DNA of 64,000 nt, from contig NZ_CP028339.1 of assembly GCF_003030465.1 (NCBI RefSeq), forward strand, positions 868,001 to 932,000, in the 5' to 3' direction. The stretch comes from Thauera aromatica K172. Lineage in GTDB: Bacteria; Pseudomonadota; Gammaproteobacteria; Burkholderiales; Rhodocyclaceae. The stretch's first letter is position 1. Every line of letters begins with the position of its first letter. Positions 1 to 64,000 of this stretch are shown here, in pieces. The notes beneath the pieces are model-generated. The model was not told where the DNA came from and ran no database searches. It was given only the letters and a program-made list of their open reading frames with translations. The position numbers and the translations under genes were made by a program.

Positions 1-99
1 GTCGGTGATGGTGCGCGCCAGCGCTGCCGTCATCCCCACTTCGAGATCCTCGAAGCGGTAACCGTAGAATTCGTGGAAATTCCTGCTCACATCAGTCAT
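1..99 (-). CDS. MaoC-like dehydratase, N-terminal fragment (cut by window edge)
   Basis: Only the first 33 codons are inside the window, read leftward from an ATG at 99. The residues run Phe-His-Glu-Phe-Tyr-Gly-Tyr, then a YRFEDLEVGM segment and ARTITD. This matches the usual opening of MaoC/(R)-specific enoyl-CoA hydratase-like proteins, in which a FEDLEVG-type stretch precedes the hot-dog fold. No catalytic residue is visible because the rest lies outside. It differs in sequence from the complete MaoC-like gene at 8954-9460. Family assignment rests on the N-terminal pattern only, so function is tentative. Confidence 0.5.
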   Translation of the reverse strand, partial: MTDVSRNFHEFYGYRFEDLEVGMTAALARTITD

Positions 100-468
100 G
101 TGGTCCACCTCGCGTCCGGAAAGCTGATCGTGGTGGCCGCAGCGGGTTGCCCTTGCGTGCTGCGGCCGGGTCCATCGCATTTGCATGGAGTGGATGTGCG
201 GAGAGTGCCTGTCTGCACGGTGATTTAGCAAGCCAGGAACGCAGGCAGTGCCGTCGCTCGCATTCATGACGAATACGAGGATATGCCATCTGTGGTCTTC
301 CGGCCAGCCTGGGGCGCCGTTGCAGGTTCGGCCGAATGGTCCGGGGATGGCGTCGGCACACTCGCCAGCGCGGGAGATCCGGGAGGGGCAAGCGTGTCCG
401 CGTGCGGGGCGCCTGGGGGCGTGCGTGCTAAACTCCGCGCCACTCCCCGCAACCCCGCTGGAAACCTC
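100..468. other. Intergenic region upstream of glmU
   Basis: Between the leftward MaoC-like start and glmU there are 369 bases without a convincing gene. Open frames here are continuations of high-GC shadow frames and have no family-like sequence. The only signal I can support is the extended -10 element at 426-434 just before glmU. Confidence 0.5.
426..434 (+). promoter_or_regulatory. Candidate extended -10 promoter for glmU
   Basis: TGC followed directly by TAAACT forms an extended -10 element. No good -35 hexamer sits 17 bases upstream, which is tolerated by extended -10 promoters. The expected start near 441 would give a leader of about 28 bases before the glmU ATG. Seen in sequence; activity is inferred. 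Confidence 0.4.
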
Positions 469-1830
469 ATGGAAGTCGTCGTTCTCGCCGCCGGTCAGGG
501 CAAGCGCATGCGCTCGGTCCTGCCCAAGGTCCTCCAGCCGCTCGCCGGCCAGCCGCTGCTGGCCCATGTGCTGGCGGCCGCGCGCGCGCTCGAGGCGCGG
601 CGCATCTGTGTGGTGCATGGCCATGGCGGCGAAGCGGTGCGCACGCGCCTGGATGCGCCCGACCTCGCCTGGGCGCGGCAGGAACCGCAGCTGGGCACCG
701 GCCACGCGGTGCAGCAGGCGCTGGCGCACCTCACCGACGGCGAGCTGGCGCTGGTGCTGTACGGCGACGTGCCGCTGATCGGCGTGCCCACGCTGCACCG
801 GCTGGTGGCCGCGTCCGGCGACGGGCGCCTCGCGCTGCTGACCGTGACGATGGACGACCCCACCGGCTACGGCCGCATCCTGCGCGACGCCACCGGCCGC
901 GTCGCCCGCATCGTCGAGGACAAGGACGCCCGTGACGAGGAGCGCACGGTGAAGGAAGTGAATACCGGCATCCTCGTCGCCCCGGTCGTCCGCCTGCGCG
1001 ACTGGCTCGGGCGCATCGGCAACGACAACGCCCAGGGCGAGTACTACCTGACCGACATCATCGGGCTGGCGGTCGCCGACGGCGTCGAGGTCGCCAGCGT
1101 GCAGCCGGATACCGTCGCCGAGACCCTCGGCGTCAACAGCAAGGCCCAGCTCGCCGAGCTCGAGCGCCTCTACCAGGCCGGCATCGCCCGCCGTCTGCTT
1201 GACGAGGGCGTCACCCTGATCGACCCCGCGCGCCTCGACGTGCGCGGCGCGCTCCGCTGCGGGCGCGACGTCGAGATCGACGTCAATTGCGTGTTCGAAG
1301 GCGAGGTCGAACTCGGCGACGGCGTGCACATCGGCGCCCATTGCGTGATCCGCAACGCCCGTCTCGGCGCCGGCACCCGCGTTGCGCCGTTCAGCCACCT
1401 CGACGGCACCGCGATGGGCCGCGACTGCGTCATCGGCCCCTACGCCCGCACCCGCCCCGGCACCACGCTGGGCGACGACGTCCACCTGGGCAACTTCGTC
1501 GAGGTCAAGAACAGCGCGATCGCCGACCACTCGAAGGCCAACCACCTCGCCTATATCGGCGACGCCGACGTCGGCCGCCGGGTCAACATCGGCGCCGGCA
1601 CTATCACCTGCAACTACGACGGTGCCAACAAGCACCGCACCGTGATCGAGGACGAGGTCTTCATCGGCTCCGACTCCCAGCTCGTCGCCCCGGTGCGCGT
1701 CGGCCGCGGCGCCACCCTGGGCGCCGGCACCACGCTGACCAAGGACGCGCCGCCCGATCAGCTCACCGTGTCGCGGGCGAAGCAGATGTCGATCGCGAAC
1801 TGGAAGAAACCGCTCAAGCAGCCGCGCTGA
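469..1830 (+). CDS. glmU: Bifunctional UDP-GlcNAc pyrophosphorylase / GlcN-1-P acetyltransferase
   Basis: GlmU makes UDP-GlcNAc for peptidoglycan and LPS by acetylating glucosamine-1-phosphate and then uridylylating it in the cytoplasm. The product is 453 residues, the usual family length. The uridylyltransferase signature LAAGQGKRM lies at residues 6-14 and the GTGHAVQQA and YGDVPL motifs follow. A left-handed beta-helix with hexapeptide repeats fills the C-terminal half from about residue 250. I chose the ATG at 469 because it places the nucleotide-binding motif directly at the N-terminus; the frame is open farther upstream but that extension is not family-like. glmS follows 99 bases downstream, so the pair supplies consecutive steps of one pathway. 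Confidence 0.97.
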
Positions 1831-1861
1831 ACCCCGCGGGTGTGGCGGCAGGGCGCAGTGA

Positions 1862-1881
1862 CGGGCGATGATCACCGCCCG
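1862..1881. repeat. 20-bp palindrome in the glmU-glmS spacer
   Basis: CGGGCG and CGCCCG arms (six bases each) flank an inner TGATCA palindrome, with one mismatched pair. In RNA this would fold into a compact hairpin about 50 bases before the glmS start. There is no T-run, so it is not a standard terminator. It may affect mRNA processing or be a protein site; neither is shown by the sequence. Confidence 0.4.
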
Positions 1882-1929
1882 CGGCGCACCGGCCGGCACG
1901 ATCCGACAACCGAACAAGGAAGCTCCGCC

Positions 1930-3768
1930 ATGTGTGGCATCGTCACCGCCATCGCTCCCGACAACGTCGTCCCCGTGCTGCTCGAGGGCCTGCGCAAGCT
2001 CGAATACCGCGGCTACGACTCGGCTGGCCTCGCCGTGCTCGCCGGCACGCTCACCCGCCTGCGCTCGGCCGGGCGCGTCGCCGAACTCGCCGCGCTCGCC
2101 GATGCGCACCGGCTTTCCGCCCACGTCGGCATCGCCCACACGCGCTGGGCGACCCACGGCGTGCCCTCCGAGCGTAACGCCCACCCGCACCTCTCGGGCG
2201 GCCTCGCGGTGGTGCACAACGGCATCATCGAGAACTTCGAGGCGATCAAGACCCGCCTGCAGGGCGAAGGCTACGTGTTCGAGTCCGAGACCGACACCGA
2301 GGCCATCGCCCACCTCATCCACCGCAAGCTGCAAGGCGGCACCGATCTGTTCGAAGCGGTGCGCCTGGCCACCGCCGAACTCGTCGGCGCCTACGCCATC
2401 GGCGTGATCGCCGAGGCCGAGCCGGAGCGCGCCATCGTCGCCCGCCGCGGCTCGCCGCTGCTTCTCGGCATCGGTGGCGATGGCGCCGTGGACGGCATGT
2501 ACGCCGCCTCCGACACTGCCGCGCTGCTGCAGGTCACGCGCCGCATCGTCTATCTGGAAGACGGCGACCTCGCCGAGCTGCGCCGCGACGCTTACCGTGT
2601 CGTGCGCGCCGACGGCACACCGGTCGAACGCGCCGAGCACCTGTCGAGCCTGTCGGCCGATGCCGTCGAACTGGGCAAGTACCGCCACTACATGCAGAAG
2701 GAAATCTTCGAGCAGCCCCAGGCGCTTGCCAACACCCTGGAGCTGATCGCCGGCGGCGGCGGCATCAGCGCGCAGCACTTCGGCGCGCGCGCCGCGGAGG
2801 TGTTCGACGGCGTGCGCCGGGTGCTGGTGCTGGCCTGCGGCACCAGCTACCACGCCGGCCTGGTGGCGCGCTACTGGATCGAATCGATCGCCAAACTGCC
2901 GGTCACGGTCGAGATCGCCAGCGAATACCGCTACCGCGAATCGGTGCCTGATCCCGACACCCTGGTCGTGGTGATCTCGCAGTCGGGCGAGACCGCCGAC
3001 ACCCTGGCCGCGCTCAAGCACGCCAAGGCGCTCGGCATGGAACGCACGCTGGCGATCTGCAACGTGCCCGAGTCGGCCATCGTGCGCGAGACCGCGCTGC
3101 GCTTCATCACCCGCGCCGGCCCCGAGATCGGCGTCGCCTCCACCAAGGCGTTCACCACCCAGCTCGCCGCTTTCGCGCTGCTCACGCTGGCGCTCGCCAA
3201 GCTCAACGGCCGCCTGTCCGCCGCCGACGAGGAGCGCCACCTCGGCGCGCTGCGCCACCTCCCGGTCGCGGTGCAGAAGGTGCTGGAGCTCGAGCCCGAG
3301 ATCGAGAAGTGGGCGCAGCGCTTCGCCAGCAAGGAGCACGCGCTCTTCCTCGGCCGCGGCAGCCACTGGCCGATCGCCATGGAAGGCGCGCTCAAGCTCA
3401 AGGAAATTTCCTACATCCACGCCGAAGCCTACGCCGCCGGCGAACTCAAGCACGGTCCGCTGGCGCTGGTGGACAAGGACATGCCGGTGATCGCTGTGTC
3501 GCCGCACGACGAGCTGCTGGAAAAGCTCAAGTCCAACCTGCAGGAAGTGCGCGCCCGCGGCGGCGAGCTCTACGTCTTCGCCGACGCCGGCAGCGAGATC
3601 CCCGAGTCCGAAGGAGTGCACATCCTGCACATGCCCGAGCACTACGGCATGCTGTCGCCGGTGCTGCACGTGATCCCGCTGCAGCTGCTGTCCTACCACG
3701 CCGCGCTGGTGAAGGGGACGGATGTGGACAAGCCGCGCAATCTGGCGAAGAGTGTTACGGTGGAATGA
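1930..3768 (+). CDS. glmS: Glutamine-fructose-6-phosphate aminotransferase (isomerizing)
   Basis: GlmS converts fructose-6-phosphate and glutamine to glucosamine-6-phosphate, the entry step to UDP-GlcNAc. The 612-residue product begins MCGIV, so the cysteine exposed after Met removal is the glutaminase nucleophile. The class-II amidotransferase domain covers roughly residues 1-240 ([10 protein letters not shown] and HTRWATHG motifs). Two SIS sugar-isomerase domains follow ([27 protein letters not shown]), ending in KSVTVE as expected. The start at 1930 is fixed by the required Cys; an upstream in-frame extension is discarded. It lies downstream of glmU, separated by a spacer carrying a palindrome. 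No glmS ribozyme-like sequence is apparent. Confidence 0.97.
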
Positions 3769-3795
3769 GTACGGCAAGAGGTCCGGTCTTCGCAT

Positions 3796-5385
3796 ATGGA
3801 TCAAGGAAAGGCTGCTACCGTTTGTTCCCGCCTGACATGGCTGGTCGCGGCATGTATTGTGCCCATGGCCTTGATGGCGGCGGTGCTGCTCGTCTACAGC
3901 TATCAGCGGGAAAGCGCCCAGCGCGTGCGCGACACGGTTGCCATGGCCCGTGCCCTGAGTTCGGTGGTCGATCGTGAATTGGCTGCAGTGGAATCGGCGC
4001 TGCAGGTGCTCGCGACCTCTCCTCACCTGAAATCGGACGACCTTGCCGCGTTTGACGCGCAGGCGCGGGAGGCGCTGTCCAACCACGCTGCCGACAACGT
4101 CGTCCTGACGGATGCCGCCGGACGGCAGTGGGTCAATACGTTCCGCAGTTTCGGTGCGCCCTTGCCGCAACAGGAAATGCCCCAGCTGCGGAAGGTGCTC
4201 GATTCCCGGCGCCCGGTGGTGTCCGACCTGTTCACCGGTCCGCTCATGCAGCGTCCCGCGCTCAGCGTTTCGGTTCCGGTTTTTCGCGATGGCCGCGTCC
4301 ATTACAACCTGAGCATGGGGTTTTTCCCCGATCGCCTGTCTGCGATCCTGGAGGAGCAGCGCCTTCCGCCGGGCTGGATCGGTGAATTGTTCGACGGTGG
4401 GGGAAACCTTGTCGCGCGTACCCACCAGCCGGAACGCTTCGTCGGACAACGGGCAGCACTGTGGCAGGAACCGGAGATCCGGGAGCACGCAGCGGGGGCG
4501 GTCGAGATGCTCAGTGCCGAAGGCATTCCGGTGATCGCCACGTTCAGTCGATCCGCCGTGTCGGCCTGGACGGTGGCCATCAGCGTTCCCCGGGAGACTT
4601 TCACCGCCCGCCTCGAACGACCGCTGGGCTGGCTGATCCTGGGCACGGTCGTGCTGCTCGGTGGCAGCCTTGCTCTCGCATGGCGCTTCGGCGGGCGGAT
4701 TGCCGGGGCCTTTCGCGGGTTGTCCGAGCACGCGCTGCGCCTGGGAAGCGGTCAGGCGGTGACGATTCCTTCTTTCGCGCTGCGGGAGGCCGATGCCGTC
4801 GGCCGGGCCTTGATGGACGCTTCCAGGATGTTGCTCGAGGCGCGCCACGACGCCCATCACGATGCCCTCACCGGTCTCGGCAATCGGGTGCTGCTGAAGG
4901 AAGTTGTCGATCGGCAGCTCGCCTTGTCGCGCAGGCAGGGCGGCGAGCTGGCCCTGCTCTACATTGATCTGGATGATTTCAAGCCGGTGAATGACCGATT
5001 CGGCCATGCCGCGGGGGATGAATTGCTGCGTGCGGTGTCCGACCGCATCCGCGCGGGCATTCGCCGCTCCGATCTGGCGGTGCGACTGGGCGGCGACGAA
5101 TTTGTCGTCGCGATGTTCGCGGCGGGGGGCGCTGCGGCCGACGTCGCGGCAAAGAAGCTGGCGGAAGGCCTTGCCGAGCTTTACGCGGTCGCCGGGGCGG
5201 AAATCCGGATTTCGGTGAGCATCGGCATTGCCGCCAGCGCCGATGGCCGGACGACGAGCGAGAGGTTGCTCGAAGAGGCCGATGCGGCGATGTACCGGAC
5301 AAAGGGGGCGGCCAAGCCGCGCCCCGCTTCCGCCAGCGCGCCGCGCCGGCCAGAGACTTACTCCGACGCGCCGATGAGCAGGTAG
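3796..5385 (+). CDS. Membrane-bound diguanylate cyclase with dCACHE-type sensor
   Basis: Predicted to make cyclic di-GMP in response to an extracytoplasmic signal. The 529-residue protein has a membrane segment at about residues 14-37, a periplasmic region of about 240 residues resembling a double-CACHE sensor, a second membrane segment at about 277-300, and a C-terminal GGDEF domain. The catalytic GGDEF is intact at residues 432-436. An RxxD motif at 423-426, five residues before it, fits the product-inhibition I-site. No EAL domain is present. It starts 27 bases after glmS, but a functional link is not obvious. Its 3' end overlaps the convergent fdhE by 28 bases. The ligand is not identifiable. 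Confidence 0.88.
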   Translation: MDQGKAATVCSRLTWLVAACIVPMALMAAVLLVYSYQRESAQRVRDTVAMARALSSVVDRELAAVESALQVLATSPHLKSDDLAAFDAQAREALSNHAADNVVLTDAAGRQWVNTFRSFGAPLPQQEMPQLRKVLDSRRPVVSDLFTGPLMQRPALSVSVPVFRDGRVHYNLSMGFFPDRLSAILEEQRLPPGWIGELFDGGGNLVARTHQPERFVGQRAALWQEPEIREHAAGAVEMLSAEGIPVIATFSRSAVSAWTVAISVPRETFTARLERPLGWLILGTVVLLGGSLALAWRFGGRIAGAFRGLSEHALRLGSGQAVTIPSFALREADAVGRALMDASRMLLEARHDAHHDALTGLGNRVLLKEVVDRQLALSRRQGGELALLYIDLDDFKPVNDRFGHAAGDELLRAVSDRIRAGIRRSDLAVRLGGDEFVVAMFAAGGAAADVAAKKLAEGLAELYAVAGAEIRISVSIGIAASADGRTTSERLLEEADAAMYRTKGAAKPRPASASAPRRPETYSDAPMSR

Positions 5386-6266
5386 TTCGGGCCGCTGCGC
5401 ACGAACCCGGCGTCATCGACCAGCATGTCCAGTGCGACCGAGGCGAGGTCGTCGGCGATGGGGTCGATGCGGACGTTCCTGCCCTGGACGATGAGCTTGG
5501 TGTAGCTGTCGCAGGCGCCGCAGGATTCGGCGCGGGCGATGCCGTCGTCGCCGTCGATCTCGTGGAGGGTGACCTTCTCGCGGTCACCGCAGGTCACGCA
5601 GGTGGCGTGCGGTACGTGCCATTCGGTGTTGCACAGGGTGCAGTGGACGTAGCGCAGGCCGGCGGCCGGGCCCTCGTTGCGGATCACGCTCACGACCGGC
5701 AGGCTGCCGCACACCGGACAGGTGCTGTGGGCTTCCATCAGCGGCAGCGCGGCGGCATCGAGCTGGCTGGCGATCGAGGTGAGCACCACCTGCAGCGCGG
5801 CCGCAATGTAGGGCAGGCGGGCCATGTCGTCACGATCGGGTTCGCCGTCGAGGAGCTTGCCCGCCAGCTTGTCGAGTTCCTCGGCGCTGGTGATGAGGAG
5901 CGCGTCGAGCGTGTCGCGGGCGCCGACGGGGGCGTTCTCGAGGAGGTCGCCGGCGATGTCGCGCAGGATGTCGCGCCAGACCGCGGGGCGTTCGAACGAG
6001 GCGACGCTGATCGGGGGCATGCGATGCTTGCGCGCCCGCTCCAGCACGTCCGCGGCGGGCGGCGTCAAGCCTGGCCCGGCCGCCGCCAGAGCCTTGTGCT
6101 GGGCCCGCGAGAGGCGGCCGAGGAAGCCGAGCCATTCGCCAAGGCCGTGATGCAGCGCCAGGGCCTCGAAACGCTCGGCACGCGCAAGGAAAACAGTGTC
6201 CGGATCGGGAAGGAGGATCGCCGGGGCCTGGCCCGACGACGGCAATTCGGTGGCTGGGGTGTTCAT
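5358..6266 (-). CDS. fdhE: Formate dehydrogenase accessory protein FdhE
   Basis: FdhE proteins are cytoplasmic rubredoxin-like factors needed for assembly of respiratory, Tat-exported formate dehydrogenases. The 302-residue product has four CxxC pairs at Cys183/186, 209/212, 223/226 and 249/252, spaced as in the family, after a helical N-terminal half. The start at 6266 gives the family-typical length of about 300. No formate dehydrogenase structural genes (fdnGHI or fdoGHI) are in the window, so it is separated from its likely clients. The gene is convergent with the diguanylate cyclase and their coding ends overlap by 28 bases. Confidence 0.9.
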   Translation of the reverse strand: MNTPATELPSSGQAPAILLPDPDTVFLARAERFEALALHHGLGEWLGFLGRLSRAQHKALAAAGPGLTPPAADVLERARKHRMPPISVASFERPAVWRDILRDIAGDLLENAPVGARDTLDALLITSAEELDKLAGKLLDGEPDRDDMARLPYIAAALQVVLTSIASQLDAAALPLMEAHSTCPVCGSLPVVSVIRNEGPAAGLRYVHCTLCNTEWHVPHATCVTCGDREKVTLHEIDGDDGIARAESCGACDSYTKLIVQGRNVRIDPIADDLASVALDMLVDDAGFVRSGPNYLLIGASE

Positions 6267-6381
6267 GGTTTCTCAACAATGGAAAGCGTGCGCAATGATC
6301 GGTGCTGTGTTCTGCTGAAAGCAAGGTAAACGGCAAAAAAAGATGCGACCCCACACACCGGCGCCGTTCCCCGGGGCACCG

Positions 6382-6410
6382 TTAACAAGCGTCGGCGATC
6401 GCGCTATTCT
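6382..6410 (+). promoter_or_regulatory. Candidate sigma-70 promoter for the short-chain dehydrogenase
   Basis: TTAACA (6382-6387) and TATTCT (6405-6410) are separated by exactly 17 bases, five and four matches to consensus. Expected transcription start is near 6417, giving a leader of about 20 bases that holds the GAAGGAG ribosome site before the ATG at 6439. Confidence 0.5.
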
Positions 6411-6438
6411 CGAACCTTTGCTCATCGAAGGAGCCGCA

Positions 6439-7113
6439 ATGGCCAAGACCGCTCTGATCATCGGCGCTTCCCGGGGGCTCGGCCTGGGCCTCGTGCGGCG
6501 CTTTCGCGAGCAGCACTGGGAGGTGGTCGCGACCTGTCGCGATGAGCGGGGGGCGCAGGCGCTGGGCGCGGTCGACGGCGTGCAGGTCGAGCACGTGGAC
6601 ATCTGCGCGCCCGCCAGCCGTGAGGCCCTGGCCGGGCGCCTGGAAGGCCGGAGCTTCGATCTTGTGTTCGTCAATGCCGGCATCCCGGGACCGGCCCACC
6701 GTCAGGTCGGGGCGGCCACCGCGGAGGAGGCCGGGACGCTGTTCCTGACCAACGCCATCGCCCCCGTGCAGATGGCCGAGCGCTTGCTGGCGCGACTCGC
6801 GCCGGACGGCGTGCTCGGGTTCATGAGCTCGGTGATGGGCAGCGTGGAACTGGCCCAGGCGCAGCACCGCCTCTACGGCGCGAGCAAGGCGGCGCTCAAC
6901 CACCTCGTGCACAGCCTGTGGGCCGGTCTGGGTGAAACCGGCCTGACCCTGCTCTGCCTCCATCCGGGCTGGGTGCAGACCGACATGGGCGGCGCCGAGG
7001 CGCCGCTGGACGTGGCGACGAGCACGGAAGGCGTGTGCCGGGTGCTGGCGGAAGCTTCCGGCCGGGGCGGAGTGCACTTCATCGACTACCGGGGACAGGC
7101 TCTGCCCTGGTGA
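6439..7113 (+). CDS. Short-chain dehydrogenase/reductase (SDR)
   Basis: An NAD(P)-dependent oxidoreductase of the classical SDR fold, 224 residues. The cofactor glycine motif GASRGLG lies at residues 9-15, NAG at 79-81, the catalytic Ser near 130 and the YxxxK pair is Tyr146/Lys150. The compact size and short C-terminus resemble the C-factor/sniffer-like SDR branch, for which substrates are poorly known. The ATG at 6439 is chosen because a GAAGGAG ribosome site lies just upstream and the Rossmann motif follows immediately. It stands alone between fdhE (opposite strand) and frmA, so context does not reveal the substrate. Confidence 0.85.
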   Translation: MAKTALIIGASRGLGLGLVRRFREQHWEVVATCRDERGAQALGAVDGVQVEHVDICAPASREALAGRLEGRSFDLVFVNAGIPGPAHRQVGAATAEEAGTLFLTNAIAPVQMAERLLARLAPDGVLGFMSSVMGSVELAQAQHRLYGASKAALNHLVHSLWAGLGETGLTLLCLHPGWVQTDMGGAEAPLDVATSTEGVCRVLAEASGRGGVHFIDYRGQALPW

Positions 7114-7173
7114 GGCCGGGCACGGGGGAACGGTTTCCCGTTTTCCCGTTGCCGGGAGCCTGCCGCCGCGCTC

Positions 7174-7182
7174 TGCTATATT
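7174..7182 (+). promoter_or_regulatory. Candidate extended -10 promoter for frmA
   Basis: TGC followed by TATATT makes a good extended -10 element, with no matching -35 at normal distance. Predicted start is near 7189 and the leader to the frmA ATG would be about 67 bases. Seen in sequence; strength and regulation unknown. Confidence 0.42.
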
Positions 7183-7192
7183 CGGTGCATGA

Positions 7193-8371
<1,179 letters not shown>

Positions 8372-8430
8372 CCCCCGCTGCCGGCGCCGCGGGTGCTGGT
8401 GGCGGGGTGAAGGGACGCGGGCGGGGCGCT

Positions 8431-8859
8431 TCAGGCGCCGGGGGCCGCGCCCGAGAGCAGGGCGACGATCCGCGGCGGCAGCGGCTTCGCCCGGACCCGG
8501 CCCTGTTCGCGATCGAAGGCGGTCCAGACCCGGGTTTCGCTGCATTCGACCGCGATCGTGCCGCCGTTGCGGACGAGGTGGCGGATCTCGAACGCGCTGC
8601 GATGCACCGCCGCAATGCTCGATTCGATGACGATGTCGTCGCCCCAGCGGGACGGGGCCTTGAACCGGGCCTGGTTGTCGACGAGCGGGATGCCGTCGAT
8701 GCCGAACTCGTCGATCATCGATTTCAGCGTCAGCCCGGCGCGCCCGAGCAGGGCATGCACCGAGAAATCGAACCAGACGAAGTAGTGCGGGTTGAAGACG
8801 ATCCCCGATGGATCGCAATGGCCGAATTCGACCTGCAGGGTTCGGGTGTTGGAGAGCAC
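8431..8859 (-). CDS. 4-hydroxybenzoyl-CoA thioesterase-family (hot-dog) thioesterase
   Basis: A 142-residue hot-dog protein predicted to hydrolyse an acyl- or aroyl-CoA. The motif VEFGHCDPSGIVFNPHY contains the family catalytic aspartate (Asp16), in the same surroundings as in Pseudomonas 4-hydroxybenzoyl-CoA thioesterase (DPAGIV). The remainder keeps the family length and a conserved FEIRHLV-type strand. It is encoded 94 bases downstream of a MaoC-like gene on the same strand, suggesting co-expression in acyl-CoA metabolism. The exact CoA ester cannot be read from sequence; YbgC-like lipid roles are an alternative. Confidence 0.8.
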   Translation of the reverse strand: MLSNTRTLQVEFGHCDPSGIVFNPHYFVWFDFSVHALLGRAGLTLKSMIDEFGIDGIPLVDNQARFKAPSRWGDDIVIESSIAAVHRSAFEIRHLVRNGGTIAVECSETRVWTAFDREQGRVRAKPLPPRIVALLSGAAPGA

Positions 8860-8953
8860 GCGGGGTCCTTTTCGTGGCGGGGGCGGTTCCGTCGTTCCGG
8901 CCGGCTGCGGGCAGAGGCCGCGGCAGCCGGCCCCGGCCCCGGCCCGCGGATGG

Positions 8954-9460
8954 TCAGGCTCCGGGAGTGGTCCGGCAGCCGACCAGGTTGACCGCGAGCA
9001 TGCTCAGGACGACTTCGCCACGCTGATTGAGCACTTCGATTTTCGAGCGCACGATCCCCCGGTCCGGCTTCGACGCCGAGCGCCGCGCCTCCATCACCGT
9101 GACCCGGGTGCTGAGCACGTCGTCCGGGCGCACCGGCACGAGCCAGCGCAGCTCGTCGAGTCCGGGGGAGGACAGGCTGGCGTTGGCGCTCAGGTAATGC
9201 TCGGCGTACATCCGCATCATCAGCCCGCAGGTCATCCAGCCGCTGGCGATGAGTCCGCCGAACATCGTGTCGGCGGCCTTGGCCGGGTCGGTGTGGAAGT
9301 CCTGCGGGTCGTAGCGTCGGGCGAACTCGATGATTTCCCGTTCGCTGACCCGCATTTCGCCGAAGCGATGGACGGCGCCGGGGAGGTAGTCCTCGAAATA
9401 GCGGTCGTCGATCGGGCTGGAAAATGTACCCGGATGGGGCGAATGGCATTCTTCGGTCAT
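8954..9460 (-). CDS. MaoC-like (R)-enoyl-CoA hydratase family protein
   Basis: A 168-residue single hot-dog protein of the MaoC/hydratase-2 family, which hydrates enoyl-CoA or related thioesters. The hydratase motif is present in degenerate form: RRYDPQDFHTDPAKA followed by FGGLIASGWMT, where the Asp and His are the usual catalytic pair. The central YFEDYLPGAV segment is typical of the fold entrance. It precedes the thioesterase gene on the same strand with a 94-base gap. Substrate unknown. The ribosome site before the chosen ATG is weak, so the start may be slightly off. Confidence 0.8.
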   Translation of the reverse strand: MTEECHSPHPGTFSSPIDDRYFEDYLPGAVHRFGEMRVSEREIIEFARRYDPQDFHTDPAKAADTMFGGLIASGWMTCGLMMRMYAEHYLSANASLSSPGLDELRWLVPVRPDDVLSTRVTVMEARRSASKPDRGIVRSKIEVLNQRGEVVLSMLAVNLVGCRTTPGA

Positions 9461-9580
9461 GGTCGGGCGGATCCGTGGTGGTTTGCGCCATGATAGCCGA
9501 TCGTGCCGGTCGCGCCCGCCCGGATTCCCGGGGCTTCAGCCTCGTTGGACTGGCCTGGAGCTGGGGGCGCTGGCCCGGCG

Positions 9581-10528
9581 TCAGTCTGGCCCTTGCCGGC
9601 TGTGTGCCTGGGGTGCTGCAGCTGGCTGTGAGGCTGAACCGTCTGACGCCGGCGCGCAGGCCGCAAATCGTGCCGGGTGCAGACCGGCCGCGGACAGATC
9701 GCGGATGAATTCGCTGGAAGCGAGATAATCCAGCTCCGCTTCGCGGGGCGTGGTCAGCGGGTCGCAGGCGATCAGTGCGGGGCAGACGCGGCCTGGGTGC
9801 ACATGGAGCAGTGGGCGGGGGCCGGTCGCGGCGAGAAAACGGCGCATCTTGCTGCCGAAAGGCCGGGCCGGCGAGAAATCGTGCAGGCCGCTGAACCCGT
9901 CGTTGGCAGGAATGCCCGCCGCGTGCAGCTGGCGGTGCAGGGCGAGCCCGAGCACGGTAATGAGCAAGGCCTTGCCCAGGGCTTCACCGCGCTGCAGGCA
10001 GCGCCGCGGGGGTTCGACGCAGTTGCGCACCCATACGCGGCCCGCAGGGTAGCGGTCCAGCAGTTCGGCGACCAGCGCCTCGCGGACACCAGGAAGGACA
10101 TGGACGTGCTGGTGCCCATCCACATGGTCGGGCGGTGCGCCCCAGGCGTCTTCGAACGCGTCGAGCTGTGCCCGTAACTCGTCGCGGATCGCGGCGGTCG
10201 GCAGGCGGCGGGCGAGCGCCCTGGGCAGAAGGTGGCCCAGGGGCGGTAGGCGGCCATTGATGGTCAGGCCGGTGGCACGGCTCAGGGGGGCATGGTCGGT
10301 CAGGGTCAGGTGCAAGCCGGTGTCGAACGCCGCTTCCACGGCAGTCTGGCGCAAGGCCGGGGCGGCTGCACGCCAGCCGGGTAGGGCCGTCATGCAGCTC
10401 GTGGCCGACAGCCGGGCGGTACGGATCAGTGCGATGATGGCGTCGCTGACGCCCGGGGCGAGGCCGTAATCATCCGCGCAGACGACGATCGGGCGCAGTG
10501 GGGCGGGCGGGGCAGAGGAGCGGGGCAT
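9581..10528 (-). CDS. ChbG/HpnK-like carbohydrate deacetylase (YdjC family)
   Basis: A 315-residue member of the YdjC/ChbG/HpnK metal-dependent deacetylase family, acting on N-acetylated sugars or, for HpnK, glycosylated hopanoids. The metal-binding VCADDYG (Asp19-Asp20), the DTGLHLTL strand and the HVDGHQHVHVLPGV motif with its histidines are intact. I start at the ATG at 10528; the open frame extends 30 codons farther but that part is not family-like and would run into the divergent gene. It is divergently transcribed from the GT2/GT-C/GtrA cassette, so it may trim a sugar handled by those enzymes. No hopanoid synthesis genes are in the window, so the HpnK role is unproven. Confidence 0.8.
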   Translation of the reverse strand: MPRSSAPPAPLRPIVVCADDYGLAPGVSDAIIALIRTARLSATSCMTALPGWRAAAPALRQTAVEAAFDTGLHLTLTDHAPLSRATGLTINGRLPPLGHLLPRALARRLPTAAIRDELRAQLDAFEDAWGAPPDHVDGHQHVHVLPGVREALVAELLDRYPAGRVWVRNCVEPPRRCLQRGEALGKALLITVLGLALHRQLHAAGIPANDGFSGLHDFSPARPFGSKMRRFLAATGPRPLLHVHPGRVCPALIACDPLTTPREAELDYLASSEFIRDLSAAGLHPARFAACAPASDGSASQPAAAPQAHSRQGPD

Positions 10529-10678
10529 GCGGGTGTGATCGGATCGACCTTGCGGCAAGGAGCGTGGCGGCAACGGTGGCGCGATGTTGTCCTGCGCCTC
10601 GTGCAGCGTCAACAGCACGGATTGGTTTATCGTTCACCGCCTCGCTTTTTGCCGAGAAACCTAGACCAGGTCCGAACC

Positions 10679-11689
10679 GTGCTCAACTCCGACTCCCTTG
10701 CCGCACACCCGCACGTCTCTTCCAGTTCTGCAAGCCATCCGCGACTGTCCGTCGTCATCCCTCTATACAACGAGAGCGGTTCGATCCAAGCACTGCATCG
10801 GCGCCTGAGTGCGGTGCTGGACGGCCTGCCGCTCGACGGGCGGGAAGTGGTGTTCGTCGACGACGGCAGCCGCGACGACACTTTTGCCCGCGTCTCGGCG
10901 CTGTGTGCGGTGGACCCGAAGCTGCGTGCGATCCGCTTTGCCCGCAACTTCGGGAAGGAGGCAGCCATGGCTGCGGGGCTGCGCGCCGCTACCGGGGACG
11001 TGGTGGTGTTGATGGACGGGGATCTGCAGCATCCTCCCGAGCTTATTCCGGCGCTGCTCGAGCGCTGGCGCAACGGCGCGATGATGGTGACGGCGGTCCG
11101 CCGCTCGCGCGAAACCGATCCGTGGCTACGGCGTCAGCTGACACGCGCCTTCTACGGGTTTTTCAGCCGGATCTCCGAAGTCACCCTGGCCGAGGGCGGA
11201 GGCGATTTCCGCGTCTTCGACCGCGCGGTGGTCGATGCCATCAACAGCCTTCCCGAGCGGACCCGGTTCATGAAAGGGATCACCAGCTGGGTCGGATTTC
11301 GCCAGGAGGAAGTGGATTTCGTGCCCCAGGCGCGTGCGGCCGGTGAGTCCGGCTGGCCGATGCTGCGTCTGTTGCGCTACGCCCTCGATGGCTTGTCCGC
11401 ATTCAGCACCTTGCCGCTGCGGGTGTGGTCCTTGGTCGGTCTGGTAATGGCGGGGTTATCCGGGATCTACGGCTGCTGGCTGATCGGGCGTACCCTGATT
11501 TTCGGCATTGACCTGCCGGGCTACATCTCCATGATGGTGTCCGTCCTGTTCTTGTCCGGCATCCAGCTCATCAGCCTGGGAGTTCTGGGCGAATACATCG
11601 GACACATCTTCACCGAGGTCAAGGGGCGGCCGCTGTTCCTGGTTGCGGAGCGGATCGGTTTCGATGAGTCGTCCGGGGCGGGTTCATGA
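10679..11689 (+). CDS. GT2 polyprenyl-phosphate glycosyltransferase (GtrB/DPM-like)
   Basis: Predicted to transfer a sugar from a nucleotide donor to undecaprenyl phosphate on the cytoplasmic face. The GT-A fold begins at about residue 24 (LSVVIPLYNES), with DDGSRDD and the DxD-like MDGDLQHP motif. Two membrane helices near the C-terminus (about residues 235-260 and 275-300) match the GtrB/ArnC architecture. The start is uncertain: a GTG at 10679 gives 336 residues, the usual size, while an upstream GTG at 10535 would add 48 residues. The next gene overlaps by four bases (ATGA), so the two are translationally coupled. A GtrA flippase-like gene completes the set. Confidence 0.85.
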   Translation: MLNSDSLAAHPHVSSSSASHPRLSVVIPLYNESGSIQALHRRLSAVLDGLPLDGREVVFVDDGSRDDTFARVSALCAVDPKLRAIRFARNFGKEAAMAAGLRAATGDVVVLMDGDLQHPPELIPALLERWRNGAMMVTAVRRSRETDPWLRRQLTRAFYGFFSRISEVTLAEGGGDFRVFDRAVVDAINSLPERTRFMKGITSWVGFRQEEVDFVPQARAAGESGWPMLRLLRYALDGLSAFSTLPLRVWSLVGLVMAGLSGIYGCWLIGRTLIFGIDLPGYISMMVSVLFLSGIQLISLGVLGEYIGHIFTEVKGRPLFLVAERIGFDESSGAGS

Positions 11690-13359
11690 ATGGCAGCGCT
11701 TCCGGGGCCCGGGCCAGTGGCATGCGGGGGGGCGCCGGTCACGGCCCGTTCCGCACAGCGCCGTCGCGATGGGCCTTTCGCCTGGCCGTGCTGCTGCTGG
11801 TGGCCGCCGCGGCCTTCATCCTGACGGTCTTCGACCGGTATGGCATCAGCAACGATGAGGAAGTCCAGCATGTATATGGGCGGTTGCTGCTCGATTTCTA
11901 TGCATCGGGGCTGGATGACCGGCGTGCGTTCGAATACAAGAACCTTTATCTCTACGGTGGGCTGTTCGATCTGATCGCGGCGGCGCTCGAGCGCCTGCTG
12001 CATCTCGATCCGGCGGGAGCGCGGGTGTGGGAGCTCCGGCACCTGTTGTCGGCTATGTTCGGTCTGTCCGGTCTGGCGGCGTGCTGGATGCTGGCCCGCC
12101 AACTGGGGGGTGAGCTTGCCGGGGTAGTGGCGCTGGTCCTGCTGCTGGTCACCGGCACCTGGACCGGCGCGATGTTCACCCATACCAAAGACGTCCCCTT
12201 TGCCGCGACGATGGCGTGGGCAGCGTTCTTCACCGTGCGCGTGTGCCGCGCGCTGCCGTCGCCGCCGATGGCGGGCGTGGTGGGGCTCGGGCTGGCGCTT
12301 GGCTGTGCGTTCGGCCTGAGGGTCGGTGCAGTGTTCGCGGTCGGCTACCTGGGAATCACGGTGCTGGCGCTGAGCGTCCAGGAGCGGCGCGGGTCGGTGC
12401 CGGCGCGCTTGGCATTTCTTCGCAAATCGGCCGTGAGCCTGCTGCCGGTCGCACTGATCGCAGCGCTGCTGGCGGCGCTGTTCTGGCCGTGGGCGGTGAT
12501 GTCAGCTGGCAATCTGGTGAAGGCGATTACTGCTTTTTCGCATTTTTCGTTTCAGCTGGACACCATCCTCGATGGCCGGGTGATGGCCAACGGCGAGGTG
12601 CCCGCGCATTACCTCGTATCCTACCTGCTGGTGCGTCTGCCCGAGTTGTTCCTGCTCGGCCTCGCCTTCGCCGCATGGGTCGGCTTGCGTACCCTGCCGG
12701 CGCTGTTCCGCGCGGACGGGCGCGAGACCTCCTGCCACGGATTGCCGGTGATCCTGGCTGCCCTGCTGCCGCTGGGCTACACCTTGCTGGCCGCTCCGCC
12801 CCTGTATAACGGCATCCGACATTTCATCTTCCTGCTGCCGCCGCTCGCGGCGCTTGCGGGAGTGGGGTTGGTGAAAGCCTGGCAATCGGCCGTGCGCTGG
12901 CCACGCGCCCGCATTGCAGGGCTGGCGGGGAGCCTGTTGCTGCTGGCGGTGCATGCCGGCACGCTCGTCCGTCTGCACCCTTACGAGTATGTCGCCTACA
13001 ACAGCCTGGCCGGTGGCCTGCGTGGTGCGGCCGAGCGCTGGGAGCAGGATTACTGGGCGACCAGTCTGCGCGAAGCAGCCGGGCAGCTGAACACCCTGGT
13101 CGCGCGCGAGGGCGCTACCGGGCGGGTATACACGGTGGCTGTGTGCGCCGAGCCCTTCCAGGTCGCAGTCTGGCTGGACCCGGGGCTGATCGTGACGCGC
13201 GACTGGCGTGCGGCCGATTTTTTCCTGTCGCCGACGCACATGGATTGTGATGGAGCGCTGAAGGGACAGGTCGTCGGCAAGGTGGAACGCGATGGGGTTC
13301 CGCTCGCGGTGGTGCTCGATCGGCGCATGCTCACGGGCGAGGCGCGCAGGTCGCGATGA
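11686..13359 (+). CDS. GT-C family integral-membrane glycosyltransferase
   Basis: A 557-residue protein with roughly ten hydrophobic segments and a C-terminal soluble tail, resembling ArnT/PMT-type GT-C transferases that use polyprenyl-phosphate sugars on the periplasmic side. The acidic NDEEV motif (Asp57-Glu59) just after the first membrane helix sits where GT-C enzymes hold their catalytic acidic residues in the first periplasmic loop. A later NGIRHFIFLLPPLA segment fits the PMT-like core. Start and stop overlap neighbouring genes by four bases on each side, so the three genes form a tight operon. The acceptor (LPS, protein, hopanoid or other) cannot be deduced. Confidence 0.75.
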   Translation: MNGSASGARASGMRGGAGHGPFRTAPSRWAFRLAVLLLVAAAAFILTVFDRYGISNDEEVQHVYGRLLLDFYASGLDDRRAFEYKNLYLYGGLFDLIAAALERLLHLDPAGARVWELRHLLSAMFGLSGLAACWMLARQLGGELAGVVALVLLLVTGTWTGAMFTHTKDVPFAATMAWAAFFTVRVCRALPSPPMAGVVGLGLALGCAFGLRVGAVFAVGYLGITVLALSVQERRGSVPARLAFLRKSAVSLLPVALIAALLAALFWPWAVMSAGNLVKAITAFSHFSFQLDTILDGRVMANGEVPAHYLVSYLLVRLPELFLLGLAFAAWVGLRTLPALFRADGRETSCHGLPVILAALLPLGYTLLAAPPLYNGIRHFIFLLPPLAALAGVGLVKAWQSAVRWPRARIAGLAGSLLLLAVHAGTLVRLHPYEYVAYNSLAGGLRGAAERWEQDYWATSLREAAGQLNTLVAREGATGRVYTVAVCAEPFQVAVWLDPGLIVTRDWRAADFFLSPTHMDCDGALKGQVVGKVERDGVPLAVVLDRRMLTGEARRSR

Positions 13360-13751
13360 GGCTGAGTGAAGGCGTCCGCCGCTTCGTCCGCTTTGCCGCA
13401 GTCGGCCTTGTCGGCACGGCTGCGCATTATGCCCTGCTCATCGTACTGGTGGAGGTGATCGCGGCTCCGCCGGTGCTCGGCGCCGCTGCTGGATTCTGCC
13501 TGGGGGCTGTGGTCAACTACGGACTTTCCCGGGTGTGGGTCTTCGACTCCGATCGCGGCCACCTTGTGGCCCTCTCGCGTTTCCTGCTGATTGCGCTGAT
13601 GGGGCTCGGGTGGACCGCATTGTTGATGCTGCTGCTTGCCCGGATGGCGGGGCTGCACTATCTGGTGGCACAACTGCTCACCACGGCCCTGGTGCTGTTC
13701 TGGCACTTCGCCGGCAATGCGCTATGGACCTTCCGCCGGCAGGTCGAATGA
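13356..13751 (+). CDS. GtrA family membrane protein
   Basis: A 131-residue protein with four membrane helices, typical of GtrA, proposed to help flip undecaprenyl-phosphate-linked sugars across the inner membrane. The FVRFAAVGLVGT opening and the NYGLSRVWVF and ALWTFRR motifs are standard for the family. The ATG overlaps the preceding GT-C gene stop by four bases. With the GT2 and GT-C genes it forms a complete three-part cassette: load, flip, transfer. It ends 52 bases before the convergent MFS gene. Confidence 0.88.
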   Translation: MRLSEGVRRFVRFAAVGLVGTAAHYALLIVLVEVIAAPPVLGAAAGFCLGAVVNYGLSRVWVFDSDRGHLVALSRFLLIALMGLGWTALLMLLLARMAGLHYLVAQLLTTALVLFWHFAGNALWTFRRQVE

Positions 13752-13802
13752 GCTGGAGTGAGGCTTCCAGCACATGCCTTGCCGGCGCTTCCGGGGTGCC
13801 GT

Positions 13803-15209
13803 TCAGCGTGCAGCCCGGGCCAGTTCCGCATTGCCGGAGGCCGGCTGGCCTGCCGCGGTGGCTGCAGCACGCTGCCTCTTGAGGCTCGGGATGTGGTTCT
13901 TCACGAGGGTGAGGGCGGCCAGGGTCAGGACCATCGAGAAGCCGAGCAGGGACAGATAGGCCGAGGCGCCACCCGAAGTGATCACCGCAGCGCCTGCGAA
14001 CGAGCTCAGGATCGCACCCAGGCGGCCGAAAGACAGCGCCGCCGCCGTGCCGGTGGCGCGGACGATCGTCGGATAGACGTAGGCGCACAGCGCGTACATG
14101 GTGGACTGGACGGCGAGGACGAACATGCCGTGGAGGCCGAGGCCGAGCATCAGCCAGGTCGTGTTTCCGGAGATGTCGACGCTCTTCAGCAGGAAGGCGC
14201 TCGCCGCCGCACCGATGCTGCACAGGACGAGGGGAATGCGCGAGCCGTAGCGCGTGATCGCGAGCGCGCAGCCCAGCGAGCCGACCACGCCGCCAAGGTT
14301 GTAGGCGGTCAGGCCGGAGCCGGCCAGCGTCGTGGGCAGGCCTTCGGCGGCGAGCATCGTCGGCAGCCAGCTGAAGGCGCTGTAGGTGGCGAGCATGACC
14401 ATGAAGAAGCCGATCCAGATCGCCAGCGTGTCGCGCATGCGCCCGGTCTCGAACAGCGAAGCGAAGCCGGCGCGTTGTTCGCTGGCGCGCTCGGCGGCAT
14501 CGACGAACACGGTGTCGGCAGGGGTCGGGCGCGCCATGCGCGCGAGCAGCGCCCGCAGCTCGGCCCAGCGCGCACGCTGGCGCACGAGGTAGCGGGGCGA
14601 TTCGGGCAGAGTCGCGAGCAGCACCAGGCTGTAGGCCACCGGCAGGGCGCCGCCGACCCAGAACAGGCCGCGCCAGCCGAGGACCGGCAGGATCACGCCG
14701 GCGAACAGCCCGGCGAGCATGCCGCCGAGCGGGTAGCAGACGATCGTTGCGGTCACCGCCAGCGTCCGGCTGCGCGCCGGGGTGAATTCCGCGGTCATCG
14801 TCGACGCGCTCGGCAGGGCGCCGCCGATGCCCAGGCCGGCGATGAAGCGCAGCATCGTGATCGCGAGCACGTCGGGGGCAAAACCGATGGCGATGGTCGC
14901 GGCGCCGAACAGGAACACGCTCGCTGCAAGGACCAGGCGCCGGCCGATGCGGTCGGCGATGACGCCCGCGCCGGCACTGCCCACGGCCATGCCCACCAGT
15001 CCGGCGGCGACTGCCGGTGCAAATGCGGCCTTGGTGATGCCCCATTCCTGGATCAGCATCGGAATCGCGAAGCCGATCAGTTGTCCGTCGAAGCCGTCGG
15101 TCACGATCGCGAGCGCGGCGAGGATGACGACGATGCGCTGCATGGACGTGAATGGGCCGTGGTCGAGCACGCCGCCGATGTCGACGGAGGTGGAGGAAGG
15201 TTTATGCAC
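13803..15209 (-). CDS. MFS transporter, aromatic acid:H+ symporter (AAHS) type
   Basis: A 468-residue major facilitator with about twelve membrane helices, closest in pattern to the aromatic acid:H+ symporter group (PcaK, BenK, MhpT). Visible signatures are TDGFDGQLIGFAIP in helix 1, GSAGAGVIADRIGRR in loop 2-3 and LRFIAGLGIGGALP in helix 4. A long loop follows helix 6. I start at the GTG at 15209, with GGAG eleven bases upstream; the frame is open farther but without family-like sequence. It is co-oriented with the DUF2889 and PadB-like genes, 460 bases downstream of the former, which supports uptake of an aromatic acid. The substrate is not determined. Confidence 0.85.
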   Translation of the reverse strand: MHKPSSTSVDIGGVLDHGPFTSMQRIVVILAALAIVTDGFDGQLIGFAIPMLIQEWGITKAAFAPAVAAGLVGMAVGSAGAGVIADRIGRRLVLAASVFLFGAATIAIGFAPDVLAITMLRFIAGLGIGGALPSASTMTAEFTPARSRTLAVTATIVCYPLGGMLAGLFAGVILPVLGWRGLFWVGGALPVAYSLVLLATLPESPRYLVRQRARWAELRALLARMARPTPADTVFVDAAERASEQRAGFASLFETGRMRDTLAIWIGFFMVMLATYSAFSWLPTMLAAEGLPTTLAGSGLTAYNLGGVVGSLGCALAITRYGSRIPLVLCSIGAAASAFLLKSVDISGNTTWLMLGLGLHGMFVLAVQSTMYALCAYVYPTIVRATGTAAALSFGRLGAILSSFAGAAVITSGGASAYLSLLGFSMVLTLAALTLVKNHIPSLKRQRAAATAAGQPASGNAELARAAR

Positions 15210-15669
15210 GGTGAATCGATCTCCGGTCGTTTTTTCGATGCGCTTCGCCTGCGCGCGCGCGGAATACGGGAGCTGTTTCACGGCCGGATCGACGATGCGC
15301 GATTGCACGTTTCCGCTACGACCGGCGCAGTGGTCCTGACGGGGCGTTTCCGCCCGAAACGGGCGCTGCGACGGCGGTGCACGCCCGGGCGCGAATTTCA
15401 GCGGGCGAGACGATACCATTCTGATTGATGGACAACAAATTTTTGTATCACATTGCCGGGGCGAAGGCGCAGGATGGCGCGGGCCCGCGCCCCGCCCTGC
15501 TCAGGCGGCAGTCAAGGGAAGCGCGGCCCGGGCGGGTGCCGCCGCCGTGCTTCGTGGCTGGCGATGGCAGGGGGGCGTGGTGTGAAAGGGACGGACCGGC
15601 CGGGGAAGGCCGGTCGGGAGGGGGGCGGCTACCCGCGGGCTTCCGCTGCGGGAGCGGGCGAGCGGCCGT
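15210..15669. other. Intergenic region upstream of the MFS gene, with an AT-rich palindrome
   Basis: These 460 bases hold no convincing gene. A short AT-rich island at about 15415-15455 contains the 12-bp palindrome ACAAA-TT-TTTGT at 15435-15446. On the minus strand a weak sigma-70-like pair (TTGTTG, 17 bases, TATCGT) overlaps that palindrome, pointing toward the MFS gene, which would then have a leader of about 200 bases. The rest is GC-rich and featureless; rightward open frames here lack any recognisable sequence. Confidence 0.4.
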
Positions 15670-16230
15670 TCAGCGGTCGAGCAGTTCCGGATATTCGCGG
15701 CGCACGGTGTCGCCGCCGTGGCGCCAGGCCTTGCACTCGCCGACGAAGGCGGTCACGCGCGGGTCCGTCCAGCGCCGGGGATCGGGTTCGATTTCGAGCT
15801 GGCGGGCGATCCGGTCCGGCCAGGAGGCCTGAGTGTAGGTGTTGCCGACCTGGGTGATGAGGTCGGTCAGGTGCACGCAGCCTTCCTCGCCGCCGACGCG
15901 CTCGCGCACCTGGCGCATGAAGCCCGCTCCGATCTGGAGGCCGATCAGGCGGCGGTAGGCGGCCAGGCTGTCCGGGCAGGTGGGCCAGGGGGCGGTCTGC
16001 ATCCGGGCTTCGACATCGCGGATCGTGAACTCGCCGTCGATCAGGAAGGCGATCGTCAGGTCGTGAAGGTTCTTGCCCGGCTGCACCGACTCGCGCGAGC
16101 GGAACACCATCTCATGGGCTTTTTCGTCGGTGACCGTGGCTTCGATTTCCCACAGGCCGTCCTTGCGCCGATACGCGCGGCAGGTGATCCGGCGCGTGTG
16201 CATCAGCTCGCGCTCGCTTTCTCCAAACAT
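15670..16230 (-). CDS. DUF2889 domain protein
   Basis: A 186-residue soluble protein matching the DUF2889 pattern: an N-terminal CRAYRRKDGLWEIEATVTD stretch followed by a conserved DLTIAFLIDGEFTIRDVEA region and a central GAGFMRQVRERVGG segment. No biochemical function is established. The ribosome site AAAGGAAC precedes the ATG at 16230. It lies 121 bases downstream of the PadB-like gene on the same strand, with a hairpin in the gap, so it is probably part of the same transcription unit. Its tie to the molybdoenzyme is positional only. Confidence 0.75.
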   Translation of the reverse strand: MFGESERELMHTRRITCRAYRRKDGLWEIEATVTDEKAHEMVFRSRESVQPGKNLHDLTIAFLIDGEFTIRDVEARMQTAPWPTCPDSLAAYRRLIGLQIGAGFMRQVRERVGGEEGCVHLTDLITQVGNTYTQASWPDRIARQLEIEPDPRRWTDPRVTAFVGECKAWRHGGDTVRREYPELLDR

Positions 16231-16258
16231 TGTTCCAGGTTCCTTTACGGAGCGGCGG

Positions 16259-16288
16259 CGGGCTTGGCCACCGCGATGGCAAAGCCCG
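16259..16288 (-). repeat. Hairpin between the PadB-like gene and DUF2889 gene
   Basis: Eleven-base arms with one mismatch (CGGGCTTGGCC and GGCAAAGCCCG on the plus strand) enclose an eight-base loop. There is no T-run after it in the transcription direction. It may act as an mRNA stabiliser or partial terminator setting the ratio of the two products; this is inference. Confidence 0.4.
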
Positions 16289-16351
16289 AATGATACGGGG
16301 AGTGGAGGAGGAGATGCGAACGGCCGGCACGGTGAACCTGCGCGCCGACCC

Positions 16352-19102
16352 TCATTGCCCGCCGCCGACCCGCTTCACCCCGACCGGCACGATGTCGCCG
16401 GCCGAGCCGGTGGCGTCGGTGAGGTCGAGCAGCATCGGCACCAGGCTGTTCATGCTCGTGACTCCGAAGTCCTTCGCCGTCGGCGTGACCCAGTGGTCGA
16501 ACTGGCCGATCATCAGCAAGGTGTCGGGGCGGATGCCCTGGCGCAGCACCACGCGGCCGCGGGTGGCGCGCAGCGGCGAGCGTACTTCGATGAGGTCGCC
16601 GTCCTCGATGCCGAGCCGGCGCGCGGAGGCAGGGTTCATGATCACGCCGCGGTGGCCGGCGACGTTGGCGGCGGCGCCGCGCACAACCTGCAGGCTGACG
16701 TTGCCGCCCCAGGCGTACTGCATGCTGCGTGCGGTCAGCAGCCAGAACGGGAAGTCTTCCTCCTGCCCGCCGAGGTTGGCAATCACCGCGTCCTTGATCA
16801 GCTGCGAGAAGTCGTGGAATTCGGGCAGCGCACGGTATTCGCCGAGCTGGCGGTCCCACCACTGGATGCCGGCTTCGTGGAGGCGGCGGCCGAGCTCGGT
16901 GCCGACGCGCAGGATGCGCTCCTGGTAGGGCATCTCGAAACGCATGCCGTTGTCGACGAGGTGGGGGTAGAGGTACCACTGCAGGCGCGGGTAATCGATG
17001 GTGCGGAAGCCGTGCTCGCGCCACCAGTCGAGGCCGTGCTCCTCGGCGCCACCGGTGAGTTCGGCGCTGGCGGCGCGGCAGCTGGCGTCCCAGATCGTCT
17101 CCACGCTGTGGGCCTGGTCGAGGGGCAGCGAGTAGTCGTAGTTCGCCCCTTTCAGCGGCACCCCGGCAGCGCCCTTGTTGATCGCCTTATTGTAGTTTTC
17201 GAGCACCCCGGTGCGCCGCGCCAGTTCGGTGGTGATCCAGGTGAAGTCGCGCGTCTCGCCCTGCGGCACGACCGCCGGCTGGCGCAGGGCGAAGCCCTGT
17301 TTGTCCCAGAACTGCTCGACGTACTTGGTGCCGCCGATGCGGATCAGCTGTAGACCTTCGAGGTCGGTGCAGTCGGGCAGCAGGACGTCGGCGAAGTGGT
17401 TGGTCTCGTCGCGGGTGTAGGTGAAGGCGACGACGAAGGGGAACTTCGAAACCGCTTCGGCGACCTGCGGCGTATCCCAGAACGAGATCACCGGGTTGGT
17501 GCGGTAGAAGAACCAGACGTCGGGTTGGGTCGGCTCGGGGAAATTCTCGAAACCGTGACGCTGCTGCATCCAGGCGAGGTGGGTGGGGCCGAGCGCTGCG
17601 CTCCAGGCCGAGTTCGCCACCAGCGGCACGAGGGTGCGGTTGGCGTTGCGGATCTGCGGGCGGGAGACCCAGTTTTCCTTGTCGGTGGGGTTGAACGGGT
17701 AGTCCATGAAGCCGTCGGGGCCGGGCTTGGCGCTGCTTTGGCGGTCGCTCGCCGGGCGGTTCAGGCGCACCGTGGTGCCGATCGTGCCGCCGGGGACGTC
17801 GAGGGCGCCGACCAGGCAGGCCATCAGGGTGCGGGCCCAGCAGCAGTCGTAGCCGCCCCAGCCGTTGTTGACGGTCTTGCCCAGGGTGATCGCCACCGGG
17901 CGCAGGGGCAGGGTGCGGCCTTCGATCTCGATGGTGGCGCCGATCTGGGCGTGGTCGAGGTATTCGTTGGCGACGCGGCGGATGGTGCCGGCGGGGACGT
18001 CGCAAACCTTCGCCGCCCATTCCGGGGTGAATTCGCGCTCGTGTTCGAGGAGTTTGCCGAACGCGGTGCTGACGCTGACCCCGGTGTGCTCGAAGCGCTC
18101 GCCGTCGGCGCCGAGTTCGAGGCCGTTGGCGGCGAAACAGCCTTCCAGCGCGGGGTCGGTGTCCGCGGTGTCGAACGGCACCGCGGCGGCGCGCTTCAGG
18201 TCCCACACCAGCGGCTTGCGCGTGTCCGGATCGCGCAGGTAGTAGCCGTTGGGCGCGACCAGGTAGGGCGAAGCGGTCATGTGCTTGAGGAAGTCGATGT
18301 CCAGGCGTGTGCGCGCGTTCTCGAACAGCATCACGTGGATCATCGCGTGCATGAACGCGGGGTCTGTCTTGGGCTTGATCGGCACCCACTCGGCCGAGCA
18401 GCCGCCGGTAACCGACAGGTGGGGCTCGACCTGGACGCGCTTGACGCCCTGTTCGACGCGCGCTTCGGCATGGCGCCAGACCCCACACACGCCGCCGGAA
18501 GCTTCGATGTTGCTGCCGAAGGAGACGATGTACTTGGTCCGCGGCGTGTCCGGGCAGACGGTGAAGGCGCGGTGCCAGAGCTCGCCGTAGAGGTGCTCGG
18601 AGTGGGTGCACTTGACTCCCTGGCCGCTGCCGAAGCTCAGGTCGACCGGCCCCCAGGCGGAAAGAAAGGCGGGGAAGGTGCCCATGTAGGCGGTGGGGGT
18701 GCCGCCGCCGCCGAAGCTCGCCGCCACGCGCGGATAGCCGGAAGCGTCGAGCAGCCCGTTCGCACGCACGGTGTTGAGCTTGTCGGCGATCAGGTCGAGC
18801 GCCTCGTCCCACGAGATCGGCACGAAGCCGGGGTCCTCGTCGCGCCCCTTCTTCGGGTTGGTGCGCTTCATCGGCGTGAGCACGCGGTTCGGGTTGTAGG
18901 TCTTCTGCACCAGGCCGAAGGCCTTGACGCACACCCGGCCGTCGGCCGGGTGCACCCCTTCGGCGTCGAAGTTGGGCTCGATCGCGGTCGCCACGCCGTC
19001 CTCGACCTTGACCTTGAACAGATCCGGGCCGGCCACGCACTGGTAGCAGTAGCCGGCGACCCGCTTGACTGACGGCGATTCGGTGCTCGATGCGGTTCCC
19101 AT
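16352..19102 (-). CDS. PadB-like molybdopterin oxidoreductase (phenylacetyl-CoA:acceptor oxidoreductase family)
   Basis: A 916-residue catalytic subunit of the DMSO-reductase superfamily. Overall pattern, including GYCYQCVAGPD near the N-terminus and an ASFGGGGTPTAYMGTFPAF stretch, resembles PadB, which in Thauera and Aromatoleum oxidises phenylacetyl-CoA to phenylglyoxylate anaerobically. The N-terminal Fe-S motif is reduced: Cys19, Cys22 and Cys58 are present, but the third Cys of CxxCxxxC is Pro26. Cys165 (GVKCTHSEH) is a candidate molybdenum ligand. No Tat signal is seen, so it is probably cytoplasmic. The ATG at 19102 follows AGGGA. PadC (Fe-S) and PadD (membrane) partners are absent nearby, so it is orphaned or uses distant partners. 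Substrate assignment is inferred. Confidence 0.68.
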   Translation of the reverse strand: MGTASSTESPSVKRVAGYCYQCVAGPDLFKVKVEDGVATAIEPNFDAEGVHPADGRVCVKAFGLVQKTYNPNRVLTPMKRTNPKKGRDEDPGFVPISWDEALDLIADKLNTVRANGLLDASGYPRVAASFGGGGTPTAYMGTFPAFLSAWGPVDLSFGSGQGVKCTHSEHLYGELWHRAFTVCPDTPRTKYIVSFGSNIEASGGVCGVWRHAEARVEQGVKRVQVEPHLSVTGGCSAEWVPIKPKTDPAFMHAMIHVMLFENARTRLDIDFLKHMTASPYLVAPNGYYLRDPDTRKPLVWDLKRAAAVPFDTADTDPALEGCFAANGLELGADGERFEHTGVSVSTAFGKLLEHEREFTPEWAAKVCDVPAGTIRRVANEYLDHAQIGATIEIEGRTLPLRPVAITLGKTVNNGWGGYDCCWARTLMACLVGALDVPGGTIGTTVRLNRPASDRQSSAKPGPDGFMDYPFNPTDKENWVSRPQIRNANRTLVPLVANSAWSAALGPTHLAWMQQRHGFENFPEPTQPDVWFFYRTNPVISFWDTPQVAEAVSKFPFVVAFTYTRDETNHFADVLLPDCTDLEGLQLIRIGGTKYVEQFWDKQGFALRQPAVVPQGETRDFTWITTELARRTGVLENYNKAINKGAAGVPLKGANYDYSLPLDQAHSVETIWDASCRAASAELTGGAEEHGLDWWREHGFRTIDYPRLQWYLYPHLVDNGMRFEMPYQERILRVGTELGRRLHEAGIQWWDRQLGEYRALPEFHDFSQLIKDAVIANLGGQEEDFPFWLLTARSMQYAWGGNVSLQVVRGAAANVAGHRGVIMNPASARRLGIEDGDLIEVRSPLRATRGRVVLRQGIRPDTLLMIGQFDHWVTPTAKDFGVTSMNSLVPMLLDLTDATGSAGDIVPVGVKRVGGGQ

Positions 19103-19163
19103 GAGATATCCCTTCGACCGCCGTATCCGCTGCGAAGGAGCGGGATCGGCAGACAGCAAATAT

Positions 19164-19183
19164 GAATGACCGTTCAGTCATTC
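19164..19183. promoter_or_regulatory. TetR-type palindromic operator upstream of the PadB-like gene
   Basis: GAATGAC and GTCATTC are perfect seven-base inverted arms around CGTTCA. The TGAATGA...TCATTC form resembles operators of TetR-family regulators of acyl-CoA metabolism, such as FadR of Bacillus. It sits 61 bases before the PadB-like ATG, directly next to a possible -10 (CATATT, minus strand), an ideal position for repression. No TetR gene is in the window. The site could also serve the divergent ampD. Confidence 0.5.
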
Positions 19184-19341
19184 TTTGTGAGCAAGGGGGA
19201 AAAGTCAAGGCGCGCGTTCTGGCGTGCGAGGACGGGCGCGCGTGCTGCGGGTTGCGGAGCGCGCCGCCGGCGCTTGCGCTTGGCGGCGCGCTCCGCATAG
19301 GCTGTCGGCCTCATTCAGGGCGTTGCCGGAGGTCTTGTGCC

Positions 19342-19944
19342 GTGATCGAAAAACCGCTCGGCGGGGTGCGCACGCGGGTCCCGCTGCCTCTGCCCGGGCA
19401 CGATCCGGGGCCTCGCCGCGACGCCGCCCGCGGGTGGCGCCGGATCGATTCGCCCAACCGCGATGCGCGCCCCGAGGGCGAAACCGTCCGCCTGATCGTG
19501 ATCCACGCGATCAGCCTGCCGCCCGACGAGTTCGGTGGCCCCGGAGTCGAGCAGCTGTTTACCAATGCGCTCGATCCCGGTGCCCATCCTTATTACGCCG
19601 CGATCCACGAGTTGCGGGTGTCGGCGCATTACTTCATCCGCCGTGACGGCGGCCTGATCGAGTTCGTCGATCCGGACCTGCGTGCCTGGCATGCGGGCGT
19701 GTCGTGCTGGGCAGGGCGCGAGCGCTGCAACGATTTTTCCGTCGGCATCGAACTCGAAGGCTGCGACACCCGGCCTTTCGAGCCGGTGCAGTACCGGCGC
19801 CTGGCCGATCTGCTCCGGCGGCTGTGCCGGCGTTACCCGGTCGAGGGGGTGGTCGGGCATTCGGACGTCGCGCCTGGCCGCAAGACCGACCCCGGCCCTT
19901 GCTTCGACTGGGCGAAGCTCCGGCGGATGCTGCGGCGGCGTTAG
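19342..19944 (+). CDS. ampD: 1,6-anhydro-N-acetylmuramyl-L-alanine amidase
   Basis: AmpD cleaves the stem peptide from anhydro-muropeptides during cytoplasmic peptidoglycan recycling and, in many bacteria, limits AmpR-driven beta-lactamase induction. The 200-residue product shows the amidase_2 fold: LIVIHAISLPP with the first zinc histidine, AHYFIRRDG, and GHSDVAPGRKTDPGPCFDW containing the later zinc ligands. I chose the GTG at 19342 because GGAGG lies nine bases upstream; no ATG fits. Length is close to E. coli AmpD (183). No signal peptide is seen, consistent with cytoplasmic AmpD rather than periplasmic AmiD. Confidence 0.92.
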   Translation: MIEKPLGGVRTRVPLPLPGHDPGPRRDAARGWRRIDSPNRDARPEGETVRLIVIHAISLPPDEFGGPGVEQLFTNALDPGAHPYYAAIHELRVSAHYFIRRDGGLIEFVDPDLRAWHAGVSCWAGRERCNDFSVGIELEGCDTRPFEPVQYRRLADLLRRLCRRYPVEGVVGHSDVAPGRKTDPGPCFDWAKLRRMLRRR

Positions 19945-20003
19945 CCGGCGGCGCGCCTGCAGTGCCTGGCCGGAAGGAGGGGCGGGGGAGCGTGCAATAT
20001 GTT

Positions 20004-20032
20004 TTGACAAAATGGTTGGAGGAAAATAAAAT
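20004..20032 (+). promoter_or_regulatory. Near-consensus sigma-70 promoter
   Basis: TTGACA (6/6) at 20004-20009 and TAAAAT (5/6) at 20027-20032 with a 17-base spacer. It is the best sigma-70 match I noticed in the window. It points at the lytic transglycosylase gene about 290 bases downstream. Confidence 0.65.
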
Positions 20033-20040
20033 CCGCCTCC

Positions 20041-20060
20041 TGCTGCTATGCAGCATTTTT
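20041..20060 (+). terminator. Small hairpin with T-run, possible ampD terminator
   Basis: TGCTGC-TAT-GCAGCA followed by TTTTT. The stem is only six pairs. It lies at the start of the transcript from the promoter at 20004-20032, too close to terminate that RNA, so it more likely ends transcripts reading in from ampD about 100 bases upstream. Confidence 0.35.
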
Positions 20061-20318
20061 ATTCCGCCTTTTTCTTTCTTTACGGTGCGGCGCCTTCCCC
20101 GCAGGGGGAGACGCAGTTTCATGGACGCACGCACCGCGGGGTCCATCGTCTGGTTGCGGCGATCGACTTGAACACCTACTGGCGACCGAGCATGTCTGCC
20201 CGTCACTGCGGCCCATCCGCTGCATGGCGCTTGTCCTGCCTACCGCGCGGGGCGCTTCGGATCCCCCGATGCGGGAGGCTCCGCAGGCAGCGGCTCCGGC
20301 CACAGCATGGAGGACACC

Positions 20319-21119
20319 ATGAAACACGCAACTCGATTCCATTCGCACGCCCGCGAGACGGGTCGCGCCGTGCTCGGCATGGCGCACGCCGCGGTTCTTT
20401 CCTTCGGCCTGCTGGGCATGGCGCAGGTGGCCGGCCGGGACGATGCAGCGGCGCGCATACAATTTCCCGTGGCCTTTGCGGACGCGGCGCCGGTGCGAGC
20501 CGAGCGCGCGGCGCCGATGAGCGCCGCCGCCCCGCCGGTGGCCGCTCCGCTCCCGGCGGCGGGCGCGGAGCGCTCGCTGGTCCGGGTGCGGGGGCTCGAC
20601 GCGCTGGCGGCCGATCCCTTCGCGCGCGAAGCCGATGACCTGTCGGCCGAAATGGTCCGGGTGCGCGACTGGATCGCCGACACCTACCGGGTTTCCGAAA
20701 CCGCGCTCGTTACCGCGCTGGTCGCGGCCGAGACTTCGGCGCAGGAACTCGGCTTCGATCCCTTGCTGATCGTCGCGATCATGGCGGTGGAGTCGAGCTT
20801 CAATCACCGCGCGGTGAGCAACATGGGCGCGCAGGGGCTGATGCAGGTGATTCCGCGCTACCACCAGGACAAGATCGGTCCGCAGCGCGGCAAGAACGCC
20901 TTGTTCGACCCGAAAGTGAATGTGCGCGTCGGCACCCTCGTGCTGCATGAGGGTTTGCAGCGCTACGGCAGCATGCAGCGCGCGCTGCAGTACTACAACG
21001 GCGCCCTCGAGGACCCCAATGCGCGCTACACGCGCAAGGTGATGGCGCTGAAAAAGCGTTTGATGACGATCGCCGGACGCAGCGCCGGTACACGCGGCGA
21101 GGCCGGGCAGGCGAGCTGA
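20319..21119 (+). CDS. Lytic transglycosylase, SLT domain
   Basis: A 266-residue murein-cleaving enzyme with a goose-lysozyme-type SLT domain in its C-terminal half. The catalytic glutamate is Glu158 in AVESSFNHRAVS; GAQGLMQVIPRYH and the YNGAL motif complete the signature. The N-terminus has a hydrophobic stretch (about residues 19-37) that may be a signal or anchor, then a Pro/Ala-rich linker to about residue 85. The ATG at 20319 is chosen over one four codons earlier because GGAGG ends five bases before it. It fits with ampD upstream as part of peptidoglycan turnover. A strong promoter and a long leader precede it. Confidence 0.88.
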   Translation: MKHATRFHSHARETGRAVLGMAHAAVLSFGLLGMAQVAGRDDAAARIQFPVAFADAAPVRAERAAPMSAAAPPVAAPLPAAGAERSLVRVRGLDALAADPFAREADDLSAEMVRVRDWIADTYRVSETALVTALVAAETSAQELGFDPLLIVAIMAVESSFNHRAVSNMGAQGLMQVIPRYHQDKIGPQRGKNALFDPKVNVRVGTLVLHEGLQRYGSMQRALQYYNGALEDPNARYTRKVMALKKRLMTIAGRSAGTRGEAGQAS

Positions 21120-21166
21120 TCCTGCCGGCGTAGCGCCGCCTGCCGCTGGGCGCGGAATCGACAAAG

Positions 21167-21192
21167 AAAAAGCGTCGCATGCGGCGCTTTTT
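21167..21192. terminator. Bidirectional intrinsic terminator between the transglycosylase gene and pckG
   Basis: A five-base A-run, GCGTCG, CATG loop, CGGCGC and a five-base T-run form a symmetric hairpin with one G-U pair. The A-run becomes a T-run on the other strand, so it can stop both the rightward transglycosylase transcript and the leftward pckG transcript. Position between two convergent gene ends supports this. Confidence 0.8.
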
Positions 21193-21216
21193 CGATGGTT
21201 GCGCTCCGGGCGCGGA

Positions 21217-23064
21217 TCAGTCCGCGTTCAGCGCCAGCTCGAACAGCTCGCGCTTCAGGACCAGCTGGCGCGGCAGGCGGTCCTGCAGCTTATCGAACCA
21301 TTCCTTGTGCAGGTTGAGCTCGCTCTTCCACGCCTTTGCATCGACCTGGGTGAGGGCGTCGAACTCCTCGCGGGTGACGTCCGCTCCGCTCCAGTCCAGA
21401 TCCTCGAAGCGCGGCATCCAGCCGAGCGCGGTTTCCTTGGCGGAGATGCGGCCCTTGCAGCGGTCGACGATCCACTTCAGCACGCGCATGTTCTCGCCGA
21501 AGCCGGGCCACATGAATTCGCCCTTCTCGTTCATGCGGAACCAGTTCACGCAGAAGATCTTCGGCGTGTTCTCGACCACATGGCCCATTTTCAGCCAGTG
21601 GTTGAAGTAGTCGCCCATGTGGTAACCGCAGAACGGCAGCATTGCGAACGGGTCGCGCCGGACCACGCCCTGCGCGCCGAAGGCGGCGGCGGTGGTTTCC
21701 GAGCCGAGGGTGGCGGCCATGTAGACGCCGTAGTTCCAGTTGAAGGCCTGGTACACCAGCGGCACGGTGGTGGCGCGGCGGCCGCCGAAGATGAAAGCCG
21801 AGATCGGCACCCCGGCAGGGTCTTCCCAGGCCGGGTCGATCGACGGGCACTGGCCGGCCGGGGCGGTGAAGCGCGAGTTCGGGTGCGCCGCCTTGCGTCC
21901 GGTTTCCTTGGCGATTTCCGGCGTCCAGTCCTTGCCCTGCCAGTCGATCAGGTGCGCCGGAGCTTCCTTGGACATCCCTTCCCACCACACGTCGCCGTCG
22001 TCGGTCAGCGCGACGTTGGTGAAGATGATGTTTTCCTTCAGCGTCGCCATCGCGTTGTAGTTGGTCTTTTCCGACGTCCCCGGAGCGACGCCGAAGAAGC
22101 CGGCTTCGGGGTTGATGGCGTAGAACTTGCCGTCCTTGCCCGGCTTGATCCAGGCGATATCGTCGCCGACGGTGGTGATCTTCCAGCCGTCGAAGGATTT
22201 CGGCGGGATCAGCATGGCGAAGTTGGTCTTGCCGCAGGCCGAGGGGAAGGCGGCGGCGACGTAGGTTTTCTCGCCTTTGGGGCTTTCCACGCCGAGGATC
22301 AGCATGTGCTCGGCGAGCCAGCCTTCGTCGCGCGCCATGGTGGAGGCGATGCGCAGGGCGAAGCATTTCTTGCCGAGCAGGGCGTTGCCGCCGTAGCCCG
22401 AGCCGTAGGACCAGATCTCGCGCGTCTCGGGAAAGTGCACGATGTACTTGGTGGTCGGGTTGCACGGCCAGCGGCTGTCCTTCTCGCCGTGGGCGAGCGG
22501 GGCTCCCACCGAGTGCACGCAGGGGACGAACTCGCCGTCGGCACCGAGCACTTCGATCGCGCCGCGGCCCATGCGCGTCATCGTGCGCATATTGGTGGCG
22601 ACGTAGGGGCTGTCGGAAATTTCGATGCCGATGTGGGCGATCGGGCTGCCGAGCGGCCCCATCGAGAACGGCACCACGTACATCGTGCGCCCGCGCATCG
22701 AGCCCTTGAACAGCTCGTTCAGGGTTCCGCGCATGACTTCCGGGTCTTCCCAGTTGTTGGTCGGGCCGGCGTCGGCCTGGTTCTGCGAGCAGATGAAGGT
22801 GCGGTCTTCGACGCGCGCCACGTCCGAGGGATCGGAGCAGGCGAGGTAGGAATTCTTGCGCTTTTCCGGGTTGAGCTTGATCAGCATGCCGGAGGCGACC
22901 ATTTCAGCGCACAGGCGGTCGTATTCTTCCTGGGATCCGTCGCACCAGACGACACGGTCGGGCTCGGTCAGGGCAGCGATTTCGCCGACCCACTTCTTGA
23001 GGCCTTCGTGGCGGACATAATCGGGTGCGGCGGTAATGGCCGCCGCGGCGTGGCTTTGAGTCAT
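21217..23064 (-). CDS. pckG: Phosphoenolpyruvate carboxykinase (GTP)
   Basis: Converts oxaloacetate and GTP to phosphoenolpyruvate and CO2, the first committed step of gluconeogenesis from acids and aromatics. The 615-residue protein has the GTP-class length. The P-loop and active cysteine lie in [10 protein letters not shown] (Ser275 to Phe282). [11 protein letters not shown] and the GRRATTVPL segment are further GTP-type signatures. It is divergent from maeB across a 401-base gap, pairing two C4-to-C3 enzymes. Its 3' end meets a bidirectional terminator. The ATP-dependent type is ruled out by the sequence. Confidence 0.97.
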
Positions 23065-23465
23065 GATTTACAGCTCTCCCGTGTGCTGTGGTGCAAAACC
23101 ATCCCCGTCGGTCGGCCAGCGCTGCAGGAGGAGGCCGCCTGGCCGGCGGGCTGCACGGGCGCGGCGGATGGCTGCGCCCGTTTGCGCGACTGCCGTCACC
23201 CGAGGGTAAACCGCAATCAACGAAAGCCCGACATTATGCCATGACCGGAGGACTTCGATGAATGCCGCAGTGGCGATCGCCGGAGCGATTCCGCACAGGG
23301 CGAAAATCTTTCACATCGCAATCTTGCTTTTCGTAATGCGGAAGACGCCTGTTCCGCGTTATCCTTTGCAGTCTGGCGCAACCGGGATCCGGGCTGCGCG
23401 TCCGCCGACGCGGCAGCTTCCACTTCCGGCGTGCGGCACTCCAACGACGAGACGGGAGGACACCC
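23065..23465. other. Divergent pckG-maeB intergenic region
   Basis: This 401-base region must hold the promoters of both genes, but I see no convincing hexamer pair for either. A moderately AT-rich section at about 23300-23370 is the likeliest promoter area for maeB. A GGGAGGA ribosome site precedes the maeB ATG. Nothing else is recognised. Confidence 0.45.
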
Positions 23466-25739
23466 ATGGATGAACTGCTTCGCACCGCAGCCCTCGACTA
23501 TCATCGCTATCCGCGCCCGGGCAAGATCTCGGTGACGCCGACGAAGGTGCTGTCCAACCAGCGCGACCTGTCGCTGGCCTATTCACCGGGCGTGGCCGCG
23601 GCCTGCGACGCGATCGTCGAGGACCCGGCGCAGGCCGCCGAACTCACCGCGCGTTCGAACCTGATCGGCGTCGTCACCAACGGCACCGCGGTGCTCGGCC
23701 TGGGCAACATCGGTCCGCTCGCGGCCAAGCCGGTAATGGAAGGGAAGGGGGTGCTGTTCAAGAAGTTTGCCGGCATCGACGTCTTCGACCTCGAGATCGA
23801 CGAGCCTGACGCCGACAAGCTGATCGACATGATCGCCGCGCTCGAGCCCACTTTCGGCGGCATCAACCTCGAGGACATCAAGGCCCCCGAGTGCTTCTAC
23901 ATCGAGCAGAAGCTGCGCGAGCGCATGAAGATTCCGGTCTTCCACGACGACCAGCACGGCACCGCGATCGTGGTCGGCGCCGCGGTCCTGAACGGGCTGC
24001 ACCTGCAGGGCAAGGACCTGAAGAAGGTCAAGCTGGTGACTTCCGGCGCCGGCGCTGCGGCGCTCGCCTGCCTGGGCCTGCTGGTCAAGCTCGGGGTGCC
24101 GGTCGACAACATCTGGGTCACCGACATCGAGGGCGTGGTCTATGAGGGCCGCACCGCGCTGATGGACCCGATCAAGGCGCGCTACGCCAAGAAGACCGAG
24201 GCCAGGAAGCTCGCCGAAGTCATCGAGGGGGCCGACGTCTTCCTCGGACTTTCGGCCGGCGGCGTGGTGAAGGGCGAGATGGTGGCGAAGATGGCGGCCA
24301 AGCCGCTGATCCTCGCGCTCGCCAACCCGACCCCGGAGATCCTTCCTGACGAGGTCAAGGCAGTGCGCGGCGACGCGATCATCGCCACCGGCCGTTCGGA
24401 CTACCCGAACCAGGTCAACAACGTGCTGTGCTTTCCCTTCATCTTCCGCGGCGCGCTGGATGTCGGTGCGACCACGATCACCGACGAGATGCAGCTCGCC
24501 GCGGTGAAGGCGATCGCCGAGCTGGCGCGCGTCGAGCAGAGCGACATCGTCGCCGCCGCCTACGGCGAGAAAGTGGGCGGCTTCGGCCCCGAGTACATCA
24601 TTCCGCGCCCCTTCGACCCGCGCCTGATCGTCAAGATCGCGCCTGCGGTCGCCGCCGCGGCGGTCGCCTCGGGCGTGGCCACGCGCCCGCTCAGCGACTG
24701 GGACGCCTACCGCAGCCAGCTCAACAACTTCGTCTGGCATTCCGGCCTGATCATGAAGCCGGTATTCGCCGCCGCGCGCATGAACCCGAAGCGCATCATC
24801 TTCTCCGAGGGCGAATCGGAGAAGGTGCTGCGCGCGGTGCAGCAGGTGGTGGACGAGGGCCTGGCGCGCCCGATCCTGATCGGCCGCCCGGACGTGGTGC
24901 TGCACAACATCGAGCGCTTCGGCCTGCGTATCGCCGTCGAGCGCGATTTCGAACTCGTCAACCCCGATTCGGACCCGCGTTTCAACGAGCTGTGGCAGCA
25001 CTACCACGGCCTGATGGAGCGCCGCGGAGTGTCGGTGGAATACGCCAAGAAGGAAGTGCGCCGGCGCACCACGCTGATCGGCACGCTGCTGCTCAAGTTC
25101 GGCTACGGCGACGGCCTGATCTGCGGCACCTACGGCATGCACCGGCTGCACCGCGAATTCGTCGAGACCGTGCTCGGCCGCCGCGAGGGGGTGAATCACC
25201 TGTACACGGTGAATCTGCTGAACCTGCCCGAGCGCACCCTGTTCCTCGCCGACACCTACGTGAACTACGATCCGACGCCGGCGCAGATCGCCGAGATGAC
25301 CCAGCTCGCGGCCGAGGAAATGAAACGCTTCGGCATCGAGCCGCGGGTGGCGCTGCTGTCGCACTCGTCCTTCGGCGCGGCCGACTCGCCCACCGCGGAG
25401 AAGATGCGGGCGGCGTTGCGCATCCTGCATGCCGAGCACCCCGATCTGCCGGTGGAAGGCGAAATGCAGGGCGATGCGGCGCTGGACGCAAAGCACCGGC
25501 TGCAGATCTTCCCCAACGCGAAGATGCGCGAGGACGCCAATCTGCTGATCTTCCCCACCCTCGATGCGGCCAACATCGCCTTCAACCTGCTCAAGAACGC
25601 CGCCGGTGAGGGCATGACGGTCGGTCCGATCCTGCTCGGGGCGTCGAAGCCGGTGCATATCCTCACGCCCTCGGCCACGGTGCGGCGCATCATCAACATG
25701 ACCGCCTTGACGGTGGTGGAGGCCGGGCAGGCCGGCTGA
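23466..25739 (+). CDS. maeB: NADP-dependent malic enzyme with C-terminal phosphotransacetylase-like domain
   Basis: Decarboxylates malate to pyruvate with NADPH formation. The 757-residue product is the large MaeB form: a malic enzyme half (about residues 1-410; [31 protein letters not shown], cofactor motif SGAGAAA) fused to a phosphotransacetylase-like half (about 430-750), which is usually catalytically silent and regulatory, responding to acetyl-CoA. GGGAGGA lies before the ATG. The gene is divergent from pckG, so C4 acids can go to pyruvate or phosphoenolpyruvate from one locus. A 15-bp perfect hairpin lies 11 bases after its stop. Confidence 0.95.
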
Positions 25740-25750
25740 GCCCTCTGTGC

Positions 25751-25785
25751 CCGGCGCGCATCGAAGTATTTTCGATGCGCGCCGG
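25751..25785 (+). repeat. Perfect 15-bp inverted repeat after maeB
   Basis: CCGGCGCGCATCGAA and its exact complement flank a five-base GTATT loop. The very stable hairpin begins 11 bases after the maeB stop but lacks a following T-run. It could protect the 3' end of the maeB mRNA or aid termination without a U-tract. The arm sequence itself is not repeated elsewhere that I noticed. Confidence 0.6.
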
Positions 25786-25836
25786 AGCAGGGTGGCGCGG
25801 AATGTGGGAGAATTTCCCGGCAGATTTCGAAAATAC

Positions 25837-25865
25837 TTGAAAATAAATTTGTATCTGCTTATTTT
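25837..25865 (+). promoter_or_regulatory. Candidate sigma-70 promoter for the PBP7-like gene
   Basis: TTGAAA (25837-25842) and TATTTT (25860-25865) are separated by 17 bases in an AT-rich island. The expected start near 25872 gives a leader of about 36 bases. Confidence 0.5.
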
Positions 25866-25907
25866 TCAAACATAAACATTTCGCAATCCTTCACCGGGCT
25901 GCCGACC

Positions 25908-26987
25908 ATGAGGCACAAAATTCTCGGCGTTGCGTTCGCAGCGCTGTTCGCGCTCCAGAGCGGGGCGGTCGATGCCGCATCCACCGGCGCCAGCAGTGCG
26001 CCGACGAGCAAGCAGGTTGTTGCAAAAAAAAGCGTCAAATCGAATCCGGCCAAGCCGGCGCCGAAGCGCGCCGTGACCAAGAAGAAATCCAGGGCGAAGG
26101 CGACGAAATCCGCGGCGACCAAATCCGCGGCCGTGCGGGTTGCAGCGAAGAAAACCATGATCGCGGCTCCGGCGGCTGCGGCCGTGGATCCGGAAAGCGC
26201 TGCCGACGCGCTGCCGGCACTGGGCTCGAGCGCCTTTTACGTCGTCAACCAGAACACCGGCGAGGTGCTGCTCGAGCGCAATGCCGGCGCCGTGTTGCCG
26301 ATCGCCTCGATCACCAAGCTGATGACCGCGATGGTGGTGCTCGATGGCGGGCAGAGCCTGTCCGAACGTCTGACCGTTACCGCCGAGGACATCGACCACC
26401 TGAAAGGCACCGGCTCGCGGCTGTCGCTCGGCACCGCACTGACGCGCGAGGAAATGCTCAATCTGGCGCTGATGTCGTCGGAAAACCGCGCCGCGTCGGC
26501 GCTGGCACGCAACTACCCGGGCGGTGAGCCCGCCTTCATCGAAGCGATGAACGTCAAGGCCCGCCTGCTCGGGCTGTGGAGCACCCGCTTCAGCGACAGC
26601 ACCGGCCTCAACCCGGCCAACGTCTCCAGTCCGCGCGACCTTGCCCGGCTGGTGTCGGCGGCTTCGTCCTACGCCCTGATCCGCGAGTTTTCCACCGCCC
26701 CCGAGCGTTACGTCGACGTGCGCGGCCATTCGATGCGCTTCGGCAATACGAACGCGCTGGTGAAGAGCCCGGAATGGGCGATCAGCGTCTCGAAGACCGG
26801 CTACATTTCCGAGGCCGGCCGCTGCCTGGTCATGCAGACCTGGCTGCACCAGCAGCCGGTGGTGATGGTGCTGATGGACTCGGCCGGGCGCTATACCCGC
26901 ACCGCCGATGCCAAGCGTGTGCGCAAGTGGCTCGAGCACATGCTGCCCCAGCGCCTGGCGTCGGCACCACACGTCTCCGGCGGCTAG
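25908..26987 (+). CDS. Serine-type D-Ala-D-Ala endopeptidase/carboxypeptidase (PBP7-like)
   Basis: A 359-residue low-molecular-weight penicillin-binding protein of the S11 group acting in the periplasm on peptidoglycan. A signal peptide covers about residues 1-23. All three active-site motifs are present: SITK (Ser134-Lys137), SEN (191-193) and KTG near residue 295. Length and the missing C-terminal PBP5 domain favour PBP7. An unusual Lys/Ala/Ser-rich stretch (about residues 35-85), resembling histone H1-like tails, separates the signal from the catalytic domain. The stop codon TAG is made of the IS630 target duplication TA and the first IS base; without the insertion the codon would also be TAG, so the protein is unchanged. 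Confidence 0.9.
   Translation: MRHKILGVAFAALFALQSGAVDAASTGASSAPTSKQVVAKKSVKSNPAKPAPKRAVTKKKSRAKATKSAATKSAAVRVAAKKTMIAAPAAAAVDPESAADALPALGSSAFYVVNQNTGEVLLERNAGAVLPIASITKLMTAMVVLDGGQSLSERLTVTAEDIDHLKGTGSRLSLGTALTREEMLNLALMSSENRAASALARNYPGGEPAFIEAMNVKARLLGLWSTRFSDSTGLNPANVSSPRDLARLVSAASSYALIREFSTAPERYVDVRGHSMRFGNTNALVKSPEWAISVSKTGYISEAGRCLVMQTWLHQQPVVMVLMDSAGRYTRTADAKRVRKWLEHMLPQRLASAPHVSGG
26985..26986. repeat. TA target site duplication, left copy
   Basis: The left TA is preceded by C and matches the TA at 28148-28149, which is followed by G. The uninterrupted target was therefore CTAG, the preferred IS630-family site. Confidence 0.85.
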
Positions 26988-27003
26988 TGTAGTGCTGCGT
27001 TCT
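26987..27003 (+). repeat. IS630 left terminal inverted repeat
   Basis: Seventeen bases matching the right end with one mismatch at position 13 (G here, A at the other end). Weaker similarity continues inward, including a TTAA-containing block. Confidence 0.85.
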
Positions 27004-27064
27004 TGAAGTGACTTAACGGATGTCTGCTGCGATAATGCGTCATGCATGCAAAGCGGAGAGCCGA

Positions 27065-28150
27065 ATGCGAGTTGCGCCCGAGATTGTTTTGACCGAGGAC
27101 GAGCGAGCGGAACTGGGCAAGTTGGCGGCCTCGCGGCTGACGAGCGTCAGGTTGTCGCAACGTGCTCGGATTGTGCTGCTGGCGGCCGAGGGACTGCAGA
27201 ATCGACAGATTGCGGAGCAATTGGGCATCGGGCGAATTCAAGTGGCCCGCTGGCGTGGGCGCTATGCGCAGATGCGGCTTGCCGGGATCGAGCGCGATTT
27301 GCCGCGGGGTGCGCCGCCGAAGAAGGTGGACCTGACGCGGCTGGTGGAACTGACCACCCAGACCCAGCCCGAAGCGGCCACGCACTGGAGCACGCGCAAG
27401 ATGGCAGCGAAACTGGGCGTGCATGCGACGACCGTCGGGCGGCATTGGCAGGCGGCCGGACTGAAACCGCATGTCGTGCGCGGTTTCAAGGTTTCGCGCG
27501 ATCCGAAGTTTGTCGAGAAGCTTGAAGATATCGTCGGCCTGTACATGGCCCCGCCCGAGCACGCGTTGGTGCTGTGCTGTGACGAGAAGAGCCAGGTCCA
27601 GGCGCTCGATCGCACACAACCCGGATTGCCGTTGAAGAAGGGGCGGGCGGCCACCATGACTCACGATTACAAGCGCAATGGCACGACCACGCTGTTTGCC
27701 GCGCTCAACGTGCTCGATGGTCAGGTCATCGGGCAATGCCAGCAACGACACACCCACGCCGAGTGGTTGAAGTTCCTGAAAAAGATCGACCGCGAAACGC
27801 CCAAGGACAAGACCTTGCACCTGATCGCCGACAACTACGCTACGCACAAGCATCCCGTCGTGCAGGAGTGGCTCGCCAAGCACCCGCGCTTCGTCATGCA
27901 TTTCACACCCACCTCGGCTTCCTGGCTGAACATGGTCGAACGCTTCTTCCGCGACATCACCACCGAGCGACTGCGTCGCGGCGTCTTCACCAGCGTCCCC
28001 GAACTCGTTACTGCCATCGATGAATACATCGCTCACCACAATACCGACCCCAAGCCCTTCATCTGGACCAAGAGCGCTCGCGACATCCTGCAGAAGGTTA
28101 TCCGTGCCAACAGCCGCTTAAGCTCCAAACAGAATGCAGCACTACACTAG
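27065..28150 (+). CDS. IS630-family transposase
   Basis: A 361-residue transposase. The N-terminal part has helix-turn-helix sequence (SQRARIVLLAAEG, NRQIAEQLGIGRIQVARWR). The C-terminal DDE_3 endonuclease domain has its triad at Asp173 (LCCDEKS), Asp256 (IADNYATHK) and Glu292 (WLNMVERFFRD). I start at the ATG at 27065, just inside the left end. The reading frame runs straight through the right terminal repeat; its TAG stop is formed by the duplicated target TA plus the flanking G, so the stop is outside the element proper. Confidence 0.92.
   Translation: MRVAPEIVLTEDERAELGKLAASRLTSVRLSQRARIVLLAAEGLQNRQIAEQLGIGRIQVARWRGRYAQMRLAGIERDLPRGAPPKKVDLTRLVELTTQTQPEAATHWSTRKMAAKLGVHATTVGRHWQAAGLKPHVVRGFKVSRDPKFVEKLEDIVGLYMAPPEHALVLCCDEKSQVQALDRTQPGLPLKKGRAATMTHDYKRNGTTTLFAALNVLDGQVIGQCQQRHTHAEWLKFLKKIDRETPKDKTLHLIADNYATHKHPVVQEWLAKHPRFVMHFTPTSASWLNMVERFFRDITTERLRRGVFTSVPELVTAIDEYIAHHNTDPKPFIWTKSARDILQKVIRANSRLSSKQNAALH
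28131..28147 (-). repeat. IS630 right terminal inverted repeat
   Basis: Complement of the left end with one mismatch in 17 bases. It is also coding sequence: it encodes the last residues of the transposase. Confidence 0.85.
28148..28149. repeat. TA target site duplication, right copy
   Basis: Right copy of the duplicated TA, followed by the target G. It supplies the first two bases of the transposase stop codon. Confidence 0.85.
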
Positions 28151-28245
28151 CCCGTGCCGGCGCGCAGGACGCGCGCCGGGGCTGCGGCCCGCCACTTCCT
28201 CGTCGTTTCAGAGGCCCGCCCTGGCCGGCGCCTCCGTGCCCCCGG

Positions 28246-28287
28246 TTGACCAAGATCAATCGGGAGCACGGACGCGCCGACTAGACT
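28246..28287 (+). promoter_or_regulatory. Class II FNR-type promoter for iorAB
   Basis: TTGAC-CAAG-ATCAA (28246-28259) matches the FNR/ANR consensus TTGATNNNNATCAA at 9 of 10 fixed positions. A -10 hexamer TAGACT lies at 28282-28287. The distance between centres is 32 bases, which places the box at -41.5, the exact class II activator position. Predicted start is near 28294 and iorA begins at 28330. This indicates induction under oxygen limitation. Confidence 0.7.
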
Positions 28288-28329
28288 CGCGGGCTCGATT
28301 TACGAAACGACTGACGAGAGGAAGCTTCC

Positions 28330-30198
28330 ATGGGTGCAGCCCTCCCCGAACCGGCTCCGAGCCGCTTGTTCCTGTCCGGTAACGACGCCGTCGCGCTCGC
28401 CGTGCGCGACGCCGGCTGCCGTGTCGCCGCCGCCTATCCGGGGACGCCGTCGACCGAGATCCTGGAAGTGCTCGCGCGCTATCCGGATCTGTACACCGAG
28501 TGGTCGATCAACGAGAAGGTCTCGCTCGAAGTGGCGCTCGGCGCCTCGATGGTGGGTGCGCGCGCGTTCTGTGCGATGAAGCACGTCGGTCTCAACGTCG
28601 CTGCCGATGCGCTGATGACGATGACCGTCACCGGCACCGAAGGCGGCCTGGTGATCGCCGTGGCCGACGACGTCGGCATGTCCTCGTCGCAGAACGAGCA
28701 GGATTCGCGCTTCTGGGCGCGCTTCGCCCATCTGCCGCTGTTCGAGCCGGCCGATGCGCAGGAGTCCTACGACATGACGCGCGCGGCGTTCGCGCTGTCG
28801 GAGCGTTTCCGCTGCCCCGCGATCCTGCGCCTGACCACTCGCATCTGCCACGTCAAGGGCCGGGTGCTGCCGGGCGAGCGCGAAACCCACGAGCCGGGCG
28901 GCTTCGTCAAGGACCCCCAGCGCTGGGTGATGGTCCCCGGCAACGCCAAGCCGCGCGTGGCGCGGATGCACGAGCGCGAAGAGGCGCTGCGTGCCGCGAG
29001 CATGGAAAGCGCGTTCAACGCGCTGCTGCCGGGCGAGGACCGCCGCATCGGCTTCGTCGTTTCCGGGCCGGCGTTCATGCACGTGCGCGAAGCCTTCCCC
29101 GCCGCGCCGGTGTTCAAGCTCGGCCAGTCCTATCCGCTGCCGCTCGAGCGCGTGCGCGAACTGGCCGTCGGCGTGGACCAGCTCCTCGTCGTCGAAGAGA
29201 CCGAGGCGCTGGTCGAAAACGAGCTGCGCGCCGCGGGCATCGCCTGTTCCGGCAAGGACACGCTGCCCCGGGTCGGCGAACTGTCGCCCGATGTGCTCAA
29301 GCCGGCGGTCGCCCGCCTGCTCGGCGAACCCGTGCCGGCGAAGGCACACCTGGCGCCGCAGCAAGTGTTCCCGCGCCCGCCGACGATGTGCGTCGCCTGT
29401 CCGCACCTAGGCATCTACTACACCCTCGCCCAGCTGCGCAACATCACCATCTCGGGCGACATCGGCTGCTACACCCTGGGGGCCGGCCAGCCCTGGAATG
29501 CGCTCGACACCTGCATCTCGATGGGAGCGTCGATGGGGGTGGCGTTGGGCATGGACAAGGGCCGCGGCGAAGCCGACGCGAAAAAATCCGTGGTCGCCGT
29601 GATCGGCGACTCGACCTTCATGCACATGGGCATGCAGGGCCTGCTCGACATCACCTGGAACCGGGGCAACGTCACCGTCCTGCTGCTCGACAACCGTGCG
29701 GTCGGCATGACCGGCGGCCAGGACAACCCGGGCACCGGCCGCGACATCCACGGCGAAACGGTGCCGCGCATCGACTTCGCCAAGCTGTGCGAAGCCCTGG
29801 GGGTGAACAAGGAGCGCATCCATGTGCTCGACCCCTACCAGCTGCCGGTGCTGTTCAAGACGCTGCGCGAGGAAACCAAGGTCCGCGAGCCCTCGGTGAT
29901 CATCACCAACCGCCCGTGCGTGCTCATCGACGACTACCAGCCGGCCCAGCCCTACAAGGTCATCGCCGACCAGTGCACCGGCTGCGGCAACTGCCTCGAC
30001 GTCGGCTGTCCGGCGATCCACGTCACCCGCCGGGCCAAGGAAGTGAAGCCTTCCGGCAAGGAAGTCGAGCTCGCCTTCACCCGCATCGAGACTTCGGCGT
30101 GTACCGGTTGCGGCCTGTGCGTGCAGCCCTGCGCGCCGGAGGCGATCGTCCATGCCGCACCCGAGCACCCGGTGAAATTCCTGCACGCGAAGATCTGA
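28330..30198 (+). CDS. iorA: Indolepyruvate:ferredoxin oxidoreductase, alpha subunit
   Basis: Oxidatively decarboxylates arylpyruvates (indolepyruvate, phenylpyruvate, hydroxyphenylpyruvate) to arylacetyl-CoA, reducing ferredoxin. The 622-residue protein has the fused IorA layout: pyrimidine-binding domain at the N-terminus (AAAYPGTPSTEI), thiamine diphosphate domain in the middle (SGDIGCYTLG, GDSTFMHMG), and two 4Fe-4S motifs starting at about Cys549 (CTGCGNC) and Cys591 (CTGCGLC). A GAGAGGAAG site precedes the ATG. iorB follows after ten bases. In denitrifying aromatic degraders this enzyme serves anaerobic phenylalanine, tyrosine or tryptophan breakdown, which agrees with the FNR-type promoter. 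Confidence 0.95.
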   Translation: MGAALPEPAPSRLFLSGNDAVALAVRDAGCRVAAAYPGTPSTEILEVLARYPDLYTEWSINEKVSLEVALGASMVGARAFCAMKHVGLNVAADALMTMTVTGTEGGLVIAVADDVGMSSSQNEQDSRFWARFAHLPLFEPADAQESYDMTRAAFALSERFRCPAILRLTTRICHVKGRVLPGERETHEPGGFVKDPQRWVMVPGNAKPRVARMHEREEALRAASMESAFNALLPGEDRRIGFVVSGPAFMHVREAFPAAPVFKLGQSYPLPLERVRELAVGVDQLLVVEETEALVENELRAAGIACSGKDTLPRVGELSPDVLKPAVARLLGEPVPAKAHLAPQQVFPRPPTMCVACPHLGIYYTLAQLRNITISGDIGCYTLGAGQPWNALDTCISMGASMGVALGMDKGRGEADAKKSVVAVIGDSTFMHMGMQGLLDITWNRGNVTVLLLDNRAVGMTGGQDNPGTGRDIHGETVPRIDFAKLCEALGVNKERIHVLDPYQLPVLFKTLREETKVREPSVIITNRPCVLIDDYQPAQPYKVIADQCTGCGNCLDVGCPAIHVTRRAKEVKPSGKEVELAFTRIETSACTGCGLCVQPCAPEAIVHAAPEHPVKFLHAKI

Positions 30199-30208
30199 GG
30201 AACCGACC

Positions 30209-30814
30209 ATGACCATCACCAACATCGCGGTTTGCGGCATCGGCGGCCAGGGCGTGATGACCGCCACCGAAATCCTCGCCGAGGCGGCGCTGTCGCTCGG
30301 CTTCGACGTCAAGAAGACCGAAGTCGCGGGCATGAGCCAGCGCGGCGGCGTGGTGACTTCGCACCTGCGCTTCGGCCCGCAGGTGCTGTCGCCGCAGATC
30401 GTGCCCGGAGAGGCCGACCTACTGGTCGGCTTCGAGGCCGCCGAAGCCTTGCGCTGGTCCCACATGCTGAAGCCGGGCGGCGTCGCCCTGGTCAACCAGG
30501 GGCGCTTCGTGCCGCCGGTCGTCACCATCGGCCTCTACGACTATCCGGCCGATCCGATCGCCGAAATGCGCGCTCTGGGGGTCGAAGTGTACGACTTCGA
30601 CGCCAGCGCGCTCGCGCTCCAGCTGGGCAACATCCGCCTCGGCAACACCGTGATGCTGGGGGCGATGTCCGACCGCCTGCCGTTTCCCGCCGACGTCCTG
30701 CGCAACGCGGTGCTGGCGCGCTTCGGCGTGCGCAAGCCGGCGCTCGTCGACCTCAACCGCCAGGCTTTCGAACTCGGCCGCGCCGCGGTTGCGGGGCTGG
30801 GCGCCGCCGCCTGA
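30209..30814 (+). CDS. iorB: Indolepyruvate:ferredoxin oxidoreductase, beta subunit
   Basis: A 201-residue gamma-domain-like subunit of 2-oxoacid:ferredoxin oxidoreductases that completes the IorAB complex. Visible signatures are NIAVCGIGGQGVMTATEIL at the N-terminus and EVAGMSQRGGVVTSHLRFG, both conserved in IorB. It starts ten bases after iorA and is certainly co-transcribed. The ferredoxin partner and the transaminase that would supply arylpyruvates are not in the window. It is convergent with the IclR gene. Confidence 0.95.
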   Translation: MTITNIAVCGIGGQGVMTATEILAEAALSLGFDVKKTEVAGMSQRGGVVTSHLRFGPQVLSPQIVPGEADLLVGFEAAEALRWSHMLKPGGVALVNQGRFVPPVVTIGLYDYPADPIAEMRALGVEVYDFDASALALQLGNIRLGNTVMLGAMSDRLPFPADVLRNAVLARFGVRKPALVDLNRQAFELGRAAVAGLGAAA

Positions 30815-30864
30815 GACCGCGCCGCTGGGGCGCGCGGCCGCCTCTCCGCCCGCGCGGTGCCGGC

Positions 30865-31668
30865 TCAGCCGGCGCGCGGTGCTACGTAGCCGAGGGCGCG
30901 GGAAATCTCGTCCGCGGTCTCGCGCACCAGCGGCGCCCACTCGGGGTTGAAGCGCTCGGACGGGGTCGACAGCGACAGGCCGGCGACCAGCGCGCCGGAA
31001 TCGTCGTGGATGCCGGCGCCGATGCATCGCACTCCCGGCTCCACTTCGTCGAGGTCGAAGGCGACGCCATGGCGGCGGACGCGGTCGAGCTCCTTTTCCA
31101 GTGCCGGCAGGGAGGTGATCGAAGCCGCCGTGGATGCGGGCAGGCCGGTGCGGCGGGCGTAGTCGCGGATGCGCTCGAGCCCGTCCTCGACCAGGAACAG
31201 CTTGCCGGTGGCGGTGGTGTGCAGCGGCGCGCGCGCGCCGACGATGTGCACCACGCGCACCGAGGAGCGTCCGCTCGAAGTGCGCTCGACATAGACGATC
31301 TCGTCGCCGTCGCGGATTCCCAGATTGACGCTTTCTCCGGTCGCCGCATGCAGCCTCAGCATCAGCGGCATCGCCGTCTCGCGCAGGGAAATGCGCGACT
31401 TCACCAGACTGCCCAGTTCGAGCAGGCGGATGCCGAGCCGGTACACCCCGGCGTCCGAACGCTCGACGAAGCCGCTCTGGGTCATCGCCCCCAGGATGCG
31501 GTGCGCGGTGGAGGGGTGCAGTCCGGTCTCGAGCGCGAGCTGCTTCAAGGGCACGGGGTCGGCATGCTGGGCCAGCACCTCGAGCAGCTTCATCATCCGG
31601 TCGATGACCTGGATCGGGTTCTTGGCTTCGCTGGCAGGAGGGGCGGGATCGTTCTTCGGTGTGGGCAC
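30865..31668 (-). CDS. IclR-family transcriptional regulator
   Basis: A 267-residue regulator. The N-terminal winged helix-turn-helix (about residues 18-80; IQVIDRMMKLLEVLA, LKQLALETGLHPSTAHRIL) is followed by the IclR effector domain (NLGIRDGDEIVYVER, TTATGKLFL, GAGIHDDSGALVAGLSLS). The start is taken as GTG at 31668; an ATG at 31743 would add 25 residues but would put a palindromic operator inside the gene. Convergent to iorAB and divergent from mnhA, it could control either. IclR regulators often sense small aromatic or keto acids, which makes iorAB an attractive target, but this is inference. Confidence 0.9.
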   Translation of the reverse strand: MPTPKNDPAPPASEAKNPIQVIDRMMKLLEVLAQHADPVPLKQLALETGLHPSTAHRILGAMTQSGFVERSDAGVYRLGIRLLELGSLVKSRISLRETAMPLMLRLHAATGESVNLGIRDGDEIVYVERTSSGRSSVRVVHIVGARAPLHTTATGKLFLVEDGLERIRDYARRTGLPASTAASITSLPALEKELDRVRRHGVAFDLDEVEPGVRCIGAGIHDDSGALVAGLSLSTPSERFNPEWAPLVRETADEISRALGYVAPRAG

Positions 31669-31722
31669 GGCGGTGGCGCTGACTCGGGTGGCAGTGAACC
31701 GGGATGGTAACCGCCTGCGTCG

Positions 31723-31760
31723 ATTTCGCCTAGTGAAATGCATTGCCGTGTAGTGAGTGC
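31723..31760. promoter_or_regulatory. Candidate IclR operator in the iclR-mnhA divergent region
   Basis: ATTTCGC-CTA-GTGAAAT (31723-31739) is a 17-bp palindrome with one mismatched pair, of the size IclR dimers bind. TAGTGA recurs exactly 20 bases later (31731 and 31751). A good -10 (TATACT, 31775-31780) pointing to mnhA lies just downstream with only a weak -35. Autoregulation is likely but unproven. Confidence 0.38.
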
Positions 31761-31884
31761 GGCGCTGACGACGATATACTCTGCCGAATCTTCGCGGCCG
31801 CAGCCTGTCCCTTTCGTCCCGGCGGGCGTGGCCGTCGCCCGCCGTCCAACCTATCGGCGTCGCCCGGCGCCGGCGGACTGATCG

Positions 31885-34746
31885 ATGAGCCTTGTCCTGG
31901 TCGTGCTGTTGCCCCTGATCGGCGCGCTGCTCCCGGCGCTGATGATCCGTGCCGGGCGCAACGCCTGCGTGCTCTCCGCATTCACGTTCAGCCTGCTCGC
32001 TTTCGCCCTGCTGCTCTCGCACGCTCCGGCGGTGTTCCGCGGCGAAGTCGTGCGTGCGGGCTGGAACTGGCTGCCCGCGCTCGGCCTGCAGGCGAACTTC
32101 TTCCTCGACGGGCTGGGCTTCTTCTTCGCCGGGCTGATCCTGGGTATCGGCCTGCTGATCATCGTCTATGCCCGCTTCTACCTCGCCAAGGACGACCCGA
32201 TGGGAACGTTCTACAGCTACCTGCTGCTGTTCCAGGGGGCGATGGTGGGGATCGTGCTGTCGGACAACATCCTGTTGCTGCTGGTGTTCTGGGAGCTCAC
32301 CAGCCTGTCGTCCTTCCTCCTGATCGGCTACTGGAAGCACCTCCCCGAAGGCCGCCAGGGCGCGCGCATGGCGCTGACCGTGACCGGCGCCGGCGGCCTG
32401 GCGATGATCGCCGGAATGCTGCTGCTGGGCGAGATCGCCGGCTCCTACGAGCTCACCGCCATCCTGCAGCAGAAGGAGGTGATCCAGGCTTCGCCGCTGT
32501 ACCTGCCGGCGCTGCTCCTGATCCTCGGCGGCTGCTTCACCAAGAGCGCCCAGTTCCCCTTCCATTTCTGGCTGCCGCACGCGATGGCGGCGCCCACCCC
32601 GGTGTCGGCCTACCTCCATTCGGCGACCATGGTGAAGGCCGGCCTGTTCCTGCTCGCGCGGATGTGGCCGGTGCTCGCCGGCACCGCGGAATGGTTCTAC
32701 CTCGTCGCCACCACCGGCCTGTTGACGATGCTGATTGGCGCCTTCATCGCCTTGTTCAAGGACGACCTGAAGGGGCTGCTGGCCTATTCCACGGTCAGCC
32801 ATCTCGGCCTGGTGACGATGCTGTTCGGCTTCGGCACGCCGCTCGCGGCGGTCGCCGGGGTGTTCCACATCCTCAACCACGCCACCTTCAAGGCCGCGCT
32901 GTTCATGAACGCGGGGATCGTCGACCACGAGGCCGGCACCCGCGACATCCGCCGCCTCGGCGGCCTGCTCCAGCTGATGCCGGTGAGCGCGACGCTGGCG
33001 CTGGTGGCGGCGGCGTCGATGGCTGGCCTGCCGCCGCTGAACGGCTTCCTCTCCAAGGAAATGATGCTGCACGAGGCGGCCGCGACCGCGTGGCTGGGCA
33101 ACGGCTGGGTGGTGGCGGCGCTGGCTACGCTCGCGGCCTGCTTCTCGGTGGCCTACTCTCTGCGCTACATCGTGCACGTCTTCTTCGGCCCCCGGCGCGA
33201 CGACTACCCGCATCCGCCGCACGACCCCCCGGTCGGGATGTGGCTGCCGCCGGCGCTGCTGGTGGCGCTGGTGGTGCTGATCGGGCTGTTCCCCGAAACC
33301 CTCGCCGGACCGCTGGTGGCGGTGGTGTCGGGCGCGGTGACCGGCGGCGCGGCGCCCGACTATCCCCTCGCGCTGTGGCACGGCTTCACTCCGGCACTGG
33401 GCCTGTCGGCGATCGCGCTCGCCGTCGGCGGCGGCGTCCTCGCCGCCTATCCGCGGCTGCGTGCGCGGTGGCAGGCGGGGGCCCATCCCGAAGCGAAGGC
33501 GATCTTCGACGGCGCCCTCGCGGCCGCGGTGGCGGGCAGCCGGCGGCTGATCCACGGCGTCCATAACGGCTCCCAGCAGCGCGCGCTGGCCTTCCTGGTC
33601 GGGGCGGTGACCGCCGCCGGCTTTGCCGCTTTCTCCGCCGCACCTCATGGCGCGGGCATGCGCGCGCTGCTGCCGGCGGTGCCGGTCGCGGTGGTCGCCT
33701 GGATGCTGCTGCTGGGTGGCTGCGCGCTCGCTCTCCTGCTCTATCGCAAGCGCCTGCTCGCGGTGGTGGCGGTGGGGGCGGTCGGGCTCATCGTCTGCGT
33801 CGCCTTCCTCTACCTGTCCGCGCCCGACCTCGCCCTGACCCAGATTTCGGTCGAAGTCGCCACCGTGATCCTGATCCTGCTGGCGCTGTATTTCCTGCCC
33901 AAGGAAGGGCCGCTCAGTTCCAGCGCCCAGCGCCAGCCGCTGCGCCACCTGCGCGACGGCGTGCTGGCCGGTGCCGCCGGCCTGGGGATGGCGCTGGCGA
34001 GTTGGGCGATGCTGACCCGCGACGGCAGCTCGCTGTCCGGCTACTACCTGGAAAATGCGGTTTCGGGCGGAGGCGGCACCAACGTCGTGAACGTGATCCT
34101 GGTCGATTTCCGCGGCTTCGACACCTTCGGCGAGATCACCGTCCTCGGCATCGCCGCGCTCGCCATCTACGCGCTCCTCGACGGTGCCCTGCACGGCCGC
34201 GTCGGCCGCCGGCTGAGCGCGTGGACGCCGGATCTGCCGGTGTCGGTCGACCGCCACCCGATGATCATGGTGGTGGCGACCCGGGTGATGCTGCCGCTGG
34301 CGCTGCTGGTCGGGGCCTACATCTTCCTGCGCGGCCACAACCAGCCCGGTGGCGGCTTCATCGCCGCGCTCGTGGTGTCGATCGCGCTGATCATGCAGTA
34401 CATGGCGAGCGGCTTCGGCTGGGCGGCGCAGCGGGTGAAGGTCGATTACCACGCCCTGATCGGTGCCGGGGTGCTGATTGCCGCCCTCACCGGGATCGGC
34501 GCGATGGTGCTCGACCAGCCCTTCCTGACGTCGACCTTCGGCCATTTCCACCTGCCGCTGGTCGGCGAGTTCGAGCTGGCGAGCGCGATGGCCTTCGATA
34601 CCGGGGTGTTCCTGACCGTGGTCGGCGCGGTCATGCTCGCCCTCGCCAACCTGTCGCGGATGGGCCGGCGCGCCGGCCACCTGCCGGTGAACAAGGCGCC
34701 GATGGACATCGACCCGAGCGCGGTCCCGCCCCAGGAGCAGAACTGA
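31885..34746 (+). CDS. mnhA: Na+(K+)/H+ antiporter subunit A, with fused B domain
   Basis: Largest subunit of the Mrp/Mnh multi-subunit cation/proton antiporter of the inner membrane, related to complex I NuoL. The 953-residue product has the proton-channel core (KSAQFPFHFWLPHAMAAPTP, LKGLLAYSTVSHLGL, HILNHATFKAALFMNAG), a C-terminal MnhA extension, and from about residue 785 a typical MnhB module (GHNQPGGGFIAAL). A and B are thus fused, and no separate mnhB follows. The stop is directly adjacent to the mnhC ATG. It opens a tightly packed six-gene operon used for Na+ export and pH homeostasis. Confidence 0.94.
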   Translation: MSLVLVVLLPLIGALLPALMIRAGRNACVLSAFTFSLLAFALLLSHAPAVFRGEVVRAGWNWLPALGLQANFFLDGLGFFFAGLILGIGLLIIVYARFYLAKDDPMGTFYSYLLLFQGAMVGIVLSDNILLLLVFWELTSLSSFLLIGYWKHLPEGRQGARMALTVTGAGGLAMIAGMLLLGEIAGSYELTAILQQKEVIQASPLYLPALLLILGGCFTKSAQFPFHFWLPHAMAAPTPVSAYLHSATMVKAGLFLLARMWPVLAGTAEWFYLVATTGLLTMLIGAFIALFKDDLKGLLAYSTVSHLGLVTMLFGFGTPLAAVAGVFHILNHATFKAALFMNAGIVDHEAGTRDIRRLGGLLQLMPVSATLALVAAASMAGLPPLNGFLSKEMMLHEAAATAWLGNGWVVAALATLAACFSVAYSLRYIVHVFFGPRRDDYPHPPHDPPVGMWLPPALLVALVVLIGLFPETLAGPLVAVVSGAVTGGAAPDYPLALWHGFTPALGLSAIALAVGGGVLAAYPRLRARWQAGAHPEAKAIFDGALAAAVAGSRRLIHGVHNGSQQRALAFLVGAVTAAGFAAFSAAPHGAGMRALLPAVPVAVVAWMLLLGGCALALLLYRKRLLAVVAVGAVGLIVCVAFLYLSAPDLALTQISVEVATVILILLALYFLPKEGPLSSSAQRQPLRHLRDGVLAGAAGLGMALASWAMLTRDGSSLSGYYLENAVSGGGGTNVVNVILVDFRGFDTFGEITVLGIAALAIYALLDGALHGRVGRRLSAWTPDLPVSVDRHPMIMVVATRVMLPLALLVGAYIFLRGHNQPGGGFIAALVVSIALIMQYMASGFGWAAQRVKVDYHALIGAGVLIAALTGIGAMVLDQPFLTSTFGHFHLPLVGEFELASAMAFDTGVFLTVVGAVMLALANLSRMGRRAGHLPVNKAPMDIDPSAVPPQEQN

Positions 34747-35142
34747 ATGGAGTTTCTCGTCGCCACCGCGATCGGCGCGATGACCGCCGCCGGCCTCTAC
34801 CTGGTGCTGCGCGCGCGCACTTTCCCGGTCGTCCTCGGCCTGTCGCTGCTGACCTATGCGGTCAACCTCTTCCTCTTCGCCACCGGCCGGCTGGCGGTGA
34901 ATCGGCCGCCGGTGATCGGCGCCGCGGCGAGCGCCTACGTCGACCCGCTGCCGCAGGCGCTGGTGCTGACCGCGATCGTGATCTCCTTCGGCATGACCGC
35001 GGTGATCGTGGTGATGGCGCTGCGCGCCTACCTCGAAACCGGCAACGACCACGTCGATCTGCCCGGCGACGCCGACCCCGAAGCCCGCGTCGATGACTGG
35101 AAGCAGCGCCCGCGCCGGGCCGCTGGCGGAGAGCGGCGATGA
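34747..35142 (+). CDS. mnhC: Na+/H+ antiporter subunit C
   Basis: A 131-residue NuoK-like membrane subunit with three helices. LYLVLRARTFPVVLGLSLLT and the DPLPQALVLTAIVISFGMTA stretch are the MnhC signatures. The ATG directly follows the mnhA stop, and the 3' end overlaps mnhD by four bases. The C-terminal tail of about 30 residues is hydrophilic. It is an essential small subunit of the antiporter complex. Confidence 0.93.
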   Translation: MEFLVATAIGAMTAAGLYLVLRARTFPVVLGLSLLTYAVNLFLFATGRLAVNRPPVIGAAASAYVDPLPQALVLTAIVISFGMTAVIVVMALRAYLETGNDHVDLPGDADPEARVDDWKQRPRRAAGGERR

Positions 35143-36659
35143 ACCACTGGCTGATCCTGCCCATCCTGCTGCCGGCGGTGGTCGGCGCCGTGCTCGTCGT
35201 CGCTGTCCGCCACGACGCCCTGCTGGCGCGCATCTTCGCCCTCGCCTCGGGCGTGCTGCTGCTCGCGGCCGGCCTCGTCCTGCTGGCGATATCGGCCGAT
35301 GGCGAAGTGCGCGTCTATGCCTTCGGCGCCTGGCCGGCGCCGTTCGGCATCGTGCTCGCGCTCGATCGCCTGGCGGCGCTGATGCTGGTGCTGACCGCGG
35401 TCCTCGGGCTGGCGGTGCTGGTGTACGCGGTCAATGGCTGGGACGAGCGCGGGCGGCACTTCCATGCGCTGCTCCAGTTCCAGCTGATGGGCCTCAACGG
35501 CGCTTTCCTGACCGGCGATTTCTTCAACCTGTTCGTGTTCTTCGAGGTCTTGCTGATCGCCTCCTACGGCCTCATGGTGCATGGTGGCGGCGGGCTGCGG
35601 GTGAAGGCCGGAGTGCAGTACGTGGTGGTGAACCTGATCGGCTCCTCGGTGTTCCTGATCGCCGTCGGTCTCATCTACAGCGTCACCGGCACCCTCAACA
35701 TGGCCGACCTGGCGCGCAAGGTGCCGCAGGTCGCCGCCGCCGACCAGGCCTTGCTCCACACCGGGGCGGTGCTGCTGCTGCTGGTGTTCGCGCTCAAGGC
35801 GGCGCTGGTGCCGCTGCACTTCTGGCTCCCCGGCACCTATGCCAACGCGCCGGGGCCGGTGGCGGCGCTGTTCGCGATCATGACCAAGGTCGGCGCCTAT
35901 TCGATCCTGCGCCTGTACATCCTCGCCTTCGGCGCCGAGGCCGGCGGCGCGGCCTGGCTGGCCGCACCCTGGCTGCTGCCGGCCGGGCTGCTGACCCTGG
36001 TGCTGGGCATGCTCGGCGTACTCGGCGCGCGCAGCCTGGGGCAGATGGCGAGCTTCGCGGTGATCGCTTCGATGGGCATGCTGCTGGCGACGGTGGCGCT
36101 GTTCACCGTCCAGGCGACCGCCGCGGCGCTCTACTACCTGCTCCATTCCACCCTCGCCGCCGCGGCCCTGTTCCTGATCGCCGACCTCGTCGCCGAGCGC
36201 CGTGGCGTGCACCGCGACCGCTTCGATCTCGCCCCGCGGCTGGCGCAGGGGGGGCTGCTCGCCGGCCTGTTCTTCGTCGCCGCCATCGGCATCACCGGGA
36301 TGCCGCCGCTGTCGGGCTTCATCGGCAAGCTGCTGATCCTCGACGGCGCGCGCGCCTCCGCCCAGGCGGGCTGGTTCTGGAGCCTGATCCTGGGCACGTC
36401 GCTGATCGCCATCGTTGGTTTTTCGCGCGCTGGCAGCCTGCTGTTCTGGAAGTGCAGCGCGCTCGAGGCGCCGGCCCCGGCCTACCGTGCGGCGCCGGTG
36501 TTGCCCTTCGTCGCGGTCGGCGGCCTGCTCGCCGGGCTGGTGGCGCTGACCGTGTTCGCCGGCCCGCTGCATCGCTGGCTGGAACTCACCGCGGCGCAGC
36601 TCTACGCCCCGGCGGGCTATATCGAGGCGGTGCTCGGCACCGCGGGAGGAACACCCTGA
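35139..36659 (+). CDS. mnhD: Na+/H+ antiporter subunit D
   Basis: A 506-residue NuoM/NuoN-like proton-channel subunit with about fourteen membrane helices. FFEVLLIASYGL carries the conserved channel glutamate; KAALVPLHFWLPGTYANAPGPVAALFA holds the conserved lysine and the family-defining FWLP segment. It starts with an ATGA overlap with mnhC and its TGA shares one base with the mnhE ATG. Together with MnhA it forms the ion-translocating core of the complex. Confidence 0.94.
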   Translation: MNHWLILPILLPAVVGAVLVVAVRHDALLARIFALASGVLLLAAGLVLLAISADGEVRVYAFGAWPAPFGIVLALDRLAALMLVLTAVLGLAVLVYAVNGWDERGRHFHALLQFQLMGLNGAFLTGDFFNLFVFFEVLLIASYGLMVHGGGGLRVKAGVQYVVVNLIGSSVFLIAVGLIYSVTGTLNMADLARKVPQVAAADQALLHTGAVLLLLVFALKAALVPLHFWLPGTYANAPGPVAALFAIMTKVGAYSILRLYILAFGAEAGGAAWLAAPWLLPAGLLTLVLGMLGVLGARSLGQMASFAVIASMGMLLATVALFTVQATAAALYYLLHSTLAAAALFLIADLVAERRGVHRDRFDLAPRLAQGGLLAGLFFVAAIGITGMPPLSGFIGKLLILDGARASAQAGWFWSLILGTSLIAIVGFSRAGSLLFWKCSALEAPAPAYRAAPVLPFVAVGGLLAGLVALTVFAGPLHRWLELTAAQLYAPAGYIEAVLGTAGGTP

Positions 36660-37186
36660 TGGCCCGCAACCCTGTCGCCGAGGGCTGGCGCAGCCGGGCG
36701 GCGCGCTGGCTGCCGCACCCGCTGCTGACGCTGGTGCTGGTGGTGCTGTGGATGCTGCTGCTGAATAGTTTCAGCGTCGGCGGGCTGCTGGTGGGCCTCG
36801 GCCTGGGCCTGCTGATTCCGATCGCCACCAGCGACTTCTGGCCCGGACGCCCGCCGGTGCGCGCCTATCGCAAGGTGTTGTCCTACTCCGCACTGGTGCT
36901 GTGGGACGTGATCGTCGCCAACCTCCAGGTCGCGCGCCTGATCCTGTTCCGCGGCAACGAGCGGCTGCGCGTGCGCTGGGTGGTGCTGCCGCTGGAACTG
37001 CGCTCGCCCGAGGCGATCACGATGCTCGCCGGAACGATCACGATGACGCCGGGGACGGTGTCCTGCGACCTTTCCGCCGACGGCCGCAGCCTGCTCGTGC
37101 ATTGCCTCGACGCGCCCGACGCGGAGGACGCGGTGCGCCAGATGAAAGAGCGCTACGAAGCCCGCCTGAAGGAGATTTTCCCATGA
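36659..37186 (+). CDS. mnhE: Na+/H+ antiporter subunit E
   Basis: A 175-residue subunit with two or three N-terminal membrane helices and a cytoplasmic C-terminal domain. The SALVLWDVIVANLQVARLIL segment and TITMTPGTVSCDL motif are MnhE signatures. The frame is open far upstream as a shadow of mnhD; the ATG at 36659 shares one base with the mnhD stop (TGATG), fixing the start. The gene overlaps mnhF by four bases. Confidence 0.92.
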   Translation: MARNPVAEGWRSRAARWLPHPLLTLVLVVLWMLLLNSFSVGGLLVGLGLGLLIPIATSDFWPGRPPVRAYRKVLSYSALVLWDVIVANLQVARLILFRGNERLRVRWVVLPLELRSPEAITMLAGTITMTPGTVSCDLSADGRSLLVHCLDAPDAEDAVRQMKERYEARLKEIFP

Positions 37187-37452
37187 TCGAGCCTGCCCTC
37201 GACTTCGGCTTCTTCGCCGTCTCGCTGGCCCTGCTGCTGAACCTGTGGCGCCTGTGGCGCGGCCCCACGGTGATGGACCGGGTGCTGGCGGTCGACACCA
37301 TGGTGATCAACACCATCGCCCTGATCATCCTGTTCGGCATCGAGCAGCGCACCACGATGTTCTTCGAAGCCGCGCTGCTGTTCGCGATGTTCGGCTTCAT
37401 CTCCACCGTCGCCTACTGCCGCTTCATCCTGCGCGGCGACGTCATCGAGTGA
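37183..37452 (+). CDS. mnhF: Na+/H+ antiporter subunit F
   Basis: An 89-residue subunit with three membrane helices. WRGPTVMDRVLAVDTMVIN is the conserved MnhF motif. The ATG overlaps the mnhE stop by four bases, and the gene ends seven bases before mnhG. The open frame extends upstream within mnhE but that part is a shadow. Confidence 0.92.
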   Translation: MIEPALDFGFFAVSLALLLNLWRLWRGPTVMDRVLAVDTMVINTIALIILFGIEQRTTMFFEAALLFAMFGFISTVAYCRFILRGDVIE

Positions 37453-37459
37453 GGCGGCG

Positions 37460-37861
37460 ATGAACTTCGTCCTCGAACTGGCGATCGCCGCGCTGATCGT
37501 GCTCGGCGGCGTGTTCGCCCTGGTCGGCTCGATCGGCCTGGTCAAGCTCCCCGACCTGCTCACCCGCCTGCATGCTCCGACCAAGGCGACCACGCTCGGC
37601 GTCGGCGGCGCGCTGGCGGCGTCGATGCTGTTCTTCTTCGGCATCGAGGACCGGCTGTCGATCCACGAGCTGCTGATCAGCGTGTTCCTGTTCCTCACCG
37701 CACCGATCACCGCCCACTTCATCGCCAAGGCCCACCTCCATGAGCACGTCGACCTGCGCGACCGCCTGCCGCCCACCGGCCGCCCTCAGGGCTGGAGCAC
37801 CTTCGACGGCGTGCCCGAGGCGGAAGACGCCGAGCGCGACAGCGACCCACCGCCGCGCTGA
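37460..37861 (+). CDS. mnhG: Na+/H+ antiporter subunit G
   Basis: A 133-residue subunit with three membrane helices; GSIGLVKLPDLLTRLHAPTKATTLG is the MnhG signature region. A hydrophilic tail of about 40 acidic and proline-rich residues follows the last helix and is longer than in many homologues. It closes the operon mnhA(B)CDEFG, which then contains every subunit needed. No obvious T-rich terminator follows; the next gene is convergent. Confidence 0.92.
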   Translation: MNFVLELAIAALIVLGGVFALVGSIGLVKLPDLLTRLHAPTKATTLGVGGALAASMLFFFGIEDRLSIHELLISVFLFLTAPITAHFIAKAHLHEHVDLRDRLPPTGRPQGWSTFDGVPEAEDAERDSDPPPR

Positions 37862-37891
37862 AGGCCGGCCACGGCGGCGGCCCGCCCGCGC

Positions 37892-38305
37892 TCAGCGCGG
37901 CGGCTCGGCCGCGCCCTTGTCACCGTAGGCCGCGGCAAAGGCCTCGATGACCTTCTGCACGATGCGGCGCTGTTCGGGCGGCAGGCACAGGAAGGCGTCG
38001 AGGCTGGCGCGCTCGGAATAGCTCAGCTGCGCCCAGCGTTCCTGCGCTGCGCGCACCGAGCGTACCGCGTCCTCGCCGAAGCGCAGCACCTGCGGCTCGA
38101 CTTTCAGCCACTCGGCCAGAACCTGCAGCTTGTCCTGGGCGGGAATGGCTTCCCCGCGCAGCCACCGCCTCACCGCCTGCAAGCTGATCGGCCTGCCCCA
38201 GTAGCGGCGATTGAATTCTCGCTCCAGCACGCTCGGGCGCAAGGGCACCCCCTGGGCCTGCATCGCGCTGCATAAGCGGGCGCCAAAACTTTCTTTTTCA
38301 TTCAT
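37892..38305 (-). CDS. Small protein with a putative helix-turn-helix
   Basis: A 137-residue soluble protein. The segment REFNRRYWGRPISLQAVRRW followed by LRGEAIPAQDKLQVLAEWLKV looks like a Cro/C1-type or phage-regulator HTH, in which the second helix selects DNA and the DKLQVLAEWL helix packs behind. The C-terminal half is helical and charged. I cannot name a family with certainty. It reads toward the mnh operon end and is divergent from the MASE1 cyclase gene, so it may be an autonomous regulator of unknown targets. Confidence 0.6.
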   Translation of the reverse strand: MNEKESFGARLCSAMQAQGVPLRPSVLEREFNRRYWGRPISLQAVRRWLRGEAIPAQDKLQVLAEWLKVEPQVLRFGEDAVRSVRAAQERWAQLSYSERASLDAFLCLPPEQRRIVQKVIEAFAAAYGDKGAAEPPR

Positions 38306-38575
38306 GAACAGAACGTGAAGTTTTTGGCATCAGCACTTATTCATTGCGGTTTAAGATCGAGTGAAAAGTTGGTTCATCCGTGCCTGAGTGCACGCGCCCC
38401 GCTTCCACCCCCTTGGGTCGTTTTCCGCGTCCTCTTATGCTTCTCGCCGAGGGGGCGCCACCGAAGCCGAGGGCGGCAGGGGACGCGGCCCCTTGCATTA
38501 TTTCCCCGCCGGCCGCCGGTGGCGTGGTCCGTACCCGGCGCCTCGCAGCCAGTCCCACCCTTTATGGAGCCCGAC

Positions 38576-40408
38576 ATGACCCCCCCCGGACCACCCGGCA
38601 CCGCTCCCGCCGCGGGCATCGCCAGAGTGCCGCTCGCTGCCGCCGGCGCGCTGCTCGCGGGGGCGTACATCGCGGTCGCCCTGGGGGCGGTCCTGCTGTC
38701 CCGCGAATCCGGCAAGATGGCGACCCTGTGGTATGCCAATGCAATGGCCATGGTGTTCTTCCAGTTCCGCCCCAGCCGCGACTGGGCGGTGCTGACCGGA
38801 GCCCTGGCGGTGGCGGTGGTGACGGTGAATGCGCTCACCGGCAGGGACTTCGGGCTGTCCCTGCTGTTTCTCCTCGGCAATGGCTTCGAGGTTCTGCTCG
38901 GCGCGGCCTTGTTGCGGCGCTTCTGCTCGCCGGCGGCGAGTCTGCAGGAGGTTTGCGCACTGCTGAAGGTCCTGCTGCTGGGCGGGGTGGTTCCGCCGTT
39001 TTTCGGCGCGCTGATCGCCGCCGCGGCCTTGTCCGCCGATGGGGGGGATGATTTCCTGGCGATCTGGCTGATCTGGTTCGAGGGCAGCGCACTCGGTACG
39101 ATCGCGCTCCTGCCGCTGGGCATGCTGTTGCTGGTGCGGGGCTGGCACAGCGTGTCGCAGGACGTGTCGCGCCCCGAAGTCGTGCTCGGGCTGATGCTCG
39201 TGTCCGTCGTCGCGGGGTGGGCGCCGCAGTGGGTGGAACACCCCTACATCTATGTTTCGACCAGCCTGGTCCTGCTCGCTGTGATCGGCCACATGGCGGG
39301 CGCGGCGAGCGCGGCCCTGCTGGTTTCGATCATCGTCGGCGTCCTCACCGCAAAAGGCGCGTTCGGCCCCGTGGCAGAAACCGATGCGTTCGGCGAGGCG
39401 CTGTTCTACCTTCCCCTGATCCTCACCCTGGTGCCGCCGGTCCTGCTCGCCGCCAGCCTGGAGCGGACGCGGTACACCCTGCGCCGGCTCGCCGAAAGCG
39501 AAGACGACTTCCGCATCCTGTACAACGAAACTCCGGCGATGATGCAGGCCGTCGACCCGCAGGGAAAGCTGGTCAGCGTCAGCGAGGCCTGGTGCCAGCG
39601 GCTGGGTTATCGCCGCGAAGAGGTGATCGGCCAGCGTCCGTCCGAATTCATGACTGCGGAGTCGCGGGGGCGGGCGCTCGGCGAAATTTGGCCCCGCCTC
39701 CTGCGCGAAGGGCGAATCGATGGTGCCGAGCTGCAGATGTGCACCCGGAGCGGCGCGCCGGTCGACGTCCGGATCTCGGCGATCCGGCAGCGCAGCCTGG
39801 ATGGAGGCCTGCTGCGGACGCTGGCGGTGTTGACCGACGTCACCGAGGAAAAGCGCCTGGCCGAGCAGATGACCTACCTGGCGCACCATGATGCACTGAC
39901 CGGCCTGCCCAACCGGATGCGCTTCGAGGGCGCCATCCAGCACGCCTGTGTGCACGGTCATCGCCACCACGACCGCTTTGCCGTCCTCTACATGGACCTC
40001 GACCAGTTCAAGCACATCAACGATACCCTGGGGCATGGCGTCGGCGATGAGCTGCTCAAGGCCGTCGCCCAGCGCCTGGACGCGACCTTGCGCGACAGCG
40101 ACATGGTGTCCCGCCTCGGCGGAGATGAGTTCGTGATGCTGGCGAAAAACCTCTGCAGCCGCGAAGACGCCGGGGCGATCGCGCGCAAGCTCGTCAAGCG
40201 TGTGGCGCAACCCGTCCTCGTCGGAGATGTCACGATCAACGTCAGCATCAGCCTGGGCATCGCTGTCTTTCCCGACGACGGCAAGACGCCTGCGGCCTTG
40301 ATCACGCACGCGGACCAGGCGATGTACCGCGCCAAGCGCAACGGCCGCAACCAGTTCTGCTTCTTTTCCGAGGTTTCACCAGAAGGGGACGCACCCGCGC
40401 ACGGCTAG
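38576..40408 (+). CDS. MASE1-PAS-GGDEF diguanylate cyclase
   Basis: A 610-residue membrane-bound cyclic di-GMP synthase. Residues about 15-305 form a MASE1-type sensor with eight or so membrane helices. A PAS domain follows (about 320-435; YNETPAMMQAVDPQGKLVS, GYRREEVIGQ), then a GGDEF domain with an intact active site at 515-519 and an RxxD I-site at Arg506-Asp509. There is no EAL domain. The ATG at 38576 is selected because GGAG lies six bases before it; an ATG four codons earlier overlaps that ribosome site. It is the second complete cyclase in the window, with a different sensor. Ligand unknown. Confidence 0.9.
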   Translation: MTPPGPPGTAPAAGIARVPLAAAGALLAGAYIAVALGAVLLSRESGKMATLWYANAMAMVFFQFRPSRDWAVLTGALAVAVVTVNALTGRDFGLSLLFLLGNGFEVLLGAALLRRFCSPAASLQEVCALLKVLLLGGVVPPFFGALIAAAALSADGGDDFLAIWLIWFEGSALGTIALLPLGMLLLVRGWHSVSQDVSRPEVVLGLMLVSVVAGWAPQWVEHPYIYVSTSLVLLAVIGHMAGAASAALLVSIIVGVLTAKGAFGPVAETDAFGEALFYLPLILTLVPPVLLAASLERTRYTLRRLAESEDDFRILYNETPAMMQAVDPQGKLVSVSEAWCQRLGYRREEVIGQRPSEFMTAESRGRALGEIWPRLLREGRIDGAELQMCTRSGAPVDVRISAIRQRSLDGGLLRTLAVLTDVTEEKRLAEQMTYLAHHDALTGLPNRMRFEGAIQHACVHGHRHHDRFAVLYMDLDQFKHINDTLGHGVGDELLKAVAQRLDATLRDSDMVSRLGGDEFVMLAKNLCSREDAGAIARKLVKRVAQPVLVGDVTINVSISLGIAVFPDDGKTPAALITHADQAMYRAKRNGRNQFCFFSEVSPEGDAPAHG

Positions 40409-40581
40409 CGCGGTGAGGGGCGCGCACCAGCGGCCGAAACCGCTGCGGCCTGCGCAGGGGTTTGGGCGATAATGCCGGCTTCGGGTGCGCTGCCGGTAGC
40501 ATCGGCGCGATCGCGCCGAGTGCCCGACGGCTCGCCCCCTTTCCCCGCCCCGCTGCGTATGCGGGGCCTCCAGGAACGCTC

Positions 40582-41811
40582 GTGAACACTGTACGCCGAA
40601 CGCCTCCCGCGCCCGCGCCGTCGCGCATCCGCGGCACTCTCAAGCTGCGCCCCCGCGCAAGCGAAGAACAACCCGCCACGGGCGAGGACGAGCGCGGCCA
40701 GCCGCCCGCAAGTCCGGCGCCGGAGGCGCTGCCTGCGGGACGGGAGCGTCCGCTTCCCGAAGGGAAGGAGCGTGCCCCTCGTAGCCGCGCCGCCGACACG
40801 GGCAAAGGCAAGGCGCCCGCGCCTTCGGCGGGCAAGGGCAAGGGCAAGGCGAGGGCGGCCGTGCCTCCGGCGGGCAAGGGTAAGGAGAGCAAGGGTAGGG
40901 AGAGGCGCCCGTCCCTCCGGCGGGCAAGGCTCCGGAGCGCCCGCGCCCGGGAGCGCAGCCGGCTTCCCCCGGCGCCGGCTGCGGCGGAGCGCGGGCCGCG
41001 CCCTGAGCGCGGGGCACGCGCCGCCGGGCCGGCGCCTTCCCGCCCGCTCCCGGCCGCGCCACCGCTGCCGCTGGCGGCGTCGCCGGACGGCGTGCGCCTG
41101 TCCAAGGTGATGGCCGAGCGTGGGATCTGCTCGCGCCGCGAGGCCGATGAGTTCATCGAGCGCGGCTGGGTCTTCGTCGATGGCAAGCGGGTGGCCGAAC
41201 TGGGCGTGCGGATCGATCCGCAGGCGCGCATCACGCTCGCGCCCGAGGCGACGCGCACCCAGCAGCAGCGCGTCACCATCCTGCTGCACAAGCCGGTGGG
41301 CTACGTCTCCGGCCAGCCCGAACCCGGCTATGCCCCGGCGGTGAGCCTGATCGGCGCCGACAACCAGTTCGATCGCGACCGCGCGCAGCGCTTCCACCCC
41401 AGCCAGCTGAAAAACCTCGCCCCCGCCGGCCGGCTGGACATCGACTCCACCGGCCTGCTGGTGCTGACCCAGGACGGGCGGATCGCCCGCCAGCTGATCG
41501 GCGAGCACTCGGAAGTCGACAAGGAATACCTGGTCCGGGTCGAAGGCGATCTCGCCGCCGACGGCCTCGCGCGGCTCAACCACGGTCTCGAACTCGACGG
41601 CCGCAGGCTGCGCCCGGCCAAGGTGGAGTGGGTCAACGACGACCAGCTGCGCTTCGTGCTGCGCGAAGGGCGCAAGCGCCAGATCCGGCGCATGTGCGAG
41701 CTGGTCGGGCTGACGGTGGTGGGCCTCAAGCGCGTGCGCATCGGCGGGGTCAAGCTTGGCGACCTGCCGCTGGGCCAGTGGCGCTTCCTGCGCGACGACG
41801 AGCAGTTCTGA
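40582..41811 (+). CDS. RsuA/RluB/RluF-family rRNA pseudouridine synthase (RluF-like) with long N-terminal extension
   Basis: Isomerises a uridine in ribosomal RNA. The S4 RNA-binding domain begins at about residue 171 ([20 protein letters not shown], closest to RluF) and the synthase domain follows with catalytic Asp286 in GRLDIDSTG and the [11 protein letters not shown] strand. The protein is 409 residues against about 290 in E. coli. The first 170 residues are a low-complexity tail rich in Arg, Pro, Ala, Lys and Gly with GKGK repeats. The GTG at 40582 follows CAGGAA. RluB is an alternative identity; the exact target uridine is not assigned. Confidence 0.85.
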
Positions 41812-41881
41812 ACGGCGCCCGTCTGTGGTGGCCGTCGCGCCGCTGATGCGGCGTCAGGGGGCGTCGGTCGCGCCCTCGCGT

Positions 41882-42097
41882 TCAGTGCACGGCGTGCGGC
41901 GTGTGGCGGTGGATCAGGGCCTTGAACTCGGGATGCGCTTCGTACAAACCGCTGCGCCGGGCAAAGCAGTGGGCGAGCGGGCAGGCCTGCCCGCGCGGGC
42001 AGCCGTGCTCGCAGGCGCATTCGCGGCGGGTTTCATCGAGCAGCACCATTTCGTGGACGACCTCGCAGCGGCCGATCGGGGCGTCGAAGACACTCAT
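41882..42097 (-). CDS. Small Cys/His-rich protein downstream of an FNR box
   Basis: I do not recognise this 71-residue protein. It has six cysteines (11, 27, 29, 33, 39, 44) and eight histidines (15, 31, 43, 55, 63, 65, 68, 71). The core pattern CxCx3Cx5Cx4C at residues 27-44 suggests binding of zinc, iron or an Fe-S cluster. No signal peptide is present, so it should be cytoplasmic. The ATG at 42097 follows a strong AAGGAG. The frame is open upstream to 42223 but that would run through the regulatory sites. A perfect FNR box and a CRP-like site lie upstream, pointing to anaerobic control. Confidence 0.75.
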   Translation of the reverse strand: MSVFDAPIGRCEVVHEMVLLDETRRECACEHGCPRGQACPLAHCFARRSGLYEAHPEFKALIHRHTPHAVH

Positions 42098-42133
42098 GAT
42101 GATCTCCTTGAGCGGTAACGAAATGCGCTGGAT

Positions 42134-42149
42134 CGTGACCAATGTCACA
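42134..42149. promoter_or_regulatory. CRP-like palindrome upstream of the Cys/His-rich gene
   Basis: CGTGA-CCAATG-TCACA matches TGTGA-N6-TCACA at nine of ten fixed positions. It lies between the FNR box and the gene, 37 bases before the start codon, where a bound protein could block transcription or act on a nearer promoter. Confidence 0.4.
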
Positions 42150-42209
42150 ACCGGCTTCGTTTCAAGTCTAGACTCGGGCAGATTTCTTGCTGCGGGATCG
42201 GGGTCGAGC

Positions 42210-42223
42210 TTGATTGAAATCAA
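42210..42223 (-). promoter_or_regulatory. Perfect FNR/ANR box
   Basis: TTGAT-TGAA-ATCAA matches the consensus at all ten fixed positions. It lies 113 bases before the Cys/His-rich gene and 39 bases past the end of the permease gene at 42263, so it belongs to the small gene. A TAGACT hexamer (minus strand, 42165-42170) resembles the iorAB -10 but its spacing suits a class I rather than class II site. Confidence 0.68.
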
Positions 42224-42262
42224 TGTTCACCCGGCTCCCGCGCCCTGCGGCGGCGCTCGCGC

Positions 42263-43462
42263 TCATTCGGCGCGCAATGCCTCCACTGCGTTCAGCCGCG
42301 CGGCCCTGCGCGCCGGCAGGACGCCCGCGGCCAGCCCGATCAGCACCGCGAGCAGTTCGGCGACGGCGACGAAATGCCACGGCGTGGCCACCGGCAGTGC
42401 CGGCAGCAGCAGCGCGGCGGCCTGCGCCAGGCCGGCGCCGAGCACCAGGCCGAGGGCGCCGCCGGCCGCCGCGAGCACCACCGCCTCGCCCAGGAACAGC
42501 ACGAGGATGGTGCGCCGGCGTGCGCCGAGGGCGACCAGCAGGCCGATCTCGTTGGTGCGCTCGGACACTGCGATGGTCATGATGGTGACGATCCCGACCG
42601 CGCCCACGAGGAGCGAGATCCCGCCCAGTGCGCCGACCGCGGCGGTGAGGATGGCGAGGATGTTCGACAGGGTGGCGAGCATGTCCTCCTGGGTGATCAG
42701 GGTGAAGTCCTCGCGCCCGTGGCGCGCGCGCATCAGCGCCCGGACGTCGGCGGCGACGGTGGCCGCGGCCAGCGCCTCGTCGTAGGTGAGGGCGATCTCC
42801 ATCACCCCGTCGCGCTTGAACAGCGCCAGGCCGCGCGCCACCGGAATGTAGGCGGTGTCGTCGAGGTCGACGCCGAGGAACTGGCCCTTTTCTTCCATGA
42901 TGCCGATCACGCGGAAGCGCTCGGCGCCGATCTGCACGCGCTCGCCGAGGGCATTGCCGGCGCCGAACAGTTCGCGCTTGAGCTTGGCGCCGAGGACCAC
43001 GAAGGGGCGGGCATGGGCGTCGTCGTCGGGCGGCAGGAACTGGCCGACGACGACGTGGATGGAATACACCTGCTGCATCTGCGGGCCGACCCCGAGCACC
43101 GTGGTGCGGCGCACCCGGCCGCGGGCGCGGACTTCGGCGTTGCCGCTGACCGAGGCGCTGAGGTGGCGTACCCGGGGCAGGCGGGCGAGCGCCGCGGCAT
43201 CGTCCAGGGTCAGCTCGCGCGCGGTCGAGGGCAGCCCCGGCGGGCCGCCGCGCGCGCCCTGGCGGCCCGGAGTGAGGCTGATGACGTTGGTACCGAACTG
43301 GCTGAATTCGGCGAGCACGAAGCGGTGCAGGCCCTCGCCGATCGAAGTCAGCAGGATCACCGCGGCGATCCCGACCGCGATCCCGAGCAGGGTCAGGAAG
43401 CTGCGCAGCCGGTGTGCGCTCAGCGCGCGCAGGGCGAGGTGGAGGGCGTCTTGCCAGCGCAT
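42263..43462 (-). CDS. MacB/FtsX-type ABC permease, downstream copy
   Basis: A 399-residue permease with one N-terminal helix (about residues 18-40), a large periplasmic MacB_PCD-like domain, and three C-terminal helices forming the FtsX module (TNEIGLLVALGARRR). The sequence LRSFLTLLGIAVGIAAVILL is the typical MacB opening. It begins seven bases after the preceding permease gene. With that paralogue, the ATPase and the adaptor it should form a tripartite exporter that pushes substrate from the periplasm through an outer membrane channel such as TolC. Substrate unknown. Confidence 0.85.
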   Translation of the reverse strand: MRWQDALHLALRALSAHRLRSFLTLLGIAVGIAAVILLTSIGEGLHRFVLAEFSQFGTNVISLTPGRQGARGGPPGLPSTARELTLDDAAALARLPRVRHLSASVSGNAEVRARGRVRRTTVLGVGPQMQQVYSIHVVVGQFLPPDDDAHARPFVVLGAKLKRELFGAGNALGERVQIGAERFRVIGIMEEKGQFLGVDLDDTAYIPVARGLALFKRDGVMEIALTYDEALAAATVAADVRALMRARHGREDFTLITQEDMLATLSNILAILTAAVGALGGISLLVGAVGIVTIMTIAVSERTNEIGLLVALGARRRTILVLFLGEAVVLAAAGGALGLVLGAGLAQAAALLLPALPVATPWHFVAVAELLAVLIGLAAGVLPARRAARLNAVEALRAE

Positions 43463-43469
43463 CGATGGG

Positions 43470-44678
43470 TCACCGCCTGGACAAGGCCTGCACCGGATCG
43501 AGGCGGGCGGCGCGGCGCGCGGGCAGGGTGCCGAACAGGATGCCGGTGCCGAGCGCGGTGGCGAGCGCGGCGAGCACCGCCCAATCCGGTGGCCACGCGG
43601 GCAGCACCGGCCACGCCAGGCGCACGCCCCAGGCGCCGGCGTGGCCGAGGGCGAAGCCGGCGAGCGCACCGGCCAGCGACAGCAGCGCGGCTTCGGTCAG
43701 GAAGGCGGCGCGGATCGTCGCCGTGCCCGCGCCGAGCGCTTTCATCAGGCCGATCTCGGTGGTGCGCTGGGTGACGGCGACCAGCATCACGTTCATCACC
43801 AGGATCCCGGCCACCGCCAGGCTGATCGCGGCGATGCCCGCCACCGCCAGGGTCAGGGCGCCGAGGATGCGGTCGAAGGTGCCGAGCACCGCGTCCTGGG
43901 TGATGACGGTGATGTCGAGCTCGCCTTCGCGGCGGGCGCGCAGCAGCTCCTCGATCTGACCCTGGGCTGCGGGCAGGGCGTCGCGGCTGCGGGCCTCGAC
44001 GAAGATGCGGAACAGGCCGTTGGTGTCGAACATCGCCTGCGCGGTGGCGACCGGCACCAGGGCCAGCTCGTCGGTCGTCATCCCCAGCCCGCGCCCGGCC
44101 GGGGCGAGCACGCCGATCACGCGCAGGCGGTGGTCGCCGATGCGGATCATGCGTCCGAGCGCGCTCTGGTTGCCGAACAGCTCGCGGCGGAGGGTGTCGC
44201 CGATCACCGCCACCGCCGAAGCGCGGCCGAAGTCCTCGCGTGGCAGGAAGCTGCCGTGGCGGATGTGCAGGCCGCGCAGGGCGAGGAAGTCGGCGCTGGT
44301 GCCCACCACCATCACTTCGCGCAGCCGCCCGGCGGCGGCCACTTCGCTGTTGCCGACCGCGAGCGGCGCCACCCGCTGCACCAGGGGCAGGCGCAGGAGG
44401 GCGGCGGCGTCGTCGTTGGTGAGTTCGCGCGGCGTGCTGGTGACGAAGCTGCCGGGATTGACGCCGCCGGTCTCGGTGCGCCCGGGCAGCACGATCAGCA
44501 GGTTGGCGCCGAGCGCGGCGAACTCGTTGACGACGTAGCGCCGTGCGCCGTCGCCGAGCGCGGTCAGCACCACCACCGCGGCGACCCCGATCGACATCGC
44601 CAGCATCATCAGCGCGGTGCGCAGCGGGTAGGCGGTGGCGGCGCGGGTGGCGAAGCGCAGGGTGTCGGCCGGGCTCAT
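43470..44678 (-). CDS. MacB/FtsX-type ABC permease, upstream copy
   Basis: A 402-residue paralogue of the neighbouring permease with the same layout: N-terminal helix (about residues 20-42; LRTALMMLAMSIGVAAVVVL), periplasmic domain, and C-terminal FtsX helices (TTEIGLMKALGAGTATIR). Two separate permeases imply a heterodimeric exporter, unlike the ATPase-permease fusion MacB of E. coli. It starts 43 bases after the ATPase gene. The two copies share the fold but differ in the periplasmic domain. Confidence 0.85.
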   Translation of the reverse strand: MSPADTLRFATRAATAYPLRTALMMLAMSIGVAAVVVLTALGDGARRYVVNEFAALGANLLIVLPGRTETGGVNPGSFVTSTPRELTNDDAAALLRLPLVQRVAPLAVGNSEVAAAGRLREVMVVGTSADFLALRGLHIRHGSFLPREDFGRASAVAVIGDTLRRELFGNQSALGRMIRIGDHRLRVIGVLAPAGRGLGMTTDELALVPVATAQAMFDTNGLFRIFVEARSRDALPAAQGQIEELLRARREGELDITVITQDAVLGTFDRILGALTLAVAGIAAISLAVAGILVMNVMLVAVTQRTTEIGLMKALGAGTATIRAAFLTEAALLSLAGALAGFALGHAGAWGVRLAWPVLPAWPPDWAVLAALATALGTGILFGTLPARRAARLDPVQALSRR

Positions 44679-44721
44679 GGGTTGCCTTGGAGCCGGCCGG
44701 CGGACGCGCTCGTGCTCGTGC

Positions 44722-45414
44722 TCACGCGATGTCCTCCGTGCGCAGATCCTGAGCGATGGCGCCGTCCTCCATCAGGATCCGGCGTCGCGCGCGCGCGCCC
44801 ATCACCGGGTCGTGGGTGACGACGATCAGCGTGGTGCCGGCGGCGTTGAGCGCCTCGAGCAGGGCGGTCACTTCCTGGCCGGTGGCACGGTCGAGATTGC
44901 CGGTCGGCTCGTCGGCGAGCAGCATCGCCGGGCGCATGATGGTGGCGCGGGCGATCGCGACGCGCTGGCGCTGGCCGCCGGAGAGCTCTTCGGGGCGGTG
45001 GCCGGCGCGCTCTTCGAGGCCGAAGTCGCGCAGTGCCTGCGCCACGCGCGGCGCCCGCGCGGCGGCGGGGACGCCGGCCAGCATCAGCGGCAGGCCGATA
45101 TTCTCGGCCGCGGTCAGGCGCGGCACGAGATGAAAGCTCTGGAACACGAAACCGATGCGCGCGCGCCGCACCGCCGCCTGCTCGTCGGCCGACAAGGTGG
45201 TGACGTCGCGACCTTCGAGGCGGTAATGGCCGCGGTTGGGGCGGTCGAGCAGGCCGAGCAGGTTGAGCAGGGTGGACTTGCCCGAGCCCGACGGCCCCAT
45301 CACCGCGACGTATTCGCCGGCGTCGATGCGCAGCGAGACCTCGCGCAGGGCGTGCACTTCGCTGTCGCCGAGCTGGAAGCTGCGGTCGATGCCGTCGAGT
45401 TCGATCTGGGCCAT
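44722..45414 (-). CDS. ABC transporter ATP-binding protein, MacB/LolD type
   Basis: A 230-residue ATPase for the neighbouring permeases. Walker A GPSGSGKST, the LSGGQ signature and Walker B LLADEPTGNLD are intact; the RIGFVFQSFHLVPRLTA Q-loop is typical of the MacB/LolD/FtsE group. It lies 33 bases after the adaptor gene and 43 before the first permease. It energises a mechanotransmission-type exporter. Confidence 0.92.
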   Translation of the reverse strand: MAQIELDGIDRSFQLGDSEVHALREVSLRIDAGEYVAVMGPSGSGKSTLLNLLGLLDRPNRGHYRLEGRDVTTLSADEQAAVRRARIGFVFQSFHLVPRLTAAENIGLPLMLAGVPAAARAPRVAQALRDFGLEERAGHRPEELSGGQRQRVAIARATIMRPAMLLADEPTGNLDRATGQEVTALLEALNAAGTTLIVVTHDPVMGARARRRILMEDGAIAQDLRTEDIA

Positions 45415-45447
45415 GAGGTTTTCCGCAGCGCGCCGGCGCGTCCGGGT

Positions 45448-46599
45448 TCAGGGCTTCGCCGGGTCCTGCCGCACCGTCACCGCGGCCCCCGCGGCCACGC
45501 CTTCGCGCTCCAGCGAGGTGACGATGCGTTCGCCAGCGGCGAGGCCTTCGAGCACCTCGGTGTATTCCCAGTTGGCGATGCCGGTCTTGAGGCGGCGTTC
45601 GGCGAGGACGCCGCCCTCCGCGACCAGCACGGTGCCGCCTTCGCGCAGCGCGGCGGTGGGGATGCGCAAGGTGTCGGTGCGGGTGGCGAGGACGATCTCG
45701 ACGTCGGTGCTGTAGCCGACCAGCAGGCCGCGCGCTGCGGCCGGGTCGGCGAAGTCCACATCCACCGCGACCGTGCGCGCCTGCTTTTCCACCGCGGTGA
45801 TGTAGGGCGCGACCCGCCGCACGCGGCCTTCGAAGACCTTGCCGGGGATCGCCTCGAGGGTGATCCGCACCGGCAGGCCGGGTTCGATCCGGGGCGCGTC
45901 GATCTCGTCCATCGGCGCCTTCACGTACAGGCAGGCGTCGTCGATGAGGTCGATCGCCGGCGGCGTCGGCACGCCCGGCGGGGAGGGAATCGAGATCTCG
46001 CCCAGCTCGCCGGAAATCTGCGCCACCGTGCCGGCGAAGGGTGCGACCAGCACCAGGCGCTGGCGCTCGGTGGTGGTGGCGGCGAGCTGCGCCGTGGCGG
46101 TGTCGGTGTCGGCGCGCGCGGTGTCGCAGGCGGTGCGGCGCGCGCGCGCCTCGGTGCGGGCCTTTTCCTCGGCGCTGGCGGAAACGAAGCCGCGTCCGGC
46201 CAGCGCCGTCTGGCGCGCCGCTTCGCGCTCGGCGTTGTCGGCCACGGTGCACGCTTCCCGTACGCGCTGCTGCGCGGTGGCGAGCTGCGCCCGGTTCACC
46301 GCCAGGCGGGCGTCGAGATCGCCATGCCACAGCCGCATCAGCACCTGCCCGGCCTCGACCCGGTCGCCTTCCCTGACTCCCAGCCATTCGATCCGCCCGC
46401 CGGCGATGGTCGCCATCTTCGCCCGCTGGCAGGCCTCGATCTCGCCCGCCCGGGTATTGGTCAGCGTCGCCTCGACCGTCCCGCGCGCGACTTCGTGCAC
46501 CACCACTTCGACCGCCTTCGGCCGGGCAAACCACCAGATGCCGGTGGCGATCAGTCCGGCAAGCAGCGCGAGAAGGAGAATGCGACGCAGGGTCTTCAT
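45448..46599 (-). CDS. Periplasmic adaptor (membrane fusion) protein, MacA/HlyD-like
   Basis: A 383-residue adaptor linking an inner membrane ABC exporter to an outer membrane channel. It has an N-terminal anchor helix (about residues 5-23), a coiled-coil hairpin (about 95-165; REACTVADNAEREAARQ), lipoyl halves and beta-barrel domains. The ATG at 46599 is preferred to the GTG one codon earlier. Gene order adaptor-ATPase-permease-permease matches MacAB-like operons. It starts 13 bases after the mrr stop, so the exporter is downstream of the nuclease genes without a visible terminator. Confidence 0.85.
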   Translation of the reverse strand: MKTLRRILLLALLAGLIATGIWWFARPKAVEVVVHEVARGTVEATLTNTRAGEIEACQRAKMATIAGGRIEWLGVREGDRVEAGQVLMRLWHGDLDARLAVNRAQLATAQQRVREACTVADNAEREAARQTALAGRGFVSASAEEKARTEARARRTACDTARADTDTATAQLAATTTERQRLVLVAPFAGTVAQISGELGEISIPSPPGVPTPPAIDLIDDACLYVKAPMDEIDAPRIEPGLPVRITLEAIPGKVFEGRVRRVAPYITAVEKQARTVAVDVDFADPAAARGLLVGYSTDVEIVLATRTDTLRIPTAALREGGTVLVAEGGVLAERRLKTGIANWEYTEVLEGLAAGERIVTSLEREGVAAGAAVTVRQDPAKP

Positions 46600-46612
46600 C
46601 ACGAGGATGAGC

Positions 46613-47512
46613 TCAAAGATCGTCGAAGAAGTCGCTGTCCAGACGCTTCAGCTCGATCCTGCGCTTGAGCGAGACGCCGACGTTATGCTCGACCGCGAGT
46701 CGGGCAAGCTCTTCGCCATCGATCAGAACCAGTCGCAAGTGCGGTAACTCGACTGCGCGCCTCGCATCCTGGGTGAATCGACTGGTCGTCACGAAGACCC
46801 CACGATTTGCACCGTGCTTTGCCAGCGCACCGAGGAATCCGTTGATGTCCGGGCCGCCTACCGGGGCGTCCGCCCAACGTTTTGCCTGCAGATAGATCCG
46901 GTCGAGCTTGAGACGATCCTCGTAGATCACGCCGTCGATGCCTCCGTCGCCGGAGCGCCCGGTCACTTCGCCGACGCCGTAACCCATCGCGGCGAGAAGG
47001 CGCACGACGAAGCGCTCGAAGCTCGCTGGGTTGATCGATCGAAGCTGGGTGAGGACTTCCTGCTCCAGTGCTTCCTGGATTTCCGCCAGGGTTTCGTCGA
47101 TCTGCTCTTCGGGAGTCAAGGTTTCGTCGGGTTCGGCCCCGAGGGAGATTCCTGGTGCATCGGGATCGGGAGAGGCGACGGCTTTCCAGCTGCCCATGCC
47201 GCGAGTCTCGAAATACTTCCGATCGAGCTGGAAGGGCAGGTCAGGTAGGGCTGCGCAGCCTTTTTCCGAGATCCGGAACAGTCCACGGCCACAGCTTTCG
47301 ATGAGTCCGGTCTTGTTGAGGCCGCTCTTTGCCCAGCCAACCCTGTTCAAATATCTGGAGTGTCCGCTGGGAAGGATTTCTGCGAGGTCCTCGTCGGTCA
47401 GCGCCAGCCGTTCCGCAAGCTCTTGCGATGCTTCGCGCAGATTGCGCGCACGCCCATCGGCGATCAGGTCGAGCAGGGGGCGCATCAGTTCGTGGTACTT
47501 GGGAACACTCAT
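46613..47512 (-). CDS. Mrr-family restriction endonuclease
   Basis: A 299-residue protein of the Mrr type, usually type IV enzymes that cut modified DNA. An N-terminal winged-helix domain (about residues 5-95) precedes a catalytic PD-(D/E)xK-like domain: Glu167, GDGGIDG with Asp193, and QAK at 209-211, the standard Mrr_cat set. The ATG overlaps the HEPN gene stop by four bases, so translation is coupled to the MNT-HEPN pair. No methyltransferase gene is nearby, in agreement with a stand-alone modification-dependent nuclease. Confidence 0.88.
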   Translation of the reverse strand: MSVPKYHELMRPLLDLIADGRARNLREASQELAERLALTDEDLAEILPSGHSRYLNRVGWAKSGLNKTGLIESCGRGLFRISEKGCAALPDLPFQLDRKYFETRGMGSWKAVASPDPDAPGISLGAEPDETLTPEEQIDETLAEIQEALEQEVLTQLRSINPASFERFVVRLLAAMGYGVGEVTGRSGDGGIDGVIYEDRLKLDRIYLQAKRWADAPVGGPDINGFLGALAKHGANRGVFVTTSRFTQDARRAVELPHLRLVLIDGEELARLAVEHNVGVSLKRRIELKRLDSDFFDDL

Positions 47513-47928
47513 GGCGACTCCGCTTCAGGTTTGCTTACGCCCGTCAGTACGGCTTCACTCCACTCGAGTACTGCGATGATTTCTGTCTGTGTGAGCGCTC
47601 GATCGAGGGTAAAGCTCTGGTCCAGTTCGCTGTCGTATCGGGCTGCAACACCGAAGGGAGTCAGCCTTTCGAGGAGGGTGCTCTGCTTCGGCGGCTGGAT
47701 TCCATTCTGCCGGAGCAGGGCGAGAAGCATCGCGATGTTGTGCGTTCTTGGGAATACGACATTGGCGCTGGCGAGAACGGCCTTGAGGGCCTTCTCGGCG
47801 GCTTGCTGGGCGTGGAATCCGATGACCCAGTCCGGTGCGGCATGGTCGGGCACGAGTTGAACAACCACGTAGGCATCGTCGCGGGCCCTGTGCAGTAGCC
47901 CGAGCGCGAACTCAGCGGGGGAACTCAT
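47509..47928 (-). CDS. HEPN domain protein of an MNT-HEPN pair
   Basis: A 139-residue all-helical HEPN protein. HAQQAAEKALKAVL and RTHNIAMLLALL are the typical PF05168-like segments. I cannot find the RX4-6H ribonuclease motif: the only nearby arginine-histidine pair is Arg-Thr-His. It may therefore be a non-catalytic partner rather than an RNase toxin. It overlaps the MNT gene by 17 bases upstream and mrr by four bases downstream, forming a three-gene unit. Confidence 0.82.
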   Translation of the reverse strand: MSSPAEFALGLLHRARDDAYVVVQLVPDHAAPDWVIGFHAQQAAEKALKAVLASANVVFPRTHNIAMLLALLRQNGIQPPKQSTLLERLTPFGVAARYDSELDQSFTLDRALTQTEIIAVLEWSEAVLTGVSKPEAESP

Positions 47929-48244
47929 GGATCCGGCCCTCGTGAACGGCCCGCCAGGCGAGCGTGTTCGGTTGAGCGCGTTCCTGCTCGAACGCTTCGT
48001 CGCTCATCACGACCACATCGGCAGGAATCAATTGGCGGCCGAGCAAGGCACCGAGGCGGGCCATTTCATCGAAGCGGTTGCGTACTTCGGGCTCGATGAC
48101 GAGGAGATCGAGATCGCTGTCTGCGCGGGCGTCTCCGCGCGCTTGCGAGCCGAACACGATCACCCGGCTGCCCGGAGGCAGACGGCCGCGCAGGCAGGCG
48201 AGCGAGGCAGCGATCGGGTCGGTTGTACGGTCGGCACTGGCCAT
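47912..48244 (-). CDS. MNT-type minimal nucleotidyltransferase
   Basis: A 110-residue protein of the pol-beta superfamily. The full GSX10DXD motif is present (Gly32-Ser33, Asp44, Asp46), with a third acidic residue expected at about Asp75 (PADVVVM). MNT proteins can AMPylate or otherwise neutralise the HEPN partner in toxin-antitoxin systems. It starts 24 bases after the glnS stop on the same strand and overlaps the HEPN gene by 17 bases, so it may be read from the glnS promoter. Confidence 0.87.
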   Translation of the reverse strand: MASADRTTDPIAASLACLRGRLPPGSRVIVFGSQARGDARADSDLDLLVIEPEVRNRFDEMARLGALLGRQLIPADVVVMSDEAFEQERAQPNTLAWRAVHEGRIHEFPR

Positions 48245-48268
48245 GCTCGCTCTCCTGTCAGCGCGGTG

Positions 48269-50005
<1,737 letters not shown>

Positions 50006-50186
50006 CGGAAGGTGGCGTGCGGGATGACGGCCGGGCGGGCCTGGATGCGGATCGGCCCGATTGTAGCCGATCCGCCGGGCGTAACCCGGCCGCCGCCGCC
50101 GGGGGTGGGTAGAATCGGGGGCATTGCCATTTTCAGCGGGATACGGACATGCGCGGCGCGGGCGTTGCTACGGCGGAGGCGGGGCG

Positions 50187-50570
50187 GTGAGCGGGGCGGC
50201 GTTCGCCGCGGTCGGATTGGGCGCGGCCTGCGGTGCCTGGCTGCGCTGGGGGCTGGGGGTGTGGCTCAATCCGGTCTTCGCCCTGGTGCCGCTCGGCACG
50301 CTGGCGGCGAATCTGGTGGGCGGGCTGCTGATGGGCTTCGCCCTGGGGGCGGTGCAGGCGTGGCCAACGATGACGCCGGCGCTGAAGCTGCTGCTGACGA
50401 CCGGCCTGCTCGGCGGGTTGACGACTTTTTCGACCTTCTCCGCGGAAGCCTTTCACCTGCTCCAGCGCGGCGCCCTGGGCTGGTTCGGCCTCCATCTGCT
50501 GATCCACGTTGCCGGTTCGGTGCTGATGACCTGGGTGGGATACGCCCTGTTCCACGCCCTGCGCGGCTGA
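50187..50570 (+). CDS. crcB: Fluoride ion channel CrcB/Fluc
   Basis: A 127-residue dual-topology fluoride exporter with four membrane helices. GAWLRWGLG, GTLAANLVGGLLMGF and TTGLLGGLTTFSTFS are the family motifs; the Asn and the Phe-rich TTFSTFS segment form the fluoride pathway. The GTG at 50187 is chosen because GGAGG lies seven bases upstream; an upstream ATG in the same frame lacks family sequence. I did not find a convincing fluoride riboswitch in the short leader. Confidence 0.93.
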   Translation: MSGAAFAAVGLGAACGAWLRWGLGVWLNPVFALVPLGTLAANLVGGLLMGFALGAVQAWPTMTPALKLLLTTGLLGGLTTFSTFSAEAFHLLQRGALGWFGLHLLIHVAGSVLMTWVGYALFHALRG

Positions 50571-50605
50571 GCGCGGCCGCGTCCGGGGCGGCGCCGCCGT
50601 CCGCC

Positions 50606-50633
50606 GTTGTCATGTCCTCGTTGTCATGTCCTG
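50606..50633 (+). repeat. Tandem 14-bp direct repeat upstream of the OmpA-like lipoprotein gene
   Basis: GTTGTCATGTCCTC is followed at once by GTTGTCATGTCCTG, 13 of 14 identical. The pair lies 78-105 bases before the ATG at 50711. Its position upstream of a likely promoter suggests binding of a tandem-site regulator, but it could be a chance duplication. Confidence 0.6.
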
Positions 50634-50710
50634 TTGCACTCCGGTGGGCTAGAGTGGAAGCGCCACCCGGCGATAATTCCCGAACCCGCAATCCAACGGA
50701 GGCAAACAAC

Positions 50711-51376
50711 ATGAACAAGCTCGTCCTTTCCCTTTCCGCCCTCACGCTGGCGATCGGTGGCCTGTCCGGCTGCGCCAACATGAGCGAGACCCAGCGCGAC
50801 ACCGGCATCGGTGCGGGGATCGGCGCGGTGACCGGGGCGATCATCGGCCGCGCCACCGCCGGCGGCGACAAGTCCAAGAGCACCGCGACCGGCGCCGCGG
50901 TCGGTGCCGCGATCGGCGCTGCGGGCGGCTATCTGTGGTCGCAGCGCATGCAGGAGCAGAAGGCGGCGATGGAGCAGGCGACCGCCGGCACCGGCGTTGG
51001 CGTCAGCCAGACCGCCGACAACCAGCTCAAGGTCGATATCCCCAGCGACATTTCCTTCGATACCGGGCGCTACGACATCAAGCCCAACATGCGCCCGGTG
51101 CTCGACCGCCTCGCCAGCAGCCTGAACCAGCACCCGGTGACCACGGTGACGATCATCGGCCACACCGACAGCACCGGCTCGGATGCGATCAACGACCCAC
51201 TGTCGGTCAATCGCGCCGCCGCGACCCGCGACTATCTGGTGATGCGCGGGGTGGCGTCGCAGCGCATCGCGATCGACGGCCGCGGCTCGCGCCAGCCGAT
51301 CGCCGACAACGCCACCGCCAGCGGCCGGGCGATGAACCGGCGGGTGGAAATCTTCATCGCCGAACCGGCGCGCTGA
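50711..51376 (+). CDS. OmpA-family outer membrane lipoprotein
   Basis: A 221-residue protein with a lipoprotein signal ending in LSGC (Cys21), so it is lipid-anchored, probably in the outer membrane. A glycine-rich, glycine-zipper-like segment (about residues 32-80) resembles YMGG/YiaD proteins. The C-terminal OmpA domain binds peptidoglycan (FDTGRYDIKPN, GHTDSTGS, LSVNRAAATRDYL, NRRVEIFI). GGAGG precedes the ATG. It is most similar in design to YiaD. A strong terminator follows. Confidence 0.92.
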   Translation: MNKLVLSLSALTLAIGGLSGCANMSETQRDTGIGAGIGAVTGAIIGRATAGGDKSKSTATGAAVGAAIGAAGGYLWSQRMQEQKAAMEQATAGTGVGVSQTADNQLKVDIPSDISFDTGRYDIKPNMRPVLDRLASSLNQHPVTTVTIIGHTDSTGSDAINDPLSVNRAAATRDYLVMRGVASQRIAIDGRGSRQPIADNATASGRAMNRRVEIFIAEPAR

Positions 51377-51396
51377 AAATCGCGCCCGTCGCAACG

Positions 51397-51429
51397 ACGC
51401 CCGGCCCGGCCTCGCCTGGCCGGGCGTTT
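51397..51429 (+). terminator. Intrinsic terminator after the OmpA-like gene
   Basis: ACGCCCGGCC and GGCCGGGCGT form a perfect ten-pair stem around an eleven-base loop, followed by TTTGTGTGT. It lies 20 bases after the stop codon and before the convergent SNF2 gene end. Confidence 0.7.
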
Positions 51430-51457
51430 GTGTGTCTGCGCGCTTCGCCGGCCGCGA

Positions 51458-54400
51458 TCAGCGCGCGGGGGCGGGCAGCGGCGCGAGCAGGGCGGAGATG
51501 TCGGCCTCGCCGAATTTCGCCAGCGCGTTCGCATCTTCGGACAGCACCCCTTCGGCCAGCGCGGCTTTCTTTTCCTGCAGGGCGAGGATCTTCTCCTCGA
51601 TGCTGCCGGCGCAGATCAGCTTGAACACGAACACCGGCTTGTCCTGGCCGATGCGGTGGGCGCGGTCGGTGGCCTGGTTCTCGGCCGCGGGGTTCCACCA
51701 CGGGTCGTAGTGGATCACGGTGTCGGCGGCGGTCAGATTCAGCCCCACGCCGCCCGCCTTCAGGCTGATCAGGAACACCGGCACGCGCCCTTTCTGGAAG
51801 TCTTCGACCGGCACGCGGCGGTCGCGGGTGTCGCCGGTGAGCGCCACCCAGCCGATCTTCGCCTTGTCCAGCTCGGCCGCGATCAGCCCGAGCATGGTGG
51901 TGAACTGCGAGAACAGCAGGATGCGCCGGCCCTCGGCGATCAGCTCGGGGAGCATGTCCATCAGCAGGTCGAGCTTGGCGCGTTCCTTCACCCGGGCGGC
52001 GGCGGGCGACTTCAGCAGGCGCGGGTCGCAGCACACCTGGCGCAGCTTGAGGAGCGCGTCGAGGATCACGATCTGGCTGCGGGCGAAGCCCTTGCCGGCG
52101 ATTTCGGCGCGCACCTTCTCGTCCATCGCTGCGCGCACCGCCTCGTAGAGGTCGCGCTGGCCGCCTCCCAGGTCGACGCTGCGCACGATCACGGTTTTCG
52201 GCGGCAGCTCGGTAGCGACGTCTTCCTTGCGCCGGCGCAGGATGAAAGGCTTGAGGCGGGCGGCGAGGAGGTCGCGGCGCACGGTGTCGCCGTGTTTTTC
52301 GATCGGCGTGCGCCAGGTCGCGGTGAACTGCTTGTGGCTGCCGAGAAAGCCCGGCAGCAGGAAGTCGAACTGCGCCCATAGCTCGCCGAGGTGGTTTTCC
52401 AGCGGCGTGCCAGTGAGGCCGAGGCGGTGGCGGGCCTTCAACTGGCGGATCACCTGCGCGCCCTTGCTGGCGGCGTTCTTCACCGTCTGCGCCTCGTCCA
52501 GGATCAGCAGGCTCCATTCGCGCGCCTGCAAGGCTTCGGTATCGCGCCACAGCAGCGGATAGGTGGTGAGCGCCACATCCACGCCGTCGAGCTCTCCGAA
52601 GCGGGCGTGGCGGTCGGCGCCGTGCAGGTTGAGCACGTTGAGCGCGGGTGCGAAGCGTTCGGCTTCGGCCTGCCAGTTGAACACCAGCGAGGTGGGGAGG
52701 ATCACCAGCGCCGGCTGCTCGAGGCGGCCGGCGTGTTTTTCGGTGAGCAGGTGAGCGAGGGTCTGCGCGGTCTTGCCCAGGCCCATGTCGTCGGCGAGGA
52801 TGCCGGCGAGATCGTAGCGCACGAGGTGCTGCAGCCAGGCCAGGCCTTCGAGCTGGTAGGGGCGCAGTTCGGCACGAAAGCCCGCGGGCGCGGGGACGGC
52901 GGCAATGCCCTCGGCCGCACGCAGGCGGGCGGCGAGGCCGGCGACGAGCTCGCCGCCGCGGCCGGGCAGATCGAGCTCGGCGAGGCGGACGGCATCGAGC
53001 CGGGACAGGCGCCAGTCGCCGTCGGGGCGGTCGAACAGGTCGACCAGCGCCCGCACCAGCGGCTTCAGCCGGCCGGCGCTGATGCGCAGACGGCCGAGCG
53101 CAGGGTCTTCCAGGATCAGGGCTTCGTGGTCGTCGATGTCGTCGAGGCGGCCGGACAGCCAGCGCGGGTCTTCGGCGAACAGGCCGGCGAGCAGCGGGGC
53201 GAGCGGCAGGCTGCGGCCGTCGATCTCGATCCCGGGCGACAGGCCGAGCCAGCCGTCCTCGCCTTCGTCGACGTCGAGGATCAGGGCGTCGATGTCGATC
53301 GCGTGGTGGCGGAAATCGACCGGCAGCTCGATGTCCCAGCCCTCGGCACGCAGGGCGGGGAGGGTGTCGGCCATGAACGCCGGCCAGGCGGCTTCGTTCG
53401 CCAGGCCGAGGGCGTCGGCCGGCAGGCTGCCGCAGGTGACCTGCACGGCGCCGGGCGGGATGCGGGTGAAGCCGGCGGCGGCGAGTTTCTGGGTGGCGCC
53501 GCGTTCGGCGGCTTCGTCGCGCGCGAGGCGGGCGCTGCGGCCGTCGGGCAGCGGGTGGAAGGTGCGCGCGTCGTGGGCGTCGACGGTCAGCGGGCCGTAA
53601 CGGAAGGCGAGCGTGGCGAAGTCGAAGAGGTAGGTGCCGTAGGGCGCGTAATTGCGGAAGCGGGCGTGATCGACCGGCCGGGTGGCGAGGCGCAGCAGTG
53701 GCACCGGAGTCCCGCCCAGTTCGACCGGCGGTTCGCCGCGCAAGGTGGGGGCGGGCAGCGCGGGAGCGACTTCGGCCAGGGTGTCGGCGACGAGTTCGGC
53801 TTCGGACTGGGTCAGCGGAGGCAGCCACAGCAGGCGATGGACCAACTCGGCGGGGACGTCGAGGGCGACCGGCCCGGCCTGTGCGGCGGCAGAGTCGACG
53901 TACCACGGCGGCAGCAGCGGCAGCACGAGCCCGGCCGGCGGGTCGACGCACACCGTGGGCGCGCGCAGGCCGTCTTCGGTGAGGCGCCAGTCCGCCCGCC
54001 CGGGACGGGGGCCGCCGGCCTCCAGCGCCGGCGTGTCGAGGGTGGGGAAGTGGAGCCGGCCGCTGTCGAGCAGCCGGCTCATCAGGGCTTCGCTGTTGCG
54101 CCCTTCGAGCGGCAGGCTGGTGGGGTGGGTGCGTCCGCGCGGGCGGTGGGCCCACAGCAGGCGCAGGATTTCGAGATCGGTCTCATCGACGAAAGCGGGC
54201 GGCGCCTGCAGGGCGCGTTCGATGTTGCTCCAGCTTTCCCGGTGGCGGATGTGCCCGCCCTGGTCGAGGCGGACCTTGTGGCAGCTGAGCAGGTAGTCTC
54301 TGCCGTAGGCCTGCGGTTCGATCAGGTAACGCAGCGCGTGCGCGCCGGGGCCGGTCTTGCGCTTCGGCCGGGCGCCGGGCGCCAGTGCCGCGGCGGCATG

Positions 54401-54736
54401 GCGGAAGCCTTCCACCCACGCCATCACCTGCTCGCGCGGACGGTCGGGGCGGCGGCGCTGGTGCAGCCACATCAGCATCATTGCCGCGACGTGCTTGCAG
54501 TCGTAGCCCATCGGACAGGTGCATTCGCTGTGCAGCAGGCGGCGGCCGCCCTGCTCGCGGATTTCGGCGAAAACGTCGTAGGGCGTGCGCTGGCGGCCCT
54601 TCACCAGGGCCGACACTGTTTCGCCGTCGCTCGACAGGGTGCTGACCCGGCTGAGATAGCCGAGGCCTTTGGCGACGGTCGGGTAGCCGAGCGCGGTGAT
54701 CAGGTCGTCCTGGGTGAAAACTTCGAGTGGATTCAT
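51458..54736 (-). CDS. SNF2-family DNA helicase-like ATPase with SWIM zinc finger
   Basis: A 1092-residue translocase. A SWIM finger lies near the N-terminus (Cys72, Cys74, Cys80, His82; CxCxnCxH). A long central region of about 500 residues has no clear domain. The SNF2 ATPase follows in the C-terminal half: DDMGLGKTAQT (Walker A), LDEAQ (Walker B), LTGTPLEN, and the helicase C part with LLFSQFTTML and ATDRAHRIGQ. Bacterial HepA/RapA-like relatives remodel transcription or recombination complexes, but this type is not functionally assigned. An MNT-HEPN pair lies 142 bases upstream on the same strand. Confidence 0.9.
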   Translation of the reverse strand: MNPLEVFTQDDLITALGYPTVAKGLGYLSRVSTLSSDGETVSALVKGRQRTPYDVFAEIREQGGRRLLHSECTCPMGYDCKHVAAMMLMWLHQRRRPDRPREQVMAWVEGFRHAAAALAPGARPKRKTGPGAHALRYLIEPQAYGRDYLLSCHKVRLDQGGHIRHRESWSNIERALQAPPAFVDETDLEILRLLWAHRPRGRTHPTSLPLEGRNSEALMSRLLDSGRLHFPTLDTPALEAGGPRPGRADWRLTEDGLRAPTVCVDPPAGLVLPLLPPWYVDSAAAQAGPVALDVPAELVHRLLWLPPLTQSEAELVADTLAEVAPALPAPTLRGEPPVELGGTPVPLLRLATRPVDHARFRNYAPYGTYLFDFATLAFRYGPLTVDAHDARTFHPLPDGRSARLARDEAAERGATQKLAAAGFTRIPPGAVQVTCGSLPADALGLANEAAWPAFMADTLPALRAEGWDIELPVDFRHHAIDIDALILDVDEGEDGWLGLSPGIEIDGRSLPLAPLLAGLFAEDPRWLSGRLDDIDDHEALILEDPALGRLRISAGRLKPLVRALVDLFDRPDGDWRLSRLDAVRLAELDLPGRGGELVAGLAARLRAAEGIAAVPAPAGFRAELRPYQLEGLAWLQHLVRYDLAGILADDMGLGKTAQTLAHLLTEKHAGRLEQPALVILPTSLVFNWQAEAERFAPALNVLNLHGADRHARFGELDGVDVALTTYPLLWRDTEALQAREWSLLILDEAQTVKNAASKGAQVIRQLKARHRLGLTGTPLENHLGELWAQFDFLLPGFLGSHKQFTATWRTPIEKHGDTVRRDLLAARLKPFILRRRKEDVATELPPKTVIVRSVDLGGGQRDLYEAVRAAMDEKVRAEIAGKGFARSQIVILDALLKLRQVCCDPRLLKSPAAARVKERAKLDLLMDMLPELIAEGRRILLFSQFTTMLGLIAAELDKAKIGWVALTGDTRDRRVPVEDFQKGRVPVFLISLKAGGVGLNLTAADTVIHYDPWWNPAAENQATDRAHRIGQDKPVFVFKLICAGSIEEKILALQEKKAALAEGVLSEDANALAKFGEADISALLAPLPAPAR

Positions 54737-54878
54737 CGGCGAAGAGGATGCCCGGGGCGGGCGCGAGCGGGGAACCCGTCAGTCTACACGTCGGACGGTA
54801 AGGCGTGCTCGCGCAGCGCCGTAAAACCCGGAGTCCGGGGCTTGCAGGATCGAATGCGCCGGTGAATGCCGGTCGCGG

Positions 54879-55283
54879 CTACTCGGAGGAAGTGTGCAGT
54901 GACTCGAGCGCGGCCAGCCAGCGGGCCAGAACGGCCTCGTGCGCAGCGAGCCGGCTGAAGATCGCAATTGCGAGTTCTTCGTTGTAGGTGTGCGAGCTCA
55001 GGTTGCGATCGTCGATCATGTCCATTGCGGCGCGTGCGTCGATTTCGGCAAACAGCCCGTTCTGGGCGCATGCACGCACCACTGGCTTCGGACTCGCGAG
55101 CTCGAGGCCGAAATATTCGGCGAGCACGGCGCGGGCGGCTTTCCAGCAGGCTTCGACGGTGTATTCGAAACGCTGGATTGCTGTGTCGCGTTCGATCAAG
55201 GACGGAGTCGGCAGATGTGCGAGCTCGTCCAGTGAGTTGAGGGCGCGGCGGGCGAGGGCGAGACGATGCGTCAGTCGTTCCAT
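54879..55283 (-). CDS. HepT-like HEPN toxin candidate
   Basis: A 134-residue helical HEPN protein. The RX4HXY motif is complete: Arg93, His98, Tyr100 in DDRNLSSHTY, identical in form to HepT ribonuclease toxins, where the tyrosine is the site of AMPylation by MntA. It also resembles the HI0074 nucleotidyltransferase substrate-binding family. It overlaps the upstream MNT gene by 13 bases. It lies 142 bases before the SNF2 gene. Toxic activity is inferred from the motif. Confidence 0.85.
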   Translation of the reverse strand: MERLTHRLALARRALNSLDELAHLPTPSLIERDTAIQRFEYTVEACWKAARAVLAEYFGLELASPKPVVRACAQNGLFAEIDARAAMDMIDDRNLSSHTYNEELAIAIFSRLAAHEAVLARWLAALESLHTSSE

Positions 55284-55561
55284 GCGATGCCTTCTTCCTT
55301 GATCACGTTACGCAAGGCAGGCGATGCCGCGGAAAGATCGACCAAGTCGACATCGAGCAGCAGGCTCGATTCCGCCAGCATTTCGCGCAGCTCGGCGAGG
55401 AGTCCGGGCGGTAAGCGGCGCAGCGGTTCGACGGCGATGTCGATGTCCGACCAGCGCCGTGCATCACCGCGTGCGCGCGAGCCGAACAGCCACAGCTTCG
55501 CGGCCTCGGGTGGGAGGCTGCAGCGGATGAGCTTGTGGGCGGCGGAGACGTCGGGGTTCAT
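55271..55561 (-). CDS. MntA-like minimal nucleotidyltransferase
   Basis: A 96-residue pol-beta-type nucleotidyltransferase with a complete GSX10DXD motif (Gly27-Ser28, Asp39, Asp41) and a later DVDLVDL strand with the third acidic residue. It pairs with the HepT-like gene, which it overlaps by 13 bases. In the MntA-HepT system the antitoxin AMPylates the toxin. The ATG at 55561 gives the usual size; the frame extends 26 codons farther into non-family sequence. Confidence 0.85.
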   Translation of the reverse strand: MNPDVSAAHKLIRCSLPPEAAKLWLFGSRARGDARRWSDIDIAVEPLRRLPPGLLAELREMLAESSLLLDVDLVDLSAASPALRNVIKEEGIAWND

Positions 55562-55676
55562 GGCGGCAGGCTCGGTGGCACATGCGACGGATTCGATGTT
55601 ACGCGTGCCTGGCGCATTACAAAAGCCGACGGGCCGCATGTGCGGCCCGTCGATGCTCGAGCAGTGGCGTGCGCCA

Positions 55677-58485
<2,809 letters not shown>

Positions 58486-58492
58486 CACGACG

Positions 58493-58571
58493 TTTCCCTA
58501 CGCCGGTCCGAGCCGGATCAGGTTCCAAGGGTGTTTCTCAGCCCGTGCGGCGCGGGCACCCCCAACGAGAC
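58493..58571 (-). ncRNA. TPP riboswitch (THI element)
   Basis: On the minus strand the conserved THI blocks occur in order: GGGGGTGCCC, GGGCTGAGAAACACCCTTGG, GAACCTGATCCGG, then GGCGTAGGGAAA. These match the pyrimidine- and pyrophosphate-sensor arms of the TPP aptamer. The aptamer ends just before the thiD start, which suggests control of translation start rather than a separate terminator. It lowers thiD-thiC expression when thiamin pyrophosphate is abundant. Confidence 0.95.
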
Positions 58572-58576
58572 CGCTG

Positions 58577-58605
58577 AAGATACTTCATGCACCCCGTGCT
58601 CGCAA
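58577..58605 (-). promoter_or_regulatory. Candidate promoter for riboswitch-thiD-thiC
   Basis: On the minus strand TTGCGA (58605-58600) and TATCTT (58582-58577) are 17 bases apart. The expected start near 58570 coincides with the 5' edge of the TPP aptamer, which supports the call although each hexamer has only four consensus matches. Confidence 0.5.
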
Positions 58606-58687
58606 GGCATCGCCGTGAACTCCGCCGATCGCAGTGCAGCATCTGCGCTAGAATGACGCGGTTTTGCCATTCCGGATGACGCTATAA

Positions 58688-58703
58688 ATTAGCGTGTGCT
58701 AAT
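58688..58703. promoter_or_regulatory. Perfect 16-bp palindromic site before pcm
   Basis: ATTAGC-GTGT-GCTAAT has six-base perfect arms with a four-base spacer, in an AT-rich island 20 bases before the pcm ATG. Position suggests an operator for a dimeric regulator overlapping the transcript start or leader. The regulator is unknown. Confidence 0.45.
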
Positions 58704-58722
58704 ATTGCTTCAGGAGCCCCTG

Positions 58723-59376
58723 ATGAACTTCGAGAAAGCGCGCTTCAACATGGTCGAGCAGCAGATCCGCCCCTGGGAGGTGCTGGATCAAAACGTGCTC
58801 GACCTCCTGATGACGGTCCGGCGCGAGGAATTCGTCCCCGCCAGCCACCGCGAACTGGCCTTCGCCGAGGTCGAGATTCCGATCGGCTGCGGCCAAGTGA
58901 TGCTGAAGCCGGTGATCGAAGGCAAGATCATGCAGGCCCTGCGGATCGAAAAGACCGACTCGGTGCTCGAAATCGGCGCCGGCTCGGGTTACTTCGCCGC
59001 GCTGCTGGCGGCGCGTGCCGAATGGGTGCGCACGGTCGAAATCGAGAGTGCGCTGGTCAGGCTGGCGAGCGAGAACCTCGCCCGCAACGGCGTCGACAAC
59101 GTGGTCGTGGTGCAGGGCGACGGCGTCGACGGCTGGGCCGAACGCGCCCCTTACGACGTCATCGTGGTGTCGGGCGGCCTGCCCTTCGTGCCCCAGGCCC
59201 TGCTCGAACAGCTCAAGGTCGGCGGCCGCCTGTTCGCCTTCGTCGGCGAAGCGCCGGTGATGAAGGCGCGCCTGATCACCTGCGAGGCCGAAGGCCGTTT
59301 CCGTACCGAAGACCTCTTCGAGACCGTGGTGCCGATGCTGAAGAACGCGCCGCACCAGGACCCCTTCCGTTTCTGA
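58723..59376 (+). CDS. pcm: Protein-L-isoaspartate O-methyltransferase family protein
   Basis: A 217-residue SAM-dependent methyltransferase predicted to repair isoaspartyl residues. VLEIGAGSGYFAALLA is the SAM-binding motif I; MVEQQIRPWEVLD and REEFVP near the N-terminus are typical of the tolC-linked Pcm branch. The ATG at 58723 follows CAGGAG; a TTG-type start farther upstream is unlikely. It heads the pcm-rhodanese-tolC series, a gene order common in Betaproteobacteria. Whether this branch has true isoaspartyl activity is not proven by sequence. Confidence 0.88.
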   Translation: MNFEKARFNMVEQQIRPWEVLDQNVLDLLMTVRREEFVPASHRELAFAEVEIPIGCGQVMLKPVIEGKIMQALRIEKTDSVLEIGAGSGYFAALLAARAEWVRTVEIESALVRLASENLARNGVDNVVVVQGDGVDGWAERAPYDVIVVSGGLPFVPQALLEQLKVGGRLFAFVGEAPVMKARLITCEAEGRFRTEDLFETVVPMLKNAPHQDPFRF

Positions 59377-59391
59377 GACCGCCCCGCCGCC

Positions 59392-59715
59392 ATGCGCCAG
59401 ATCAGTCCTGCCGAACTTGCCCAGCGCCTGAGCGACCCCCAGCAGGCCAAACCCTTGCTGCTCGACGTGCGCGAGCCGTGGGAGTTCGAGATCTGCCACA
59501 TCGCGGACTCGCTGCCGATGCCGATGGCCAGCGTGCCGGCGCGCTTCGGCGAGCTCGAGCGCACACGCGAAACCGTGGTCGTCTGCCATCACGGCGTGCG
59601 CAGCGCGCAGGTGTGCCGCTTCCTCGCCCACCAGGGCTTCACCCAGGTCGTCAATCTGGCCGGCGGCGTCGCCGGCTGGACGGCGCAGGTTGATCCGACG
59701 ATGGCGCGCTACTGA
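59392..59715 (+). CDS. Single-domain rhodanese
   Basis: A 107-residue rhodanese-fold protein. The active-site loop CHHGVRS carries the cysteine that would hold a persulfide; LLDVREPWEFEICHI and NLAGGVAGWT are standard flanking motifs. It resembles GlpE and is predicted to be a cytoplasmic sulfurtransferase. It starts 15 bases after pcm and is 30 bases before tolC, so it is probably co-transcribed. Its physiological sulfur acceptor is unknown. Confidence 0.92.
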   Translation: MRQISPAELAQRLSDPQQAKPLLLDVREPWEFEICHIADSLPMPMASVPARFGELERTRETVVVCHHGVRSAQVCRFLAHQGFTQVVNLAGGVAGWTAQVDPTMARY

Positions 59716-59745
59716 AGAAGGCGGCCCAAAACCGTGGAGAGTGCG

Positions 59746-61071
59746 ATGAAGCGAATCGTGGCCGTTTCGGTCTATGTCTCGGCCTGCATCGCAGGCCTGT
59801 TTCCGAACGGCGCAGCGGCGGCCGACCTGATCGAGGTCTATCGCGATGCGCTCGCCAACGATGCGAAATTCTCCGCGGCGCGCGCCGAATTCGACGCCGG
59901 GCGGGAAAAATCGGTGCAGGGGCGCTCCGGCCTGCTGCCGCAGATCGGGCTGGCCGCGGACACGACCTGGAACGACGCCGAAACCCGCTCGGCGACGGCC
60001 GCGCCGCTGCCCGCGCGCAGCTACAACAGCAACGGTTATCGGGTGCAGCTGACCCAGCCGCTGCTGCGCTGGCAGAACTGGGTCCAGTTCAAGCAGGGCG
60101 AATTGCAGAGCGCGCTGGCCGAGACCCGCTTCGGCACCGCGCGTCAGGAGCTCGTGCTGCGCGTGGCCGACGCCTACTTCGAAGTCCTCAATGCCCAGGA
60201 CACGCTCGCCGCGGTCGGCCAGTTGCGCACCGCCGCCGCCGAGCAGCTCGAACTGGCGAAGACCAGCTTCGAAGTCGGCACCGTCACCATCACCGACGTG
60301 CATGAGGCGCAGTCGCGCTTCGACCTGGCTTCGGCGCAGGAAATCGCCGCGCAGAACCAGCTCGAAGTTGCCCGCCACAGCCTGGCGCAGATCATCGGCA
60401 AGGACCCCGAGGCGCTCGCCGGTCTGCGCGAAGGCGTCCACCTCCAGCGCCCGCAGCCCGACCGCATCGTCGACTGGGTCGCTGCCGCCGAGACCGGCAG
60501 CCTCGGCGTGCAGGCCCAGCAGCTCACGCGCGAGATCGCCGCGCGCGAAGTCGAGCGCGCCCGCGCCGGCCACCTGCCGACGCTGGACCTGGTCGCCACC
60601 CACGGCGTCAGCAACCGCCCGCAGGCTTCGATCGAGCGCTCCGAAGCCACCACCGTCGGCCTTCAGCTCAACCTCCCGCTGTATGCCGGCGGGCGCGTGT
60701 CTTCGCTCTCCCGCGAAGCCGCCGCGCTGCGCGTCAAGGCCGACGCCGAACTCGAGGACGCCCGCCGCAGCGCCGCGCTCGCGGCCCGCGAATCGTGGCT
60801 GGGGCTGACCAGCGGCATGGCGCAGGTGAAGGCGCTCGAAGCCGCGCGCGTCTCCTCCGCTTCCGCGCTCGAAGCCAACAAGCTCGGCTACGAAGTCGGG
60901 GTGCGCATCAACATCGACGTCCTCAACGCCCAGACCCAGCTTGCCGACACCTTGCAGCGGCTCTCCCGCGCCCGCTACGACACCCTGCTCGCCCAGCTGC
61001 GGCTGAAGGCCGCGGCGGGCACCCTGGGCGAGGACGACGTGGCCGCGATCAACGCCCTGCTCGCACCCTGA
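59746..61071 (+). CDS. tolC: TolC-family outer membrane efflux channel
   Basis: A 441-residue outer membrane exit duct. A signal peptide ends at about residue 26 (GAAAADL). Two OEP repeats follow (about 30-220 and 240-435), with coiled-coil-rich sequence and the conserved RRSAALAARESWLGL and GVRINIDVLNAQTQLAD segments. The ATG at 59746 follows GGAGAG; a GTG four codons earlier overlaps that site. As a general exit channel it could serve the MacAB-like exporter at 42-46.6 kb. It is convergent with waaA. Confidence 0.93.
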   Translation: MKRIVAVSVYVSACIAGLFPNGAAAADLIEVYRDALANDAKFSAARAEFDAGREKSVQGRSGLLPQIGLAADTTWNDAETRSATAAPLPARSYNSNGYRVQLTQPLLRWQNWVQFKQGELQSALAETRFGTARQELVLRVADAYFEVLNAQDTLAAVGQLRTAAAEQLELAKTSFEVGTVTITDVHEAQSRFDLASAQEIAAQNQLEVARHSLAQIIGKDPEALAGLREGVHLQRPQPDRIVDWVAAAETGSLGVQAQQLTREIAAREVERARAGHLPTLDLVATHGVSNRPQASIERSEATTVGLQLNLPLYAGGRVSSLSREAAALRVKADAELEDARRSAALAARESWLGLTSGMAQVKALEAARVSSASALEANKLGYEVGVRINIDVLNAQTQLADTLQRLSRARYDTLLAQLRLKAAAGTLGEDDVAAINALLAP

Positions 61072-61105
61072 GCGCCGCTCCGGCCCCTGAACCTTGCGCC
61101 GGCTC

Positions 61106-62407
61106 CTATGCCCGTTTTTGCGCCGGCCCCGGCGGCGAAACCCGTCCGCTCGGGTGCAGGCCTTCGAGCAGCGCCACCGTGCGCGCGGTGGCGCCCTGGT
61201 GAGTGGTGGCGAAGGCGCGCCCGGCGGCGGCGATGTGCTCCCGCCGCGCGGGGTCGGCGAGCAGCTCGACGGCCGTGCGCACGCCGGCATCGGCATCGGC
61301 GGCGCGCAGTGCGGCGCCGGCGCGCACCGCCTCTTCGGCGACCGCCATGAAGTTGAAGGTGTGCGGACCGAGGACGACGGGGGTGCCGACCGCACAGGCC
61401 TCGATCAGGTTCTGGCCGCCGAAGGGCAGCCAGCTGCCACCGATCAGCGCAACCTCGGCGCAGCCGTAGTAGGCGAACATCTCGCCCATCGAATCGCCCA
61501 GCAGCACCCGGGTATCGGCGTCGACCGGGGCTTCGGCGCTGCGCCGCTGCAGCTTCAGCCCCCGCGCGGCGGCGAGCGCGGCGACTTCATCGAAGCGCTG
61601 CGGATGGCGCGGCACCAGCAGGAGCAAGGTCGCGGTGCCGGCATGGCGGGCGAAGGCCGCCAGCAGCAGGGCCTCTTCGCCTTCGCGGGTGCTCGCCGCC
61701 AACAGCACCGGGCGCGCGCCGATGCGGGTGCGGAAGGCCTCGGCCAGCGCCAGCGCGGCGTCCGGCGGCGCGATGTCGAACTTGATGTTGCCGGTTACGG
61801 TGACCCGGCGCGCGCCGAGCTGGGTCAGGCGGGCGGCATCGGCCGCGGTCTGCGCCCCGATCGCGGTGAGCCCCTTCATCGTCAGCGCGGTGAGCGCGGG
61901 CAGGCGCGCATAGCGGCGCGCCGAGCGTTCGGACAGGCGGGCATTGGCGAGCAGCACCGGAATGTCGCGGCGGCGGCAGGCGGCGAGCAGGTTCGGCCAC
62001 AGCTCGGTTTCCATCACCACGCCGAAGACCGGGCGGAAACGGCGCAGGAAGGCATGCGCGAAGCAGCCCAGGTCGTAGGGCAGGTAGGTGCGCAGCACGC
62101 GCGACTCGCCCTTGAACAGCGCCTTCGAGGTGTCGCGCCCGGTCGGCGTCATGTGGGTCAGCACCACGGTGTGGTCCGGCCAGCGCTGCAGCAGCGCGCG
62201 CACCAGCGGCTCGGCCGCCCGCGTCTCGCCCACCGACACCGCATGCACCCAGATCACCGCCGCCGGCGCCCGTACCCGGTAGCGCCCGAAACGCTCGCCG
62301 AGGTGCCTGAGGTAGGCCGGCTGGCGCCGCGCCCGCCACAGCAGGCGCAGCAGCACAAAAGGCAGGGCGACGATCCACAGCAGGGTGTAGGGCAGGCGGG
62401 TGAGCAT
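61106..62407 (-). CDS. waaA: 3-deoxy-D-manno-octulosonic acid (Kdo) transferase
   Basis: Transfers Kdo from CMP-Kdo to lipid IVA at the inner membrane, an essential step in LPS assembly. The 433-residue GT-B enzyme has an N-terminal anchor (about residues 4-22), the acceptor domain motif WVHAVSVGETRAAEPL, METELWPNLL, and the donor domain region GGSWLPFGGQNLIEACAVGTPV. The ATG at 62407 starts at the anchor; the upstream frame is not family-like. It lies tail-to-tail with tolC and divergent from apaH across 280 bases in which I see no gene. Confidence 0.95.
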   Translation of the reverse strand: MLTRLPYTLLWIVALPFVLLRLLWRARRQPAYLRHLGERFGRYRVRAPAAVIWVHAVSVGETRAAEPLVRALLQRWPDHTVVLTHMTPTGRDTSKALFKGESRVLRTYLPYDLGCFAHAFLRRFRPVFGVVMETELWPNLLAACRRRDIPVLLANARLSERSARRYARLPALTALTMKGLTAIGAQTAADAARLTQLGARRVTVTGNIKFDIAPPDAALALAEAFRTRIGARPVLLAASTREGEEALLLAAFARHAGTATLLLLVPRHPQRFDEVAALAAARGLKLQRRSAEAPVDADTRVLLGDSMGEMFAYYGCAEVALIGGSWLPFGGQNLIEACAVGTPVVLGPHTFNFMAVAEEAVRAGAALRAADADAGVRTAVELLADPARREHIAAAGRAFATTHQGATARTVALLEGLHPSGRVSPPGPAQKRA

Positions 62408-62687
62408 CGGGGGCGGCGAGGGGACGAGCGTGCAAGTATAAGCAGTCGCTTCGGCGAAGTTCACCACCGGAGCGGAATGTGTGCGACCGCGTGCGATAAT
62501 TCGCGCTCCCGTGTATCGCTCCTCCACCTTTTTTCTCCATGCCTTCCGCTTATTTTGCTGCCGGGTCCGTTTTCGGATCCAGCTTTGCCGGGATGCCTGC
62601 CCTCGGAGATGCGGCGCTTCGGCACCCGCTCGCCGCGACCGGGGAGCGCCGGACTTTGCCTGCCGCTTGCGGGCGGGGTGACTGACG

Positions 62688-63485
62688 ATGGCCACTTACG
62701 CAATCGGCGACATCCAGGGCTGCTACGCGCCGCTGGCGCAGATGCTGGAGCGGGTGTGCTTCGACCCCGCGGCCGACCGCCTGTGGGTGGTGGGCGATCT
62801 GGTCAACCGCGGGCCGGATTCGCTGCGCGTGTTGCGCACCCTGCGCGGGCTGGGCAGCGCGGCGACGATCGTGCTCGGCAATCACGACCTCTATCTGCTG
62901 ATGGTGGCGGCTGGGTTGAAGCGGCGCCTCGGCGACGACACCCTGTTCCAGGTGCTGGAGGCGCCGGATCGCGACGAGCTGCTCGACTGGCTGGCGCGGC
63001 GGCCGCTGCTGCAGGTGGAGGGCGAATACGTGCTGGTCCACGCCGGGCTGCTGCCGCAGTGGTCGGTGGCACACGCGCAGCTGCTCGCCGACGAAGTGGG
63101 TGCGGCGCTGGCCGGGCCGCAGGCGCGCGAGTTCCTGCGGAATCTGGTCGGCGATCGGCCGGCGCGCTGGAAGGAAGGGCTGAAAGGCTGGGGCCGGCTG
63201 CGGGTGATCGTCAATGCGCTGACCCGGCTGCGCTTTTGCAGCGCCGACGGGCGCATGGACTTGAGCGCCAAAGGAGCGCCGGACAAGGCGCCGCCGGGCA
63301 CCTTGCCGTGGTTCCGGGTGCCCGGCCGGCTCAGCCGCACCCACACCGTGGTCTGCGGACACTGGTCGGCGCTGGGGTTCTATCGCGAGCCCGGCCTGAT
63401 CGCGCTCGATTCGGGCTGCGTGTGGGGCGGCAAGCTCACCGCGCTGCGCATCGAGGACGATGCGGTGTTCCAGGTGCAGGCTTAG
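62688..63485 (+). CDS. apaH: Symmetrical bis(5'-nucleosyl)-tetraphosphatase
   Basis: Hydrolyses Ap4A to two ADP. The 265-residue calcineurin-like phosphoesterase has the metal motifs GDIQGC (residues 7-12), GDLVNRGPDS and LGNHD, plus the GHWSALG motif near the C-terminus. The family may also remove Np4 caps from mRNA, as shown in E. coli. Length is close to E. coli ApaH (280). Its last 50 bases overlap the 3' end of the convergent plsC-like gene. Confidence 0.95.
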   Translation: MATYAIGDIQGCYAPLAQMLERVCFDPAADRLWVVGDLVNRGPDSLRVLRTLRGLGSAATIVLGNHDLYLLMVAAGLKRRLGDDTLFQVLEAPDRDELLDWLARRPLLQVEGEYVLVHAGLLPQWSVAHAQLLADEVGAALAGPQAREFLRNLVGDRPARWKEGLKGWGRLRVIVNALTRLRFCSADGRMDLSAKGAPDKAPPGTLPWFRVPGRLSRTHTVVCGHWSALGFYREPGLIALDSGCVWGGKLTALRIEDDAVFQVQA

Positions 63486-64000
63486 GCTCTGCGGTGCTGG
63501 CGGCGGCTGGCGCCAGGCGGCTGGCCGCGAGGACCCAGTCGCGGGCGCACTGGGCCAGGATGCGGCGGTCGATTCCGTCTGCGGTCGGGTGCGGGGGGGC
63601 GATGCGGATGCGGACGATGCTGCGGCGGGTGGCGATGATGTTGGCGACGCATTGCCCGAGGCTGAGGTCTCCGTCGTAGGCCGGGGCGCGGTTGTGGCCG
63701 CGGTCCGTGTTCAGGTAGCGCAGCGCGAGCGGCTGCACCGGGCGCCCGCAGGCGATCGCCGGCTGCAGCAGGGCGGCATGGAAGTGGAGCACTTCGGTGC
63801 CGTCGGTGGTCGTGCCTTCGGGAAAGATCGCAACGTTGCCGCCGGCCTCGAGCCGTGCAGCGGTTTCGGCGTTGACGATGCGGGCGTGGCCGCGGCTGCC
63901 GCGGCGCAGGAAGATGGTGTCGTTCTTCGCCGCGAGCCAGCCGATCAGCGGCCAGGCGCGTACTTCGGCCTTTGACACGAAGGCGGCCGGAGCGAGGGCG
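63436..64000 (-). CDS. 1-acyl-sn-glycerol-3-phosphate acyltransferase-like protein, N-terminus outside window
   Basis: The C-terminal 188 codons of a PlsC-type acyltransferase are present. FVSKAEVRAWPLIGWLAA, the FLRRGS segment and the IFPEGTTTDG motif are the later conserved blocks of the family. The catalytic HX4D block should lie just past the window edge. The enzyme would make phosphatidic acid or acylate another lipid. The 3' end overlaps apaH by 50 bases in convergent orientation; the Ala/Pro-rich tail of about 25 residues encoded in the overlap is probably dispensable. Confidence 0.85.
   Translation of the reverse strand, partial: ALAPAAFVSKAEVRAWPLIGWLAAKNDTIFLRRGSRGHARIVNAETAARLEAGGNVAIFPEGTTTDGTEVLHFHAALLQPAIACGRPVQPLALRYLNTDRGHNRAPAYDGDLSLGQCVANIIATRRSIVRIRIAPPHPTADGIDRRILAQCARDWVLAASRLAPAAASTAEPKPAPGTPHRPRCAAR

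Follow-up and report, generated by a model that had tools for sequence, protein, structure and literature searches.

An orphan padB of Thauera aromatica: a second PadB that may draw on partners encoded elsewhere

In Thauera aromatica K172, a gene for a PadB-type molybdoenzyme stands apart from genes for the iron-sulfur subunit PadC and the membrane anchor PadD, which raises the question of whether its product works with partners encoded at a distance or oxidizes a different arylacetyl- or aryl-CoA with another electron acceptor. Both possibilities had been put forward in a sequence-only reading of the 64-kb window (the whole stretch of DNA analysed, to which plain coordinates refer), along with the claim that a DUF2889 gene and an MFS carrier accompany the gene. 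This gene, hereafter the orphan, and its surroundings, compared with those in a sister Thauera genome (G200), are as follows.

16352-19102, minus strand: orphan padB (catalytic molybdopterin subunit), 916 aa, ATG at 19102, stop at 16352
15670-16230, minus strand: DUF2889 protein, 186 aa, encoded directly after the orphan in both genomes that have one
13803-15419, minus strand: MFS carrier of the aromatic acid/H+ symport group (TIGR00895, 299 bits, below the cut-off of 419), start codon uncertain
9439-15681, no strand: stretch of ~6.2 kb absent from G200, with YdjC, glycosyltransferase 2, PMT-like, GtrA and MFS genes, splitting the array here
8954-9460, minus strand: MaoC-like hydratase, 168 aa, directly after the DUF2889 gene in G200
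8431-8859, minus strand: 4HBT-type thioesterase, 142 aa, after the MaoC gene in both genomes

The description of the product as a PadB-like molybdoenzyme was borne out and could be sharpened. The reading frame is uninterrupted over all 916 residues, and the protein contains the Pfam domains Molybdopterin (PF00384) and Molydop_binding (PF01568), both above cut-off. Its AlphaFold model (mean pLDDT 79.4, built from 33 sequences, with some low-confidence stretches) has the predicted fold of the DMSO-reductase superfamily, the top Foldseek matches being perchlorate reductase, ArrA, ethylbenzene dehydrogenase and PsrA (probability 1.00 for PcrA, ArrA and EbdA), and the sequence falls below the cut-offs for DMSO reductase type II (TIGR03479; 103 bits, 985 needed) and ethylbenzene dehydrogenase (NF042978; 26.6 bits, 2000 needed). 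A tree of 107 sequences places the orphans and the corresponding PadBs inside the Thauera/Azoarcus PadB clade (support 1.0). The nearest named relatives found are T. aminoaromatica, Azoarcus taiwanensis and T. phenylacetica; in a plasmid search, the sole match was 29% identical and came from Sporomusa. The PadB-family Fe-S motif C19-x2-C22-x4-D27...C58 is present, with C19 and C22 conserved in 91/91 and D27 in 98/98 of those of the 107 aligned sequences that reach each site, and C58 invariant in 33/33 sequences of a smaller alignment; these four residues would bind a cluster. Related enzymes have a third cysteine where the C-x2-C-x4-D of the PadB family (motif at 18929-19048, orphan residues 19-58) has its aspartate, which may itself be a cluster ligand.

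The claim that PadC and PadD are missing holds for the window, where tblastn searches with PadC and PadD of both sets of the genome found nothing related (lowest E-value 0.046, for 56 aa), but not for the genome (3.71 Mb, 2 contigs, 99.95% complete), which contains two padBCD sets. Its three PadB-type genes are the orphan and two relatives, 92% and 65% identical to it. The former is the padB heading a complete pad operon 484 kb from the orphan, which comprises padBCD, padE-I and a PaaK-type ligase gene and adjoins benzoyl-CoA pathway genes; the letters of those pad and benzoyl-CoA genes that have no family model are presumed from the usual gene orders. The latter, padB2, is found with fdhD, padC2, padD2 and a gene for a PaaX-type regulator. 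The 4-hydroxybenzoyl-CoA reductase beta subunit of this genome is identical over 324/324 residues to PDB 1rm6_B, which we take to be a Thauera aromatica protein. The sequence-only reading had named padCD co-expressed elsewhere in a standard role as a refutation of its proposal; half of this was found, in that padCD sit elsewhere in a standard pad operon.

G200, a one-contig genome, holds an orphan at the same place (94% identical to the query, compared with 89% for the G200 padB), and 2/29 genomes of the genus have one. There, padB, DUF2889, MaoC-like and 4HBT thioesterase genes form an array on one strand with gaps of 121, 15 and 88 bases, and the same four genes occur in the window, split by 9439-15681. 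We read the DUF2889, MaoC-like hydratase and 4HBT-type thioesterase genes as the ancestral neighbours of the orphan, and an insertion of the intervening stretch here is likelier than its deletion in G200. The DUF2889 gene does accompany the orphan as claimed, but for the MFS carrier the claim was not confirmed: it lies inside the stretch absent from G200 and its best relatives in the genus (60%–81%) reside in other contexts, which rules it out as an ancestral partner. MaoC homologues of at least 75% identity were found in 5/29 genus genomes, all of them padB-bearing, and outside the two orphan loci neither DUF2889 nor MaoC homologues lie beside padB.

On the other side of the orphan, ~9 kb away, the window contains iorAB-type indolepyruvate:ferredoxin oxidoreductase genes (28330-30814; alpha subunit 619 bits, just below the cut-off of 651) that are conserved in G200. 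A DDE-type transposase gene (27020-28150, 376 aa) was not observed at the corresponding position of G200. A published study (PMC9765128) states that enzymes of the indolepyruvate:ferredoxin oxidoreductase type can convert phenylpyruvate to phenylacetyl-CoA.

The relationship between the orphan and padB is complicated by two long stretches of identity.

18246-18925, minus strand: conversion tract 1, 680 bases identical to pad-operon padB, sister-genome polarity mostly from orphan to padB
17234-17902, minus strand: conversion tract 2, 669 bases identical to pad-operon padB, sister-genome polarity from padB to orphan

All 224 differences in 2742 sites lie outside these tracts, where ~15% of the bases differ and the long unconverted parts are ~83%–86% identical; the longest identical run in 10,000 shuffles was 176, and the control pairs padB–padB2 and T. 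aminoaromatica–T. phenylacetica reach 34 and 70, respectively. Polarity was judged at sites where the G200 orphan and padB differ while the copies of the own genome agree. In tract 1, 18 sites match the G200 orphan and 5 the G200 padB, with a mixed distribution (residues 126-200, 15 orphan versus 1 padB; residues 60-125, 1 versus 4), whereas in tract 2, 40 sites match the G200 padB, 6 the G200 orphan and 1 neither. These patterns indicate that gene conversion between orphan and padB went both ways and, the polarities being opposite, that each copy supplied working sequence to the other. The same regions of the G200 pair have a lower dS (0.11 vs. 0.29), pointing to older conversion there.

In the tree, the orphans group with the PadBs of T. 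aromatica and G200 (support 0.94 at full length, 0.84 for the unconverted parts). With the converted tracts left out, the orphans pair as a clade next to the two PadBs (support 0.84), and the four sequences are separate from the T. aminoaromatica-type PadB, which points to a duplication within this lineage of Thauera that predates the divergence of the two species. For residues 15-916, dN/dS is 0.19 between the orphans and 0.15 between the PadBs, and both orphans are intact and under purifying selection. Outside the tracts, the orphan–padB value (0.33–0.38) exceeds that between padB and T. aminoaromatica padB (0.24–0.25), so that constraint was relaxed, or its direction changed, after duplication. 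At sites where at least 90% of 105 other PadBs share a residue, 7/368 are changed in the orphan and 8/367 in the G200 orphan, the family median being 8. At 55 positions, the two orphans share one amino acid and the two PadBs another; residues 301-400 hold 19 of these fixed differences and residues 601-916 hold 31, which would leave room for a different aryl-CoA substrate.

Upstream of the orphan, there is a candidate regulatory region.

19164-19208, minus strand: perfect 20-base palindrome at 19164-19183 and, overlapping it, promoter-like hexamers at 19208-19180; conserved in G200

The palindrome lies 62-81 bases 5' of the start codon. The motif GACCGKTCAGTCAT occurs in this upstream region and 117-130 bases before the pad-operon padB, and not in the padB2 locus; the two upstream regions match at 13/14 positions, a match that is weak by itself and also reached by 12/299 random 200-base stretches, and a shared operator of orphan and pad operon would be a lead only. 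For PaaR of Burkholderia cenocepacia, TetR-type repression of phenylacetate genes via inverted repeats in core promoters is known (PMC2770484).

Is the orphan, then, a redundant duplicate without a function of its own, kept similar to padB by occasional conversion and heading for loss? Such a fate would fit the conversion itself, the raised orphan–padB dN/dS, the rarity of the orphan in the genus and the change of Glu809, present in 100% of the other aligned PadBs including the G200 orphan, to glycine. Nevertheless, we consider it unlikely, if worth keeping in mind, as the orphan is older than the split of the two species and its frame is still open in both (dS outside the tracts 0.29–0.36 between orphan and padB, compared with 0.075–0.10 between the species), dN/dS between the orphans (0.19–0.27) is below 1, and the promoter-like stretch with its palindrome is conserved in G200.

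If the orphan is a working gene, the question of partners returns, and the main argument, one by analogy, comes from other genomes. A padC match lies within the examined stretch at 101/109 other padB loci; of the remaining eight, three end at padB and five (G155, G010, G017, L109 and L135) do not, the sequence beyond the lone padB extending for 1.5 kb in G017 (subsequently extended), ~2.4 kb to the contig end in L109 and 8 kb in L135. The genomes G010 (one contig) and G155 (a draft, as is G017) carry padCDEFGHI elsewhere without padB, G017 has padCD elsewhere, without padB or padE-I in the stretch examined, and the genome of L135 has a padC elsewhere (73%). No padB remnant adjoins the distant padC of G010, G155 or G017, and rescoring of all candidates left one PadB-type gene in each, other matches being at most 31% identical. 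In these cells, padB is unlinked from padCD and, if PadB needs PadC, they must pair the two in trans. We regard them as a natural precedent for distantly encoded partners, the better half of the earlier guess, given that padC and padD are present in the T. aromatica genome as well. The lone padB of G010 is accompanied by fdhD and genes passing the 4-hydroxybenzoyl-CoA reductase cut-offs, G155 and G073 have the same arrangement judging by gene lengths and order, and G017 has a similar trio. Three loci of one PadB clade without padCD, beside fdhD and a 4-hydroxybenzoyl-CoA reductase-like trio, come from three genomes of one genus:

L172, 8955-16479
L175, 4451-12046
L178, 2727-10238

At another locus (L176, 5545-7119), padB is directly followed by a gene for a 524-aa protein with a PadC-like Fe-S domain and a weakly NrfD-like membrane part, probably a PadC-PadD fusion. 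In titles and opening abstract lines on padB/PadBCD, DUF2889 and T. aromatica K172, in a search that took in a minority of subscription journals, no padB without padC is named.

The alternative, namely, that the orphan is a soluble or otherwise-partnered enzyme that works without PadC and PadD and passes electrons to a different acceptor, strikes us as quite improbable. The lack of an adjacent partner gene and the divergence from padB outside the tracts would agree with it, but the conserved array contains no alternative electron-transfer gene, nothing positive was found in favour of another acceptor, and roughly half of the gene consists of tracts exchanged with padB, a sign that its core is still subject to the same requirements. 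Finally, an artefact of assembly or polishing, with padB sequence duplicated at a second locus, might explain two exactly identical tracts 484 kb apart, but it is scarcely credible given the unique tract flanks and the differences outside the tracts, and is refuted for the gene as such by the independent sequence at the same place in G200.

The DUF2889 gene offers a further link to padB. In a survey of 199 genomes of the family, with at most four candidates scored per genome and counts uncorrected for kinship, its clade (>220 bits) was found in 19, of which 18 are among the 39 with padB, and all 6 genera with the clade have padB; within the genus, 6/29 genomes have it, all among the 7 with padB, again uncorrected for kinship. 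As a marker of the benzoyl-CoA pathway it fits less well, a BcrC query having matched 13/199 genomes, of which 8 carry the DUF2889 clade, although a single such query misses divergent reductases. The contexts of DUF2889 vary by genus, including XdhC, MobA-like and class-V aminotransferase genes, among others, and what look like Mrp-type antiporter genes, so that no single function follows. In one genus, DUF2889 lies near genes for XdhC, a MobA-like nucleotidyltransferase and a class-V aminotransferase (L081, 7812-12615), and the XdhC/MobA-like neighbourhood hints at a molybdoenzyme maturation context. By sequence, DUF2889 has no PDB relative, and its single-sequence AlphaFold model (mean pLDDT 45.6) was set aside.

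Taken together, partners in trans appear to explain the orphan better than new chemistry, and we regard it as fairly probable that the orphan encodes a functional second PadB, one that docks on PadCD in trans to oxidize phenylacetyl-CoA or a close analogue. Under this scenario, padB of Thauera was duplicated and the orphan copy was kept under selection while still exchanging DNA with padB. Its product would most likely fold around a bis-MGD molybdenum and an Fe-S centre of its own and dock on PadC and PadD from the pad operon, in which case one electron-transfer module would serve two catalytic subunits. Phenylacetyl-CoA or a close analogue would be oxidized at the alpha carbon to the arylglyoxylate, the electrons passing from the orphan PadB via PadCD to quinone, and the arylglyoxylyl-CoA intermediate could be hydrolysed by the thioesterase of the array; roles of the neighbours, DUF2889 and MaoC included, are inferred, as is co-regulation of the orphan. 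More tentatively, PadB might be an exchangeable module, with one membrane-bound PadCD unit accepting alternative PadBs encoded elsewhere, with residues 301-400 and 624-916 varying the substrate range and conversion preserving a uniform core for docking and cofactors, and with the DUF2889 clade as a PadB-associated maturation or assembly factor. The locus offers a ready case for testing if the catalytic subunit of a molybdoenzyme can use, in trans, a membrane partner that it shares, and it links DUF2889 to the genomes of anaerobic arylacetate degraders.

Phenylacetyl-CoA:acceptor oxidoreductase (PadBCD) was reportedly purified from Thauera aromatica by Rhee and Fuchs in 1999, and, T. aromatica being the source of the enzyme, a second near-identical subunit means that in such strains enzyme preparations may be mixed and padB mutants masked. 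The orphan resembles PadB of the pad operon in sequence family, clade, length and predicted fold, but differs in the lack of adjacent padC, padD and padE-I, in its own gene array and promoter-like region and in the fixed amino-acid differences. With padB2, which has a complete padBCD set, it shares the PadB family, but padB2 belongs to a separate clade and shares no conversion tract with the orphan (longest common run, 35 bases). EbdA, PcrA, ArrA and PsrA have the superfamily fold in common with the orphan PadB, at 16%–19% identity in structural alignments. The lone padB genes of G010, G155 and G073, like the orphan, lack adjacent padCD, but represent another PadB clade and, beside 4-hydroxybenzoyl-CoA reductase genes and fdhD, a different pathway.
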